64,000 nucleotides of DNA from Nitrospirales bacterium (GTDB taxonomy: Bacteria; Nitrospirota; Nitrospiria; Nitrospirales; UBA8639): NCBI GenBank assembly GCA_029261355.1, contig JAJDBM010000049.1, forward strand, positions 1 through 64,000, given 5' to 3'. The notes below the pieces were generated by a model. It ran no database searches and had not been told where the DNA came from. It worked only from the letters and a program-made list of their open reading frames with translations. Position numbers and translations under genes: made by a program. Below, piece by piece: positions 1 through 64,000 of the stretch. How positions within the stretch are numbered: position 1 is the first letter of the stretch; each line of letters opens with the position of its first letter.

Positions 1-240
1 CCGCAACCGTTCGTTTTCACGGCGGAGCTGGCGGAGTTCGGCCTCTTCTGGTTTAACCTGTCCTTTGCCTGGAAACGCGGCCTCCTGATGCTGTACCGCC
101 TCCGTTTTCCATCGCCCCACGATGGTATCTCGAATGCCCAAGTCTCGGGCGACTTGCGCAATACTCTGCCCGCCTTCGGTGATCAGGCGAACCGCCTCTC
201 GCTTAAACTCTCTTGTAAAACTCCTCCGTGTTCTCCCCAT
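1..240 (-). CDS. IS3-family transposase OrfA, N-terminal part (partial)
   Basis: The frame starts at 240 and runs off the left edge, so it is 3'-truncated by the window, not by mutation. The first residues read MGRTRRSFTREFKREAVRL, the standard opening of the helix-turn-helix OrfA of IS3 elements. A helix-turn-helix follows (SIAQVARDLGIRDTIVGRW, about residues 26-44), then a Glu/Arg-rich heptad region at about 63-80 that starts the usual leucine zipper. OrfA binds the element ends and, by programmed -1 frameshift with OrfB, forms the active transposase. An intact RNase-H-like OrfB cannot be checked here. Confidence 0.85.
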   Translation of the reverse strand, partial: MGRTRRSFTREFKREAVRLITEGGQSIAQVARDLGIRDTIVGRWKTEAVQHQEAAFPGKGQVKPEEAELRQLRRENERLR

Positions 241-302
241 AGATACCTCCCAAGTATATTATCCATACTTTGTCGCGTGTCCACAAAACCTGGGGAAGAT
301 CA
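1..302 (-). mobile_element. IS3-family insertion sequence, left end (cut by window edge)
   Basis: The segment holds the first 80 codons of an IS3-type OrfA on the minus strand. Just upstream of the gene, at about 277-302, lies a terminal sequence that read on the minus strand begins TGATCTTCCCCAGG and continues into TTTTGTGGACAC. IS3 elements characteristically end in such TGA...CCCC...GGACAC inverted repeats. The rest of the element (OrfB and right end) would lie left of base 1. The family call is firm; the exact boundary at 302 is inferred from the inverted repeat alone, because the other end and any target duplication cannot be seen. Confidence 0.75.
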
Positions 303-445
303 ATTATAAACACGAAGCTCATGTTCCATCTCGACCTACAATAAAGAGGCAAACAAACGACTTGCCCACTATGCCCACATAGCGACATTCTTAAAAAATA
401 GGAATGCCCCACTGTTTAAGCAAGCCATCCTAACTTGTCACTAGT

Positions 446-583
446 ATGTGTGATCGAGAAAAAGAGGTCGTGATGACTCGTTATGGAAAACCAGCAACAG
501 TCTTGATCAACTATCTAGAATATGAACGAGTTCGCAAAAGTATTGATATCCTCATCGATGCAGATCTGATGGCACAACTCTAG
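446..583 (+). pseudogene. Remnant of a Phd/YefM-family antitoxin
   Basis: A 45-codon frame reads REKEVVMTRYGKPATVLINY in its first half. It matches the part of Phd/YefM antitoxins where the DNA-binding domain ends (VVVTRHGKPVAVL-like), followed by a short C-terminal tail. The roughly 30 residues that normally precede this block are missing, and no in-frame start upstream restores them. The piece therefore looks 5'-truncated. It lies just upstream of a decayed RelE-type toxin frame, which supports the family call. I infer no function. Confidence 0.55.
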
Positions 584-678
584 AATAGACAGAGGTTTTA
601 TGCATCGAAGAAAAAAGAACGATCTTTTCAAAATGTATTTGGAGACACTCTCGTACCTGCCTCCAAACATCAGCGCTC

Positions 679-964
679 ATGACTGCGTTTCATATTAACA
701 TTCCCCCACACGTTACTGACATCGTTCGGCAACTCTCACAAAAAATCAAACGCAGTATCAGGTAAGCGATTTGAACACTGTGCCCGAAAGCAAGTAAAGG
801 CGAAACTCTCGCAAAAGAATTAGAAGGGTTGTGGAAATTTTGTGTCAGGCAATATCTGATTGTGTATGGGATTGATCGGAAAAAAAACCATTTGTTTATT
901 CGCAGTAGGCCACCTACGTTACATGTAAGAAGAAGTAATCGAGCGAGTCAGGCAAACACCGTAG
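679..964 (+). pseudogene. Decayed RelE/ParE-type toxin
   Basis: The sequence opens with ATG and 28 codons (HINIPPHVTDIVRQLSQKIK) like the first helices of RelE-type mRNA interferases, then hits TAA at 763. After this stop, in shifted frames, come LAKELEGLWKFCVRQYLIVY and then AVGHLRYM-stop-EEVIERVRQ. These correspond to the core 'L.G.WR.RVG.YR.IY.I' strand region and the C-terminal 'VGHRREVY' motif of RelE/ParE. At least two stops or frameshifts break the gene. With the antitoxin remnant upstream it is a dead type II toxin-antitoxin module next to an IS end. Confidence 0.55.
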
Positions 965-1537
965 ACAACTAGCTCCTTCTTAACTCGCCACTCGATTCAA
1001 TCTGATCGGACAGACCTCTATCTCGCAATGACGCAATAACAGAATTCGCCCCCTTACAAAATCAACAGCCGCCTTAAGAATTCCCAACCAACTCGGTAAG
1101 TTCTGATCATTCCTGTATATGATCAAACTTGATCCCGCACCAGTTCAAGACGACGTCTATAGCCGTGGGGCTCGTCACCGATATCAATGTATGGAAAAAA
1201 CTCAGACTTCCCGTGTGCTGACCATCACTGACCATCAACCTATTATGTAAAGTCAGTCTCTCAGTAACCACGATGACACTGCCGCTACTTTCACACAGAA
1301 TCAGTACTCTTCAGGAACATTCTCTCCCATAACTATCCATTAAGAACCAGCTTTACCTAACCGAAATGTATTTCAAAGTTGGAGGTTATGAGGGAACAAC
1401 ATGGATTGATTACGTGCACCTCAAAACCTATGGATTGAAACTGTTGTTAACCATAAAGCTATACCCATAACCATTTTTGGCACTCCTTAGGGTCTAGGCT
1501 TTGAACGATTAAGCTTCAAGGGAGAAACGAATAGTCA
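965..1537. other. Gene-free stretch upstream of the porin
   Basis: I see no convincing coding frame, RNA gene or strong hairpin here. The region is A+T-rich with many stops in all frames and probably holds further decayed accessory DNA plus the promoter of the porin at 1538. The porin start is preceded by AAGGGAGAAACG at about 1518-1529, which can serve as its ribosome binding site. Confidence 0.4.
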
Positions 1538-2944
1538 ATGAATACGACTCAATATTCCATCGCCACTTGGATAGGAGGTATATGTTTATTCATTACACTA
1601 TCCTATGCCCCTGTTCTTGCGGCAACTGATCGTAGTCTTTCAGTCGACCAACGGCTTCAAAATCTTGAGGAACAACTTAAACGTGCTAAACATCATTACA
1701 AAACGGAACTCGAGGCCCTCAGGAAAGAACTCAAGTCACTCAAAAACCATGAGAACAATACAGAAAAATTCCCCCAAGATTCTTCTGATACCGTACTGTC
1801 TGAAAAAGTGGAAGAACTAGAAAGTTCGATAGAAATTCTCTCCACGGATTTAGAATCTGTGACACAAACACTTCAAGATAGAGTCAAATTAAATCTCTAT
1901 GCCACGCTAGAGTTTGAAGCGTTTCAACATTCTAAGCCAGTCTTTGACGCTCGTAACATTGAACTCTTTGCTGATGTCACCTTGAACGATAGACTCCGAG
2001 CATTCGCAGAAATCGAGTTTGAGCGAACGGCTAAGACCAGTTCTGGCACACGACAAGGTGAAGTTGAAGTTGAGCAAGGGTGGCTGGAATTCATGATCAA
2101 TGAATATGTGAAACCTCGGGCAGGAGTCATATTGGTGCCTTTCGGTCGTTTTAACCTTGAGCATTTTGATCCAGTCAGGGACCTCACGGACCGCCCCATT
2201 GCCATGCGTCGGGTTATCCCCGTGACTTGGGCAGAGGCCGGAGCTGGATTCACAGGGTCTGCTTTTTTCGGAAATGCCTTTATGGACACGATCTTTAAAA
2301 ACCTCTCCGTCGAATATCAATTTTTCGTTATGAATGGGCTGACTAACGCGATCTCAGATAAAGGTACTCGAAGTGCTAGGGGAGCATTTGGAAGTGACAA
2401 TAATGCCAATAAGGCATTCGCAGGACGAATACAGACCAATCTTATGGAAGGGGTAGAAGTCGCAGGCAGCGGATACATGGGCACCTATGATTCCAATGGA
2501 CATTCGATTTATGGTTGGAATACCGATTGGAAACTTTACTATGGCCCTGTTGAGTTCATTGGTGAATATGCTTGGTTTGATTTAGAGCAAGGCGGTTTGC
2601 AAAGTGGCAGCACGACGCTCATGGTCCCTCATCATCTGCATGGTGGTTACATTCAGGCCAATTATCACTTTTGGTTTGACGCATTAAATGACTCCTTCCT
2701 TGGTCGAGGATTTCCTTCGCCAACATTTACCGGTGTTGTGCGTTATGGACATGCTCGTATAAATGACGATAATGATACGGGAACAGGAGCCAACAGGGAA
2801 AAGCGCCTGACCCTTGGCCTAAATTACCGTCCCGTCGAAAATGTTGTCTTTAAAATGGAGTACCAATTCAATAGCACCACGAATGAGTCACTGGAACGTG
2901 GTGATAACAACGGATTCATCACCTCTGTGACCGGGGCGTTTTGA
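1538..2944 (+). CDS. Outer-membrane porin with N-terminal coiled coil, phosphate-selective-porin-like
   Basis: This 468-residue protein has a signal peptide ending near APVLA (about residue 28). A charged coiled coil follows (about 35-110, rich in EEL/KEL heptads), then a long alternating beta-barrel that ends in the outer-membrane signature Phe (VTGAF). Barrel motifs such as GRFNLEHFDPVRDLTDRP and the closing LTLGLNYRPVENVVFKMEYQF resemble OprO/OprP-type porins and their many uncharacterised relatives. The coiled coil would trimerise the protein or reach the peptidoglycan. The next gene encodes a PstS-like protein, which suggests an anion (possibly phosphate) as substrate. Substrate choice is an inference; location in the outer membrane is well supported. 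Confidence 0.75.
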   Translation: MNTTQYSIATWIGGICLFITLSYAPVLAATDRSLSVDQRLQNLEEQLKRAKHHYKTELEALRKELKSLKNHENNTEKFPQDSSDTVLSEKVEELESSIEILSTDLESVTQTLQDRVKLNLYATLEFEAFQHSKPVFDARNIELFADVTLNDRLRAFAEIEFERTAKTSSGTRQGEVEVEQGWLEFMINEYVKPRAGVILVPFGRFNLEHFDPVRDLTDRPIAMRRVIPVTWAEAGAGFTGSAFFGNAFMDTIFKNLSVEYQFFVMNGLTNAISDKGTRSARGAFGSDNNANKAFAGRIQTNLMEGVEVAGSGYMGTYDSNGHSIYGWNTDWKLYYGPVEFIGEYAWFDLEQGGLQSGSTTLMVPHHLHGGYIQANYHFWFDALNDSFLGRGFPSPTFTGVVRYGHARINDDNDTGTGANREKRLTLGLNYRPVENVVFKMEYQFNSTTNESLERGDNNGFITSVTGAF

Positions 2945-2975
2945 CGTTCGTGGTCCCATCGCATCCGTACGTGAT

Positions 2976-3431
2976 ATGAGAATGAAAATAATGATTTCGC
3001 TCATCATCATGGTTGTGTGGCTAGGCCAGTTCCCTCAAGCGCATGCCGAACCCATTGCTATCATCGTGCATCCCAGTAATCCAGTCGGAAGTTTGAGTTG
3101 GGGAGAACTAGCACGAATTTACAAAGGTCGTGATAAAAAATGGAAATCAGGCAAGCCGATCGTAGCAACCAATCGCCCGACGGACGTAGAGATTCGCAAG
3201 AAGTTTTATGCTTATGTCTTACGAGCCAAACCCACTCAACAATTTCGTCCGCCTGGGACACCCTTGCCATTTAAAACACGACGTCTGAAATCTGGAAAGG
3301 CGACAAAAAAGTTTGTATCCCGAATTCCCAATGCCATTGGCTATATCCATGTACGTGATGTCGATAAGACAGTGAAAGTGTTGAGAATGGGGGGTTATAG
3401 ACCAAGCGAGACAGAATATGAACTCAAGTAA
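2976..3431 (+). CDS. Small periplasmic PstS-like substrate-binding protein
   Basis: 151 residues with a signal peptide (cleavage near AHA, about residue 24), then IAIIVHPSNPVGSLSWGELARIYKGRD. This is the start of the PstS-like (PBP type 2) fold, where 'hPSNP..slsw.el..IY.G....W..G' is typical. The C-terminal half ends in IPNAIGYIHV, the usual 'pgaIGYv' strand. The protein is about half the length of a transporter PstS, so it is one of the short stand-alone binding proteins. No PstC/A/B permease genes are nearby. It lies 31 nt after the porin and 69 nt before a Cache-type hybrid kinase, so it may feed a signal to that sensor rather than a transporter. Ligand is inferred only. Confidence 0.75.
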   Translation: MRMKIMISLIIMVVWLGQFPQAHAEPIAIIVHPSNPVGSLSWGELARIYKGRDKKWKSGKPIVATNRPTDVEIRKKFYAYVLRAKPTQQFRPPGTPLPFKTRRLKSGKATKKFVSRIPNAIGYIHVRDVDKTVKVLRMGGYRPSETEYELK

Positions 3432-3500
3432 GATACTGATCCATCGTGATAGACAAGATTTTTTTTCCTCTACTCTTGTTCACCCCTGTCGTTCAAAAGC

Positions 3501-6500
3501 ATGATCACGCTGTTATTGAATACGCCATCTCATTCTCGAAAATTTTCGATTGAAGGAAAGTTAACATTCCTGTTCCTTCTCTTGTCTCTATTCCCACTCA
3601 CACTCGGCGTATGGGGCACTTATGAAAATGGAAAATCCGCACTGACCAGTAGCATCGGAGAGAAACTGGAAGAGCTTGCCAAACAAAGTATGGCCACGAT
3701 TGACAATGTGCTCGTTACCAGTCAGGTGGATATCAAGAATTGGGCGCTCGCCGAAGTCATGCAGGATGTGATCGTCGACGATGCTGATGGGCGTATTACT
3801 GAAACACTCATCAGGCTAAAAAATAGTTCAGATATCTATGCCTCTATTATTTGTGTCAATCAAACGGGCACCATCATCGGAGCCAGCAACCCAGAACTTC
3901 TCGGCAAGCCGGCCATGAACGCTTCATGGGTAAAAGAAGGGTTACAGAGCCGATCCACCATCGTCACCGATCGGCAGAAGCATGCGTTGTTCTCTGATAA
4001 CACCATCACGATCACCGCACCCATTTTTGCACAACATGAACCCAATACCGCCATCGGCATCTTATCTGCTCGATTAGCTTGGACAAAAATTCGCCATGCC
4101 GTCAATACCATCACGATCAACGATGCAGGACAATCGGAATCTGGGTATGCTCTGCTTATCGATAAAAACGGAGTCGTCATTGCGGCCCCAGACTATTCTC
4201 TCAATCAAACATCAGCACACGTGCAACCATTGAATACATTGAAGCAAGAATCGGTAACGGCACAAAATGCAATGACCGACAATAGTGGTTGGAAAAGTGT
4301 ATCGAACTCTCAGCACAAGAATCATCTCGTTGGATTTGCAGGATCAGAAGGGTATGGAGACTTTTCTGGGTTGGGATGGGCCGTCTTGATCATACAAGAC
4401 ACCGAAGAAGCCTTGGCACCCGTCATGACCCTTCGAAATCAAATCATCTGGTTCATCATGATCGTCATCGGACTTGTATTGGCCATAGCGTTCTTCTTAT
4501 CCAAAAAACTCAGTGTACCCATTCGGAATCTCACACACGTCGCACACCAAATTTCCAATGGGGATCTGTCGGTTTCCGTCCCTGTTACCTCCCATGATGA
4601 AATAGGAGAACTCGCCGAAGCCTTTAACCGGATGACCGCTAACCTCCGGCAATCCACACACGAATTAATCAGCGCTAAAGAAGAAGCGGAAGTTGGGGCT
4701 CGTGCAAAGTCGGAGTTTCTCGCGACCATGAGTCATGAGATTCGAACGCCCATGAATGGCGTCATCGGCATGACAGGGCTTCTACTCGAAACAACCCTCG
4801 CGAGCGATCAACGATACTACACCGAAACGGTTCGTAATTCAGGGAATGCCTTGCTGACGATCATCAATGATATTTTAGATTTCTCGAAGATTGAAGCAGG
4901 TAAACTTGAAATAGAGATTATTGATTTCGACTTACGTCATGCCGTAGAAGAAACGTTAGAACTCATGGCCGAACGGGCCAGTCAAAAACGCGTGGAATTA
5001 GTCGGCAATGTCTTTCCAGATGTGTATTCATCCGTCAAGGGAGACCCGGGACGCTTCCGGCAAGTATTATTAAACCTCATTGGAAATGCCGTAAAATTTA
5101 CTGATTCAGGAGAGGTCAGTGTCCAAATTCTTCGATTGAACGAAACTGAAAATCACATCGACATTCACGTACAAGTGTCAGACACGGGTGTTGGCATTGC
5201 ACCAGAGGTCAAAGAACGTATATTTGAATCATTTAATCAAGCCGATAATTCGACCACCCGGAAATATGGAGGAACAGGACTTGGGCTAGCGATTTCTAAA
5301 CGTATCGTAGAATTAATGAATGGACAGATAGGCGTCACCAGCGAATTAGGCAAGGGCAGTCAGTTCTGGTTTACGCTTTCGTTAGAGAAACAACCCGTAC
5401 AGACCATACTCTCTTCCTTGTCTAATGTTTCCACGTTAGAAGGACTTCGTATTTGTTGCGTCGATGATAATGACACCAATCGACATTTATTGGCCCAATA
5501 TGCTGAAGATTGGGGCATGCGTCCCACCTGCGCCTCGTCCGGAATCGAAGCCTTAGCCGTTCTCCATGGGAGTGTTAGCAGAGGAAAACCTTTTGACCTT
5601 GCCATTCTCGACATGCACATGCCAGGCATGGACGGATTGGAATTAGCTCAAGCTATTAAAGCTGATCTAGCCATCAAACATATTCGCCTTGTCCTTCTGA
5701 CCTCTTTAGGAAGAAAAGGGGATGCCGGCAAGGCTCAACAAGCAGGATTCCACGCCTATCTCACTAAACCAATACGAAAGGACCACTTAGAACGTGGGTT
5801 AATTTCGGTCATGTCAGACAGCCAAGAAGGAGCAGCCAATCATCCTGAAATATTGATCACTCGGCATGCACTGATGGAAACCACACAACCACAACAGTCT
5901 GCACGTATTTTGATCGCTGATGACCATGTCGTCAATCAGCAATTGGCGTCATTGTTATTACAACGGCTTGGCCATCACGTTGAAGTAGTGTGCAATGGGA
6001 AGGACGCCGTCGACGTTATTGAAAAAACACCATTCGACTTGGTGCTCATGGATTGCCAAATGCCAGAAATGGATGGGTTTGAAGCAACTAGGATAATCCG
6101 TGAAAAAGAAAACGAAAAACGCAACATGATAGAAATCAAAAACGAAGGAAGTTTGCTAAAGGGAAACGACAAAAATAACGAAGACGAGCGACGAGATACG
6201 AGCGACGAGATACGCAGTACACATCGCATGCCGATTATTGCTGTAACCGCAAATGCCATGACAGGGGATCGTGAAAAATGTCTTGCCGCTGGAATGGATG
6301 ACTATCTGGCTAAACCGATCAATCAAGGTAAATTACGTGATATTCTCTTGCGCTGGCTCCCCGTGACGGACGACCAAATAACAAGTCAAGAAGGCTCTTC
6401 TCAGCCAGACGCACCATCTCAACCGACAGATGCAAACGAGAAGGCTTTCAATACTCCTGCAATAGACCAAGAGGCCTTGACTGAACTACGAGTTTTAGGC

Positions 6501-6800
6501 GGAAATGAATTTGTGGTCAAGATGATCACACAATTTGTCGAAGATGCCTCGGCCTGCGTCTTAGCCATTCAAGAAGCCATCTCCACGGACAATCGAGAAG
6601 GACTGAGATCTCAAGCTCATGGCCTCAAAGGTATTTGCAAAAACCTCGGGATTCACGAGTTGGCAAATTTATCTTATCAACTCGAACAACAAGGGAAGCA
6701 TACCTCTCTCGAAACATTACAGAGAGAATTTTCAAGAATGGAACATGAACTGGAGCAGGTCAAGAAATCACTGGAGCAGGAATTAAGCATAACCCGCTAG
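3501..6800 (+). CDS. Cache-HAMP hybrid histidine kinase with two receivers and HPt
   Basis: This 1099-residue inner-membrane phosphorelay protein has these parts in order: TM1 (about 20-40), a periplasmic double-Cache-like sensor (about 45-300), TM2 (about 312-334), HAMP (about 335-388), HisKA with [10 protein letters not shown] (phospho-His about 412), and HATPase (N-box NLIGNAVKF about 525, DTGVGI about 560, [12 protein letters not shown] about 590). Two receivers follow ([10 protein letters not shown] about 703; [13 protein letters not shown] about 850), then an HPt domain ([14 protein letters not shown], about 1040). It is a complete BarA-like four-step relay. The second receiver contains an unusual Glu/Asn/Lys-rich insertion (about 868-910) between its phosphorylated Asp strand and the IIAVTANAM strand. 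Position after the porin and PstS-like gene suggests the kinase senses the same solute; the output regulator is not in the window. Confidence 0.92.
6184..6211 (+). repeat. 14-bp tandem duplication inside the hybrid kinase gene
   Basis: The 14-mer ACGAGCGACGAGAT occurs twice head to tail (6184-6197 and 6198-6211). It encodes part of the hydrophilic insertion in the second receiver domain. Fourteen is not a multiple of three, so a clean gain or loss of one unit would shift the frame of the HPt domain downstream. Confidence 0.85.
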
Positions 6801-6874
6801 CTGTTATGGTGAAGGCCCACTTCATGTGCACGCACAGACTCAAGAGTTGGATTTGAAATACCGACAGAGGAGAT

Positions 6875-7750
6875 ATGACTACACCAACGACTATTTCGAC
6901 TGAACAGGAAATACTCGAAGAGCTCCGCGCGACTCTTCTCAATCAACTCGAGCAAGGCAAGCTAGATCTTCCTCTCTTGCCGCAGGTGGCCAATCAAGTC
7001 TTGATGGTGGCTGATGATCCAAACTCCGACTCCTCGAAGTTGTCATCCTTAATTCAACAAGACCAGGCGTTAGCAGCCCAAATTTTACGAATCGCCAATT
7101 CTCCTGCATATATGCCTCGATCACCTATAGTGTCCTTACAACAAGCCATTGCCTGGTTAGGATTAAATATGCTCTCCGGCATTGCCTTTTCCGTGTCGGT
7201 TCAATCTGGGGTCTTCAACGTCAAAGGCTTCGAAAAAGAAGTCAAAGGACTGTGGCGTCATGCCATGACAACCGGTCTTTTTGGAAAAGAAATCGCTCGA
7301 AAAATCAGGCATAACGTCGAAAATGCTTTTCTCTGCGGCTTACTCCATGGCATTGGAAAACCCGTCATTCTCCATACGATTCTCAACTTACGCACGACTT
7401 CGGAAACGAAACCCACTTGGTCTGTCATCGAGCAATTGATGAATGAATACCATGTGCAGGTTGGTAAAAAACTGGCTGAATCGTGGAAACTTCCTGACCC
7501 TGTTCAGGAAACTATCCTCATGTATCAAGATCACATGTATGCACAAGCTACCTCTCCGACTAAAGGCGCAATGATTACCTGTTTGGCTACTCATATGGCT
7601 TCTTTTCAGCTAGATCCTTCTTCTATTGAGGAAGACGTCCTTCGTACCTTACCCGTCGTGCAGGATCTAAACTTTTACCCTGAAGACATGGATGCCCTGA
7701 TGGAATTACAAGACACTATTCGTTCAAGCGTGGAATGTATGATCTTATGA
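6875..7750 (+). CDS. HDOD domain protein
   Basis: 291 residues. The HDOD domain covers about residues 20-225. LPLLPQVANQVLMVADDP opens it, the conserved QDQALAAQILRIANSPAY and LQQAIAWLGLN helices follow, and the degenerate HD region reads LCGLLHGIGKPVILH. HDOD proteins resemble HD phosphohydrolases but usually lack the full metal site. They act as scaffolds in signalling, often beside kinases and c-di-GMP proteins. It starts 74 nt after the hybrid kinase with GAGGAG at 6868 as ribosome binding site. It overlaps sthA by ATGA, so kinase, HDOD and transhydrogenase look co-transcribed. Its partner is unknown. Confidence 0.88.
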   Translation: MTTPTTISTEQEILEELRATLLNQLEQGKLDLPLLPQVANQVLMVADDPNSDSSKLSSLIQQDQALAAQILRIANSPAYMPRSPIVSLQQAIAWLGLNMLSGIAFSVSVQSGVFNVKGFEKEVKGLWRHAMTTGLFGKEIARKIRHNVENAFLCGLLHGIGKPVILHTILNLRTTSETKPTWSVIEQLMNEYHVQVGKKLAESWKLPDPVQETILMYQDHMYAQATSPTKGAMITCLATHMASFQLDPSSIEEDVLRTLPVVQDLNFYPEDMDALMELQDTIRSSVECMIL

Positions 7751-9141
7751 GCAACGACACACAATACGATATCGTCGTAATTGGCAGTGGGCCATCTGGC
7801 CAAAAAGCGGCTATTCAGGGAGCGAAGGCTGGAAAACGTGTCGCTCTCATAGAACAAAACCGAGAAGTCGGTGGATCCTGTGTGTATCAAGGAACCATCC
7901 CAAGTAAAACACTGCGAGAGAGCGCCTTACAAATCGTGCGATTTCAACGCACAACAGAAGTCTTCGAATTCAAATTGAGGGATGATATTAAAATCGCCAG
8001 CCTCATGAAACGGCTTGATCAAGTTGTCAAAGCTCATGGCCAATTCATGAAAGAGCAAATTGGACGAAATAATATTGATCTCTTTCACGGTCGCGCCAAA
8101 TTCTTGTCTAATCGAGAAGTACAGATTAACGGAATTGATGGCAAACCCTTGACCCTCTCCGCAAAATTCGTCGTGATAGGAACAGGGTCAAGCCCTCGAG
8201 TCCCTGATAATATTCCTGTGGATCATGAACACATTTTGGACAGCGATTCCATTCTTTCACTCGTCTACCTTCCCAAATCATTAACTGTATTGGGCGGAGG
8301 AGTCATCGCGAGTGAATATGCCTCAATTTTTGCGCTGCTTGGCGTTCAAGTCACGATGATTGACACGTCAGATCGCCCGCTGCGATTTCTTGACAAGGAA
8401 CTCACCGATGAATTTTGTGGTGCATTTGAAGAAAGCGGGGGGAAATATCAGGGCGAACAAAAAATAAAAGAGGCCCATTGGGATGGTTATTCGAAAGTCA
8501 TCACGACTCTTGAAAATGGAGACAAGATCGAAAGCGAAAAACTATTGGTTGCATTGGGACGAATTGCTAACATTAAAGGATTGAATATCGAAGCAGCTGG
8601 GCTCACCCCTACATCGCGTGGGCTCATCCCAGTTAATGACGAATGCCAAACGACCGTTCCTCACATCTACGCCGTCGGAGACGTCATTGGACCGCCATCG
8701 CTCGCCTCCTGTTCAATGGAACAAGGACGACGAGCAACCTGTCACGCCTTAGGCTTGGACCCCGGTGGAAACCCCGAAAATACCCCGATGGGTATCTACA
8801 CCATCCCTGAAATGTCGAGTGTTGGATTAAGTGAACAAGAAGTCATAGAAAAATTCGGTGGGGCGATTGTCGGACGGTCTAAGTTTAATGAAATTGCTAG
8901 AGGACAGATTTCTGGAATGACAATCGGTTTGTTAAAGATGATAGCCGATCCCAAAGGCGAAAAATTGCTCGGTGTACATATTGTTGGAGAGGGCGCCACT
9001 GAACTGATTCACATTGGCCAAATGGGCTTACTCAATAACGTTAAAATAGATAGCTTTGTTGAAAATATTTTCAACTTCCCCACTCTTGCCGAAGCTTATC
9101 GGGTCGCCGCCCTCGACATCACAAAAAAACGCCGTCGATAA
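7747..9141 (+). CDS. sthA: Si-specific NAD(P)+ transhydrogenase (soluble)
   Basis: About 464 residues of the pyridine nucleotide-disulfide oxidoreductase fold. The FAD-binding VIGSGPSGQKAA is near residue 10, and the NAD(P)-binding VLGGGVIASEYASIF is mid-protein. The dimerisation domain is at the C-terminus (MGIYTIPEMSSVGLSE onward). Where disulfide reductases carry CxxxxC, this protein reads GGSCVYQGTIPSK: the second cysteine is Thr, as in SthA, so it cannot cycle a disulfide. SthA moves reducing equivalents between NADPH and NAD in the cytoplasm. I chose the ATG at 7747 because it overlaps the HDOD stop as ATGA; an in-frame ATG at 7735 would add four residues. Placement behind a sensor kinase is unusual for a metabolic gene. 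Confidence 0.9.
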   Translation: MSNDTQYDIVVIGSGPSGQKAAIQGAKAGKRVALIEQNREVGGSCVYQGTIPSKTLRESALQIVRFQRTTEVFEFKLRDDIKIASLMKRLDQVVKAHGQFMKEQIGRNNIDLFHGRAKFLSNREVQINGIDGKPLTLSAKFVVIGTGSSPRVPDNIPVDHEHILDSDSILSLVYLPKSLTVLGGGVIASEYASIFALLGVQVTMIDTSDRPLRFLDKELTDEFCGAFEESGGKYQGEQKIKEAHWDGYSKVITTLENGDKIESEKLLVALGRIANIKGLNIEAAGLTPTSRGLIPVNDECQTTVPHIYAVGDVIGPPSLASCSMEQGRRATCHALGLDPGGNPENTPMGIYTIPEMSSVGLSEQEVIEKFGGAIVGRSKFNEIARGQISGMTIGLLKMIADPKGEKLLGVHIVGEGATELIHIGQMGLLNNVKIDSFVENIFNFPTLAEAYRVAALDITKKRRR

Positions 9142-9254
9142 GTTCGCATATTCAACAGATCGATCCCCCTTAACCTCCTGCATATAAACACCGCTCGGGC
9201 ATGCGGTTACCCAAGAAACGGTTTCCACAATATCGAGTTTGTCGACAGGTTCCT

Positions 9255-9947
9255 TTAATGCAGAACTGCTCCTGCGTCACGCCTTGCTCGAAACGAGAGA
9301 AGCCATTGCCTTCGCAGCAGCAACCCCACCAAACCCAAGAGCATCAGAGAGAACGTATTCGGATCAGGAACCAGCGTCGTGGTGACATTGGCGATTCCAC
9401 GCGAGGTGAGACTCAAGGTTTCACCTGACCCGGCAGTCACCTGCAAAGGTATCCCTGAGGGAGGAACTTCACTCGCGCCAAGATCCATAAACCTCAACGT
9501 GTCCATCCCAACACTGACTCCTTGAAAACTCAGAGTTGCTACAGACACAAATTCTCCCTGCAACGACGACAAAGAAAATTCATCGAGAAATGAAATTTCA
9601 GAAAAATTGATAATTTCCGCAATTGGAGAAAGTGGGAAAGCTTGAAAATGGGTCATTGCTTCAAGCAATGCCGGGTCCCCAAGACCAAGTCCAAAGATTA
9701 CTTCGTTCAACTGAAGTTCGGAGGGGTTGAACTGAACATTCAGGTCAAAAGAACCAATGGTTTCACTACCAAGCTCCGAGACCACGACATCAACCATCAC
9801 AGATTGTCCAAGCTCAACCGTTGGTGAACTCGGATTGAATCCAAGCGTCCCTGCGAATGCTGGTGACACAACCAGCAGCATACTGCAACTGAGAAACACC
9901 AACACCAAACACCAAGATATACTGTCCTGGAGTCGATCCTTCGTCAT
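9255..9947 (-). CDS. Cohesin-like PEP-CTERM exported protein
   Basis: The start at 9947 is set by an ideal GGAGGA six bases upstream; longer upstream reading is not needed. The 230-residue product has a signal peptide (ending near SPAFAG). A cohesin-like beta-sandwich follows: GFNPSSPTVELGQSVMVDV, then SFDLNVQFNPSELQL and a VSVATLSFQG strand. The C-terminus is a PEP-CTERM-type signal (VPDPNTFSLMLLGLVGLLLRRQW), here with PDP in place of PEP and an Arg pair after the hydrophobic helix. PEP-CTERM proteins are processed by exosortase and placed at the cell surface or in extracellular matrix. The gene follows the dockerin-bearing RCC1 protein on the same strand after 112 nt, so the two may bind each other. 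Confidence 0.82.
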   Translation of the reverse strand: MTKDRLQDSISWCLVLVFLSCSMLLVVSPAFAGTLGFNPSSPTVELGQSVMVDVVVSELGSETIGSFDLNVQFNPSELQLNEVIFGLGLGDPALLEAMTHFQAFPLSPIAEIINFSEISFLDEFSLSSLQGEFVSVATLSFQGVSVGMDTLRFMDLGASEVPPSGIPLQVTAGSGETLSLTSRGIANVTTTLVPDPNTFSLMLLGLVGLLLRRQWLLSFRARRDAGAVLH

Positions 9948-10059
9948 TGAAATCCTCCATTTCTCAAAAATGGTCGGTGGAACAATATTGAGCTTATAGA
10001 GACAAACAATCTCTGACCACCTGTCGAAGCCCAAGACCTCGCCATTTCTCATCAGGTTA

Positions 10060-12294
10060 TTATGGAACTGACGGCTTGCACCGTGGATTTGTACAGGCCA
10101 ACACACACAATCGGCCATCTGTCACCGTAATCGTACCATCCTTATTTTGATCCCGTGGATCGTCAGCATCCATGGCTGGGGTATTTCGAGCAGCAAAAAT
10201 CAGCCCAATGTCAGTGCGATCCACAATCTGATCCTGATTAATATCACAGGCATTCACAGGGGCTTGAACGATCAGGCTTGTTTGACCAGAGACTCCAAAG
10301 AACTCCGCTGAGATATCGGTGACACCCGAAGTCAGCCCAGTAGCCAGACCATCATCATCCACGGTACCAACACCTGAAAGGCTACTCTCCCACTTTGGTC
10401 GATTTACTGGCGGTGTGGCTTGATCTTGAGTATTGGCTCCCCAGCAACGCACTGCTCCATCAACCTGGATGGCACAACTATGAAAGTCCCCTGTGCTCAC
10501 CCACACGGCTGGGCCTAAGTCCTGCGGCGGGATAGCTTGACCATGAGTATTGGCCCCCCAGCAACGCACCGCTCCATCAACTTGTACCGCACAGCTCTGA
10601 AAGAGTCCTGCACTCACCCCGACAGCCAGGCCCAAATCCTTTGGTGGCATGGCTTGGCCCTGGCGATTGTCCCCCCAGCAGCGCACGACCCCATCCATCT
10701 GTATCGCACAGCTGTGCGCGCGCCCTGTGCTCACTCCCAAGACCATCCCTAGATCCCGAGGAGGCGTGGCTTGACCTTCTGTATTATCCCCTCCACAGTG
10801 TACTGTCCCATCGACTTGCACAACACAGGAATAAAAGTCCCCTGCGCTCACCGCCAAGACCAAACCTAGATCTTGCGGTAGACCTATCCCACCTATACTT
10901 TCCCCCCAGCAGCCTACCGTCCCATCAACCCGCACTGCACAGGTATGAACAGTTCCTGCACTCACTCCGACAACTGGACCAAGGCCACTCGGAGGGTTGG
11001 ACTGCTCAGAACGATTATCCCCCCAGCAACGCACCGCTCCATCAACTTGTACAGCACAGCTATGGAGACCTCCAGCGCTCACTCCCACGGCTGGAGCCAG
11101 GTCACTCGGCGGTGTGGCTTGACCTCGGCGATTATCCCCCCAGCAACGCACGGTCCCATCAGATTGCACACTACATGTATGACCACGTCCAGCGCTTACC
11201 GTGCTCGCTACCAACCGCAGACCAGCATTCAGTTTTTGTATGGAGTTGTTCTTGAACGTGCCCGTGGCCGTAAAAGCTTGAGTGCCTCCAATCCTTACCG
11301 TGGGCGCTACCGGCATCACGACAAGACTATCCAAAGTCTTTGTTAAGTCAGCTGGCGTATCGGTTCTAAACATACCGCTGAACCAACAACGTACCACCCC
11401 AGTTGCCAGCACGGCACAGCCGTTAAACGAATCCCCTGCGCTTAGGCTCACTACCGGACCCAAATCACTTGGCGCCATAGAGGAGTAAAAGCGACCGTAT
11501 CCCCAACAGCGCACAAGCCCGTCTACCTGCACCACACAGGTATGGCCGCTCCCCGCACTCACACCTTCGATTAAGCCTAAATCTCGCGGTGGTGTCACTG
11601 CGCCTCTATCATCGTCCCCCCAACACCGCAGCGTCCGATCTGCCTGAACCACACAGGTATGGGTATTTCCCGCACTCAGGCTCACGACCGGGGCCAAATC
11701 CCCCGGTAGCGTTTCTTTACTAAAATAATCGTGTCCCCAACAGCGCACCGTCCTATCTACCAGCAACGCACAGGCATGGAAAGTCGCCGCACTCACGCTT
11801 ACGACCGGGCCTAAGTTCTCTGGAGGCCGTGATTGGCCCCAGGCATTGCTGCCCCAGCAGCGTACCGCCCGGTTGACTTGCACTGCACAGGTATGAAGGC
11901 CACCCGCACTCAGGCTCAAAACTGGACCAAGATCCCTTGGAACTGTAGCTTGACTACGCTCATTCCTCCCCCAACAGCGTACCGCCCGATTGACTTGCAC
12001 GACACAAGTATGATTATTCCCAGCACTCACACTCAAGACCAGACCTAAGTCTGCAAAAGGCGTCGCTTGTCCGTAAAGATTACTCCCCCAACAGCGGACG
12101 ACTCCGGCTTGCACAACACAACTATGGGTACCCCCTTCGCTTATCTTACCGCTGTCTCCATATGGGGTCAGCATTCTACTATTTTCCGCAAAAGCCAGCG
12201 TGAGACTATCGAAGTTGAATAAGCACAGAAGACCTAAGACACACCCGCACAACAACCAATAAAACCATTCACTTATCCGCGGCTTTGCTAACAT
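10060..12294 (-). CDS. Secreted RCC1-repeat protein with split BIG2-like and dockerin-like domains
   Basis: 744 residues with a signal peptide (about 1-36). I count fourteen RCC1-type repeats of about 38-39 residues, each with the pattern VSAG..HTC.VQ.DG.VRCWG....GQ. Seven precede and seven follow a segment at about 320-362 (LDSLVVMPVAPTVRIGG...FTATGTFKNNSIQKL), which is the first half of a BIG2-like Ig domain. The second half (WESSLSGVGTVDDDGLATGL...) comes only after repeat 14, at about 633-680. A dockerin-like end follows, with two calcium loops (DINQDQIVDRTD and DQNKDGTITVTD). Repeats 8-14 therefore look inserted into an Ig domain. GAGGG before the ATG supports the start. It probably forms one or two propellers at the cell surface, and the repeat cysteines may pair. 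Function is unknown. Confidence 0.85.
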   Translation of the reverse strand: MLAKPRISEWFYWLLCGCVLGLLCLFNFDSLTLAFAENSRMLTPYGDSGKISEGGTHSCVVQAGVVRCWGSNLYGQATPFADLGLVLSVSAGNNHTCVVQVNRAVRCWGRNERSQATVPRDLGPVLSLSAGGLHTCAVQVNRAVRCWGSNAWGQSRPPENLGPVVSVSAATFHACALLVDRTVRCWGHDYFSKETLPGDLAPVVSLSAGNTHTCVVQADRTLRCWGDDDRGAVTPPRDLGLIEGVSAGSGHTCVVQVDGLVRCWGYGRFYSSMAPSDLGPVVSLSAGDSFNGCAVLATGVVRCWFSGMFRTDTPADLTKTLDSLVVMPVAPTVRIGGTQAFTATGTFKNNSIQKLNAGLRLVASTVSAGRGHTCSVQSDGTVRCWGDNRRGQATPPSDLAPAVGVSAGGLHSCAVQVDGAVRCWGDNRSEQSNPPSGLGPVVGVSAGTVHTCAVRVDGTVGCWGESIGGIGLPQDLGLVLAVSAGDFYSCVVQVDGTVHCGGDNTEGQATPPRDLGMVLGVSTGRAHSCAIQMDGVVRCWGDNRQGQAMPPKDLGLAVGVSAGLFQSCAVQVDGAVRCWGANTHGQAIPPQDLGPAVWVSTGDFHSCAIQVDGAVRCWGANTQDQATPPVNRPKWESSLSGVGTVDDDGLATGLTSGVTDISAEFFGVSGQTSLIVQAPVNACDINQDQIVDRTDIGLIFAARNTPAMDADDPRDQNKDGTITVTDGRLCVLACTNPRCKPSVP
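10400..12147 (-). repeat. DNA encoding 14 degenerate RCC1 repeats of ~115 bp
   Basis: Two blocks of seven units (about 11340-12147 and 10400-11205) are separated by about 135 bp of BIG2-like coding sequence. Units in the second block are more alike (VGVSAG...CAVQVDGAVRCWGDN) than those in the first, which suggests later expansion by unequal recombination. The antisense strand has long open frames here only because the repeats avoid stops on both strands. Confidence 0.8.
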
Positions 12295-12865
12295 CTGGAC
12301 CCTCGTCGGAAAAGCTAACGTTGCAAATAATGGGATGGGAAATCATTCATGTTGTCCTTTGTAACGAGCATAGATAACGGGATGAAGGGGGAACGTCTGA
12401 GAGCATGGATGATTTGTGAATGGACTGCGACCATTCCAATATGAAGCAAGACTGGCGGCATGGAATGGAGAAAGGGAAGATACAATGCAGAATGCGGGGT
12501 CTAAGCATAAAGATTCGCCTCCATGTGAAACAACTTAGTCCATGTTGACGAGATTTCCTTTAGTTCAACACACAAATGCGCATTATGCAAGACATGGGTG
12601 AAGGAAGAAAGATAGGCGGCTAAGGGAATCGGTCGAGGCTAGTGGAACAAGAACCTCAGTACATACCCTAAAAAATGTGATTAGAAACAAGATGGCAAGT
12701 ACAGTAAACAGATCCCTATTGGGGACTACTCACTTAGAGAAGAAGAACAAGCCCAACGCTACACGTTCCTTCGAGAAGCAGACGTCTCTACCGCCGTGAT
12801 TCTTCACGAAATCTGAGGCTTGCCCTTCTCCCCCAAACAATTAGGTCAACTCACACTTGCAACTT
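12295..12865. other. Gene-free stretch between tal-pgi and the RCC1 gene
   Basis: No supported gene or RNA. Because both flanking genes are on the minus strand, this stretch should contain the 3' end of the tal-pgi transcript and the promoter of the RCC1 gene. I see no clear intrinsic terminator. Confidence 0.4.
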
Positions 12866-15727
12866 TTAGTGCTTACCGACACATAAGCTGGCTTCAATCG
12901 CTTGCTCTAGCCGTGCCAACCCTTTTTGAACATCAGCTCCAAGATGGACGCGAATGACACGTCTCCCCTTTGCAGTGAGGCTTTTCAGATCGCCTAAGGC
13001 TTGGGCTGCTTTGAGCACGCCAAACGTGTACGGCTCATCTGGAATGGAAAGATCTTCAGCATCATCGCACGTTACCTGAATAAAGACTCCAGAGTTTGGA
13101 CCACCTTTGTGCAATTGTCCCGTAGAATGAAGGAATCGTGGCCCATAACCCAACGTCGTGGCCACCTGCTTCCCATTACGAACCTTTTCTCGCATTCGTT
13201 GCAACACCTTCTCGGCTTCCTCTGTATGTTCAACATAGGCATTAATGGCGACATAGTCACCAGGTTTCACACGAGAAAGGTGACGTTCGAGGACATCATC
13301 CAATGTGGACGCGCCATTGAGGGCCTTCCCATTTTCCTCATCAGCATACACCTGGATGTCCTGATCAGTTAACGTAGGAGCGGTCTCTGAGAGTGACCCA
13401 GCTTTCTTAAATTCATCCAGATACGCTTTCGTATAATCTTTACTCTCCTGCACATTAGGTTGATCAAAGGCATTGATTCCCAGTATGGATCCAGCAACCG
13501 CCGTCGCCATTTCCCAGAGGTAGAACTCCCCTCCCAGATTTATCAAATCCGCCAGATCAACTCGAATAATGGGATGCCCTGCCTTTTCAAGCGCAGCAAC
13601 TTTAGCATCTTGATCAGAGCAGGGATCTTTCGAATAACGAATATATGCAAACACCCGATCTTGTCCATAGGCTTCCGGGGATGCCAAGACTTCGCCATCA
13701 ACAGGAACAATACCGGTACCCTCTTTCCCTGTGCTCTCTGCAACCAGCTGCTCAATCCATGCGCCAAGATCCCATATGGCTGGGGATGTCACAAATGTCA
13801 GCTTATCTCGACCGGCTTTCGCTAATGTTCCCAACACTGCTCCCAACTTCACGCCAGGATTTTCTTGAGCAGGAACTGAGGCTTCACACGAATGACGCAT
13901 CCGCTCCGCTTGATGAATGAACTGTTCTATGTTCACTCCCATAAGTGCGGCCGGAACGATTCCAAAATTGGATAAGGCAGAATACCGTCCACCAATTTCT
14001 GGGACTCCTGGCAGAATGTGGCGAAACTTCAATGTTGTCGCGACGCCTTCAAGCAATGATCCCGGGTCGGTAATGGCGATAAAATGTTGTCCGGCTTTTT
14101 CTCCCACTGCTTGCTGCATGCGATTATAGAAGTATTTCTGGAAAACCAGTGGTTCTGTGGTCGAACCAGATTTACTGGCCACAATACACACGGTCTTTGA
14201 TAAGTCGACCTGCTGTTCAAACGCTCGAACCTGAGAAGGCACCGTGCTATCTAAGACATGTAACTCTGGGTATCCGTCAATCACGCCATAGGTCATACGT
14301 AAAACCTCAGGACACAAGCTGCTGCCTCCCATCCCTAAGAGCAGAACATGTGTGAATCCTGCATCTTTGATGTCCTTAGCGACGGCTTGCAGCTTCACGA
14401 TATGAGATAATTGCTCTTGTGAAATGTTCATCCAGCCTAACGCTTCTCGAATGATCTTCTGGTGTTCAGGATTCTGATGCCACACCGTTGGATCTTTTGC
14501 CCACACCCGACGAACAATATTCTTCTTGTGCATGTCCGAAAGCTGTTCATCCACCTGGCTTTGCCATTCTCCAATCGCATATGTCACCTGATCGAGTTGA
14601 TTGCCGAGGACCTCAGCTCGCTTCCGACTAATCACACTCATCAATTGATCAAAGGCATCAACAAACATCTTCGCGCCATCATGTAACAATGTAGTGGTCA
14701 CATCCTCAATGGAGATGCCCACATCAGCCAACTGCTGCATGGTGGCCTTCGCCTCGTCTAACTCACCTTGGATCGTACACTTGGCGGTACCATGATCTCG
14801 AAATGCAGAAAAGGTCGCTTCTGGCATCGTATTAACCGTGTCCGGCCCGATCAGTTGATCAACATACATCGTATCGGGATACATGGGATTCTTCGTCCCA
14901 GTACTTGCCCATAAGACTCGCTGCACTTGTGCACCCTTAGCTTTCAATGCTTGAAAGTCCTTACCCGCAAAGATCGCTTCGAATGTTTCATACGCGAGTT
15001 TGGCATTCGCAATCGCGACTTTCCCTAACAATCCTTCCAACACTGCTTTCTGACTAGGATTGGTTTCTGTTTTGACTTTAGCTTCGAGTTGTTTATCAAT
15101 CATCCCGTCGATTCGACTGACAAAAAAACTTGCGACTGAGGCAACCTTGCTAACATCTCCCCCGTTGGAAGCCAATCGTCCAAGTCCACGGACATAGCAG
15201 AGTGCCACCTGTTCATACATCTTCCCGCTAAACAACAGGGTAACATTGATATTCATGCCACGTGACAAGAGTTCTTCAATGGCTGGTATACCCTCCGCAG
15301 TAGCGGGCACCTTAATCATGACATTCTTTCTGTCCACAGCCTTGTGAAGGCGAACCGCTTCTTCAATAGTGCCTTGCGTATCATAGGCTAAATCCGGGGA
15401 GACTTCTAAACTGACATAGCCATCACGCCCTTTTGACTGTTCATACACTAACTGCATCACATCAGCCGCATCCTGAATGTCTTTGATGGCGACCTGCTCA
15501 TAAATCTGTTTCACGCCAATGAGCTCAGAGGCCGCCTGTTGTAGGGCCTCATCATAGTCCGTACTTCCTGCAATGGCTTTTTCAAAAATAGCCGGATTGG
15601 AGGTCATCCCCATGAGCCCGTCCTGATCAATCAAGGTTTGCAAGTCACCTGATGTGATCAAACCGCGTCGAATATAGTCGTACCATGGACTTTGTCCACA
15701 TTCTCGAAGTTGGACGAGGGGATTCAT
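12866..15727 (-). CDS. tal-pgi: Bifunctional transaldolase / glucose-6-phosphate isomerase
   Basis: 953 residues. The N-terminal ~370 form a transaldolase: MGMTSNPAIFEKAI near residue 40, the Schiff-base lysine in VMIKVPAT, and NVTLLFS just after. The rest is a phosphoglucose isomerase with GMGGSSLCPEV and SKSGSTTEPL sugar-phosphate loops. Transaldolase exchanges a dihydroxyacetone unit between sedoheptulose-7-P and glyceraldehyde-3-P; the isomerase converts fructose-6-P and glucose-6-P. Fusing them links the non-oxidative pentose phosphate pathway to hexose phosphate. Such natural fusions are known in several phyla. Transketolase lies directly upstream on the same strand, 107 nt away, so the pair supplies the full set of carbon rearrangements. 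Confidence 0.95.
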   Translation of the reverse strand: MNPLVQLRECGQSPWYDYIRRGLITSGDLQTLIDQDGLMGMTSNPAIFEKAIAGSTDYDEALQQAASELIGVKQIYEQVAIKDIQDAADVMQLVYEQSKGRDGYVSLEVSPDLAYDTQGTIEEAVRLHKAVDRKNVMIKVPATAEGIPAIEELLSRGMNINVTLLFSGKMYEQVALCYVRGLGRLASNGGDVSKVASVASFFVSRIDGMIDKQLEAKVKTETNPSQKAVLEGLLGKVAIANAKLAYETFEAIFAGKDFQALKAKGAQVQRVLWASTGTKNPMYPDTMYVDQLIGPDTVNTMPEATFSAFRDHGTAKCTIQGELDEAKATMQQLADVGISIEDVTTTLLHDGAKMFVDAFDQLMSVISRKRAEVLGNQLDQVTYAIGEWQSQVDEQLSDMHKKNIVRRVWAKDPTVWHQNPEHQKIIREALGWMNISQEQLSHIVKLQAVAKDIKDAGFTHVLLLGMGGSSLCPEVLRMTYGVIDGYPELHVLDSTVPSQVRAFEQQVDLSKTVCIVASKSGSTTEPLVFQKYFYNRMQQAVGEKAGQHFIAITDPGSLLEGVATTLKFRHILPGVPEIGGRYSALSNFGIVPAALMGVNIEQFIHQAERMRHSCEASVPAQENPGVKLGAVLGTLAKAGRDKLTFVTSPAIWDLGAWIEQLVAESTGKEGTGIVPVDGEVLASPEAYGQDRVFAYIRYSKDPCSDQDAKVAALEKAGHPIIRVDLADLINLGGEFYLWEMATAVAGSILGINAFDQPNVQESKDYTKAYLDEFKKAGSLSETAPTLTDQDIQVYADEENGKALNGASTLDDVLERHLSRVKPGDYVAINAYVEHTEEAEKVLQRMREKVRNGKQVATTLGYGPRFLHSTGQLHKGGPNSGVFIQVTCDDAEDLSIPDEPYTFGVLKAAQALGDLKSLTAKGRRVIRVHLGADVQKGLARLEQAIEASLCVGKH

Positions 15728-15785
15728 GCGAGTGCCTCCTTATGTAAGTGATTCACGTTCATCCTAAATAATATCAGTCTATTAT

Positions 15786-15806
15786 CCATAGGAATCATCC
15801 CTATGG
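15786..15806. other. Perfect hairpin between tkt and tal-pgi
   Basis: CCATAGG and CCTATGG form a 7-bp stem with a 7-nt loop in the 107-nt gap between the two genes. There is no T-run on the minus-strand side, so it is not an obvious terminator. It could be an mRNA processing or stability element that sets the ratio of the two enzymes. Confidence 0.4.
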
Positions 15807-15834
15807 TCGGTTTTCCTTGACCATGGTTGATTGA

Positions 15835-17937
15835 CTAACACGATGACGAAGACTGAGTGACACCCAACTTCTTGACACATTCCATCTGGCCTTTAGCAGC
15901 TGCCACAACATGGTCGGTCGAAAAACCAAATTTCTTGGCTAATTCCTTGAGTGGAGCCGATGCACCAAACGTGTTCATGCCAATACTATGTCCCGTTATC
16001 CCAACGTATTGCGACCAGCCAAATGTTGACGCCAATTCAACCGAGACACGAGCTGTGACCTGTGGCGGAATGACAGAATCCTGATATTCTTGAGATTGCT
16101 GTTCAAATAATTCCCAAGACGGCATACTCACCACACGGCTTTTGATCCCATCTCGCTTCAGTTGCTCATAAGCCTCAACACACATAGAGACTTCACTCCC
16201 CGTTGCCAATAAGAGAACATCAGGCTGTCCATCTGAGGCATCAGCTAAAACATACGCGCCTTTGGCTAACCCTGAAGCCGCGCTATAGACGGAGCGGTCT
16301 AATGTCGGCAATGCTTGGCGAGTCAGAATTAACACGACAGGCTCATGCCGTAATTCCATGATGACTTTCCATGCCTCGACGACTTCATTTGCATCTGCAG
16401 GACGTAACGTGATTAAACCAGGCACGGCTCGTAGTGACGGTAACTGCTCAATCGGTTGATGTGTCGGTCCATCTTCCCCAACCCCTATGGAGTCATGGGT
16501 GAAAATATGAATGACAGGAATTTCCATCAGTGCACCTAACCGAATGGTTGGACGTGCGTAATCACTAAAAATGAAAAATCCTGAGCCGTAAGGCCGAACC
16601 TTCGACAAGGATAATCCATTGAGAATCGCGCCCATGGCATGTTCTCGAATACCAAAATGGATATTCCGCCCATTTCGACTTTTCGCGGTAAATTCACCCG
16701 CCCCATCAAAAGTTAATCGTGTTTTCGTCGAGGGGGATAAATCCGCTGAACCACCGAGTAACCATGGAACATTTTGAGCCAACACATTGAGAACTTTCCC
16801 GGAAACTTCTCGACCAGCCATGCCTTTGGCATCAGGAGCAAAGGTGGGCAAGCTGGAATCCCATCCACGTGGTAAGCCTCGATGCTGCATGGTATAGAGA
16901 TGATTTGCGAGCTCCGTATACTGTTTTTTATAGTCCTCAAACAAGGTCATCCACCCGTCACGAAGCCCTTTCCCTCGTTGCCCGATCCCTGTTTGGAAAT
17001 GCTGAGAGACTTCCAATGGAACAAGAAACTTTTCATCTTCCGGCCACCAGTAATTTTTTTTCGTCAGCCGGATTTCTTCCTCTCCGAGTGGCTCTCCATG
17101 GGCCGCATGCGTATCTTGCTTATTCGGAGCACCAAAGGCGATATGACTATCAACAATGATCAGGGTTGGACGTTCCGTTTCCTTTTTAAAGGTGTCAAAG
17201 GCTCTCGACAACATGTCAAGGTCATTGGCATCACCCACCCTGGTCACATTCCACCCATACGCGATAAAGCGAGTCGCGACATCCTCACTAAACGCCCATT
17301 CCGTATGGCCTTCAATGGTAATTTTGTTGTTGTCATAGATCCAACACAGATTGGATAATTTTAAATGCCCTGCTAATGATGCCGCCTCACTAGATATCCC
17401 TTCCATCATGCACCCGTCACCACACAACGCATAGGTGTCGTAATTAATCATCTCAAAACCAGGACGATTAAAGTAGGCAGCCATCCACCGTTCAGCCATT
17501 GCCATGCCAACGCTTGTAGCGACTCCCTGACCTAAAGGCCCCGTTGTGGTCTCAATACCTGACGTCCATCGGTACTCAGGATGTCCAGGGCATTTACTGT
17601 CCAGCTGGCGAAATCGTTTGATATCATCAAGGGTCACAGAGGGCTGCCCTAATCGTTCATACTCAGCATTGACGGACTTGACCCCGCAGAGATGCAGAAG
17701 AGAATACAACAACATGGACGCATGCCCAATCGATAAGACAAATCGATCACGATTTGGCCAAATAGGATCGTCCGGATCGAAACGTAAGGTTTTATTCCAA
17801 AGAGCATAGACCACTGGAGCCATAGCCATCGCTGTCCCTGGATGTCCGGAATTGGCAGCTTGGACAGCATCCATCGAAAGGGTTCGAATCGTGTTGATGC
17901 ATTTTAAATCAATAAATTCAAGGTCATCTTTCATCAT
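15835..17937 (-). CDS. tkt: Transketolase
   Basis: 700 residues, normal length. The thiamine diphosphate domain has ANSGHPGTAMAMAP, GPLGQG and the metal-binding GDGCMMEG followed by N in YDNNKIT. The pyrimidine domain has GIREHAMGAILNGL with the catalytic Glu, and THDSIGVGEDGPTHQP. The C-terminal domain starts near VLLLATGSEVSM. The enzyme moves two-carbon units between sugar phosphates in the non-oxidative pentose phosphate pathway. GGAGGG lies 4-8 bases upstream of two adjacent ATG codons (17937 and 17934), so either may start. It is the first gene of the tkt/tal-pgi pair. The cofactor is made by the thiamine genes further on in this window. Confidence 0.97.
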   Translation of the reverse strand: MMKDDLEFIDLKCINTIRTLSMDAVQAANSGHPGTAMAMAPVVYALWNKTLRFDPDDPIWPNRDRFVLSIGHASMLLYSLLHLCGVKSVNAEYERLGQPSVTLDDIKRFRQLDSKCPGHPEYRWTSGIETTTGPLGQGVATSVGMAMAERWMAAYFNRPGFEMINYDTYALCGDGCMMEGISSEAASLAGHLKLSNLCWIYDNNKITIEGHTEWAFSEDVATRFIAYGWNVTRVGDANDLDMLSRAFDTFKKETERPTLIIVDSHIAFGAPNKQDTHAAHGEPLGEEEIRLTKKNYWWPEDEKFLVPLEVSQHFQTGIGQRGKGLRDGWMTLFEDYKKQYTELANHLYTMQHRGLPRGWDSSLPTFAPDAKGMAGREVSGKVLNVLAQNVPWLLGGSADLSPSTKTRLTFDGAGEFTAKSRNGRNIHFGIREHAMGAILNGLSLSKVRPYGSGFFIFSDYARPTIRLGALMEIPVIHIFTHDSIGVGEDGPTHQPIEQLPSLRAVPGLITLRPADANEVVEAWKVIMELRHEPVVLILTRQALPTLDRSVYSAASGLAKGAYVLADASDGQPDVLLLATGSEVSMCVEAYEQLKRDGIKSRVVSMPSWELFEQQSQEYQDSVIPPQVTARVSVELASTFGWSQYVGITGHSIGMNTFGASAPLKELAKKFGFSTDHVVAAAKGQMECVKKLGVTQSSSSC

Positions 17938-18288
17938 CTTCCCTCCCTCGATGTGTACCGAGTTAGTCTGGCGCAGTGCGACGCTTGTTACAGATTATCC
18001 TCTAGTGATGTTATTCACATAAAATTCTATCACTTTTTTCGGCATTACCATACAATTTCTTAAATTTTTAAATATTTACCAGCATTTGGGGGCCATCAAT
18101 ATGGCGAACATTCATCTGTTCCCCTTATTTTCACAGCACATCTCACCAACTTCTTTCAAATCACGATTTCATCTATTTTTCGCCTTCTATTTTGCCACTA
18201 CGGCCTTCAACTTTTACTTTTCACCCATTGAAAACACGAACTTCTCATTGCAAAGACTTAGGCCTCAATCGTATGATAAGTCCCTCTT
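17938..18288. other. Divergent promoter region between tkt and the TtuB-like gene
   Basis: About 350 bp of A+T-rich DNA that must carry promoters for tkt (leftward) and the TtuB/TtuA pair (rightward). I could not pick out convincing -35/-10 pairs or an operator palindrome. Confidence 0.4.
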
Positions 18289-18483
18289 ATGAAGATTCAT
18301 CTCAGTCATCCTTCTCGAAACATAGAAATGGCCGGCCCTAAACGTGTTGGGGACGTGTTGACAGAACTGCACTTGATTCCAGAAGGGTATTTGATCATTC
18401 GCGGTGAAGACCTTCTCACTGAAGATGAACGGTTGGAGGATAGTGATACTATTGAGATTCGCCCAGTGATCTCGGGGGGATAA
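18289..18483 (+). CDS. Ubiquitin-like sulfur carrier, TtuB/ThiS/MoaD type
   Basis: 64 residues with the compact beta-grasp pattern: a first strand MKIHL, a helix VGDVLTEL, and the end strand DTIEIRPVISGG. The free C-terminal Gly-Gly is the defining feature, since it is adenylated and turned into a thiocarboxylate by an E1-like enzyme. The gene sits 3 nt before a TtuA-type tRNA thiolase, which points to TtuB (sulfur donor for tRNA) rather than ThiS; the thiamine genes of this window are 25 kb away and use a Thi4 route that needs no ThiS. The E1-like enzyme is not in the window. Function follows from context and C-terminus. Confidence 0.75.
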   Translation: MKIHLSHPSRNIEMAGPKRVGDVLTELHLIPEGYLIIRGEDLLTEDERLEDSDTIEIRPVISGG

Positions 18484-18486
18484 ACC

Positions 18487-19422
18487 ATGAAATGTCGAAA
18501 ATGCCCTGCACAAGCCGTCCTGAAACTCCCACGTCATAATACCGCGTTTTGCTCCACCCATCTGACGGATTTTGTCCGCGGACAAGTCGAACGAGCCATC
18601 AAGTCTCAAAAGATGTTTCATCCTAACGACCGCATTCTCGTCGCCGTCTCTGGCGGAAAAGATAGCTTGGCGCTGTGGGAAATCCTACTGAAACTCGGAT
18701 ACCAAGCGGATGCCCTATATGTTGACCAAGGGATCGGGACGTACTCCCAGACTTCACGTGAGAAAGTCGAGCGATTTACTGAACTCGTTGCCAAACCATG
18801 TGGAGCCACACTCACTATTCACCACGTCGAAGAAGAAGAAGGAGCCAATATTCCTGATCTTGCTAACTTGATTCACCGTCCCACCTGTTCAGCATGTGGC
18901 ACCGTCAAACGTTACCAATTTAATCGTGCGACCATTCAAGGCGGATACGATGTCATGGCGACAGGCCATAACCTTGATGATGAAGCGGCACGCCTCTTAG
19001 GTAATGTCCTCCATTGGCAAGAGGAATATCTCCAGAAACAAAGCCCAATGCTGCCAGCATCCATGGAAGGCTTCGCAAAAAAAGTCAAACCTCTCTATCG
19101 CCTGACTGAACGAGAGATTGCGGCCTATGCCATTGTGAACCGGATTGACTACATTGTGGAAGAATGTCCAATGTCAAAAGGTGCCAAGATGTTGGTGTAT
19201 AAAGACGTACTGAATCGGCTCGAAGCTGAATCTCCAGGCACAAAACACACTTTCTATTTTCAATTTCTTAAGAAACAAGCCAAAGCGCAGCCCACTCAAG
19301 GATCTATGACGCAAACGGATCACGCAACGCTCAAACCCTGCACGTCCTGTAGCCAACCAACCAGCACTGGTATCTGCTCCTATTGTAAAATGGTCGCTCG
19401 AGCTAAAACCGCTACCAGTTAA
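18487..19422 (+). CDS. TtuA/NcsA-family tRNA 2-thiolation enzyme
   Basis: 311 residues. An N-terminal zinc site (C3, C6, C22, H25) precedes the PP-loop SGGKDSL (about 55-61). Three cysteines match the [4Fe-4S] ligands of TtuA (C134 and C137 in TCSACGT, C227 in EECPMSK), with ATGHNLDDEA between them. A second zinc site closes the protein (CTSC...CSYC). TtuA adenylates a tRNA uridine or ribothymidine and inserts sulfur carried by TtuB; in Thermus the target is T54. Which tRNA position is modified here cannot be read from sequence. The coupled ubiquitin-like gene upstream supports a two-gene thiolation unit. Confidence 0.85.
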   Translation: MKCRKCPAQAVLKLPRHNTAFCSTHLTDFVRGQVERAIKSQKMFHPNDRILVAVSGGKDSLALWEILLKLGYQADALYVDQGIGTYSQTSREKVERFTELVAKPCGATLTIHHVEEEEGANIPDLANLIHRPTCSACGTVKRYQFNRATIQGGYDVMATGHNLDDEAARLLGNVLHWQEEYLQKQSPMLPASMEGFAKKVKPLYRLTEREIAAYAIVNRIDYIVEECPMSKGAKMLVYKDVLNRLEAESPGTKHTFYFQFLKKQAKAQPTQGSMTQTDHATLKPCTSCSQPTSTGICSYCKMVARAKTATS

Positions 19423-19588
19423 GCCCTTCCTCAAAATATTTTTGTTATCTCCAAATCGGGCTAAGGTTTAGTAAATAGACAAATAGTCCCGACGTTGGTT
19501 AGCCAATTGGTATTTAGATCTAGACATTCTTGACCGATCTTACCTAGATATCCATTGCCTCTCATGACAAGCATCCCACATATTCAAT

Positions 19589-20980
19589 ATGGACTTTCTT
19601 CCACTCGAGAATCGTGAGGACCTTCGAATTGGCCTCTATATCAAAATTGAAGGATCATGGTTTAGTCATCCATTTTCCAAGAATACCTTCAAGATCAAGT
19701 TTGAGAAAGATCTTGCCACGCTACGAGGGCTCAAGAAAGTGGAACTGTTTTATGATCCCACTCGTTCTGACCCAAAACTCTCCGACGATTCCGCTGTAGA
19801 CGAATCTACAGCAAATCAGGAAAAAAGACGTGACCTCATGGAGGAAGAGGAGGATAACCCTTCTTTGGAAGAAACACCTTCCTCCTCTGTCGAAAAAGAT
19901 ATTCCAACTGCGGTACTCAAACTGGAAGAGACCTCAGAGTCTAGGCAGGAAGCCTTTACTGCACGCCGTAAACAACTCAAGAAAGCAGACCAGGCCTATC
20001 AAGCCGTTCTCCAACAAAGCAAGCTCATGTTTCGCGAATTACGAACCGGTCATTCGAAAGCCATGGCACGAGCGTCTGACATGGTGGAATCGCTTGGAAA
20101 AGTTATCGGAGACTCAACAAGTTCTATGGCCCTCATGAATCTGATGAGTTCATCTGAAGAAGTGGAAGACTTTTTCATGCATTCATTGAATGTCTGTGCC
20201 TTGTCGATGATGTTGGCACAAGTTTTCACTCAGAACATCGACGAGCTACAATATATCGGAATGGGTGCGCTTTTCCATGATCTTGGCCTTTTAGAATCCG
20301 AACGTAAAAGTGATGAACCTAAATCGTATCGAACCGCTCTCGACTCAAAAACCTTGCGAACACATCCTCTCAATGGGCGAAAGATGGCTGAAAGATTCTT
20401 TGGAATTTCTACTCCATGCTTAGAAATCATTGCTCAGCATCATGAACGCCTTGATGGCTCAGGCTATCCATCTGGATACATTGGAGAAGATATTAGCCTT
20501 TCGGCAAAAATCGTGATGATCGTTGATGAATATGATGAACTATGCAATCATCCTGATATCACGAAAAGCCTCACCCCTTACGAATCCCTTTGTTATCTCT
20601 ATACCAAACGGAGAGGCCCCCTCTGGGACGAAGCCGTTGTAGCACTTGTTCAGATGCTAAGCGTGTATCCACCAGGCTCCCTTGTTGAGCTATCTGACGC
20701 AACAATTGGCATAGTCAGTAGCATCAACCCTCAATCACGAATGGCACCTTGGGTCATGCTCTACTCCGCAGAGCTTCCAAGAGAAGAAGCGCGCATTATT
20801 GATTTATCACAAGAAGACCGTCTCTCTATTGTCAAAAGCTTCCAGCCAAAAGACATTCCTTACGCGATACGAGAGTATTTAAATCCTCGACGCATCATTA
20901 GCTACTTTCCTTCAAAGGCTGAACAGCCCAACACACCTTCGCCAGAAAGTACTTTCAGCACACAATCCACGACTGCGTAA
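19589..20980 (+). CDS. HD-GYP cyclic-di-GMP phosphodiesterase with DUF3391-like N-terminus
   Basis: 463 residues. The first ~70 (LENREDLRIGLYIKIEG...WFSHPFSKNTFKIK) match the DUF3391 domain often found before HD-GYP. A charged linker leads to the HD-GYP domain with GALFHDLGLLE, THPLNGRKMAE and HHERLDGSGYPSG, the full set of metal and GYP residues. It is therefore predicted to cut c-di-GMP to pGpG or GMP and so shift the cell between attached and motile states. No membrane segment is seen. It stands alone, 166 nt after ttuA, and ends 91 nt before the convergent lspA. The residues argue that it is active; no assay can be inferred. Confidence 0.92.
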   Translation: MDFLPLENREDLRIGLYIKIEGSWFSHPFSKNTFKIKFEKDLATLRGLKKVELFYDPTRSDPKLSDDSAVDESTANQEKRRDLMEEEEDNPSLEETPSSSVEKDIPTAVLKLEETSESRQEAFTARRKQLKKADQAYQAVLQQSKLMFRELRTGHSKAMARASDMVESLGKVIGDSTSSMALMNLMSSSEEVEDFFMHSLNVCALSMMLAQVFTQNIDELQYIGMGALFHDLGLLESERKSDEPKSYRTALDSKTLRTHPLNGRKMAERFFGISTPCLEIIAQHHERLDGSGYPSGYIGEDISLSAKIVMIVDEYDELCNHPDITKSLTPYESLCYLYTKRRGPLWDEAVVALVQMLSVYPPGSLVELSDATIGIVSSINPQSRMAPWVMLYSAELPREEARIIDLSQEDRLSIVKSFQPKDIPYAIREYLNPRRIISYFPSKAEQPNTPSPESTFSTQSTTA

Positions 20981-21071
20981 GCCTGCAATTACCAAATCAT
21001 GTATCTCGCCATACATATCTCATAGACTACAAAAAAACTCTTTACGTCAGCTTGGTACGAGAAGTACTGAT

Positions 21072-21581
21072 TTAAGACGGATCTTCTTGAGGAGATAAGG
21101 CAGGTTTGCGTTTTTCAAACGCAAAGAGGAAAAAAAGAGAACAGACACCAATACTGATGGCCATATCGGCCACATTAAACGCTGGCCAATGATATCCATT
21201 AACATAGAAGTCAAGAAAGTCGATCACTTCCCCAAATTGCAGGCGATCAATCAAGTTACCGATGGCACCACCGAATATGCTCGCAATCGTGAGCTGGCCC
21301 CACCAGTCCGACGACTCTAATCGCACAAAAATGGTGAGAAGAAGGCCAAGCGCAAAAATTGAGGTAATCAGAAAAAACACCATTCTGAACCCGCTGCTAC
21401 TTGAAGCCAAAATCCCAAATGCCGCGCCAGGATTTCGTATATAGGTTAGACTGAAGTACTCAGGAAAAATTGGAATAGATTGATGAAGGTACATCGTCTT
21501 GAGTATATATGCCTTGGTCACTTGATCAAGCGCAATAATAGCCAAGCTAACCACGGCAAGAATGGTGAGTCGTTTCCCCAT
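21072..21581 (-). CDS. lspA: Lipoprotein signal peptidase
   Basis: 169 residues with four membrane helices. The conserved blocks are present: ALDQVTKAYI, RNPGAAFGIL, GGAIGNLIDRL with the first catalytic Asp, and FNVADMAISIG with the second. This aspartic protease cuts the signal peptide of diacylated prolipoproteins in the inner membrane. It lies 6 nt after ileS, the common ileS-lspA arrangement, and is almost surely co-transcribed with it. The truncated haemoglobin lipoprotein in this window is one likely substrate. Confidence 0.97.
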   Translation of the reverse strand: MGKRLTILAVVSLAIIALDQVTKAYILKTMYLHQSIPIFPEYFSLTYIRNPGAAFGILASSSSGFRMVFFLITSIFALGLLLTIFVRLESSDWWGQLTIASIFGGAIGNLIDRLQFGEVIDFLDFYVNGYHWPAFNVADMAISIGVCSLFFLFAFEKRKPALSPQEDPS

Positions 21582-21587
21582 ACTAAT

Positions 21588-24452
21588 CTACGAAATCGCC
21601 TCAAGACATCGATCACACAAGGTTGGGTGAGTCTCACTCGCTCCAACAGCTGCTCGATAATTCCAACAACGTTCACACTTCAGGGTATTGGCTTTGGTCA
21701 CATCTACCATGATACCAAGAGCTTCATCTGCCGCAATCATCCCATCAGATGCAAAGGACTGACTCAGGAGGACCTTCACTTGCGAAACAATAAACAGAGC
21801 AGGAAGGTCTGATTCATACTGCCGTAACAAATCATGGTGCTTTGCGGTAATATGAATCTCAACCTGTGCCTCTAATGACGATCCAATCACTTTCTCTCTC
21901 CGTTGCTTCTCCAAGGCTCCTTGAACCACCGTTCGAACAGCTAACAAATTGGTCCAGTCGTGCTCAATTTTAGCATTACTCCACATCGCGTCAACACTTG
22001 GAAAAGTGGACATGTGCACGCTCAACATATCTGCAGATTGCGGATGACTCTTGGGGAAAATCTGCCAAATTTCCTCTGCCGTAAAACTCAAAATCGGGGC
22101 CATCAGTTTTGATAAGGCCACGACAATTTCCAAGATAACCGATTGAGAACCTCTTCGCTCGGTAGAGTTTTTCGGAAAGGTATAGAGACGGTCTTTGAGA
22201 ATATCAAGGTAGGTCGCACTCATATCGACTGAACAAAAGTAATCAAGCTCATGCACCGCTTGCCGAAACTCAAACCGATCATAGGCCTTTTGAACCGACG
22301 CGATCAGCCGGCCAAGGCGCAAGAGTGCCCATTGATCAATGCCCGACAAAGCATCATAGGAAACCTGATGTTGGGTGGGATCAAAATCATGAATATTACT
22401 CAACAAAAACCGACAGGTATTGCGAATTTTTCGATAGGCATCCATCATTTGTTTTAAAATGTCTGGAGAAATTCTCAAGTCTTCTTGATAGTCTTGAGAT
22501 GCCACCCAGAGCCGCAAAATATCAGCACCGGATTGTTTAATCACATCCTGCGGAGCAACCACATTACCCGCAGACTTGGACATCTTCTTACCCACACCAT
22601 CAACCACAAACCCATGTGTTAACACAGCCTTATAGGGAGCTCGGCCTTCGGTTGTGACTGAAGCGAGCAACGCACTATGAAACCAACCACGATGTTGATC
22701 TGAACCTTCCAGATACAGATCGGCTGGCCACCAGCTTGGATCTCTGGCTTTAAGCACGGCGGCATGACTCACCCCCGACTCAAACCAGACATCTAAAATA
22801 TCTTGTTCTTTTTTAAACGTCGTATGGTCACATGAGGGACAGGTGGTTCCCGATGGAAGGAGTTCCTCTGCAGAGGATTCAAACCACACGTCTGCTCCCT
22901 TCTCACGCATGAGTTCTGCAATATGCGCAATAATGGTGGGGTCGGCCAAAGTACCGTCGCATTTCATACAGGTAAATCCAGGAATTGGAGTACCCCAAAT
23001 ACGTTGACGCGAGAGACACCAATCAGGACGATTGTGAATCATGCCATAGATTCGGTCGCGTCCACGTGCCGGAAACCATTGAACCTGGTCAATTTCTTTA
23101 AGTGCCCGAGAACGTAGATCGTTCTCACCCATAGAAACAAACCATTGTTCGGTCGCACGAAAAATGACGGGATTCTTGCAACGCCAACAGTGCGGGTACG
23201 AATGATCGACGGAACCATGCCCAAGCAGCACACCCAAAGCCTCTAATTTCTTTACAATTTCTGGATTCGCCTTTAACACCGATTGTCCGGCAAACTCCTC
23301 CACGTCTTGCTTAAACCGGCCTGTGTGATCAACCGGAACCAAGACTTCTAAAGGTTCAGAGAGGACACTTGAAAGCGGTGCCTGATTATATTTCAGCGCA
23401 AGAAGGTAATCCTCCATTCCGTGGCCAGGGGCAATATGCACGCATCCCGTGCCTTGCTCCAATGTCACGAAGTCTCCAAGAAGGATGGGTGACATACCGT
23501 TTGTCAAAGGCCGTGAACACGTCAAACCTTCAAAGTGTTCTTTGCCTTTCCTCACGCCACGGACCTGATAGTCTTGGAATCCACAGGCTTTCACCACCTG
23601 CTCGACGAGGTCCTCTGCAATAACCATAATTTCTCGTCCAACTTGAACAAAAACATAGGCAAAATCAGGATGAATGGCAATGGCTTGATTCGCCGGTAAG
23701 GTCCATGGGGTTGTCGTCCATATCACGATGGAGACCTGCGATGATTCGGCTAATTCTGGAATACCAAAGAGATTTGTAGAGGCCAGTTCAGCCGGTGATT
23801 TGTCAAAAGGAAATTTGACAAAGACCGATGGAGACGTATGATCTTCATACTCAACTTCGGCCTCGGCCAAAGCTGTCTGATCAGCCGTACACCATAAAAC
23901 AGGTTTCAGACCTTTATAGACCCCGCCTTTTTCCACAAATTTCCCAAACTCTTCGACAATAGCCGCCTCATAGGCTTTATCCATTGTCAGATACGGATGC
24001 TCCCAATCACCAAGCACCCCTAACCGTTCAAACTCCTCACGCTGAATTTGGTAATACTTGCTCGCATAGTCCCGACACATTTGACGGAGCTGCACGGCCG
24101 TGAGGCTTTTCTTCTTCTCACCCAACTGTTTTGTCACCTGATGTTCGATAGGCAACCCATGACAATCCCACCCTGGAACATAGGGCACCCGATACCCTTC
24201 CATCGTTTTGGACTTCATGATGATATCTTTGAGTATCTTGTTTAACGCATGTCCAATGTGAATTTTCCCATTGGCATAAGGTGGACCATCATGGAGAAGA
24301 TATAGAGGGTGATTCGATCTGGCTTCCTGAATTTTTTGGTAGAGTTGCTGTTCTTCCCACCACGCCAAGAGCTTCGGCTCTCGCACTGGGAGATTCGCTT
24401 TCATAGGGAAGTCGGTCTGAGGAAGATTGAGAGTCGATTTATAATCCATCAC
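21588..24452 (-). CDS. ileS: Isoleucyl-tRNA synthetase
   Basis: 954 residues, normal for the bacterial enzyme. The class I signatures are HIGHA in YANGKIHIGHALNKIL and KMSKSAGN; the editing domain follows the first with the usual TTTPWTLPANQAIA. The C-terminus has a zinc site, CERCWNYR...CDRC, as in bacterial-type enzymes. It charges tRNA-Ile in the cytoplasm and edits mischarged valine. The sequence upstream shows no T-box leader. The gene is first in an ileS-lspA unit and its start is fixed by homology (MDYKSTLNLPQTDFPMKANL). Confidence 0.98.
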   Translation of the reverse strand: MMDYKSTLNLPQTDFPMKANLPVREPKLLAWWEEQQLYQKIQEARSNHPLYLLHDGPPYANGKIHIGHALNKILKDIIMKSKTMEGYRVPYVPGWDCHGLPIEHQVTKQLGEKKKSLTAVQLRQMCRDYASKYYQIQREEFERLGVLGDWEHPYLTMDKAYEAAIVEEFGKFVEKGGVYKGLKPVLWCTADQTALAEAEVEYEDHTSPSVFVKFPFDKSPAELASTNLFGIPELAESSQVSIVIWTTTPWTLPANQAIAIHPDFAYVFVQVGREIMVIAEDLVEQVVKACGFQDYQVRGVRKGKEHFEGLTCSRPLTNGMSPILLGDFVTLEQGTGCVHIAPGHGMEDYLLALKYNQAPLSSVLSEPLEVLVPVDHTGRFKQDVEEFAGQSVLKANPEIVKKLEALGVLLGHGSVDHSYPHCWRCKNPVIFRATEQWFVSMGENDLRSRALKEIDQVQWFPARGRDRIYGMIHNRPDWCLSRQRIWGTPIPGFTCMKCDGTLADPTIIAHIAELMREKGADVWFESSAEELLPSGTTCPSCDHTTFKKEQDILDVWFESGVSHAAVLKARDPSWWPADLYLEGSDQHRGWFHSALLASVTTEGRAPYKAVLTHGFVVDGVGKKMSKSAGNVVAPQDVIKQSGADILRLWVASQDYQEDLRISPDILKQMMDAYRKIRNTCRFLLSNIHDFDPTQHQVSYDALSGIDQWALLRLGRLIASVQKAYDRFEFRQAVHELDYFCSVDMSATYLDILKDRLYTFPKNSTERRGSQSVILEIVVALSKLMAPILSFTAEEIWQIFPKSHPQSADMLSVHMSTFPSVDAMWSNAKIEHDWTNLLAVRTVVQGALEKQRREKVIGSSLEAQVEIHITAKHHDLLRQYESDLPALFIVSQVKVLLSQSFASDGMIAADEALGIMVDVTKANTLKCERCWNYRAAVGASETHPTLCDRCLEAIS

Positions 24453-24620
24453 AATAGTCTTTTCTAATAAAAATTGATCTGTCAGCCATTCTAGCCATGC
24501 CTTTGGAACCCGTCAAATGTTGACGAATTACTACAAGCGAAAGGCGAATGAGGCTCAATTCCAGATGATAAAGTAGAAATTCTGGAAGGAATATTTGCAG
24601 GATTATTTCATGACGAGATC

Positions 24621-25724
24621 TTAGCTCACAGCCATCATACGTTCTAGAGCAATTTTCGCTAAGACTTTTTCATCATCAGGCACAGAAATCTGATTCACGA
24701 TTTGCCCTTGTGCCAGATTTTCCATACACCAGCACATGTGAGCCGCATCAATCCGAAACATCGTGGCACATCGGCAGACCATTGGTGACATGAAAAATAC
24801 CTGTTTATCCGTTTGCTCTGCTTTTAAACGATTGACTAAATTTAATTCCGTGCCAACGACCCAGGACGTTCCAGCTGGAGCCTTTGTCACCGTCTGAATA
24901 ATAAATTCGGTCGACCCCACATGATCAGCTTTATTCACCACATCTTCATGACATTCTGGATGAACAATAACCTGAATACCTGGATATTGTTTACGAAAAT
25001 AATCCACATGGGCTGATTGAAACATTTGATGGACACTGCAATGTCCTTTCCAAAGAATCAATTTAGCCTTGCGAATCGCTTCTGGAGTGTTCCCCCCATT
25101 GAGTTGAAATGGATCCCAGACAATCATCTCATCCTGAGGAAACCCCATTTTATTGGCTACATTACGACCAAGATGTTCGTCAGGAAAGAAGAGGATTTTC
25201 TCTCTTCGTGACCAGGCCCATTCCATGACCGCTTTGGCATTCGAAGAGGTACAGGTAATTCCGCCATGCTCACCACAAAACGCCTTCAGGTCGGCCGCGG
25301 AATTAACATACACGACAGGTGTCACCACCTCATCCACCGGCATAAACAACGAGAGCGCCTCCCAACATTCGTCCACCTGTTCAATGGCTGCCATATCAGC
25401 CATCGAGCAGCCAGCGGCCAAGTCAGGCAAAATGACTGTTTGATTAGATCGACTGAGGATATCAGCCGTTTCAGCCATGAAATGAACTCCGCAAAATACG
25501 ACATGCGGGAATTCAGAACGATCAGCAGCCAGCTTGGAGAGGAGCAATGAATCTCCTCGCAAATCAGCATGAACGATCACTTCATCTCGTTGATAATTAT
25601 GACCAAGAATCAAGACCTGATCGCCCAATGTTTTTTTCGCCATGACAATTCTGTCATACAGCTCCCCTGCTGGACGATCTTGATAATCAGTAATGGGCAA
25701 CGTGGATTCTTCTATTATATTCAT
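24621..25724 (-). CDS. nadA: Quinolinate synthase
   Basis: 367 residues. GHNYQRDEVIVHADLRGDSL carries the substrate histidine and tyrosine. Cysteines expected to hold the [4Fe-4S] cluster are in CGVHFMAE (C78), VHPECHEDV and the C-terminal VCRCATM. The enzyme condenses iminoaspartate with dihydroxyacetone phosphate to quinolinate, the start of NAD synthesis. No nadB or nadC is nearby. The start codon follows directly on the stop of a small ORF that itself overlaps a MarR gene, so nadA may be under that regulator's control. GAGG six bases upstream serves as ribosome binding site. Confidence 0.95.
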   Translation of the reverse strand: MNIIEESTLPITDYQDRPAGELYDRIVMAKKTLGDQVLILGHNYQRDEVIVHADLRGDSLLLSKLAADRSEFPHVVFCGVHFMAETADILSRSNQTVILPDLAAGCSMADMAAIEQVDECWEALSLFMPVDEVVTPVVYVNSAADLKAFCGEHGGITCTSSNAKAVMEWAWSRREKILFFPDEHLGRNVANKMGFPQDEMIVWDPFQLNGGNTPEAIRKAKLILWKGHCSVHQMFQSAHVDYFRKQYPGIQVIVHPECHEDVVNKADHVGSTEFIIQTVTKAPAGTSWVVGTELNLVNRLKAEQTDKQVFFMSPMVCRCATMFRIDAAHMCWCMENLAQGQIVNQISVPDDEKVLAKIALERMMAVS

Positions 25725-25928
25725 TCATGACCTCATGCAAGGTAAGTTCGATAGCCAAAAAGCTACAATGTGTGACTGAGGATTAAGAATTCTCTTCGGA
25801 TAAACCTGAATCTGTACTCTACCAGATGAATCAATCACTGCAAAAGTTCTTTCTTCACTGATGGAAATCAGATTACACATGAGAATCAGAAGCAGGGAAA
25901 AAATGAGCCAGAGATAACAGACGCTCAC
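25725..25928 (-). CDS. Small membrane-anchored ORF between marR and nadA
   Basis: A 67-codon frame starts with GTG overlapping the MarR stop as GTGA and ends in TGA immediately before the nadA ATG. This no-gap fit at both ends is what makes it believable. The product has one hydrophobic helix (LWLIFSLLLILMCNLIS) and then a short soluble tail with ERTFAVIDSSGRVQIQVYP. I recognise no family. It could be a small regulator of the MarR-nadA unit or chance reading of a spacer; no strong ribosome binding site is present, so coupling to the upstream gene would be needed. Confidence 0.4.
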   Translation of the reverse strand: MSVCYLWLIFSLLLILMCNLISISEERTFAVIDSSGRVQIQVYPKRILNPQSHIVAFWLSNLPCMRS

Positions 25929-26389
25929 CTCTGACCAAATTGACCAATCAACGTTCTAATGGTTTTCAATGTTTTCTCAAGATCGACAGTGTTAATACCA
26001 TCGGCACAATGGTTGGTCCACGGAATATGCACCTGCCGAATAGCCGCACTTTGTTGCTGCCCCTTGAGTGTCACGGAGACTAGCTTTGCCCGTTTATGAT
26101 CGGGATTGATTTTATACTCAACCAACCCATCAACTTCCAACACATCAACAAGACGCTGAATGTTTTGACGTGAGAGCCCTATCCGACGACTGATTTGTGG
26201 GACAGTGAGCAATTGGTCAAATCTTGAGAGAATTCCAAGAACTTTCCATCTGGCACTGGTTAAGCCAAATGGCTGAACCAATTTCTCTTCTTCAGCAAGA
26301 AGTCGGCTATTGAGTCTAAAAACATCCAGAATGGCATCTAGGAATAGCGTACCTTCTGGAGAGTATGTGGTAATGGGTAATTCAGACAT
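25925..26389 (-). CDS. MarR-family transcriptional regulator
   Basis: 154 residues with a winged helix: LTSARWKVLGILSRF, the recognition region TVPQISRRIGLSRQNIQRL, and the wing NPDHKRAKLVSVT. MarR proteins act as homodimers on palindromic operators and respond to small ligands. A perfect inverted repeat lies 13-27 bases before the start codon, there is no visible Shine-Dalgarno, and TATAAT-like boxes overlap the palindrome. This suggests a short or leaderless autoregulated transcript. The next genes in the same direction are a small ORF and nadA. The ligand cannot be read from the sequence. Confidence 0.88.
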   Translation of the reverse strand: MSELPITTYSPEGTLFLDAILDVFRLNSRLLAEEEKLVQPFGLTSARWKVLGILSRFDQLLTVPQISRRIGLSRQNIQRLVDVLEVDGLVEYKINPDHKRAKLVSVTLKGQQQSAAIRQVHIPWTNHCADGINTVDLEKTLKTIRTLIGQFGQR

Positions 26390-26401
26390 ATTGTCACTAT
26401 A

Positions 26402-26416
26402 ATGCTATAATAGCAT
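26402..26416. promoter_or_regulatory. Candidate MarR operator
   Basis: ATGCTA-TAA-TAGCAT is a perfect 6+6 inverted repeat just upstream of the MarR start, with a related half-site AATAGCA repeated downstream at about 26428-26434. It overlaps -10-like A/T boxes on the minus strand. Self-repression by the MarR protein is the simplest reading. Confidence 0.55.
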
Positions 26417-27372
26417 ACTACGATTAAAATAGCAATATAATGCCATATTGAGATATTTCAAGAATATTCGCCTATTCAGGCAAAGCGTAAAAAGTGGATA
26501 AGGAAAATTAGCCTTTACCTCTCAAAACAATTACGTACACAAGAAGACCACCTGCCGTAAAACAAAAAAAGACCATGCTCCACCACCTATAGGAACACGG
26601 TTTTTTTAAGAAACGATGGAAGGATCATTCACTCGTCGCGGTTCACTCAATTCTTCCAACGCAACAAAGCCATGCCTAACAATTCTACAAAAAAGCTTGG
26701 AGGACCTTTCTCAGAGGGAGAAGGCAAGAAACAAAAATCAAACAGGACAACCATTTTCAATAAGTGAGCGATTTCAAATGTAGGAGTCTGAGGGATTTTT
26801 GTAGAGGAAGAGGAAGAAGTTAGAGCCTAGCAAACATCTAAGCTTAAGGTAATGATAAAGGGACAGGTCCCCCTTCCATAGATGACCGAGAAATTCCTTT
26901 GCCACTCAACCGCTATCACCTGAATCCACGCTATGGATTCCTTAGTCCTCAAAATACGACTTCCTTCAATTATTGTCTGACTCAAGAAAATACAATTTCT
27001 TTTTGAATTCGTTGTACACAGTAGCAACCATCCGTAGAGCTTCACGCATATAATCGGCTACAACATGCGCAGTTACTGAAAAACATTTCCATCCATCAGC
27101 AAAACTCGACGCCACATGGACCAACAACCAGGCCTCCTCCCGAGGCTATGGAGTCCGGTCATGCACATTCTTTGGCCAATGGTCTAGAGCACCTGTCAAT
27201 TCGTAGCGCTCGCGTTGACAGACACATTCTCTCACCCTGCCAGCTAGCCATGGACGAAACGTTTTTCACGTAATCACATAAGAGCTCATTTGAATAAGAC
27301 CATGACGGTTAACCAACAGCCATGGGTAGGACACGTACGACCGCATGAACATGAAGGAAATTAGGAGAACGC
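26417..27372. other. Gene-free stretch between marR and the TonB receptor
   Basis: Nearly 1 kb without a supported gene. At 26860-26871 lies GGGACAGGTCCC, a small perfect inverted repeat of a sort that I associate with REP-like dispersed elements; I cannot confirm that here. No Fur box of the GATAATGATTATC type was found before the receptor gene. A 72-codon minus-strand frame at 26827-27045 looks like chance. Confidence 0.4.
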
Positions 27373-29823
27373 ATGAACATCCTCACTATTAAGTATGACG
27401 GCCTTCAGAAAAAAACTCATTCATCCAGACCGATGAAACACAAACCCTTCCAACAACAACATTGCTCAATCGCACTTATTATTGGAGCCAGCCTCCTCCT
27501 CCTCTTCACTACCACGACATTCGCCACCGAAACATCCATTGATCATTCCTCAATCCAGGTAACACCCTCAAGCAAAGAAGACTCAAGACAATCCAGTCCA
27601 ATTCCAGCCGCACCAACAGATTCGCATAAAACAAACAAGGAACATCATCAGGAATCAAACGGAGCCACGCCTGACGCATCACTTCTCGAACTCGCGAAAA
27701 CGATAGTGGCAGAAACAGCTGAGGCAGAACCTCCTCTACCTGTTAGCTCCCCAGGTCAATCCAAGGAAGCCATCCAACAACTTCCAACTGTCAAAGTAAC
27801 CGCACCAAGACTGGTACGGTCACCCACCTACCTGCCAGGTATTCCACTCGATAAACCAAGTCGCACCGGGAGCAGGCTGGGCCTCACCATCCAAAAAATT
27901 CCTGGCAGCGTAGAAGTGATCTCCTCAAAAACGATCAAAGAACGAGGATTCACCACAACCTTACTGGCAGTGGAAAGTGCGGTCGGCGTGACGACCGGAA
28001 ACTGCTTCGGTGTCGTCTGTTTTACATTCCGAGGATTTTCAGATGTGACCAGTATTCCACTACTGTTCGACGGCAACCGATACCCTGGGCTCGCAGTTCC
28101 TCCACGTTCAACCTATAACTATGAAAACATTGAAATCATCAAAGGTTCATCTTCGGTCTTACATGGCTTGGGATCCATTATAGGATCCATTAATTTCATT
28201 CCTAAAAAAGCTGATGGGGTCGAGCACAGAGAAGCTCAAGTCAGCTATGGGGCATGGGATACACGAAGCGTCGGCGCCGACCTCGGAGGGCAAGTTAGTG
28301 ATCGCGTATCCTATCGATTAGTTGGCTATCACGTCGCGGCCGACAAGGGATCATACGGGTTTGCCGACCGGACCAGCTTTGAAGATTCACACCTCTCAGG
28401 GGAACTGGCCATGGATGTGACCGCGGACCTCCGAGCCAGTGCGAGCATCGATGCCTTTCGAGACCGCGGTGAAGGCTATTTTGGTATTCCACTCATCAAT
28501 GGAAAAATCGATAAGCAAATTGTAGACAACAACTACAATATTGATGATGATCGCATTGAAAAGAACGTCATCTGGTCCCGCGTAAAACTCGATTGGAGAT
28601 TACAAGACGGCATCGGATTCCTGAATGAATCTTATATGAATTACGAGAAACGGGAATGGAAAAACTATGAAACGTATGAATTCAACGCGACCACGGGATT
28701 AGTGGATCGGGGAGATTTATTACGTATCGATCATGATCAACGCATCTATGGCAACCGTTCGGAATTAACCATCGATCGCCCGATTGCTGCATTAGATAAC
28801 AAAGTTTTAGTTGGCGTCGACTTTTCCTACAACCGACATCAACGCGATAACAACTCACCATATAGGGGAGGCGACAGCGTAGACTTCCTCAATCCAACAC
28901 CAGGGTTTTTCAACTCTCTAGACAATGAAGGGGCTCAAAGACGTACAAAGGTAAAAAACGTTGGCCTCTATATTGATGATTTTCTGCACCTGACCAAAAC
29001 GCTTAAATTGGCACTTTCCTATCGCCATGATATATCCAAAGTGAAGTCCTTTAACTTGAGAAACAATAGTGATTTCAGAAAAACATATCACGGTAATTCA
29101 TGGCGAGTTGGCACCCTCTTCGATATCCTGCCGAAAGTCACCATCTATGGACAATGGAGTGGCGCCGAAGAACCCCCGACTCAAATTACGACCTTACCAC
29201 TTAATCGAAAGAACTTTGACCTCAGAAAAAGTCAGCAATGGGAAGTCGGTGTCAAAGGATCATTTTTTAACGATCGAGTACAAACCACCGTCGCGTTTTA
29301 TGACCTCTCGCGAAAAAACCTCTTAACACGGGACACAGGAAATGCTGATACCATTCAACAAATTGGCAAACAGTCATCCCAAGGTATGGAATTCACCCTT
29401 GCCTATCTTCCCACCTGGCAATGGGAATTCAATGGAAACCTTGCGTTAACGGACTCTCAATATGATCGCTTCGTCGATAATGTTGGGGGAACTGGCGTAT
29501 CTCGAAAAGGCAATCGGCCCAATGATGTCCCGTCCAAAACTGCCAATGCATGGGTGACGTACAAACCCACGATAGACTGGCGAATTGCCGCAGGCATGCA
29601 TTATGTGGGAAAACGCTTTGGAGACAGAGCCAATACCGTCGAATTAGAAGAATATGTCACCTTTAATGCAGCCATCAGTGTGAAATACGGGCCTGGAGAA
29701 CTGTCCATCCATGGGCGGAATTTGGGTGATAAACTCTACGCCAACCGGTCCTACAACGGAGGCAAGCAAGCCCTGATCGGGGAGCCTCGAGCATGGGAGG
29801 CCTTTTATCGTATGAACTTTTAG
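27373..29823 (+). CDS. TonB-dependent siderophore-type outer-membrane receptor
   Basis: 816 residues. An AGGAGA four bases upstream fixes the start, so the signal peptide (hydrophobic core LIIGASLLLLFTTTTFATE) has a long leader of about 33 residues; a start at Met21 would look more usual but lacks a ribosome binding site. A Ser/Pro-rich linker (about 55-140) precedes the TonB-box-like LPTVKVTAPR. The plug domain follows (IPGSVEVISSKTIKERG, VVCFTFRGFSDV, YENIEIIKGSSSVLHG), then a 22-strand type barrel ending in YRMNF. It imports ferric siderophores or a similar ligand with energy from TonB-ExbBD, none of which are encoded here. Cysteines in the plug (TGNCFGVVCF) could form a disulfide. Confidence 0.93.
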   Translation: MNILTIKYDGLQKKTHSSRPMKHKPFQQQHCSIALIIGASLLLLFTTTTFATETSIDHSSIQVTPSSKEDSRQSSPIPAAPTDSHKTNKEHHQESNGATPDASLLELAKTIVAETAEAEPPLPVSSPGQSKEAIQQLPTVKVTAPRLVRSPTYLPGIPLDKPSRTGSRLGLTIQKIPGSVEVISSKTIKERGFTTTLLAVESAVGVTTGNCFGVVCFTFRGFSDVTSIPLLFDGNRYPGLAVPPRSTYNYENIEIIKGSSSVLHGLGSIIGSINFIPKKADGVEHREAQVSYGAWDTRSVGADLGGQVSDRVSYRLVGYHVAADKGSYGFADRTSFEDSHLSGELAMDVTADLRASASIDAFRDRGEGYFGIPLINGKIDKQIVDNNYNIDDDRIEKNVIWSRVKLDWRLQDGIGFLNESYMNYEKREWKNYETYEFNATTGLVDRGDLLRIDHDQRIYGNRSELTIDRPIAALDNKVLVGVDFSYNRHQRDNNSPYRGGDSVDFLNPTPGFFNSLDNEGAQRRTKVKNVGLYIDDFLHLTKTLKLALSYRHDISKVKSFNLRNNSDFRKTYHGNSWRVGTLFDILPKVTIYGQWSGAEEPPTQITTLPLNRKNFDLRKSQQWEVGVKGSFFNDRVQTTVAFYDLSRKNLLTRDTGNADTIQQIGKQSSQGMEFTLAYLPTWQWEFNGNLALTDSQYDRFVDNVGGTGVSRKGNRPNDVPSKTANAWVTYKPTIDWRIAAGMHYVGKRFGDRANTVELEEYVTFNAAISVKYGPGELSIHGRNLGDKLYANRSYNGGKQALIGEPRAWEAFYRMNF

Positions 29824-29850
29824 GAGAGCCTTAAAGAAAAAGCCTTGAAT

Positions 29851-29884
29851 CTCAGTGAATGTCGCTTTAACGACATTCACTGAG
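29851..29884. terminator. Perfect 14-bp hairpin after the TonB receptor
   Basis: CTCAGTGAATGTCG and its exact complement CGACATTCACTGAG flank the loop CTTTAA, 28 nt after the receptor stop. There is no T-run, so it would act as a 3'-end stabiliser or a factor-dependent terminator rather than a classical intrinsic one. Confidence 0.5.
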
Positions 29885-30106
29885 TCAGAGGAAAATCGAC
29901 TCCCTCATCCTTGCACTCAACTCCGTATGCCCTAGCCACTTTCCAGTGAAATAATTCGCAGCATACGCAAAACATCACTCTAAAAGCACAGACATCGCCC
30001 CAATAACTGGTGACCGGGTCAGCTACTCATTAAAGTGAGATTGAGTTGGGTCTGATGAGGCCTTCAGGATAGGGAGCGGACGTCACCGCCGGTTCGAAAC
30101 ATGATT

Positions 30107-30670
30107 TTATACTGCATATTCATGTTCCCGACAAATCATGTGAATCTCTTGTTTACTCAAGGGTTCATTGGTCAACCCGCAGAGAAAGCCTTCCGAGAGT
30201 TTTTGGTTAAAACGACATGTATGACAGGCCGCAAAGGTTTTGCGATTGTTATGTCGCTGCATCGCATGCAATGTCGAACGGAGGCCCTCTTCAAGTCCAC
30301 TCCCTTTTAAAGAATGACTCATCTTCAACGCCGCCTCTAATCCCTTCGCTGGAATGGATTGCTCTATAAGCTTTCTCCCCTTGGCAGTTGGTGCGAGATG
30401 AACAATCCGTTTGTCCTTCTTATCCTGACGCTTGCGTAATAAGCCTTTCTGATCCAACAGCTTCAGCGATTGAGAGACCGTTCCCTTCGTCAACCCCAAA
30501 TACTCGGTGACGGCTTGTGGTGTATCTGAGTAGCGGTTGCATTGAGTCAGATAGGTTAGGGCTTCAATCTGTACTGGTTGTAGCCCAAACTTTAAACCAA
30601 ACTGCCTCATCTCCATACGAAGGAGATTACACAAACGCTCTAATATGTCCTGTACGTCTTGCGCTCTCAT
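30107..30670 (-). CDS. MarR-family regulator with C-terminal four-cysteine cluster
   Basis: 187 residues. The winged helix covers about 25-100 (VQIEALTYLTQC, VTEYLGLTKGTVSQSLKLL, wing KKDKRIVHLAPT). The C-terminal tail has C149 and C152 (ACHTCRF), C164 (FLCGLTNEP) and C180 with H183 (ICREHE). This spacing suggests a bound Fe-S cluster or zinc, so the protein may sense redox state, nitric oxide or metal; that is an inference. It is transcribed away from a thioredoxin-like protein and a truncated haemoglobin, whose shared promoter region carries repeated half-sites fit for a MarR dimer. Both targets make sense for nitrosative or oxidative stress. Confidence 0.88.
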   Translation of the reverse strand: MRAQDVQDILERLCNLLRMEMRQFGLKFGLQPVQIEALTYLTQCNRYSDTPQAVTEYLGLTKGTVSQSLKLLDQKGLLRKRQDKKDKRIVHLAPTAKGRKLIEQSIPAKGLEAALKMSHSLKGSGLEEGLRSTLHAMQRHNNRKTFAACHTCRFNQKLSEGFLCGLTNEPLSKQEIHMICREHEYAV

Positions 30671-30698
30671 GCCCTAATTGTATCGTCTCGAGCATGAT

Positions 30699-30745
30699 TT
30701 GACAAATGGAAAATGCCGTGCGATACTTTGGTATCGAATCGATAC
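30699..30745 (+). promoter_or_regulatory. Promoter and multi-half-site operator in the marR/trx divergent region
   Basis: TTGACA (30699-30704), a 17-bp spacer and GATACT (30722-30727) form a good sigma-70 promoter facing right. Three half-sites overlap the -10 and just follow it: CGATAC (30721-30726), GTATCGA (30731-30737) and TCGATAC (30739-30745). They form two overlapping inverted repeats, CGATAC-TTTG-GTATCG and GTATCGA-A-TCGATAC. A repressor bound here would block transcription of the thioredoxin-like gene. Confidence 0.7.
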
Positions 30746-30780
30746 TAAATACAAAACACTCAATTACAAAGGAGAGTCCA

Positions 30781-31023
30781 ATGAAAAAAGCCATTTTTTA
30801 TCACGCAGGATGCCCCGTTTGTGTCGAAGCCGAGAATATGGTGGCTCAAGCCATTGATCGCAACCAATACGAACTTGAGGTGATCCATTTTGCCCAACAT
30901 CCCAATCGAGTCGCCGAGGCTGAAACGGCTGGCGTGAAATCTGTGCCGGCATTGGTACTAGAAAATCAGGTCTTTCATATCAACTTCGGAGCGTCCATGG
31001 CTGATGTCAAAGGGACTGCCTGA
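30781..31023 (+). CDS. Thioredoxin/glutaredoxin-like small protein with CPVC
   Basis: The ATG at 30781 has AGGAGA five bases upstream; an upstream in-frame ATG at 30706 lies inside the promoter and is rejected. The 80-residue product opens MKKAIFYHAGCPVC, a strand followed by a CxxC redox motif, and contains a cis-Pro-like VKSVPAL, both thioredoxin-fold marks. It lacks a signal peptide, so it should work in the cytoplasm as a small thiol reductant. Its operator-bearing promoter and the divergent MarR gene indicate inducible expression, likely together with the haemoglobin gene 121 nt downstream. Confidence 0.8.
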   Translation: MKKAIFYHAGCPVCVEAENMVAQAIDRNQYELEVIHFAQHPNRVAEAETAGVKSVPALVLENQVFHINFGASMADVKGTA

Positions 31024-31034
31024 ATAGAAATAGG

Positions 31035-31107
31035 CCCTAGGTGATCGTTGCAAGTTGCCTCACCTAAAATATCCATTCCTAGGGTCCTGGGTCATCGACC
31101 CAGGACC
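31035..31107 (+). other. Highly structured spacer between trx-like and haemoglobin genes
   Basis: The 121-nt gap holds three nested or adjacent inverted repeats: TAGGTGA/TCACCTA (31038-31044 with 31060-31066), CCCTAGG/CCTAGGG (31035-31041 with 31078-31084), and the perfect 11-bp GGTCCTGGGTC-ATC-GACCCAGGACC (31083-31107). The first two are mutually exclusive. The last is followed by TTTT at 31114-31117. It may be a partial terminator or a switch-like leader for the haemoglobin gene. Confidence 0.5.
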
Positions 31108-31144
31108 TGCTCAGTTTTCACACTCTAAAAAAGGAGAAGTCAGT

Positions 31145-31603
31145 ATGCGTATTTCCGCCAATTACCTCGCAATAGGATTAGCCGCCGGTCTGTTGATGAC
31201 GGCGACAGCCTGTTCGACTCTTGAATCAACCATGGGTAAAGCCACCCCTTCCTTATATGATCGGTTAGGACAAAAACCTGCCATTACAGCAGTTGTTGAT
31301 GAATTTGTTGGGAATGTTGCCAAGGACAATCGCATCAATGGTCGATTTGCGACAACCGATATACCTCGATTAAAAGGACACCTTGTGGACCAGGTCTGCA
31401 TGGCCACGGGAGGCCCATGTACCTACAAGGGTAGAGACATGGTAACCATGCATAAGGGAATGGGGATCACGAATGCCGACTTCAACGCGTTGGTTGAAGA
31501 TTTGGTGGCTGCACTCGATACCTTTAAGGTACCGCAAGCAGAGCAAAAGGAGTTACTTGGCCTCCTTGGACCGATGAAACCTGATATCGTTGAGCTCCCC
31601 TAA
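31145..31603 (+). CDS. Lipoprotein truncated haemoglobin, group 1 type
   Basis: The ATG at 31145 has AAGGAG eight bases upstream; reading from 31055 adds non-signal residues. The 152-residue product has an n-region MRISAN, a hydrophobic core and a lipobox-like MTATAC with C23. Then comes a truncated haemoglobin: [37 protein letters not shown] and the proximal His in TMHKGMGIT (H103). Such proteins bind haem and handle O2 or NO. Attachment to a membrane by a lipid is less usual for this family and suggests a role at the envelope. The regulated thioredoxin-like gene upstream and the Cys-rich MarR make an NO or redox response likely. Confidence 0.85.
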
Positions 31604-31633
31604 CTGCTAATCCGACCACTCAACATACGACAA

Positions 31634-31676
31634 GGCTCCTTGTGGAATGGACTCCATTCTTGCAGGGAGCCATTTT
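31634..31676 (+). terminator. Intrinsic terminator after the haemoglobin gene
   Basis: GGCTCC...GGAGCC (31634-31639 with 31666-31671) encloses a second stem GAATGG/CCATTC and is followed by ATTTT. It should end the trx-haemoglobin transcript. Confidence 0.6.
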
Positions 31677-31768
31677 CGATTATTGAAAATATATGATAGA
31701 AACGTAGTAACGAATATCGATGCACGATCGAAGATAATTCTTCGAAACTCTTTCTTGACTTGAAAGGA

Positions 31769-32647
31769 ATGACAAAGGTGACGCACCCAACTCACAATGA
31801 GATAGGAACTCTCGCATCAATGTGGCGATACCCGGTAAAATCGATGATGGGCGAAGAGTTATCTATGGCAGAGGTCAAAGAACACGGAATTGGTGGAGAC
31901 CGATCCTATGCTATTCTCGATCGCTCAGATGGAAAAGTTGCCACAGCTAAAAACCCCAGAAAATGGCCAACCCTGTTCACCTTTCAAGCAAAACTTTCTA
32001 CGGTCACGAATGAGACAGAGAATATTTCGCCAGTCACCATCACATTACCTGATGGCACAATGGTAAATAGTGAGCAAGATGATCTGGACCAGAAGCTCTC
32101 ACAGGCACTCGAAAAAGACGTCACGTTAGTGGCCACCGAGCAGGGAAAGATGAAAGGCGTACAATCGACCCTCCCCTCATCCTGGACACCGAATTCTGAA
32201 GAATATTGGCCAGACATCGACGGGCGTGATCATCGCGAGACAGTCACTGACTTCACATTACCCACAGGAACATTTTTTGATGCCGCGATGCTTCACTTAT
32301 TGACCACTGCAACCCTTGAACAACTACATGAAGCCTATCCCGATGGGAAATTTGTCGCTCAACGGTTTCGACCTAACATCATCGTGCACACACCTGAAGG
32401 CGAAAAAGGGTTTATTGAAAATTCCTGGATCGGGAAAATCCTCTCCATCGGAAACGAGGTTCGCCTAAAAATTACTGGACCCTGTGCTCGCTGCGTCATG
32501 ACAACCTTGCCACAGGGAGCACTTCCCAAGGATCCTGGAATCCTACGAACCGCACTCAAGCACAATCAGGGTAACGTTGGAGTCTATGCGTCAGTACTCC
32601 TAGGTGGAACCATTCGTTCTGGTGATCCGATAAAATTAGAAGACTAA
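31769..32647 (+). CDS. MOSC domain protein, YcbX/mARC-like
   Basis: About 292 residues. The N-terminal MOSC beta-barrel opens with LASMWRYPVKSMMGEEL and GIGGDRSYAILDR. The MOSC domain has RFRPNIIVH and the conserved cysteine region GPCARCVMTTLPQG, where mARC-type enzymes bind molybdenum cofactor through Cys. These proteins reduce N-hydroxylated compounds or detoxify base analogues with electrons from a ferredoxin or flavodoxin partner. No fused 2Fe-2S domain is present. The start is uncertain: ATG at 31769 has no spacing to AAAGGA, while GTG at 31778 has good spacing. Confidence 0.85.
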   Translation: MTKVTHPTHNEIGTLASMWRYPVKSMMGEELSMAEVKEHGIGGDRSYAILDRSDGKVATAKNPRKWPTLFTFQAKLSTVTNETENISPVTITLPDGTMVNSEQDDLDQKLSQALEKDVTLVATEQGKMKGVQSTLPSSWTPNSEEYWPDIDGRDHRETVTDFTLPTGTFFDAAMLHLLTTATLEQLHEAYPDGKFVAQRFRPNIIVHTPEGEKGFIENSWIGKILSIGNEVRLKITGPCARCVMTTLPQGALPKDPGILRTALKHNQGNVGVYASVLLGGTIRSGDPIKLED

Positions 32648-33058
32648 ATGGTGGCATTGACTCCATCTTTGCGGTGTAAAGTCTTCTCTTAATTCCATCA
32701 AATGATCTATTTGCATCAAGAGAGCTTCATCTGCAAGGACACAAATTCATTCCAAACTGTTGCGAGCAAGGCCTAAGACCATCTACATGCTTAGAGATAA
32801 AAATCAGTAAGCACAATTCGCCCTTAGATGAATGACTAGAGTGAATATCCAAAGAGACTGTCAGAACTCTCTAAAAGTATTGACTGCCCCGTTGGAATAA
32901 ATTAAGGAGGTTTCAGGTTCTGTATTTCCTCACAAGTAAAGCGAACATGAGACTACAATACAACTGAAAAGTTGATTATCATGGTCAAGACTGTCAGAAA
33001 TGGAATCACGGTTGACAGACTATTTCCAAATGCTCTCTTGCTCCTGTACTCGATTCTC
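32648..33058. other. Intergenic stretch holding repeat copy A
   Basis: About 410 bp between the converging MOSC and VTC genes. The main content is copy A of a ~200-bp repeat (32758-32956). No gene is supported; a 64-codon plus-strand frame at 32972-33166 runs into the VTC gene and looks like chance. Confidence 0.5.
32758..32956 (+). repeat. Direct repeat, copy A, left of the VTC operon
   Basis: This copy matches 38523-38728 in the same orientation. Shared blocks in order are TGTTGCG, AAGAC-ATCTA, GTAA-CACA-TTCGC, ATGACT (18 bases before CAAAGAG in both copies), TCAGAACTCTCTA, AAGTA-TGAC and AAGGAGG/GAGGAGG, ending in CATGAGAC-AC. The copies differ at many sites, so they are old. I do not recognise the element; an IS or MITE remnant is likely. 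Confidence 0.7.
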
Positions 33059-33922
33059 CTATTGAATAAACTCCTCCTCACCATAGCTCCATGTTGGGCG
33101 GCTTTCAGCCAGATAGCCAATGTCATTATCATAATGAGCCACCAAACTGCTCGTCACATACTTTGAAAAACTCTCTTGCTTCAGTTCAAAGAAGGTAATC
33201 AGATCCAGCATCCACGTAGGGACCTGCCCGACGTAGCACTTTAACTCGAGTATCACACTTCCCTGACTCCAAGTGTATTTAGCATAGACTGTTTCGTTGT
33301 CGTAGTTAATCAACGTGCCATCAGGCCGAAGATTGTATGGGTCTCCAGCGCTGTGAAAGAGGTCCTGAGGACGGTATTTCATGTCACAATCCATCGTCAC
33401 CCGCGCATACTCGTCCACCGTTGAAAAAAAGGCACGTCGAACATATTGAGTGTAGATTTTGGGCTCGATCGCGTAGGTTGTCGCAAAGCGCATGAACAGG
33501 TCCTTGTTATTGCGATTACTTCCTGCCTCACTCTCTCCTACCCTGAATTGGGCATCTGTAAGAATCGACGGCCATTCCTCCCCCTGGACAGTGGCCCGGT
33601 ACTTTTTAACGAACGTGCCTGTTTTGTGTTTAATTTCCATAAAGTATGGTGGAGTATCTCCCTCTCCATAGGTGCGGACACGCATATTAAATCGAGAGTC
33701 GCGCCCCCAAAGCCGCTGCTTGAGAAATTCATAATTTCTGGTATCAAAATATAAACTGTTGACGCGATAGAAATAGCTTTCGTCTTTGGCTTGAATTGAG
33801 AAGTAATCAAGCTGACAATATGGAGCAAGAAACTGCGTGATCGGTTCCACGTACGACAGGGGAATCAGGTACTTGAGTTCGTACCGTTCCAACACAGGGG
33901 GCAGTATGATTTTTTCCGACAT
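33059..33922 (-). CDS. VTC-domain polyphosphate polymerase
   Basis: 287 residues, all VTC domain (triphosphate-tunnel/CYTH-like fold). The residues that form the tunnel in yeast Vtc4 have clear counterparts: ERYELKY (K17), SLYFDTRNY, MRVRTYG (R81, R83), EIKHK (K98, K100), QYVRRAF (R162 or R163), RVTMDCD (R174), ILELK (E226, K228) and SFSKYVTS (S251, K254). Vtc4 makes polyphosphate from ATP and threads it through a membrane domain. No membrane helix is present here, so the DUF4956 protein of the same operon would supply one. It starts 2 nt after the TolC-like gene and is last in the operon. Polyphosphate as product is strongly suggested, not proven; bacterial members are little studied. Confidence 0.88.
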   Translation of the reverse strand: MSEKIILPPVLERYELKYLIPLSYVEPITQFLAPYCQLDYFSIQAKDESYFYRVNSLYFDTRNYEFLKQRLWGRDSRFNMRVRTYGEGDTPPYFMEIKHKTGTFVKKYRATVQGEEWPSILTDAQFRVGESEAGSNRNNKDLFMRFATTYAIEPKIYTQYVRRAFFSTVDEYARVTMDCDMKYRPQDLFHSAGDPYNLRPDGTLINYDNETVYAKYTWSQGSVILELKCYVGQVPTWMLDLITFFELKQESFSKYVTSSLVAHYDNDIGYLAESRPTWSYGEEEFIQ

Positions 33923-33924
33923 AG

Positions 33925-35169
33925 TTATTCCCGTAGTTCAGGTTGCCCCTCTTTTATCCAGTTACGCAGAGGGGCTTGGCCCAGTATTCCTGAAGCCGCG
34001 AGGACGTCAATATAATCACGAAGAAGTTGTGTATGAGTCCTGGCCATTGTCCTGTTCAGCGCGATTTGTTGCCATTTGAGCCCTATCACAAATTTGGGGT
34101 TTCGGATTCTGGCCGATTCCGATTGGAGGATCTGAATTTTCTGAACAGCCAAATTATCTGTTTTCCAAATAGACACGTTCCACGTCATGGTATCCAGTTT
34201 CCCGACCATGAGGTTTCCCACGGTATCCCGTGTGAGCATAAACATGGTCTTCGCATTGCCTTGGTCCTGTCGTTGATCAATCAGGTTGGCATCTCCATCA
34301 CCCGTGGGAATTCTGAATCCCAGTAATACCCCAATAGCGTTGTCGCTTCTGTCGTTTGCATATTCTAGATCAATGAGGTCGAGCGCTAAGCCGGTCTTCG
34401 CCTCAGCCATCGCGAGTCTGGCATTCTCCAGATCAAGATCCAAGCGTGTTTGCTTGATCTGCGGATAGTTATCCGTATCTGCCAACGCTGCTCGATATTG
34501 GGTCAATACGTCATCAATGTTTAGGGGAGAGAGTGGCCAATTTCCATCTAACAAGGTGTGGGATGAATCTGGTAATTCACTGTCTGCCAGAATTCCTTTC
34601 CGCATGGCCTCCAAACGTTTTTCCGCCATCTGTAAGGTGTCGGTGACATGCGAGTGATCAAGAATAAGGCGTTGTAATTTTTCAGGATCAAAGTCAGTCG
34701 TTTCGGCCAATGCACGATTGAGGTTGATCTCAGCTTTCAGGAGATTGGCCTCTCGCTTCCTCAGCTCTACCATTATTCGTTTCTCAGCAAAATCAATGAG
34801 TACGTGATACCGCATCTTCAGCAACCTGGTCACCAGACGGTTGGCATGTATCATGCGCTGCTTTGCACCCAACTCTGACAAGAATTGTTCCGCAGAACGT
34901 TGGGTCCCATATTTTGGCGTCACCCGCAGCGAGTAACGGTTCTTCATACTGTTCTTGAAACGATGTTTAAGATTTTCTTCTGCCTGAAATCGTAACTGAG
35001 CTCCATCGATCCATCCACTCACTCCGGTGTGTACGCTTCTCGTTGATTCATGCACGATCGAACGTTGGGGATTCGGGACAGCCTTCAGCAAAAAGGCATC
35101 AAGGGTATCTGCCATGCTCAGATTCGGGAGTGCTAGCAAAAGCAAGAGACACGTCCTAGTTTGAAACAT
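33925..35169 (-). CDS. TolC-like outer-membrane efflux protein (divergent)
   Basis: 414 residues with a signal peptide (ending near LSMADT). Most of the rest is long amphipathic helices (about 95-215 and 235-400), split by a strand-rich segment (AIGVLLGFRIPTGDGD). LENARLAMAEAKTGLALDLIDLEYAN resembles the second helical repeat of outer-membrane efflux proteins, and the GFRIPTGDG block resembles the OEP barrel region. It is shorter than TolC and has diverged, so its channel may be specialised. Its ATG overlaps the HlyD-fusion stop by one base (TGATG), indicating translational coupling. With the adaptor it should form the outer part of a trans-envelope conduit. Confidence 0.75.
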   Translation of the reverse strand: MFQTRTCLLLLLALPNLSMADTLDAFLLKAVPNPQRSIVHESTRSVHTGVSGWIDGAQLRFQAEENLKHRFKNSMKNRYSLRVTPKYGTQRSAEQFLSELGAKQRMIHANRLVTRLLKMRYHVLIDFAEKRIMVELRKREANLLKAEINLNRALAETTDFDPEKLQRLILDHSHVTDTLQMAEKRLEAMRKGILADSELPDSSHTLLDGNWPLSPLNIDDVLTQYRAALADTDNYPQIKQTRLDLDLENARLAMAEAKTGLALDLIDLEYANDRSDNAIGVLLGFRIPTGDGDANLIDQRQDQGNAKTMFMLTRDTVGNLMVGKLDTMTWNVSIWKTDNLAVQKIQILQSESARIRNPKFVIGLKWQQIALNRTMARTHTQLLRDYIDVLAASGILGQAPLRNWIKEGQPELRE

Positions 35170-37199
35170 CAGATGCGCCCACCAGAGATAAAGTGATCTA
35201 GATTTACCATGAGATAACGAGAAGCAGTGGTACCTCCACCATCAGCCACCAACAAATATTCTTGGTCGTATTGAGTCCGGGCTATCCCTTCAGCCTTCAA
35301 GCCAGAAATAGTGAAAATTTCACGCAAGACGTGTGTCGCCTGGTCGTACGCCCACACATAACTCACGTGGCTCTGTTTTTTCCCTCGACTCCCCAAGAGA
35401 AGCAGAGTGCTATCAATCCAGAGCATGTCCGACAGTAAAACGGGTTCTCCAGCTTGAGAATCCACCAACATGATGGTCTCCCAGATTTCACCTTGTGGCG
35501 GGCGACCCGCGAAGATTCTCTCGAGATTCATTATCCTGAGGAAAACCGTCTGACCGAGATCAGTCCGTGGCGACTTGAAACCCAAAATGAGATTGTCATT
35601 TCTGACAACATGTGCTTCGATATCGATACGTTTTGACTGCAGGGCGTCCTTAAGAAATATCGCTGTATGTCTATCGTTAGTCGTTGCTTCCAGTTGTTCT
35701 AAGACATGGTAGAGATCAATGAATCCTCGAGAGATCAGGTGGGAACCATCCTGCTCAAGCCTGAGAAACTGTCGGCGCTTGGCCTTCAACTTGCCCTTTT
35801 TATTATGAGAGAGAGAGGACAGTAGATAGAGGTACGGTCCATCGGCACTCAGGCTTTCCAAATCGTCAATTTGTGGTGCATCCTTCACCACGATGGAGTT
35901 TGTGATTCTTCCCTGCACATCCATACGATAGAGAGCCGTTTTGCCTGAGCTGGATTCATCACTGATCATGAAAAAATTTAAATTCTCTGGGTCCCATAAG
36001 ACACCAGAGGCTTCAATGCTTTTTGGATCAATGCGGTTATCGGTGGGAATAATGAACGATTCTTTAGGGAAGGAAGGAGAAAGTGGAAGTCTCTTGACCG
36101 ACGTCTCAGCAAAAACATTCATGACATCACTAAACATGCTGGCCGTAGCAACAACCTTCGAAAACACCGTGCCAGGTTTTTCCAGAAGGACGATTACCTT
36201 TTCGCCTAACAACAATGGGTGTGACTCGGAAAGTCTGACCACCGCTTCTCGTCCCCAAGCCTGAACCATAGGGTTTTTCTTAAGTCGTTCGGGATACTCG
36301 ACAATGCGCGTACCGAGGCTCTCCACGGTACTCTCAATAAAGGGAGCTTCATCACCTGATGTTGTCGATTGCACCCAAACGGATTGGCCTACTTGCACTC
36401 GATTCACGACAGCTTCGTGTATATAGCCGTTGATATAGTTAGGGGATGATCCGTGAACAGTGAGAATTGGCTGAAATGGAGGAACAATTTCTCCAGACCG
36501 GAACATCATACTGCCGACGCGACCATCAAAATCGGCCCGAATCGTGAGCTTAGTGGCCTGATGTTGTAATGCTGATTTTCGTTCTCGGAGTTCAGCAACC
36601 TGGGCATCAATAGGACGCAGATTTGCGTTTAATTGAGCTTCCAGATTCATTATTTCCGCTTCTAATGATGCTCTCAGGTGTTGGCGTTCTCGTGTGAGGC
36701 CTTCAATTTCGGCCAAAATGGGGTTGCTACGAAGGTCGCCGTCTGGAGCATGCCCATCCAATTGAACCAGAATACTTTGGTTAAGATCATGGCGAGATTG
36801 GAGACTCTGGATTTTAGAATCAAGATTTGCCTGTTGAGCCTCTTGCTGACTCCGCAGACTAGACAGTTTTGCTCGCGTCGCCGCAACCGTTTCACGGTCG
36901 CGAGTGGTTAATTCAGTGAGCTGCTCATCAAGGATCACCAGCTCTGAACTCAGTGCGTCTCGCTGCACTTCCATAATTAATTGCCCCTGACTGACAGGAT
37001 CACCTTCAACAACTAATATCCGCACGATGTCGACCGGGGCCTCGAACAAAATGGTTTGCTCCCGATCATCAGCAATGCCATAGAAATGTGCCGACTCACC
37101 CCGGAATCCTAAGGCCAACACTCCAAGCACCGCCAATGAGATTCCCCACATGACGAACAAGAACCGTTTGTGCATATTTAGAGTGATCCTTCCGGACAT
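35169..37199 (-). CDS. HlyD-type membrane-fusion adaptor fused to a DUF3616-like beta-propeller
   Basis: About 676 residues. A single N-terminal membrane helix (FLFVMWGISLAVLGVLALGF) is followed by a lipoyl-like half (ILFEAPVDIVRILVVEGDPV), a long coiled-coil hairpin (about 70-210, Leu/Gln/Glu-rich), the second lipoyl half (LTIRADFDGRVGSMMFRSGE) and a beta-barrel: a full HlyD adaptor. From about residue 385 a different domain begins. EASGVLWDPENLNFFMISDE, DDLESLSADGPYLYLLSS and GKLKAKRRQFLRLE look like DUF3616, related to SdiA-regulated/phytase-like propellers. I have not seen this fusion described. Start choice: ATG at 37199 with GGAA upstream; TTG at 37223 or ATG at 37175 are possible. It lies between the DUF4956 and TolC-like genes. 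Confidence 0.8.
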   Translation of the reverse strand: MSGRITLNMHKRFLFVMWGISLAVLGVLALGFRGESAHFYGIADDREQTILFEAPVDIVRILVVEGDPVSQGQLIMEVQRDALSSELVILDEQLTELTTRDRETVAATRAKLSSLRSQQEAQQANLDSKIQSLQSRHDLNQSILVQLDGHAPDGDLRSNPILAEIEGLTRERQHLRASLEAEIMNLEAQLNANLRPIDAQVAELRERKSALQHQATKLTIRADFDGRVGSMMFRSGEIVPPFQPILTVHGSSPNYINGYIHEAVVNRVQVGQSVWVQSTTSGDEAPFIESTVESLGTRIVEYPERLKKNPMVQAWGREAVVRLSESHPLLLGEKVIVLLEKPGTVFSKVVATASMFSDVMNVFAETSVKRLPLSPSFPKESFIIPTDNRIDPKSIEASGVLWDPENLNFFMISDESSSGKTALYRMDVQGRITNSIVVKDAPQIDDLESLSADGPYLYLLSSLSHNKKGKLKAKRRQFLRLEQDGSHLISRGFIDLYHVLEQLEATTNDRHTAIFLKDALQSKRIDIEAHVVRNDNLILGFKSPRTDLGQTVFLRIMNLERIFAGRPPQGEIWETIMLVDSQAGEPVLLSDMLWIDSTLLLLGSRGKKQSHVSYVWAYDQATHVLREIFTISGLKAEGIARTQYDQEYLLVADGGGTTASRYLMVNLDHFISGGRI

Positions 37200-37230
37200 C
37201 TTAATTCCAAGAAAATATGCCAACAGCGCT

Positions 37231-37923
37231 TCATAAATCCACCGTGGCCTCTTGTAGCATCAAGTTCGTCCCCTGAATACTTTGTAATGTTTGCAGCTCT
37301 TTTAGGAAATCATCATGTGCCATGCCAGTTCGCATTTTGATGTGATACGCATAGTCCAGCCGTTGACCTTGTGAAATTTCACGCAAGGTCACCAATGAAA
37401 ACGCTCGACAATGTCGATGAAGAATGGATTCGAGTTGAGGGCTCTCCGTCGTGTCACAGGACATATTAAAACGTAGCATCCCATCAAAATGGCTGGTGGG
37501 GCCCAAGGGGGAGTAAAAGAGGATGAGCGCTGTAGCGGTAAACCCAAGTGTGCCAATAATGGCAACACCAAATGAATACGCCCCACAGGCTACTCCCGCT
37601 GATACACCGGCAAATAAAAACAAGAGATCACGTGGATCTTTGAGATTCGTACGAAAGCGAATGATGGCCATGGCCGCCATAATGCCGATGCCCCGGGATA
37701 AGCTATCACCCACTGCCTGAATGACCGTTGCTGCAACGATCGAAATAAGAATGATGGCTTGGACGTAATTGCGAGAATATGACAACCCGCGAAAGGTCTT
37801 TTGGTACACAAAAGCGATAAAGGTAGAGAGCACAAAACACAGAAGGTAGATATACACCAATGTGAGTAAGCCACCGCTTTCTGCTGCAGTCTGTACGTTA
37901 AACGCTTCCAAGGCATTCTGCAT
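37231..37923 (-). CDS. DUF4956 membrane protein
   Basis: 230 residues with about four membrane helices (about 20-42, 55-72, 82-96 and 105-150). The conserved signature RGIGIMAAMAIIRFRTNLKDPRDLLFLFAG follows the second or third helix and marks DUF4956. The layout, with a Gly-rich helix and a small C-terminal ACT-like domain (LRFNM...LVTLREI...YHIKM), recalls MgtC/YhiD proteins. DUF4956 genes are known neighbours of VTC genes. In yeast the VTC polymerase passes polyphosphate through membrane helices, so this protein is the natural candidate for the inner-membrane channel here. It is first in the operon; AGAGGA seven bases upstream supports the start. Confidence 0.85.
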   Translation of the reverse strand: MQNALEAFNVQTAAESGGLLTLVYIYLLCFVLSTFIAFVYQKTFRGLSYSRNYVQAIILISIVAATVIQAVGDSLSRGIGIMAAMAIIRFRTNLKDPRDLLFLFAGVSAGVACGAYSFGVAIIGTLGFTATALILFYSPLGPTSHFDGMLRFNMSCDTTESPQLESILHRHCRAFSLVTLREISQGQRLDYAYHIKMRTGMAHDDFLKELQTLQSIQGTNLMLQEATVDL

Positions 37924-38998
37924 CAGGTGTCCTCTATCCTTGGCTCTATTCGTTTCATGCCATCGCCCCTTTCGGTGTCGTTATACTTTCAGTAGAAATA
38001 ACCTCAGTGAAATACGTCATATTCTTCAAACTAAATTGAATACAACCGAAGTATGCATTCTTGACAACTGGTGAAGATACGGTCGCATAATTCGTTCGCA
38101 TCAATTTGTCTTCAAACTTTTCTCATGCAATGCGTTAACACCTTCTAGAATCCGCCACTCACTCATGAAAAAACTTACTCAAAACGTCTGTCCTACTATT
38201 CGCAGAATCTACTTTTACCTCGTTCATGTCAATTTCATTATCAAATAATAATAGTTGCATGAACATGATTTTCCGACCCCTTATCATGAACAAAATAAAA
38301 ACTTATAAGAAAAGAGACTTGACCTAAATCGGCAACAAAAATCTCACAAGCCCTTTTGTGAGAAACGGTGAAAGTTCTCTGATTTCTTACTCTCTCAAAA
38401 CGCTCCGTGTGATCTGAATAGAAGAAAAATAGTGATTCGATCATGTCCCCCTCTATCCAGTGATTCATTGGTACCCCATATTATAAAATGACTTCTATGG
38501 TCTCGTTTTTCCACACGCAATATGTTGCGGCGAAGACAAAGACAATCTAGATCCCAAGAAGTAAAAGCCCGTAAACACATTTCGCTCGTGATGGATGACT
38601 CAAGAAAATAAACAAAGAGGCCCTCAGAACTCTCTAGAAGTACTGACGGCCCCTTTGAAATAGATTGAGGAGGTCTCATGTTCTGAATACTCTGCCAATC
38701 TTCCAAGTAATGCTCGGCATGAGACCACTATTCTATGACGATGGGATCACAAGCATGGCCTCCTTAAGAGCTCCCCAATCCTAAGACTCTCACTTTCTAT
38801 TCGTCCTATCGCTTCCATTAGAAATAGCAATTCGCGAAACGGTACTGTTGTGACCTGGAAAGACTGATACAAACATGGTCATGCTCCTTGATAAAATTGT
38901 TGATCATCACGTGTAGCTCACGTCTTGATCAAACATACAGAGGCAAGTTCACAAGAAGCTAACCAAGGCATTACCGTTAGGTAAGAAATAAACAGAAC
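37924..38998. other. Gene-free stretch with repeat B, upstream of the VTC operon
   Basis: About 1.07 kb between a minus-strand kinase and the minus-strand DUF4956 operon. It must hold the operon promoter at its left end. A hairpin CTCACAA-GCCCTT-TTGTGAG sits at 38343-38362. Repeat copy B occupies 38523-38728. A 103-codon minus-strand frame at 38395-38706 spans the repeat, has no counterpart intact in copy A, and is not called as a gene. Confidence 0.5.
38523..38728 (+). repeat. Direct repeat, copy B, right of the VTC operon
   Basis: Same orientation and block order as copy A (32758-32956). This copy keeps a perfect inner inverted repeat GGTCTCATG (38672-38680) and CATGAGACC (38718-38726), which is degraded in copy A (TTTCAGG / CATGAGAC). 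The hairpin could be the end of a mobile element or a small structured RNA. Together the copies bracket exactly the four-gene operon and its flanks. Confidence 0.7.
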
Positions 38999-40408
38999 TT
39001 AGTGAGGAGTAGACGAAAATGGAGGGAGGAAAATGGTGAAGGTACTTCCTTGAGCAGGTTCACTCGCAAGTGTAATATCGCCTCCATGGGCACAGGCCAC
39101 TGCACGAGCAAAGCTTAATCCTAAGCCACATCCATCCTGAGATCGACTTTGATCACACCGAAAAAATCGATCAAACACACGAGGTTGATCGGCTGGCTGA
39201 ATGCCAAAGCCTGTATCAGCAACCATCACACACAGGCCACGTGGTTGTCGGGTAAGATCAATCTTCACCTGCCCCTTTGGCCCTGTATATTTCAAAGCAT
39301 TATCAAGAAGATTGGCCAACATCCGTTGAAGCATTTGACGGTTACCCTTCACTCGACAGTCAGGATCAAGCTTGCAAGAAAGTTTGATCTTTTTTTCTTC
39401 AGCGGCTGGCTCATATAGATCACGAGCATCTTCAATAAGCATCGACAGGTTAATCGGTTCTGTATCCGTCGACATCACTCCAGCCTCTGCTTCTGCGACA
39501 TCTAGGGTCGTATTGATCAAATGGAGAAGTCGATCACACTGCTCAAGCGTATCAGAGGCCGCGACTCTGTACTCGTTGTCGGGCTCTGTGACCGAGAGAG
39601 CTCTTTCAGAAATAACACGAATCCGTGACAAAGGACTCCGCAGATCATGTGCAATATTATCCGTCATTTCCCGCATTTCAGTAATCAAAATCCTAATACG
39701 TTCAGCCATCGCATTAAAGGTATCGACTAGCATTTGAACTTCATCGCCTTGATCTTTGATCGTAACTCGACGATCGAGTTGCCCCTTTTCAATATCAACA
39801 GCCGCACGACTTACCTCCTCAATCCCCTTGACCGCCTTTCTTGCGATTGCCCATCCAACCCCTGACGCAAGTGGTATCGCAACACAAAACATTCCAATAA
39901 ACACCAGAAGAAGCAAATTCATGATCTCGTCTTTTTCTTCGAGCGACTCGCCGAGATGCATGATCAGACCTGGGGCAATCAAGCCGGACGTGATTCTCGC
40001 CGACGAATCATGATGAGGACGCACGACTGTTTGAATTCGATACTCGCCTTGAACCTCTGGCACCTTTTGTAAAAATTCCTCAGATATAGGCAGCTCCTTC
40101 CACTCAGTGAGGTTTGAGGAGAAAATCGTCTGCCCTTTACTCGTCAACAGTCGAAGGAACATCTGCTCTTCATCATTGGATTCGGCCTCACGCTCAAGTT
40201 CTTGAACCACTCGATTCATGCCTTCAGCAAGGTACAGATCACTATATTCAGAAATATCTTCCGTTAAATCTTCATTCATGCGATTATTGAGAATCGTATC
40301 CACAGAAACGTACAAGAGACAGAAGGCGGCAAAAGAGGAAACAAGAAATGCGACGGCATATGACAGAGTGAGACGAAACGCTAAGGTATTTGGCAACCTA
40401 CGCATCAC
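38999..40408 (-). CDS. Sensor histidine kinase (HAMP, EnvZ/CusS-like)
   Basis: 469 residues. TM1 (about 12-36) and TM2 (about 163-188) enclose a periplasmic sensor of about 125 residues with many acidic positions. HAMP follows (about 189-240), then HisKA with NIAHDLRSPLSRIR (H254). HATPase has NLLDNALKYTG, VADTGFGIQ and GCGLGLSFARAVA. The protein autophosphorylates on H254 and passes the phosphate to the OmpR-type regulator encoded just upstream, with which it overlaps by 11 bases. The pair is transcribed away from an LbtU-like porin, which may be its target. The signal is unknown; acidic sensor domains can bind metal cations. Confidence 0.93.
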   Translation of the reverse strand: MMRRLPNTLAFRLTLSYAVAFLVSSFAAFCLLYVSVDTILNNRMNEDLTEDISEYSDLYLAEGMNRVVQELEREAESNDEEQMFLRLLTSKGQTIFSSNLTEWKELPISEEFLQKVPEVQGEYRIQTVVRPHHDSSARITSGLIAPGLIMHLGESLEEKDEIMNLLLLVFIGMFCVAIPLASGVGWAIARKAVKGIEEVSRAAVDIEKGQLDRRVTIKDQGDEVQMLVDTFNAMAERIRILITEMREMTDNIAHDLRSPLSRIRVISERALSVTEPDNEYRVAASDTLEQCDRLLHLINTTLDVAEAEAGVMSTDTEPINLSMLIEDARDLYEPAAEEKKIKLSCKLDPDCRVKGNRQMLQRMLANLLDNALKYTGPKGQVKIDLTRQPRGLCVMVADTGFGIQPADQPRVFDRFFRCDQSRSQDGCGLGLSFARAVACAHGGDITLASEPAQGSTFTIFLPPFSSTPH

Positions 40409-41078
40409 TTCCTCTTAGCACGTACCCAACCCCCCTTACGGTATGAATGAGCGATACCTGAAAATCTTTGTCAATCTTTTCGCGAAGCTTGCTCATACGT
40501 GCTTCGACCACATTGGTCCCAGGATCAAAGTTATAATCCCACACACGTTCCATGATCATCGTCTTCGAAACTACGTTTCCCACATTCCGCAGTAAGTACT
40601 CCAATAAGGCAAACTCCTTGGGTTGGAGCTCAATCTTTGTGCCTGCTCGTCTCGCCGTCCGCGCAAGAAGATCGATGGATAAATCTTGAAAAGAAAGCGT
40701 CGTGGGCTCCGTAATGTTTTGACTTCGCCGTATGAGTGACTCAACACGAGCAAGGAGTTCACTGAAAGAAAATGGCTTTGTGAGGTAGTCGTCACCACCA
40801 TGACGCAGGCCATCGACCCGTTCATCGACTGATCGTTTCGCACTAAGAATAAGAATAGGAAGACGTATCTTCTCTCTTCGCAATCGGTCAATGACAGAAA
40901 GACCATCAAGACCCGGCAACATCAAGTCAAGGATCGCAAGGTCATAACTGTCATGCAGTAAAACCCCTAACCCTTTCTCACCATCATCGACATGGTCAAT
41001 AATATATCCAGCTTGCTTCATCCCGTTCTGAATGAAGTCAGCGATAAGTTGATCATCCTCGACTAATAAGATCCTCAT
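40398..41078 (-). CDS. OmpR-family response regulator
   Basis: 226 residues. The receiver has the acidic pocket VEDD at 7-9, phospho-acceptor D51 in LAILDLMLPGLDG, the Thr/Ser switch in ILSAK and the Lys in LTKPFSF. The winged-helix output reads LQPKEFALLEYLLRN, NVVEARMSKLREKID and IHTVRGVGYVLR at the end. This is the partner of the overlapping kinase. It is first in the two-gene unit and 232 nt from the divergent porin start, so the shared upstream region is a likely binding place. Confidence 0.95.
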   Translation of the reverse strand: MRILLVEDDQLIADFIQNGMKQAGYIIDHVDDGEKGLGVLLHDSYDLAILDLMLPGLDGLSVIDRLRREKIRLPILILSAKRSVDERVDGLRHGGDDYLTKPFSFSELLARVESLIRRSQNITEPTTLSFQDLSIDLLARTARRAGTKIELQPKEFALLEYLLRNVGNVVSKTMIMERVWDYNFDPGTNVVEARMSKLREKIDKDFQVSLIHTVRGVGYVLRGSDA

Positions 41079-41310
41079 AGTTTCTCCATACTCCTACACA
41101 CAGGCACAGTGTCAACCATACACGGAAAGTACCTCCAGGCCATGCACATGCCTAATATTGTCCATCTTAGCGAAATCAAGCCAGCAGAAACATTACGATA
41201 TGGTGAACTTATGGTAAAAGAGTTGCTTCGTCTTTCAGAGATTGTCATTTTACAGGACTGATTTCCTTCAGAGAGGAATCTCGATAATACTGTACAAATA
41301 TGGATTGCCA

Positions 41311-42405
41311 ATGAAAAATATATCGACGCTCGCCTTTCTTCTCCTTCTCGTACCCAACTTCGTCTTCGCGCAAGACCAACCGTTGAAGACTTCAAGGCCA
41401 CCTAAATCTGACCCTGTGAGAATTTACCGAAACCCTGAAGAGCGAAGAGAAGCTGGGCTTGGGACACAGGTGACAGACTGGTTAAAGATTGGCGGGGTCA
41501 TTGAATTAGAAAAAGAATATCGAAAAAATATTACCAAGATCGGAAACAATACCAAAGATGATCCAGATCCAGAATTGGCGATCGAGCTTGGCTTCGAAAT
41601 TCAATACGATGAATGGTTGGAAGCAGAAGTCCTGTTTGCTATTGAAGACAATGGACGACGACATTACCAAGAACTCGATGAGGCTCTCATTGGAATCAAT
41701 CTTGGGGACTTCGGTATAGAAATTGGACATCTCTATGTGCCATTTGGTGCCTATTATAGTGCCTTTGTCACAGGTCCTCTATTAGAGTTTGCGCAGACCC
41801 GGGGGACCGCCTTGTTGCTGGACTATACTTTCTGGGACTCTCTTGAAATCGCTGGATATATTTTTGACAGTAAAGCTGATCACCACACAGAGAGGAATGA
41901 AATTGATTGGGGACTCAGCCTCGAACTCACATCAGAGGATGAATCAATAAGAATAGGCGCCGGATACCTATCAGATCTTGCAGAAAGTGAAGATGAATTA
42001 CTCTTCGACTTTAACCATGAATATCAACGTCGTGTCCCAGCCTGGAACGCCTACGCACGAATAGGCATACCACCGATTGAACTGACCGCAGAGGTACTGA
42101 AGGCTATTCGAAAATTTAGGGAGTTTGATAATAATGCCAATAAACCTTTTGCCTATAATATTGAGGTTGCCTACTTTCCAGTCGACTACCTACAGTTCGC
42201 TGTCAGATTAGAACATAGCTCGAATTTAGCTGATGAACCAAAATGGCAATATGGTCTAGCTGGAGCATGGCGTCCGCTTAATAATGTGACCATATCGCTT
42301 GACTATCTTTACGGAACATATAAAAAGGCGTTTGCATTTGACGATAGAGAACAAGAGCTCAGCCACCACCACATGATAGGGTCTCAGCTCACAGTAGCGT
42401 TTTAA
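41311..42405 (+). CDS. LbtU-family-like outer-membrane porin
   Basis: I start at 41311, where the signal peptide MKNISTLAFLLLLVPNFVFA begins; the 23 codons upstream do not look like a leader. The 364-residue product has a short Pro/Arg-rich region, then an amphipathic barrel opening VTDWLKIGGVIELEKEYRKN and GFEIQYDEWLEAEVLFAI, and ends in LTVAF with the terminal Phe. The strand texts match LbtU, a TonB-independent legiobactin uptake porin, and its broad family. Many members have no known substrate. Its position opposite a two-component pair suggests regulated expression. A bidirectional-looking terminator follows. Confidence 0.8.
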   Translation: MKNISTLAFLLLLVPNFVFAQDQPLKTSRPPKSDPVRIYRNPEERREAGLGTQVTDWLKIGGVIELEKEYRKNITKIGNNTKDDPDPELAIELGFEIQYDEWLEAEVLFAIEDNGRRHYQELDEALIGINLGDFGIEIGHLYVPFGAYYSAFVTGPLLEFAQTRGTALLLDYTFWDSLEIAGYIFDSKADHHTERNEIDWGLSLELTSEDESIRIGAGYLSDLAESEDELLFDFNHEYQRRVPAWNAYARIGIPPIELTAEVLKAIRKFREFDNNANKPFAYNIEVAYFPVDYLQFAVRLEHSSNLADEPKWQYGLAGAWRPLNNVTISLDYLYGTYKKAFAFDDREQELSHHHMIGSQLTVAF

Positions 42406-42458
42406 CTCATGCCGTGACGATTTTCCGAAGCACTAGTGATTCGCTTTCAGAAAAAATA

Positions 42459-42500
42459 CAAGAGCCCTATCTCGCTGGAGATAAGGCTCTCTTGGAACAC
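42459..42500. terminator. Terminator between converging porin and PEP-CTERM genes
   Basis: AAGAGCC-TATCTC and GAGATA-GGCTCTCTT form a stem of about 14 bp with a short GCTG loop. AAAAAA on the left and CTCTTGG on the right flank it, so it best serves the minus-strand PEP-CTERM transcript, and may also serve the porin. Confidence 0.65.
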
Positions 42501-42524
42501 GGTATTAAAATCCTGTATTGAGAA

Positions 42525-43361
42525 CTAACGTTTCCTTCCTTTTCGATTTCTCCAAACTGCCATCCCCACGAGCCCTGACCCTAGCAATACTATTGTCGAA
42601 GGCTCAGGTACGGACGAGACCAGCTCAACTCGAAGCTCCGGATCGGTCAGACTTGTACTTAATCCTTCTTCAACCAAAATCAGACCTACCCCAGGAGCAT
42701 AATATTTAAACTCCCTGGCGTCTGGATCCAATTCATTTACTTCAAAGACTTGTAGGACATTCGTAAACTCGCCAATACTAAGCGAGACTGTATTGCCAAG
42801 GGAAAAAATCGTGGCTTCGTCAATGGCATCATCAGCAGGAGCAAACTCTTGCCGATAATTGAACCCCTCTATAAGGTTGGCTGGCATGATAAAACCTGGA
42901 ACGGCATCATTCACTCCACTTATCCAAGAACTTGCACTGTCTGTCCCAAGCAACAGACCATCATCATCGTACCGATAGTTCGTCACATCTTCTCCAAAAT
43001 ACCAGACATTACCAATGGTATCTTGAGCATAATAATCAAAGGTATCTTCGACAATCTGACCATTTTCAAATGCACGATCACGTTGAATAGTGGTTTGCAC
43101 ACCAAGGATCGTTGGACCAGGACCCAAATTCGAAAAGGTAAAGCCTTCGGTGATGATTTCACCATCTTCCTCCTTTTGCCCCTCATAGGTTCGGCTCGTA
43201 CCTGGCACTAAAGAAAAATAGAGATGGTCAACTGAAGTACCAGAAAGAAACGTGGCGGCATTGAAATCTGGCAAAACCGGCATCGCAGCTACATTGCCAA
43301 GACCGACAATCAAAGAACCGAGCAATAAACAGACAGCACTCAACTTCATCTTCATTCTCAT
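42525..43361 (-). CDS. PEP-CTERM exported protein
   Basis: About 278 residues. The signal peptide is LSAVCLLLGSLIVGLGNVAA; the end has VPEPSTIVLLGSGLVGMAVW followed by RNRKGRKR, a classic PEP-CTERM sorting signal with a basic tail. The middle is beta-rich and Asp/Glu-rich (TSRTYEGQKEEDGEIITEGF, TFDYYAQDTIGNVWYFGED, EFKYYAPGVGLILVEEG). It resembles the uncharacterised exported domain whose typical ending is 'YAPGVGLVKEE'. Exosortase would cleave it for surface display; no exosortase is encoded here. GGAGGG lies upstream of ATG codons at 43361, 43355 and 43349, and 43355 has the best spacing. Confidence 0.88.
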   Translation of the reverse strand: MRMKMKLSAVCLLLGSLIVGLGNVAAMPVLPDFNAATFLSGTSVDHLYFSLVPGTSRTYEGQKEEDGEIITEGFTFSNLGPGPTILGVQTTIQRDRAFENGQIVEDTFDYYAQDTIGNVWYFGEDVTNYRYDDDGLLLGTDSASSWISGVNDAVPGFIMPANLIEGFNYRQEFAPADDAIDEATIFSLGNTVSLSIGEFTNVLQVFEVNELDPDAREFKYYAPGVGLILVEEGLSTSLTDPELRVELVSSVPEPSTIVLLGSGLVGMAVWRNRKGRKR

Positions 43362-43896
43362 ACCCTCCTTACAAAATATGGTCAGCCTCACTCAAGTGAA
43401 AAAGTTTTTGAACAAACAACTCAAGGCTGTTGTAGGCTTCCACATAAAAGGAGTCAACGAAGTGATCAAATGGTAATGTCGTGAAACATTTTCCCTGACC
43501 AAAAGCAGCATTTTCACAACATCCAAAATCCCCTTCTGTCATCAAAAATCAATAGTCCCGCACTGAATAGAAACCCTTTACAGGCAACTATGCAGAAGAA
43601 CTCATGTTATGAAGCGTTTCGCGACTGCGACAACTCGCGATGGGGGAACAAATCAGTAGGTACTCCTTAGGAGATGACACCAATAAGTACCCATTAAATC
43701 ACTGTAAATTCAGATAGATTTCTGTCCTCTCGAATTATTCCCGTCTCACTGACGCCTTCCAATCAACCCCTAGAAAAATTCTTATAGTTATCTATGTACT
43801 AGAAACTCAGCAAGCCCCAGAGACCCTCGCCAGCCATTCCTACGAACATATGCCTCATTGACAAGCCGCAAGCTGAGCGCTAGCATTGATTACATA
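43362..43896. other. Divergent spacer before the thiamine operon
   Basis: No gene is supported. The left part carries the PEP-CTERM gene promoter; the right part leads to the TPP riboswitch and must carry the thiC promoter. Confidence 0.4.
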
Positions 43897-43982
43897 AGGC
43901 TAGGGGAGCATATTGCTGAGATGTCCAACTCCGTTGGACGACCCTTATACCTGACCTGGGTAATTCCAGCGTAGGGAAGCGG
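43897..43982 (+). promoter_or_regulatory. TPP riboswitch (THI element)
   Basis: The thi-box landmarks are in order: CTAGGGGAGC, GCTGAGA, ACCCTTATACCTGA, CTGGGTAATTCCAGC and GTAGGGAAGC. These match the conserved aptamer of thiamine pyrophosphate riboswitches, with a variable hairpin TCCAACTCCGTTGGA as P3a. It lies before thiC and is followed by a strong terminator. When TPP is bound, the thiamine operon should be switched off. Confidence 0.95.
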
Positions 43983-44006
43983 CAGAGAATGAAGATCAAA
44001 ATTTTC

Positions 44007-44042
44007 AGGCCGTTTCCCCCTTACAGGGAAACGGCCTTTTTT
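44007..44042 (+). terminator. Riboswitch-controlled intrinsic terminator
   Basis: AGGCCGTTTCCC and GGGAAACGGCCT form a perfect 12-bp stem with a 7-nt loop, then T6. It sits 25 nt after the TPP aptamer and 60 nt before thiC, so it is the likely expression platform. Confidence 0.92.
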
Positions 44043-44075
44043 GTTTGTTATCGTGACCAGGCTTCAGGCCACTAA

Positions 44076-46043
<1,968 letters not shown>

Positions 46044-46141
46044 AGGGGAAGCTCTCAGTCATCGCTCCCTTTCAGCCTGAATGCATGTGTGGATATGAGC
46101 ATTTGAGGTCTAGTCAACCGATCAGCATGTGAGGATATGAT

Positions 46142-46942
46142 ATGAAAGAACATTCCATGGCTCCTTTACGTGAACGTGATGTCACACGTCACATTGCCAG
46201 GGAGTATTACAAAGAATTTGACCAATTAATTGAAAGCGACGTCATTATTGTGGGGGCTGGTCCATCTGGGCTGTTGTGTGCTCATGACCTCGCCTCACAA
46301 GGCATTCGAACCTTGCTGATTGAACAAAGTCTTGCACTTGGCGGTGGATTTTGGTCAGGCGGCTACTTGATGAATAAGGCGACAATTTGCTCGCCAGCCG
46401 ATGTCATATTGACCGAGCTTGGCATACCGTGCAAACCCGTTAAAGAATGCGAGGGCATGACCATTGTCGATCCTCCCCATGCGACGGCCAGATTGATCGC
46501 CGCAGCCTATGAAGCAGGCGCGAAAGTGATGAACTTAACCAGAGTTCTCGATTTGATAGTCCGAGAGGAAGGCAGCCTGGAAGGGGTTGTGGTCAACAAC
46601 ACGACAGCAGAAATGGCAGGACACGATATCATTCATGTCGACCCCATTGCTCTCGAGAGCCGCATCGTCGTTGATGCCACTGGCCATGATGCGGTTGTCG
46701 TGAATCTCCTCCACCAACGAAATTTGTATAAAAAAGTCCCAGGGAATGGCGCGATGTGGATTGCCAAATCTGAAGCATTAGTCGTGGAAAATACCCGTGA
46801 GGTCTATCCCCATTGTTTTGTGACGGGTCTCGCAGTTGCAGCCGTAGACGGTTCCCCTCGAATGGGACCAGCTTTTGGCTCAATGATTTTATCTGGAAGA
46901 CGTGCAGCAGACCTCGTTAAGAAAAAGCTAAAAGGGGAATAA
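46142..46942 (+). CDS. thi4: Thi4-type thiazole synthase, sulfide-dependent
   Basis: 266 residues. VIIVGAGPSGLLCAHDLA binds the dinucleotide, and SLALGGGFWSGGYL, FVTGLAVAAVDGSPRMGP and DATGHDA are family marks. Thi4 makes the ADP-thiazole precursor of thiamine from NAD and glycine. Yeast Thi4 uses up a cysteine as sulfur donor; at the same place (IIHVDP, H165) this protein has His, as in archaeal enzymes that take sulfide and iron and turn over many times. It replaces ThiG/ThiS here. The link to NAD as substrate is of note because nadA and sthA are in the same window. It is likely in the riboswitch-controlled operon. Confidence 0.93.
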   Translation: MKEHSMAPLRERDVTRHIAREYYKEFDQLIESDVIIVGAGPSGLLCAHDLASQGIRTLLIEQSLALGGGFWSGGYLMNKATICSPADVILTELGIPCKPVKECEGMTIVDPPHATARLIAAAYEAGAKVMNLTRVLDLIVREEGSLEGVVVNNTTAEMAGHDIIHVDPIALESRIVVDATGHDAVVVNLLHQRNLYKKVPGNGAMWIAKSEALVVENTREVYPHCFVTGLAVAAVDGSPRMGPAFGSMILSGRRAADLVKKKLKGE

Positions 46943-47058
46943 AAAAATAAACTCTGCCTTTGTAGTTGAAAAGAAATACATGGCACCTTAGACTGTTATC
47001 ATCTTTGGTTCTACATTTATTCACGAATGACCACATCGTAAACTCAGGAGGAGTGAAT

Positions 47059-47574
47059 ATGGACTTGCAGGATTTCCTGCAACAGGGCAGCGGCACAGAG
47101 GAAGATAAAATCTTAGCATGGAACCTCTTCCAAAAGGCCTATGAGCTACAACAAAAAGGCCAACTGGACGAAGCCGTGAAGCTCTATAAGCAATCTATTG
47201 AAACGTCACCATCCGCAGAAGCCTATACATTTCTTGGGTGGACCTACAGCTTCATGGGTCAATTAAATGAGGCTATTGAAGAATGCCACCGGGCGATAAA
47301 TTGTGACCCGGACTTTGGCAACCCTTACAATGACATAGGAGCCTACCTGATTGAACTCAATCAGTTAGATGAAGCTATCCCCTGGTTTGAAAAAGCCATG
47401 GATGCCAAACGCTATGAAAACCCAGCCTTTCCTCATATGAATGTTGGGCGGGTCTATGAAAAGAAGGGCGATTGGGATGCTGCGATTGATGCCTACAAAC
47501 AAGCCACCACATTGGACCCAGAATACAGTGCAGCCAAACGCGCAATGATGCGGTTAATTACCCTCATGAACTAA
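47059..47574 (+). CDS. Tetratricopeptide repeat protein
   Basis: AGGAGG eight bases before the ATG at 47059 fixes the start. The 171-residue product has about four TPR units: AYELQQKGQLDEAVKLYKQS, TYSFMGQLNEAIEECHRA, YLIELNQLDEAIPWFEKA and VYEKKGDWDAAIDAYKQA. There is no signal peptide, so it should be a cytoplasmic binding scaffold. Its partner is unknown. It is followed after 63 nt by a pseudo-receiver gene, perhaps in the same transcript. Confidence 0.85.
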   Translation: MDLQDFLQQGSGTEEDKILAWNLFQKAYELQQKGQLDEAVKLYKQSIETSPSAEAYTFLGWTYSFMGQLNEAIEECHRAINCDPDFGNPYNDIGAYLIELNQLDEAIPWFEKAMDAKRYENPAFPHMNVGRVYEKKGDWDAAIDAYKQATTLDPEYSAAKRAMMRLITLMN

Positions 47575-47637
47575 ATCTGTTCTTTTCCAAAAAACGGAAA
47601 AACACATCTTTAACATATACTCTGAACGGAAATCGGC

Positions 47638-48006
47638 ATGGCACAGGAAAAAACACTATTAGTTGGCGTCAGCGACATTTTTTTCTATACAAAAATCCGT
47701 GATGCGTTTCTGCCTCACGGCTACTCGCTACAGAGAGTAAAAAAACAAGAAGACTGGCAGGAGAAACTCTCCACGTTAGAACCACATGCCGTCATTCTCA
47801 ACATGAATGATGAAAAACTTGAAGCCTCCACAACGCTCCGCCTTCTAAAGGGGAATGATCAATTTAAACATATTCCTGTCCTAGCCTTTGCAAACCACGA
47901 AGAAGTAGAAACCTGGAAACAAGCCAAAGAATTGGGCATTAATAAAATTGTTTCTCGTAACGAGTTCTCAGCCAGAACCTTAGCCCTACTTGAAGAACTG
48001 ACCTGA
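47638..48006 (+). CDS. Degenerate receiver (pseudo-receiver) protein
   Basis: 122 residues with the alternating beta-alpha pattern of a CheY-like domain: TLLVGVSDI, AVILNMNDE, IPVLAFANH and NKIVSRNEF. The residues needed for phosphorylation are changed: the acceptor place reads N55 (VILN), the acidic pair is reduced to one Asp, and the usual Thr and Lys are missing. It should therefore not be phosphorylated and may bind a partner by shape or ligand. It lies between a TPR protein and YgfZ. The fold call is good; the function is unknown. Confidence 0.7.
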   Translation: MAQEKTLLVGVSDIFFYTKIRDAFLPHGYSLQRVKKQEDWQEKLSTLEPHAVILNMNDEKLEASTTLRLLKGNDQFKHIPVLAFANHEEVETWKQAKELGINKIVSRNEFSARTLALLEELT

Positions 48007-48128
48007 CCTCCAAAGGTGTTTTATATTTACCCCTTGGCGATCGTTCCGTCGATCAAGTGCTCACTGCACAGACAGTCTCCTTCTTAGAATTCTAACCATT
48101 CGGCCATATCCATATTAGGTGTCAAAGC

Positions 48129-49226
48129 ATGAAACAATCTTCACTCCACACGCAGCATGAAACCCTCGGCGCTCACTTTCAAGCAATTGGAGATTGGGAA
48201 ATGCCCGAACATTACGGGCAAACGACGGAAGAACATTTAGCCGTGAGGCAAAGGGTAGGTATTGTTGACCTTTCACATCGTGGCATCAACCGTGTGACCG
48301 GTGACGATCGCATCACATGGCTGCAAAGTCTCATCAGCAACGATATTCTTCCATTAACTAACGGTCATGGCTTGTACTCTGCCTTGATGGATCACAAAGG
48401 TAAGATGTTATCGTATTTTCGAGTTTTCCTCTTAGACGACTCAATTATTCTGGAAGATGCGGGAGAAGTTGGCGACCTCACCTTTCAAGCCCTGCGAAAG
48501 TTTTTATTATTTGGAACCAAAGCCAAAATGGAAAACTGCCTCGAATCCTGGGGCACAGTACTCATTTCTGGGCCCTCAGCACCTGAACTTATTAAACGCG
48601 CCTTCTCCATTGATATGTCAGGGACCAAGCTACTCAGCATTCAGCAAGCGGGGGTTGAAGACCATTCAGTCATGCTCGTCAAAACGGAGGAAACCGGCGA
48701 ACATGACATTGAAATCCTTATGCCAATTGCAGCCCTCGTATCGGTATGGGAACGACTCTGGTCGGTTGGACAACCTCTCGGACTTCGTGCCGTGGGCCAT
48801 GCGGCATTAGAGTCCTTACGAATTGAAGCTGGCATCCCAAAGCTCGGACCAGATTTGAATGATCGTATTGTTCCACCCGAAGCCAACCTAGAAGGCAAGG
48901 CTTTTAGCTTGACGAAAGGATGTTATCCCGGACAAGAAGTTGTGGCTAGAATGGATACGTATGGAGCAGTAAAGCGTCGGCTGGTTGGTCTGGTACTTGA
49001 TTCGGAAGATAATCGACTTCCCGAACCAGGAGCGAAGATTTTCAGTGGAGACAGAGAAGTCGGCTGGATATCAAGTACAGCCTATTCTCCTACATTCAAC
49101 AAGCCCATCGCACTAGGATTTCCACTACGTGACTTCACGAAAGCGGATACGGATCTCGCCATCGAGATAGGCGAAAACCGCATCGCTGCCGTTGTGCAAT
49201 CACTTCCCTTTTCTCGACCTTCGTAA
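48129..49226 (+). CDS. ygfZ: YgfZ/GcvT-family folate-binding protein
   Basis: 365 residues. The N-terminal GcvT fold reads RVGIVDLSHRGINRVTGDDR. The YgfZ signature K-G-C-Y-x-G-Q-E is present as LTKGCYPGQEVVARM, and a C-terminal barrel starts at KRRLVGLVL. YgfZ uses tetrahydrofolate to help assemble or repair [4Fe-4S] clusters in enzymes such as MiaB. It is not the glycine-cleavage T protein, which lacks that cysteine motif. Several Fe-S enzymes of this window (ThiC, NadA, IspH, TtuA) are possible beneficiaries. It stands with no other gene of the pathway. Confidence 0.92.
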   Translation: MKQSSLHTQHETLGAHFQAIGDWEMPEHYGQTTEEHLAVRQRVGIVDLSHRGINRVTGDDRITWLQSLISNDILPLTNGHGLYSALMDHKGKMLSYFRVFLLDDSIILEDAGEVGDLTFQALRKFLLFGTKAKMENCLESWGTVLISGPSAPELIKRAFSIDMSGTKLLSIQQAGVEDHSVMLVKTEETGEHDIEILMPIAALVSVWERLWSVGQPLGLRAVGHAALESLRIEAGIPKLGPDLNDRIVPPEANLEGKAFSLTKGCYPGQEVVARMDTYGAVKRRLVGLVLDSEDNRLPEPGAKIFSGDREVGWISSTAYSPTFNKPIALGFPLRDFTKADTDLAIEIGENRIAAVVQSLPFSRPS

Positions 49227-49318
49227 CTGAGGAATTCAGTTATATCTAAAGCAAGGCATGGTTGACTCTCATCGTCTAGGCTTTCGTGCCCAACGAGAAG
49301 TCTCTACACCTTACTACT

Positions 49319-49798
49319 TTAATTCTTTTTTTCTGGATGACGACCACGTGAGACGGCATCAGCAAGAGCTAACACTCCTGGTCGTTGTTCATCCTTTAAT
49401 GCCAACAGAACATGGGCTTCATCACCATGCATCAACCGCAGACTTAAAAAAGCATCTTCCGTTTTGTTTTCAGTATTATCCCAGGTTCCATCAATCAATT
49501 GAATTTTATCTAAGTCACAGCAGGAAAAAAGATCATATCGAAAATATGAATCCCCAACCACCATATCAAATAACACTCCACCCGACGTCAATATCACAAC
49601 ATTAAATCGACCCTGATCTTCATAACCTTCAGGTATAAATTGATTAATGTGAAATAACTCAAGTGGTCGCCCCCCAAGCGCTTGTTCCATTTTCTTTTCA
49701 AGCGCCAAATAATCAATTTGCAAAGCCCGTTCGTCCTGATTAGTCGAGGCAATCGCGGCCTCCTGCGTTTTTACAAATACGTCTTTTACTGTCAACAC
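49319..49798 (-). CDS. Hypothetical protein, 159 residues
   Basis: I choose the GTG at 49798 because AAGGAG lies eight bases upstream. The product has no signal peptide or membrane helix. The first half is helical (DERALQIDYLALEKKMEQAL); the second is rich in strands (RFNVVILTSGGVLFDMVVGD, AFLSLRLMHGDEAHVLLAL). I recognise no family. It lies convergent to ygfZ with 92 nt between, and divergent from a small cysteine-rich gene. Confidence 0.7.
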   Translation of the reverse strand: MLTVKDVFVKTQEAAIASTNQDERALQIDYLALEKKMEQALGGRPLELFHINQFIPEGYEDQGRFNVVILTSGGVLFDMVVGDSYFRYDLFSCCDLDKIQLIDGTWDNTENKTEDAFLSLRLMHGDEAHVLLALKDEQRPGVLALADAVSRGRHPEKKN

Positions 49799-50040
49799 AA
49801 GACACTCTCCTTTCACCAAACATATATGGTCAGAGTCATTGATAATTCTACAGGACACTACGATACCTTCGGGTCAGTAACGATTGCAAGGGAAACCCTC
49901 TAACCCTCCAATTTCAGATGCCTACCATGGGATAAAAAGACATAGTTCTTCTATTGGAACCCATTGCATTCCAGGTTGCGGCTTCGGCATACTCTTCCTA
50001 CTCAATTTTTCTATTTATTATTTATCGTGGAGTCATCATT

Positions 50041-50256
50041 ATGAGTGCAGAAACATGTTTAATAGGCGGGTGTACCCATACCTATTACACTCCCGCTGGA
50101 ACTCGATCACTTTGCAAGCAACATTTCATGGAATTCCTCCAATGGCGTAAGAAAAAAGGTGGAATGGGCCTATTTAAAAAGTACAGTTCCATGACCATGG
50201 AAGAAAGAGATCCCACCGTTAATGAATGGGCAAAAAATGTCACAGTTCTCACATAA
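50041..50256 (+). CDS. Small cysteine-rich protein, possible zinc-binding
   Basis: 71 residues from the ATG at 50041, which has GGAG eight bases upstream. The first part, CLIGGCTHTYYTPAGTRSLC-KQH, has a C-x4-C-x12-C-x2-H pattern that could bind one zinc ion, as in a small treble-clef or zinc-ribbon unit. The rest is basic then acidic (WRKKKGGMGLFKKY, MEERDPTVNEW). It has no signal peptide. I do not recognise the family; a nucleic-acid or adaptor role is a guess. Confidence 0.6.
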   Translation: MSAETCLIGGCTHTYYTPAGTRSLCKQHFMEFLQWRKKKGGMGLFKKYSSMTMEERDPTVNEWAKNVTVLT

Positions 50257-50426
50257 TAATTATAGAATGTATGTCGTGCTATCCGTTCCATCCGCCGCAT
50301 AAGTTAGAATAAAACATCCCAATAGAAATGGGCTGACTCTGGAGGCAAGGAATATGACTGCGTTTCAGTCATGACTCCAATAACCAGTCGTCAGAACTCT
50401 ATGGTTAAAAAGGAGATATAGTATTT

Positions 50427-50804
50427 ATGGTTCGCGCTACAGACTTTACAGCTCAATCAAATCGCTCATCGTCCTCTTTCCTTTTTGTGATGCTTTTCAC
50501 ACTATCGCTACTCATCGCTCCAGGAATTTCGACACAGTCAGCCTGGGCAGATGCTGGTGAAAATGCCACGGAAGTTGGACTTGGAGTCGCAAGTTTTGTC
50601 GCCACGTTGCCGTATGGCGCAGTCAAAATTGCCTATGCAAGCCTGGGGGCTATTATAGGTGGCTTCACCTACTTACTGACTGCCGGGGATCTCGAATCGG
50701 CAAACGTTGTGTGGGAAAAATCTCTATTAGGAACCTATGTCCTGACTCCTGATCATTTAAAAGGAGATAAACAGGTCTACTTTTTGGGACCGATAAAGGA
50801 ATAA
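50427..50804 (+). CDS. Small exported protein of unknown function
   Basis: 125 residues with AAGGAGA in a good place before the ATG. A signal peptide ends near QSAWADAG (about residue 43). The mature part has a long hydrophobic Gly/Ala-rich helix (TLPYGAVKIAYASLGAIIGGF), then a short tail ending in VYFLGPIKE. It resembles small envelope proteins found by the hundreds in environmental genomes, with no assigned role. It may insert in a membrane. Confidence 0.7.
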   Translation: MVRATDFTAQSNRSSSSFLFVMLFTLSLLIAPGISTQSAWADAGENATEVGLGVASFVATLPYGAVKIAYASLGAIIGGFTYLLTAGDLESANVVWEKSLLGTYVLTPDHLKGDKQVYFLGPIKE

Positions 50805-51083
50805 ATTACTTCCTGTGTTTCTACGTCCCTTTTTCCTTTAATGATCCATAGCCAACAAACGCCGTCGGATTGGTCCATTATCATGCGCTGGACTGGTCAA
50901 AGAGATTCTTGATTTCACTTTAGGCACGTCCCACAAGTCAGTATGGAGACCGCCAAAGCAACCCAAGCGTCGTGGCAACACCAAGAACAGTGGGCTACTC
51001 AGAATAGAGCAGCAGTATCGCCCCACCGACATCAACTGAAACCTTTCATAAATCTCATGGCTTCACGAATTGTGTCCAGCCAA

Positions 51084-51476
51084 TTATTCCATCAAGGGCG
51101 ATCCATGATGATGGATCATTTTCCACGACTCACCAATTCGCTCGTATAAGTTTGTTGCCACCACGACACTATTCTGCTCAGCCTCTCCAACTCTACTGGT
51201 GATATTTTCTGTACAGATGACCCATGCGACATCCGCAGCAACCTGGACTTGAAGTTCTGTAAGCTGAAACTCCATAGAAAAGGTATTGTTAAAAATAACC
51301 ACCCAAGAATCTCGAACCGCCGGCCACCCGACCCGAATACTCCAACCAGGATGAATGCACGTCACATATTCCTGAGGAGCCCAAATATGATCCATTGCTG
51401 AAATATCCAGCCCCTCAAAAGACTTATAGAAAGCCTCATTGATTTTTGTCACTTCCTCAATACGTTGTGCTATCAT
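51084..51476 (-). CDS. SnoaL/NTF2-like domain protein
   Basis: 130 residues with the cone-like alpha+beta pattern of the family: INEAFYKSFEGLDISAMDHIW, HPGWSIRVGWPAVRDSW, VAWVICTENIT and ATNLYERIGESWKMIHHHGSP. These proteins are small binding or isomerase folds with many uses; the ligand is unknown. GAGGAG seven bases before the ATG supports the start. It ends the same strand as an EamA transporter 50 nt upstream, so the two may be an operon. Confidence 0.85.
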   Translation of the reverse strand: MIAQRIEEVTKINEAFYKSFEGLDISAMDHIWAPQEYVTCIHPGWSIRVGWPAVRDSWVVIFNNTFSMEFQLTELQVQVAADVAWVICTENITSRVGEAEQNSVVVATNLYERIGESWKMIHHHGSPLME

Positions 51477-51526
51477 TCATTCACTCCTCTTAATTTCATG
51501 CCAAATAGGATACCGACTCAGAGATC

Positions 51527-52420
51527 TTACCTGGAGGAGTGACGATTCACCAACCACACCCCGCCAAGAATGCAACTGACCCCGACGATATCCCATAAGC
51601 TTATCACTTCGCTTAGGATAAAAAACGACAATACCAGAGCTGAAACAGGAATCAAGTTGATGAAAATTCCAGCCCTTGATGGCCCCACACCTTCAACCCC
51701 ATACAACCAGGCCTGCTGACCTAAGGCTGTGGCAAACACGATCACATAGATCAAGGCCACCCAACCAGACATGGGGACAGAATCTATTCCTCCACTCAAC
51801 ATTTTCTGATTTGTCAAAAATAAAGGAAGCTGAAGAAGAATTGAGATGAGTAAGGTTGTCCAATTAACCGTCAATGAAGAAAGCCTCTCCATAACCCTTC
51901 GACTACCAATCGTAAAAAATGCCCAACTGAAGAGGGAGAGGACAATCAGGCTTCCTCCCAACAGAGGATGACGGCCAGGACCTTCGTCCCCACTCACACC
52001 AGACACAATCAGTACCCCTAGAAAAGAAACCAGACAGCCGATCCACATTCTTCGAAATGGAATATCTCGGATAATGATTGACGATAAGAACGCAGTAATA
52101 GCTGGACTTGCGCCAATAAGAATCCCTGCCGTGCCGGCATCAATAAACTGCAACCCGTACAGAATGAGTAAATGATTAGCCAGTACGGCAATCCCCAGTA
52201 ACGTCAAAACCCCCAAATCACTAAAGGTGACCTTGGCCTTCCCCTCACTCCAGAACCAGAGTGGGATGAGTATCATAAGAGCGCCAAGTCCTCGAAACAC
52301 AGAAACTTCCACAGGAGAAAATGCCCCAAGTGCAACCTTCTGAGCCACAACCGATCCCCCCCAGACGACAGCAGCGGTCGTCAAGGCGAAATAAGCAGTT
52401 GTCGATGTTCGTGGAAGCAT
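51527..52420 (-). CDS. EamA/DMT-family transporter
   Basis: 297 residues with about ten membrane helices in two EamA halves. The first opens YFALTTAAVVWGGSVVAQKV and has VFRGLGALMILIPLWF and ASPAITAFLSSIII; the second begins at LLGGSLIVLSLFSWAFF and ends with the ILGGVWLVNR helix. Drug/metabolite transporters usually export amino acids or metabolites across the inner membrane. Substrate is not readable. It is followed by the SnoaL-like gene. Confidence 0.9.
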   Translation of the reverse strand: MLPRTSTTAYFALTTAAVVWGGSVVAQKVALGAFSPVEVSVFRGLGALMILIPLWFWSEGKAKVTFSDLGVLTLLGIAVLANHLLILYGLQFIDAGTAGILIGASPAITAFLSSIIIRDIPFRRMWIGCLVSFLGVLIVSGVSGDEGPGRHPLLGGSLIVLSLFSWAFFTIGSRRVMERLSSLTVNWTTLLISILLQLPLFLTNQKMLSGGIDSVPMSGWVALIYVIVFATALGQQAWLYGVEGVGPSRAGIFINLIPVSALVLSFFILSEVISLWDIVGVSCILGGVWLVNRHSSR

Positions 52421-52726
52421 AGTGGGAAGTTATGAAGTATAGAGTTGAGTGAACAACAGGAAGGACAGAACCGCCGAATGAGCAGACGCAACAACCATTA
52501 TGAAACAGGCGATTGGCACAGACTCGAAATCCAAACTATACTAGAAAGATGACACCTTTGATCCAATATGAAAGATCAATTGACAGAACTCGGGAATGGA
52601 CTCTTTTCCCTCTCATTCATCAGGCCTGATCGTACGAAATTAAAGGCACTGTAGCAAGTCATCTAAGTCATTCTACGCATTCTTCATTCGTATAACGTTT
52701 TCGTTTACATACACTCATTTTTGAAT
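52421..52726. other. Divergent spacer between EamA and phosphopantetheinyl transferase
   Basis: About 306 bp with promoters expected in both directions. I see no clear operator or RNA. Confidence 0.35.
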
Positions 52727-53500
52727 ATGACCAAACCTCCACTGGGCAATAAGACAATATCTTGGGAGCCCCCACCTCAACACCTCACCCTCCCCAGCAA
52801 TCACGTCCATATTTGGAAAGCAGATATATCTCCCTCTCAAAAAACTTGCCATCATTGCGAAAAGCTCCTATCCGCAGATGAACATGCCCGTGCTCGACAA
52901 TTTAAGTTCCCTCAACATCAACAAGCCTTTATCACAGCCAGAGGGATACTTCGACTTATTCTCAGTCGATATCTCAACACTCCACCTCAGTCTCTCATAT
53001 TTGAACAAGGCCCCCATGGAAAACCTGCTCTCACCTTTCCAAGTGCGCCCTCCATCTCATTCAATGTCAGTCACTCTCATCATCTTGCACTCTACGCCGT
53101 GACATTAGAGAATGACGTCGGCATTGATATCGAATACCACCGCTCCACCTTAAATCTTCCTGGACTGATTCAACGAATTTGCTCAACTCAAGAAAAATCA
53201 ATACTCGCATCCCTCTCGCCTGTTGAACAAAAAAAGGGGTTTTTCACTTGTTGGACACAAAAAGAAGCCTATGTAAAAGCCATAGGCAAAGGCATCACCA
53301 TTCCGTTGGAGACGATCACGGTTTCGTTACCTCGGTCTAACTCTATTGAACTAGGGGAGCTTGGAAATAAGAATCAGGAAGTTTCTATGTGGTCTTTATC
53401 TGAAATTGCAGTGGACTCTGACTATTCGGCGGCCCTCGCCATCAAAGATATGAATTGTAGATGCCGCTACTGGGAATGGTCCTTAGACAAGCATGAATAG
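52727..53500 (+). CDS. 4'-phosphopantetheinyl transferase, Sfp type
   Basis: 257 residues. Landmarks are RARQFKFPQHQQAFITARGILR, the pGKP-like HGKPAL, FNVSHSHHLAL, the magnesium site GIDIEYHRS, and CWTQKEAYVKAIGKGI. It moves the phosphopantetheine arm of coenzyme A onto carrier proteins, either the fatty-acid ACP or polyketide/peptide synthetase carriers. No such synthetase is in the window, so its target is open. A start at TTG 52721 would add two residues; ATG at 52727 is preferred. Confidence 0.92.
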   Translation: MTKPPLGNKTISWEPPPQHLTLPSNHVHIWKADISPSQKTCHHCEKLLSADEHARARQFKFPQHQQAFITARGILRLILSRYLNTPPQSLIFEQGPHGKPALTFPSAPSISFNVSHSHHLALYAVTLENDVGIDIEYHRSTLNLPGLIQRICSTQEKSILASLSPVEQKKGFFTCWTQKEAYVKAIGKGITIPLETITVSLPRSNSIELGELGNKNQEVSMWSLSEIAVDSDYSAALAIKDMNCRCRYWEWSLDKHE

Positions 53501-53714
53501 CCCTCATCCGACTGCGTATCTTTGTCTGAGCCACAGCTGTGAGGGCCAAAGGACTTAGCAATTTAGGTCTTCTGCGCCGTTGACGGAAATAAAATCATAG
53601 GGTTAGAATAAGAGCAGTTGTCGATAGGGCCTGAAAGCCCTCTTGATCGGGGAATTATTCTGAAATTTCTTATTTAAGGACAATTCAGACTTTATTGGTT
53701 CTGAAGGAGGAACT

Positions 53715-54062
53715 ATGTCACTGCTGATTACGGAAGAATGTATTAACTGTGGGGCGTGCTTGCCAGAATGTCCCAACGAAGCCATATTCGAAACTCGAAG
53801 CGCTGCAGAAGAAGCAGGAAACCCAGTAGGGGAAGGACAAGGAGAAGGCGACACCGTATACGTCATTACCCATGAGCGTTGTACTGAATGTGTTGGGCAT
53901 TTTGATGAGCCCCAATGCGCAGCGGTTTGTCCAGTTGATGATTGCTGTATCGCTGACCCAGAGATTCCTGAAACAACTGATGTCTTGCTTGAAAAAGCCC
54001 GTACATTGAACCCGGACAAAGAAATTGACCCAGAAAAGGTCTGGGAAGGCGTAAGAAATTAA
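53715..54062 (+). CDS. 2x[4Fe-4S] ferredoxin, YfhL/FdxN type
   Basis: 115 residues with GGAGGA before the ATG. The first cluster motif is CINCGACLPECP. The second is C-x2-C-x8-C-x3-CP (CTECVGHFDEPQCAAVCP), with the extra spacing typical of YfhL-like ferredoxins, and the loop between clusters is expanded and acidic (AAEEAGNPVGEGQGEGD). A C-terminal helix follows. It carries electrons at low potential. A strong terminator ends the gene, so it is monocistronic. Confidence 0.92.
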   Translation: MSLLITEECINCGACLPECPNEAIFETRSAAEEAGNPVGEGQGEGDTVYVITHERCTECVGHFDEPQCAAVCPVDDCCIADPEIPETTDVLLEKARTLNPDKEIDPEKVWEGVRN

Positions 54063-54096
54063 ATAGGACTCAAGTCCTCAGACTCATTGAGAGAAG

Positions 54097-54133
54097 TCCC
54101 CATGCTATGACATGTCAGGCATGGGGATTTTTT
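54097..54133 (+). terminator. Intrinsic terminator after the ferredoxin
   Basis: TCCCCATGC and GCATGGGGA form a 9-bp stem with a 13-nt loop and are followed by T6. It serves the ferredoxin; the opposite strand lacks a T-run for mscS. Confidence 0.9.
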
Positions 54134-54178
54134 ATGCTTAGAGATGCACTGAACGAAATCCTTGATCCAGCGAATGAG

Positions 54179-55351
54179 TTATGTGGAACTGCTTTGATCA
54201 TTCTCGCCTGGAAAAGGAAAAGCCTCTGGCTTACCAAACGGTAACGTCTCGACATACAGTGAAGTAGACGGAAACGCGAACCCTGTCCCATGGCCCTCAA
54301 CAATCGATTTGAGAGAATACGCCAATTCTTCCTTCACCGCCAACCATTCTCCCCAATCAGTAGTTTTCGTAAAACAATACACCATAATATCGATACTCGA
54401 ATCTCCAAAGGCATCAACAAATACGAACGTTTTCACTTTTTTGACATCAGTCTCAAAGCTAGGATTCGTATGAAGATAGTTGAGCGTGTCACGAATAATG
54501 CCACGAAGTTGCTCATGGGTTGTTCGATATTCCACTCCAATTTTCCAGTAAATACGACGTTGCGTCATGCGTGAAAAATTAATCAGAGCTTCACTCGCTA
54601 ATTTACTATTTGGAATGGTGACGAGGGCTTTATCAAAGCGCCGAATTTTTGTCGTTCGGAACCCAATATACTCGACCGTCCCATCAATGTCCGAAGTTTG
54701 AATCCAATTGCCTTTTTCAAACATTCGATCAAGAAATATTGTCAGACCCGCAAACATATTTTTAATGAAATCCTGCGCACCCAAGGCCACGGCCATTCCA
54801 ACCAGTCCAAGACTCCCAAGTAAGGCCGCGACATTAAATCCCCATTCCTGAATAATCGCGGCAATACCAATACAGGCAATAATAAACTTTGTCAGTTTAA
54901 TGAAAAACTCCTTCATGGTTTCATGCATACCTGGATTTTCAAAGAGACTAATGGTCTTGTCAAAAATGTGGGACAGAGGAGATGTCGCTCGAAACATGGA
55001 CCAAAAAATAGTAAACGCAATCAACGAACGCGTAAGTCGGTTACAAAACATTTCGACATCATCTGAAAGTGAAATAGTTTGACTGGCCAAATAAAATCCA
55101 ATCACCACAAAGATAAACTTTAGCGGTTTTTCGAGAGCTTCAAGGAGCAGATCATCAATCTTCGTAACGGTTCGTTTGGTCCAACGCCTAGCCACTGTGA
55201 TGACAAACCGAAAAAAGAGATGGCGTAACAGTATGAAGACACAAAAAATACCGAGTGCCGTAATAATTGTTCCGATGCTCGTCCCTAAAACACCAACGTT
55301 CCAAACGATAGCGACTTGTTCGATAAAACTTGTCATGTCATTCAATACCAC
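54179..55351 (-). CDS. MscS-family mechanosensitive channel
   Basis: 390 residues with about five membrane helices. The last one is the pore helix AALLGSLGLVGMAVALGAQDF, followed by the MscS signature IKNMFAGLTIFLDRMFEKGNWI. The cytoplasmic beta domain has GTVEYIGFRTTKIRRFD and the alpha-beta domain ends near TSLYVET. The channel opens when membrane tension rises and saves the cell from osmotic downshock. It has more helices than E. coli MscS. It is convergent with the ferredoxin. Confidence 0.92.
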   Translation of the reverse strand: MVLNDMTSFIEQVAIVWNVGVLGTSIGTIITALGIFCVFILLRHLFFRFVITVARRWTKRTVTKIDDLLLEALEKPLKFIFVVIGFYLASQTISLSDDVEMFCNRLTRSLIAFTIFWSMFRATSPLSHIFDKTISLFENPGMHETMKEFFIKLTKFIIACIGIAAIIQEWGFNVAALLGSLGLVGMAVALGAQDFIKNMFAGLTIFLDRMFEKGNWIQTSDIDGTVEYIGFRTTKIRRFDKALVTIPNSKLASEALINFSRMTQRRIYWKIGVEYRTTHEQLRGIIRDTLNYLHTNPSFETDVKKVKTFVFVDAFGDSSIDIMVYCFTKTTDWGEWLAVKEELAYSLKSIVEGHGTGFAFPSTSLYVETLPFGKPEAFPFPGENDQSSST

Positions 55352-55619
55352 TCTCCTTCTTTCTTCAACCCTAAATCAATAAGACAAGCCATTTATGTCA
55401 TCATCTTTTCTAGGCAAGGAACGTATCTAGATACAATAGAATATCGACAAATAGACGATCACACGATCACCTAATCAAATATATAGGAGGGAAGGGAACT
55501 CTTGCAGAGAAAACGGTACAGACTCATGTGGAGAATGAAGGAACGGTCGCCTGACCATGTCCAAGAACAACACGACTCAATCTCTTCTGACGAATATTCG
55601 AACTTTGTGCGAGGACTGA

Positions 55620-58600
55620 CTACGATATACCTTGAAGTTCATTCAATCTGACAGAGACCAATGTAGATACGCCAGGCTGCTCCATCGTCACACCGAAAAG
55701 AGAATCAGCCACTTCCATCGTTCGCTTGTTATGTGTCACGATAATAAATTGAGAATGTTCCGCCATTTGTGTCAAAAACTGCCCAAATCGCCCAACATTG
55801 GCCTCATCCAAAGGCGCATCAACCTCATCAAGAACACAGAAGGGAGAGGGCTTAATCAAGAAACTGGCAAACAGTAATGCGAGGACCGTCATGGTTTTCT
55901 CACCACCTGACAACATGACCAAATTTTTCAATCGTTTTCCAGGTGGTTGCGCAATGATATCTACGCCAGCCTCTTTCCGATTATCATCACCTTCTTCATG
56001 CTCAGGTTCAACGAGGACGAGCTCAGCGCGACCCCCAGCAAACAAAGCCGTAAAAATCTCATTGAATTTCGCCTGAATACTTTTGAACGTCTCAGCAAAA
56101 AGCTTGCTCGTCGTGTGGTGCAGCCGTTCAATAATTTCTTGAAGAGATTCAATCGATGTCGTGAGATCGGCTTCTTGGGTCGTTAAAAATTCAAATCGTT
56201 GAAGAAGTTCTTGATGTTCTTCAATCGCGGCAAGGTTAATCGCCCCCATCCGTCCCAATTTCTCCCGGATTGCTTGCAACTGGGATTTCCATTCATCAAT
56301 AGAAAATTCCGTGGGTTGCCCTTCAGGTGCGAGAGCATTCTCCTCAGTCTCGGGTGAGACGACCGCCTTAAGTATATCCACAGAACCACCATAGGTCTCA
56401 GTCAACGTTTCTTCTACTGAAGTGATTTTAATACGAACCTCTGCCAGTTTGACGGTAATCGTCCCACGAACTCTCAGGTTATCGGCCAATATTTTACGGA
56501 TTTCTCCTAACTGCCGATCATGCCCCTTGGTCGTTTCAACTATCTGATGGTAGCTATCTTGCAGGTCAATCAGGGTATGCTCAATTCCATCTTTTTTCTC
56601 TTGCGCCTTTTCAAACATCTCCTCCTGACGGAGACGTTCATCTCGACTTTCCCGCGTATTGAGAAACAACTGTTCAAGCTGTTGATCCAATTCCTGGAGC
56701 CTTGAGGCTCGGACCGTTTCTTCATGCTGCAATCGACTGAGGTCACTCTGCTCATGTGTTTGACGTGTCTGAGCCGTGCTTAACCCCATACGACTTTCCG
56801 TCATCAATTCATTCAACTCCCTGAACTGAGTCTCTACCTCCGCTAAATGCTGTGAGGTTGACTCAAACTCTCGCTCTCGCTCAACTCGTTCCGTCTCTAA
56901 TTGCACTCGTTGGGTTTGCAGTTGGCTTGACTCTTCTTGCAACTCCACCACTTCGGCTTCTTCAGTGAATTGCTCGCTACGAATGGTTTCTAACCGACGG
57001 GTCAATTCAGGAAGGGCGTTCGCTAACACCCCTTCTTCTTTCTTCAAAGAAATGAGCTGGACCTCAACCTCACGAATAGTGTGATGCACATCTTGAAGCT
57101 CACCTTGAGTCGACTCAAGATCACTGGTGACCGCAAGCCGATGAGCGAGCGCCTCATCTAGGCTAATCCCAATTTCTTTGCCTTTGGATTCGAGACGAAG
57201 AATCTCACCTTGCCGCCGAATCACACCGCCTGACTCTCCAACCCCACCACCGGTAATCAAACCAGAGGCATGAATCGTCTCGCCATCAACCGTAACGAGA
57301 ATCGGACCTTTCCCTGCAAACCACTGATGGCGTTCCATGATCCCAAGTCCAGCCTCCAATGAGGTCACAACATAGACACCATCTAAAAAGAGCACAGTCG
57401 CAGATCTCAGCTCTGGAGGACAATCAACAAACCCGATCGCTGCACCCAATATCTCAGACTCCTCGACCAAAGCCGTGTGCCAACTTGGGACGTCAGGGTC
57501 ACGTGCTTCCATGAATTGCAGCGGCACGAAACTTCCTCGACCGAGTGATTGCTCCTTCAACCTGGCAATAGCGAGGGCCGCATCACTGGGGCGTTCAACA
57601 ACCCAAGACTTGAGTCGATCGGTCAATGCCGCTTCAATCGCTTTTTCAACCTTCTCTTGCACGACTAATCGTTCAGCAAACGCTTCCTTAATTTCTTGAC
57701 AGGCACCTCGAATAGAGGTCGCGTCAATTTCTCCACTCGCGCTATAGCCAAATTCCTCTTGCACGACAGCCCGAAGGGCACGGAGTTCTGATTCGATGCC
57801 CGCGACGTTTGATCGTCCCTCTAATAACCGTTCATCAAGTTCCTTTTGTCGTGAGGTCAAGACTCGCAGAGACTCCTCAAGTTCCTCGCGTTTTACCCGT
57901 AACTGTTCAAAGGTGCCAGCCACGGTCTCTCGCTGTTGGCGAACATGTTCACTCTCTGAAGTCAAGCGAAGTTGTTGCGCTTCAGATTCACCACATTCCA
58001 ACAATAGCCGTTCAAGTCTTCTAGCAAGACCCGACCGCCGCTCATCCAAGGTCTGTAAACGATTGTCAATATTCGTCTTCTGAACGGTCAAATCCATCAA
58101 CAACTGCCGAAAACGATTCACCTCTGCACTCGCGACCGCCCGCTGCTCTGTCAAAACATGGTGGCGACCCTCTCCATCAGTGATGGACGTCTCAAATTTA
58201 CTGATGTCGCGTTGAATCTGAGTAAGCCGCTCTTGAATGCCATCAGTTAATCCTTGTGACTGCTCAGCAGCGTCAATCACCCTGGCACGCTCTTTAATGG
58301 CATGTTCATGCTGCTGCTCATAATGCTCCATCTGATTCCGGAGCACTTCAATCGTCGTCAGGGCATGGGCCATCGCCTGCTCAACTTCTCGCAATTGCTC
58401 GCGACTTTCCGTCACGGACTCTCCAGCTGTGGCCAAGGAAAACTTGGCCTCTTCTTGCTCAGCCATCACCCGTTGTTCGTGAGTGACATGCGCCAATTCT
58501 TGCGACTCAGATTCAAGCAACTCTTTCTCGATCTCCTGTTGCCGTTCCTGTAATTGCTGGTATTCCCACTGAAGAATCTGAATCTCTAAGCCCTTAGCTT

Positions 58601-59288
58601 CATTCTGTAAGTCTTGAAAGGTCTGTGCCTGCTTGGCCTGACGTTCCAAGGAACGCAACTGTCGTTGCACTTCGGCCAGAATATCGCGCACCCGAAAAAG
58701 GTTTTGTTCTGTAGAGTCTAATTTTCGCAACGCCTCGGCTTTTTGCTTTTTATACCGCATGATCCCCGCCGTCTCTTCAATAAATTCACGGCGTTCCAAG
58801 GGAGAGGCACTGAGCAATTGATCAATATTGCCTTGCTCGATCACCGTATGACCTTTCGTGCCAGCACGTGCCGCCCATAACAAACTTCGAATATCCTTCA
58901 GTCGACACGGGATTTTATTGATAGAGTAGTCACTATCGCCATCCCGATACAGTCGCCGCGTAATCATTATTTCCGTCGATTTCCCTAACGCATCCCCCAA
59001 TACAGACAGCGCTTCCAACTCTTGTTCTGTCACACCCCCAAAGATCGTCGACACTTCCACCATGCCCATCGGCTTACGCGCCTCAGTGCCATTGAAGATG
59101 ACATCTTCCATTTTCTCGGCTCTGAGCGATTTAGGACTCTGCTCGCCTAAAGACCACAATAGCGCATCGACGATGTTACTCTTCCCCGTGCCGTTTGGCC
59201 CAACAATAGCCGTGACACCCTGTGGAAAGTCGATCTTAGCCTCAGCAAAAGACTTAAACCCATCGACAATTAAAGTCTGGAGATGCAT
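55620..59288 (-). CDS. smc: Chromosome segregation protein SMC
   Basis: 1222 residues. The Walker A is GPNGTGKSNIVDALLW (about 32-39, with Thr where Ser is more usual). A first coiled coil (about 170-490) is followed by the hinge (about 510-680, with VLFLDGVYVVTSLEAGL and TVDGETIHASGLITGGG), then the second coiled coil and the head with LSGGEKTMTVLALLFA and CVLDEVDAPLDEANV. SMC dimers bind and compact chromosomes by loop extrusion with ScpA and ScpB, which are not in this window. The gene stands alone between mscS and the caspase gene. Confidence 0.97.
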   Translation of the reverse strand: MHLQTLIVDGFKSFAEAKIDFPQGVTAIVGPNGTGKSNIVDALLWSLGEQSPKSLRAEKMEDVIFNGTEARKPMGMVEVSTIFGGVTEQELEALSVLGDALGKSTEIMITRRLYRDGDSDYSINKIPCRLKDIRSLLWAARAGTKGHTVIEQGNIDQLLSASPLERREFIEETAGIMRYKKQKAEALRKLDSTEQNLFRVRDILAEVQRQLRSLERQAKQAQTFQDLQNEAKGLEIQILQWEYQQLQERQQEIEKELLESESQELAHVTHEQRVMAEQEEAKFSLATAGESVTESREQLREVEQAMAHALTTIEVLRNQMEHYEQQHEHAIKERARVIDAAEQSQGLTDGIQERLTQIQRDISKFETSITDGEGRHHVLTEQRAVASAEVNRFRQLLMDLTVQKTNIDNRLQTLDERRSGLARRLERLLLECGESEAQQLRLTSESEHVRQQRETVAGTFEQLRVKREELEESLRVLTSRQKELDERLLEGRSNVAGIESELRALRAVVQEEFGYSASGEIDATSIRGACQEIKEAFAERLVVQEKVEKAIEAALTDRLKSWVVERPSDAALAIARLKEQSLGRGSFVPLQFMEARDPDVPSWHTALVEESEILGAAIGFVDCPPELRSATVLFLDGVYVVTSLEAGLGIMERHQWFAGKGPILVTVDGETIHASGLITGGGVGESGGVIRRQGEILRLESKGKEIGISLDEALAHRLAVTSDLESTQGELQDVHHTIREVEVQLISLKKEEGVLANALPELTRRLETIRSEQFTEEAEVVELQEESSQLQTQRVQLETERVEREREFESTSQHLAEVETQFRELNELMTESRMGLSTAQTRQTHEQSDLSRLQHEETVRASRLQELDQQLEQLFLNTRESRDERLRQEEMFEKAQEKKDGIEHTLIDLQDSYHQIVETTKGHDRQLGEIRKILADNLRVRGTITVKLAEVRIKITSVEETLTETYGGSVDILKAVVSPETEENALAPEGQPTEFSIDEWKSQLQAIREKLGRMGAINLAAIEEHQELLQRFEFLTTQEADLTTSIESLQEIIERLHHTTSKLFAETFKSIQAKFNEIFTALFAGGRAELVLVEPEHEEGDDNRKEAGVDIIAQPPGKRLKNLVMLSGGEKTMTVLALLFASFLIKPSPFCVLDEVDAPLDEANVGRFGQFLTQMAEHSQFIIVTHNKRTMEVADSLFGVTMEQPGVSTLVSVRLNELQGIS

Positions 59289-59554
59289 GCAAATCCTCCG
59301 TAGATTGAGAGCGTCTTATAGCGGGAACCCATTTTCCAGATTTACCACAGTACCTACCTAAAATCAAAAAATAATATACCAAATAAGGTAGATGAATAGC
59401 CCGTTACATGCCATATATTGTGGGGAAGGTGTGGATAACTGAGGGGCTAAACGTGGAGAGATACCCACGGCACGCCATGGGCATCATAAATATATGAAAA
59501 AAAAAGAAAAACAGGGGACAAAGAGGAAAGTATAAAAGGATAAAGGAAAAAGGG

Positions 59555-61204
59555 TTAGGGGGTCCTGGCCAGACGAAATCCGGTGTCGATGAGCGCTTCA
59601 CCTGGATGGTACCTGTCGCGGAAGGCAGAGCGGAGGATCTGAGGTAGGTTGTTCCAGCCCCCGCCACGCAACGACCGTTTCTCACAAGTCTTCCCTGCCG
59701 CCGTCTCGTGCGCCAACCCATCAGTCGGGGCACCCTGATAGCTATCCACGTAACAGTCTTGCACCCATTCCCAGACGTTACCACTGAGACCGTACAACCC
59801 AAAAGCATTAGGCTTCTTACTCCGAACCTCTGCCGTCTTACGACCGGAATTGGCCTTGTACACGGCATAGTCCCTCAACTTCGATTCCTCGGAAGTCCCT
59901 GCCCACAGTTCTTGATTGGCCCCGCTCTTAGCGGCATATTCCCATTCGGCTTCGCTCGGCAACCGATAGGCATGAGCACCTGTCAGACCTACCCTGGCAT
60001 TCAGCCAGGCAATGTAGGTCTGTATATCGTTCCAGCTCACATTGATCACCGGGCGGGCTCCCCGTCCCCAGCCTTGGTCTTTTTTCTGGGAACAAGCACC
60101 TGCGCTTACACAACGGTCCCACTCAGCAAAGGTGACCTCAGTTTCCCCAAGCTCAAACGCGGGTACAGTCACGTGATGTTGCGGCCCTTCATCTTTGTAC
60201 CGTCCTTCCTCTGTCTCAGGGGAACCCATCAGAAACGTCCCACCAGGAATCGCCACCATCCGTGGACCGCCTTTAGCCTCCAAACTCTTGGATAGGTCTT
60301 CTTTACCGGTTGGCTTTCCAAAGCGTGAGGTCGTCCTATGGCCGGACGATCCTGACCCAGCTACTGGCGGTTCGACACACCCTGGGAGACAAAACCGCCC
60401 GATAATCCCATCATAGTAGGTTGGCCTCTGCACATAGCCAGCCTCATCTGCCAGCGTCCACACCTTATCTTTCACTCTTGTACTCAACTCCTGAATGCTC
60501 AAATCGGCACGACTAATGAGTGGCAACAAGGTCCGGGTAAATAATGAATTGGCAATATCCTTTTCGCTCGGGAGACGATCAAATGCCGTCATTCTACTCG
60601 CGGCGGCATACATGACAAAGATACCGTCCGGTGCCTCCACACTGGCCAATCCTCCACGTGCGCCTACCGACCTGAGGCCCTCTGGCACAAACGGGTTATC
60701 GCGACAGGCATCGAGCATCACGACTGAAACTTGTGGATGAAGCCGATCGCCCATGGATAAATCGTCAAGCAAAATATTCAAACTCAGTGACTCACGCTGC
60801 AACAAAGTCGACCGGCCTTGTTGCGTGTAGGGCACATCACGTGGGAGCAAATAATTTCGTCCCTCCAATTCGACTCCATGCCCTGAAAAAAAGACCACCA
60901 AGGTCTCGCCCCCTTCAATCTGGTTCAATGTCTTATCCCAAAGCACATTAAACGCTTTACGCGTGAGATTTGTGCCAAAGTTGACCTTAAAGCCAAGGGC
61001 CTCGAGTTTTGCTGCTACCGCCGTTGCATCATTAACGGCATTCTTGAGTTGATCGGTCGGTCCCAATTCGTCGTATGTATCGATTCCCACGACAAAGGCC
61101 ACGCGCTTCTCAGCTCCGGCAACAGTCACCAGACTCATGATCCCCCATAGAATCAGGAAAAGTATGAGCACTTCTCGCCATCGCTGTTTCGTGTCAATAC
61201 GCAT
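59555..61204 (-). CDS. Exported caspase-like (peptidase C14) protein fused to a SUMF1/FGE-like domain
   Basis: Start at 61204 overlaps the upstream gene stop as TGATG. The 549-residue product has a signal peptide (core LILFLILWGIMSLVTVAGA), then a caspase fold: RVAFVVGIDTYDELG, catalytic H109 in FFSGHGVE and C167 in MLDACRDNPF. A linker leads to a formylglycine-generating-enzyme-like domain (about 315-545: MVAIPGGTFLMGSPE, RPVINVSWNDIQTYIAW, YRLPSEAEWEYAAKSG, LRGGGWNN). The cysteines that make FGE an enzyme are missing after GGGW, so this half is probably a binding domain. Bacterial C14 proteases cut after basic residues and take part in signalling or cell death. The cell location is periplasm or outside. 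Substrate unknown. Confidence 0.9.
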   Translation of the reverse strand: MRIDTKQRWREVLILFLILWGIMSLVTVAGAEKRVAFVVGIDTYDELGPTDQLKNAVNDATAVAAKLEALGFKVNFGTNLTRKAFNVLWDKTLNQIEGGETLVVFFSGHGVELEGRNYLLPRDVPYTQQGRSTLLQRESLSLNILLDDLSMGDRLHPQVSVVMLDACRDNPFVPEGLRSVGARGGLASVEAPDGIFVMYAAASRMTAFDRLPSEKDIANSLFTRTLLPLISRADLSIQELSTRVKDKVWTLADEAGYVQRPTYYDGIIGRFCLPGCVEPPVAGSGSSGHRTTSRFGKPTGKEDLSKSLEAKGGPRMVAIPGGTFLMGSPETEEGRYKDEGPQHHVTVPAFELGETEVTFAEWDRCVSAGACSQKKDQGWGRGARPVINVSWNDIQTYIAWLNARVGLTGAHAYRLPSEAEWEYAAKSGANQELWAGTSEESKLRDYAVYKANSGRKTAEVRSKKPNAFGLYGLSGNVWEWVQDCYVDSYQGAPTDGLAHETAAGKTCEKRSLRGGGWNNLPQILRSAFRDRYHPGEALIDTGFRLARTP

Positions 61205-61857
61205 CAGACAAACACATCCCGTTGCTTCCAAACGTCCCAACGCATTCGTGGGTCTTGGGGATATCGCCGAAGAATGCGTTTTTCTCCGTTCGCCTTGGCC
61301 TCGGCATTCTTGTCCCAGGCGAATTGGCCGCCAGCTCTGACCGCAGTGTAGATCGTACGCCGTGTGACGGTGCCAATCTCAAAATCTTCCATGGCCATGT
61401 TAAAGATATCGTCCGCCTCATCCCGTGGTCGCGTTTGTGTCCAATAGAGATAATCATGGATGATGGCCGCATAGGCATATTCACCGTCAGGCCGCAGTAC
61501 GGAATAAAATATGGCAGGAATGCTGGCTAAGTCCGTCACGAAGCCTATTGGTGCAATTACCTTCTCATAGCCTGTCTGGCCAGGATTCGGCGTCCATGAA
61601 ATCGGCGCTAGCAAAAAGTAGATTGGCTCGCGAAATCGGGAAACTTTGAGCATTCCGCCTGGAGCCCTACTCACTCCCTGCATCCACTCAGTCATCCACG
61701 CTTCTGTTCCACGACCAGGATTAGGCAACGGCGCCACACCAAGTTCGCTTCCCAGTACAGGGGAACGCCGATCAAATATGCCCACACCATAGGGCACAGT
61801 CACCGTCATCATCGCAGCAAGCGTAAGAAACCGTCGTCGACTGACAGGCCTCATCAC
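61204..61857 (-). CDS. Tat-exported DUF1353 protein
   Basis: 217 residues. A Tat signal, SRRRFLTLAAMMTVTVP, opens the protein. The DUF1353 core follows, with APIGFVTDLASIPAIFYSVL, AAIIHDYLYWTQTRPRDEADDIF and MEDFEIG. DUF1353 proteins are known mostly from phages and mobile DNA with no proven function; the H-D pair and R..AD motif could form a hydrolase-like site. The Tat signal means the protein is folded before export. Its stop overlaps the caspase gene start, so the two should be made together and may act together outside the cytoplasm. Confidence 0.8.
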   Translation of the reverse strand: MMRPVSRRRFLTLAAMMTVTVPYGVGIFDRRSPVLGSELGVAPLPNPGRGTEAWMTEWMQGVSRAPGGMLKVSRFREPIYFLLAPISWTPNPGQTGYEKVIAPIGFVTDLASIPAIFYSVLRPDGEYAYAAIIHDYLYWTQTRPRDEADDIFNMAMEDFEIGTVTRRTIYTAVRAGGQFAWDKNAEAKANGEKRILRRYPQDPRMRWDVWKQRDVFV

Positions 61858-62064
61858 AGCCTCCTCTCACCCTCATTCAGACTGACGAGTTTATGAACGA
61901 AGCACATTCTGTCAGGGAATTGTACGCATCTCGCGTAATTTTGCAACTACGGCCTGCGTAGTAAAAAACAGGAAAGATGTATTTGTAGCGGTGCCCTTTG
62001 GGCAACGAGAGGGAAGTTGGAACGTGAGCAGCTCAGTAATTTCCGAATAACTGTACTCTCAGCT

Positions 62065-63003
62065 CTAGGCTTTTGACTGAGAGGCGATCAGTTCTCGAGG
62101 GAGTAAAAACTCCACGTCTTCTTCAACGACGGTGAGTTCTTCAAATTCTTCAGCCCCTAATTTCCGAAGACTCTCAACCACTTCAGTGACGAGAACCTCT
62201 GGAGCGGAAGCCCCTGCTGCGATACCAATAGCATTGGCACCTTCTAACCATTCAGGCTTAATGTCCTGATACGAATCAATCAGGTAAGAGGATTTCCCAC
62301 AACGTTCTCCGAGCTCCTTCAGCCTGTTGGAATTGGAACTGTTAGGAGATCCAATGACTAAAATCACGTCGACAAACTTCGCCAGTTCCTTCACCGCATT
62401 TTGCCGATTTTGCGTGGCATAACAAATATCTTCTTGGTGAGGCCCCTTAATCCCAGGAAATCGTTTATTCAACGCTTCGACAATGTCATGACATTCATCC
62501 ACGCTCAACGTGGTTTGTGTGACATAGGACAGATGCTTGGGATTTTCGACTACTAATTTTTCCACTTCTTCCACTGAAGACACCAGATGAAATTTATCGG
62601 GAACCTGCCCAAGTGTCCCTACGACTTCAGGATGACCTGAATGGCCAATGAGGATGAGTTCGTATTCATTGGTGTAATCGCGGTTGACCTCATTATGAAC
62701 CTTTATGACTAAGGGACAGGTCGCATCAATAATCTTTAGATTACGTCGATTCGCTTCTTCCCACACACTTTTTGATACACCATGGGCACTGAAAATGACG
62801 ATAGCCCCATCCGGAACTTCATCTAATTCCTCAACAAACACGGCGCCCTTTTCTCGTAGAGAGTTGACGACATGGCGACTATGAACGATTTCATGCCTCA
62901 CATAGATCGGAGCCCCATAGGTTTTCAGTGACAAATCAACGATTTCAATGGCTCGATCGACACCGGCACAAAATCCGCGTGGATTGGCTAAATATATTTT
63001 CAC
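62065..63003 (-). CDS. ispH: 4-Hydroxy-3-methylbut-2-enyl diphosphate reductase
   Basis: 312 residues. The three [4Fe-4S] cysteines are in [14 protein letters not shown] (C12), DATCPLV and [11 protein letters not shown]. The substrate-binding [23 protein letters not shown] and [10 protein letters not shown] blocks are in place. It makes isopentenyl and dimethylallyl diphosphate in the last step of the MEP isoprenoid route. It is followed on the same strand by no close partner; fabH lies upstream after 215 nt. Length and motifs are standard. Confidence 0.97.
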
Positions 63004-63217
63004 TCCACCCTCCGTTTCTTATTCAACATTTGCAGAAAAGTCTGTTGAGCGTCCTATGCAACAAATCTTTCATTCAGAATCAAGATTAAGTGAAATGACT
63101 GAGTTCGTCAACACGAGTGTCTGCCAATGCTTCAGATTCCTTGTCATGACCTTCCAGTCCTTCATGACGATGCGGGCTGATGCCTCTCTGCATTCTCCCT
63201 CGACTTGCGCTGACGTC

Positions 63218-64000
63218 TCACCCCCATCGTATCAATGCGCCACCCCAGGTAATGCCTCCGCCAAATGTCCCCAAGAGAAGCAGATCGCCAGCTTGAAGAC
63301 GTCCCTGGCGATTGGCAAAGTCTAACGTAATGGGTAAAGACGCCGATGAGGTATTGCCCGTCTGTTCAATGACTGAAAACAAGCAGTGGGGAGGAATCTG
63401 TAATCGATCAGCTAGTTTCGCTAAAATTCGGCTATTGGCTTGATGAAAGAGGGCATGGTTCACATCTTCCATTGTCACATGATGTGACGCAAGAAGCTCC
63501 GAGAGTGCCTCGCTGAGCTGTTTCACTGCCACACGGAAGAGACGCCCTCCCTTTAATCGAAGAGTATGGCGTTTTTCCTGAACCGTCTTTGCCGACATCG
63601 GCTCCCGAGAACCGCCGGCAGGGATGTGCACCAAATCCGCATAGTTTCCATCTGAAAAAAGTTGAATGACCTGAATGCCAAGCTTCGGCTCTTGGCTTTT
63701 TATCACGACGGCTGCCCCAGCACCATCGCCAAAGAGCATTGCTGTCGAGGTGTTTTCAAGGTCCAAATATCGTGATTTGATCTCTGCGGCCACGACAAGA
63801 CACCGCTCACTGCGACCTGATCGAATGAAAGAATCCGCCATCGACAAGCCATAGAGAAAACCTGAACATGACGCACTGATATCAAACGCCGCAGGTCCCT
63901 TGAGACCTAATCGGCGCTGCAGCAAAGACGCCGTAGAAGGGAATTTCCCCATTTCTGGCGATGTCGTCGAGAACACGATGGTGTCAATATCAGTCGGAAG
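63218..64000 (-). CDS. fabH: 3-Oxoacyl-ACP synthase III (partial, 5' end outside window)
   Basis: The frame is open to the right edge; about 261 residues are visible and the N-terminal ~70 are missing. The first visible residues are LPTDIDTIVFSTTSPE. The catalytic triad is present: Cys in DISASCSGFLYGL, His in ALFHQANSRI and Asn in QTGNTSSASLP. The end reads LLLGTFGGGITWGGALIRW. FabH starts fatty acid chains from acetyl-CoA or another acyl-CoA and malonyl-ACP. Starter choice cannot be read from this piece. Related synthases of other pathways share the motifs, so the symbol is likely but not certain. Confidence 0.9.
   Translation of the reverse strand, partial: LPTDIDTIVFSTTSPEMGKFPSTASLLQRRLGLKGPAAFDISASCSGFLYGLSMADSFIRSGRSERCLVVAAEIKSRYLDLENTSTAMLFGDGAGAAVVIKSQEPKLGIQVIQLFSDGNYADLVHIPAGGSREPMSAKTVQEKRHTLRLKGGRLFRVAVKQLSEALSELLASHHVTMEDVNHALFHQANSRILAKLADRLQIPPHCLFSVIEQTGNTSSASLPITLDFANRQGRLQAGDLLLLGTFGGGITWGGALIRWG

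Follow-up and report, generated by a model that had tools for sequence, protein, structure and literature searches.

A VTC, DUF4956, HlyD and TolC-like operon of Nitrospirales as a candidate phosphate-linked route for polyphosphate export

We know of no explanation for how bacteria place polyphosphate outside the cytoplasm. A four-gene operon in a Nitrospirales genome of 4.63 Mb raises the question of whether a VTC polymerase might be provided with its own path across the cell envelope. The operon lies in a window of 64,000 nucleotides (the whole stretch of contig JAJDBM010000049.1 that was analysed) and runs as a single unit from DUF4956 through an HlyD adaptor and an OEP/TolC-like protein to a VTC-domain protein (Table 1). 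A sequence-only reading had proposed a trans-envelope polyphosphate system at this place, and its coordinates, strand and gene order were all confirmed on the sequence. The junctions that it gave, of 31 nt, a 1-nt overlap (TGATG) and 2 nt, are right if the adaptor starts at ATG 37199; the mechanical open reading frame begins at TTG 37223, and the later ATG is preferred from a homologue in the metagenome-assembled genome OFTM76. On one flank lie genes for IleRS, NadA, MarR, a TonB receptor, thioredoxin, globin and MOSC, and on the other a two-component system, a porin-like protein, a PEP-CTERM protein and thiamine genes, with an ordinary TPP riboswitch (43892-43994, plus strand) ahead of thiC. 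As had been claimed, no ABC, RND or MFS pump was found among the flanking genes examined in the window.

Table 1. Positions of the operon genes and adjoining features in the window
Feature	Position	Strand	Basis
DUF4956 inner-membrane protein, 230 aa	37231..37923	-	PF16316 E 1.7e-10
HlyD-type periplasmic adaptor with C-terminal DUF3616/phytase-like (propeller-like) domain	35169..37199	-	HlyD_3 E 9.6e-9; start from OFTM76 homologue
OEP/TolC-like secreted protein, distant, 414 aa	33925..35169	-	hhalign against 14 OEP proteins
VTC-domain (triphosphate-tunnel) protein, 287 aa, soluble	33059..33922	-	PF09359 E 2.7e-40
pstS remnant, first 23 codons, start codon lost, rest missing	32977..33045	-	82% identity to OFTM76 pstS start
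Direct repeat copy 1, beside operon	32758..32925	.	76% identical over 168 nt to copy 2
Direct repeat copy 2, beside operon	38523..38688	.	76% identical over 168 nt to copy 1

The four genes also occur together elsewhere. OFTM76, which belongs to the same family within Nitrospirales and to another genus, carries all four with the three junctions unchanged, and no pump accompanies them there, the only transporter being the Pst importer. Two of the outcomes that the sequence-only reading had named as refuting it, restriction to a single genome and a pump in related operons, were checked in this way and neither occurred. Identity between the two copies was 93% for DUF4956, 92% for VTC, 68% for the adaptor and 55% for the OEP-like protein, with omega values of 0.036, 0.072, 0.193 and 0.196, respectively, at a dS of 0.6-1.65. 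The low omega in all four indicates that every gene is kept by purifying selection. The fast-diverging parts are the OEP-like protein and the C-terminal domain of the adaptor, which had an omega of 0.24, as against 0.129 for the adaptor portion alone. A scan of the genome collection, with patterns built from a single protein, matched OFTM76 only, as such patterns are too specific.

The VTC-domain protein scored 138.9 bits against its Pfam family (cut-off 23), and its profile aligned with yeast Vtc4 structures at E 7e-16. The catalytic residues expected of the domain are present, R81, R83 and E226 matching R264, R266 and E426 of Vtc4 and being invariant in an alignment of six bacterial sequences. 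In yeast the same three Vtc4 residues were replaced together in a catalytically impaired complex (PMC9911596). From this likeness, polyphosphate made from ATP would be the product of the bacterial protein. Hydropathy revealed no membrane segment in the window's VTC protein, which would therefore need a membrane partner. The adjacent DUF4956 protein, at 41.3 bits (cut-off 30.6), has about four hydrophobic segments by hydropathy, and R89 and R91 are invariant in the alignment. The DUF4956 profile also reaches MgtC-like proteins, of which DUF4956 is a distant relative. Matches to this profile in 21 further Nitrospirota genomes were, among those inspected, not DUF4956 operons; four candidates (L071, L075, L077 and L086) look MgtC-type instead, and another (L089) looks like a sulfate-transporter-type protein. 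In yeast VTC the membrane channel is lined with basic residues, and synthesis was proposed to be coupled to translocation of the polymer out of the cytoplasm (PMC9911596). By analogy with that membrane part, DUF4956 could serve as a polyphosphate channel.

The adaptor scored 36.4 bits against HlyD_3 (cut-off 22.2) and has one N-terminal membrane anchor at residues 21-39 by hydropathy. AlphaFold predicted a coiled-coil hairpin with a pLDDT of 70-83, the remaining model being unreliable (42 overall). Its C-terminal domain had been assigned to DUF3616, an assignment that did not hold at the curated threshold of PF12275, since the domain reached 15.1 bits in the window and 19.2 in OFTM76 (cut-off 20.6), and its similarity to Phytase-like PF13449 is about equal; it is probably a diverged propeller of the DUF3616/phytase-like kind. 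The VTC, DUF4956 and HlyD assignments stood above their curated Pfam cut-offs, and the TolC-like one is weak and comes only from profile comparison. The third protein has a hydrophobic segment at its N terminus and no match in Pfam, NCBIfam or PDB, with none against PF02321 even at E 10. When compared by hhalign with 14 OEP proteins, its residues 212-295 aligned with the second OEP repeat at a score of 28.1, a weak match (pairwise P 0.0087) that nonetheless scored higher than every one of 100 column shuffles, of which the best reached 22.0, and than a reversed decoy at 15.6. The first repeat seems, by inspection, to be without part of the barrel strands, and the AlphaFold model reached a pLDDT of 38. 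For both proteins the low confidence is attributed to alignments of two sequences, which are too shallow. The profile comparison hints at a distant kinship with the OEP/TolC family; an outer-membrane pore is putative.

Taken together, the four proteins suggest a route. The VTC protein would make polyphosphate from ATP in the cytoplasm, and the growing polymer would move out through the MgtC-like inner-membrane protein DUF4956, driven by polymerisation itself as in yeast VTC, which would make an ABC, RND or MFS pump unnecessary. Passage through the periplasm would then fall to the OEP-like protein and to the HlyD adaptor, including the adaptor's periplasmic propeller-like domain, and at the OEP-like protein the polymer probably would cross the outer membrane. 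We infer the identity of the product, the channel role of DUF4956, a conduit built of the four parts and the passage across the outer membrane alike. That this is a phosphate-linked operon whose VTC-made polyphosphate is exported via the other three proteins, probably past the outer membrane, is the reading that we tentatively favour, at a little short of an even chance; the fuller version, a pump-free, polymerisation-driven exporter to the cell surface that forms part of a phosphate-uptake operon, is possible and rather doubtful. It might instead be proposed that polyphosphate reaches the periplasm only, where the adaptor-propeller protein would hold or process it and the OEP-like protein would be a periplasmic helper and form no pore. 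Such an arrangement would fit a protein that falls under every family threshold and seems short of barrel strands in its first repeat, as well as an adaptor bearing an extra periplasmic domain. HlyD adaptors, however, usually dock to OEP channels, and a plasmid of Hymenobacter volaticus pairs a clear OEP protein (E 5e-41) with DUF4956, so that we regard a purely periplasmic destination as unlikely, though deserving some weight.

It was previously established that bacterial VTC genes adjoin DUF4956 (PMC7112168). The claim that the two are known neighbours was borne out here, the genes being together in all five VTC genomes that were found, in one of which (G060) the partner is only a DUF4956-like neighbour unrecognised by Pfam. 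VTC is rare in these bacteria, with 3 of 270 genomes in the class and 3 of 396 sampled across the phylum; five distinct sampled Nitrospirota genomes carry it, this one included, and two have the four-gene form. The others keep more usual company, with VTC-DUF4956-CotH in G307 and DUF4956-CotH-like-VTC in G467; the G307 set (L015 7171-12926) immediately follows genes that look ExbB/ExbD/TonB-like on inspection of the sequence. Elsewhere, VTC-DUF4956 pairs are found in exopolysaccharide clusters with CotH. The HlyD adaptor and OEP-like protein take the place of CotH in the window, and no CotH kinase was found in the window's genome. Phyla outside Nitrospirota were sampled through plasmid records only; scanned viral contigs gave no matches. 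On the Hymenobacter plasmid three consecutive genes encode an HlyD-like protein (NCBIfam E 6e-6), DUF4956 (E 5e-15) and the OEP protein; no pump gene interrupts them, and the 40 kb read contains no VTC. Its adaptor, which is without the propeller-like domain, showed no similarity to the window's in pairwise comparison. DUF4956 with an adaptor and a channel therefore recurs in another phylum with a different adaptor, and the DUF4956 tree speaks weakly on whether the HlyD/TolC association arose once. On pSymA of Sinorhizobium meliloti (L009 4266-6636) a DUF4956 gene lies directly behind a caspase-like gene, with no VTC nearby.

Since VTC-DUF4956 occurs with CotH elsewhere, VTC does not always belong to an adaptor-channel set, and another substrate is possible. 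The adaptor, OEP-like protein and DUF4956 might accordingly export some other molecule, with VTC in a regulatory or phosphate-sensing role, or working on another nucleotide or acceptor. DUF4956 genes with no VTC close by in Hymenobacter and Sinorhizobium, and the exopolysaccharide clusters, lend themselves to this explanation. The intact catalytic residues and the linkage to pst genes speak against it, and we consider it unlikely.

That linkage is seen directly in OFTM76, where, 22 nt after VTC and behind a good ribosome-binding site, the genes pstS-phoU-pstC-pstA-pstB-pstB follow in the same direction (the names pstC, pstA and pstB come from inspection of the sequences). Pst is the high-affinity phosphate importer used under phosphate shortage. 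The phoU gene of this operon (L006 8525-9625) encodes a fusion of PhoU with a phosphatase-like domain of the low-molecular-weight type. In the window a 69-nt remnant of pstS was found directly behind VTC, with 82% identity over 67 nt to the OFTM76 pstS start, and it scored 74, whereas none of 500 shuffles scored above 26. The common ancestor of the two copies thus already had pstS together with the four genes, and the pst part was lost in the window's lineage; judged by the sequence, the connection with phosphate genes is ancestral. Ahead of the OFTM76 operon (L006 2458-2523) lie TTCTCAT-like repeats with an 11-nt period that looked like a PhoB box, but the consensus score was reached by 103 of 300 shuffles, which is chance level, and a PhoB box was rejected. 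The window's genome also encodes PPK1, with a PhoU gene about 3 kb away, and polyphosphate synthesis by itself would therefore not require the operon. An operon shared with a high-affinity importer in OFTM76 could also suit the opposite direction of flow, in which outside polyphosphate is taken up through the conduit and VTC, when phosphate is short, degrades the polymer or works backwards. To our knowledge all HlyD-OEP sets are exporters, and in yeast VTC the synthesis of the polymer is linked to its movement out of the cytoplasm, which together render uptake improbable.

The operon is absent from the genus mates G001, G003 and G004, which keep the two-component system, porin-like and PEP-CTERM genes. 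In G003 the distance between NadA and the kinase is 4 kb, compared with 13 kb in the window, where a variable segment of about 12.6 kb (26389-38999), comprising the TonB receptor, MarR, thioredoxin, globin, MOSC and the operon, replaces 3.5 kb of G003. The synonymous divergence of the operon genes from the other genus is lower than that of neighbouring genes within the genus (1.6-2.3), suggesting horizontal gain, and the direct repeat around the operon may be a mark of the segment's entry or of rearrangement. A rare set in a segment missing from genus mates and bounded by a repeat could, in principle, consist of neighbours without a joint function, kept side by side by chance or transferred in one piece. 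The identical tight junctions and the purifying selection on all four genes, retained despite different surroundings, make this very improbable.

Compared with known systems, the operon shares with the eukaryotic VTC complex (Vtc1/3/4) the triphosphate-tunnel polymerase domain and conserved catalytic residues, and would share the coupling of synthesis to membrane passage proposed for yeast (PMC9911596). It differs in that its VTC protein is without an SPX domain and membrane helices, in that DUF4956, as far as tested, has no sequence relationship to the Vtc1-type membrane part, and in the added adaptor and OEP-like partners. Like tripartite exporters, in which an ABC, RND or MFS pump acts with HlyD and TolC, it has a hairpin-bearing adaptor and an OEP-like partner; unlike them it has no pump gene, and DUF4956 with VTC would be the inner-membrane partner. 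The association of VTC with DUF4956 is already known and the HlyD adaptor and OEP-like protein are what is added here; searches of an open-access library turned up no previous account of the four-part set, as the sequence-only reading had supposed.

The polyphosphate export that it proposed is plausible. It gained a second genome, the pst linkage with its remnant and the conserved Vtc4 residues, and is further supported by low omega, by a VTC protein free of membrane segments, by the company of VTC and DUF4956 in all five VTC genomes found, by the Hymenobacter HlyD-DUF4956-OEP row and by the absence of a pump. Export is weakened by the rarity of the set (two genomes), the weak OEP kinship, a channel role of DUF4956 that is only putative, the Hymenobacter set without VTC, the presence of PPK1 and the fast divergence of the OEP-like protein and the adaptor's C-terminal domain. 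If true, a VTC polymerase equipped with an envelope conduit of its own would be a defined four-gene route for polyphosphate out of the cytoplasm, would be to bacteria what VTC is to yeast, and would give DUF4956 a role. The ancestral pst link predicts that polymer outside the cytoplasm would be phosphate-dependent.
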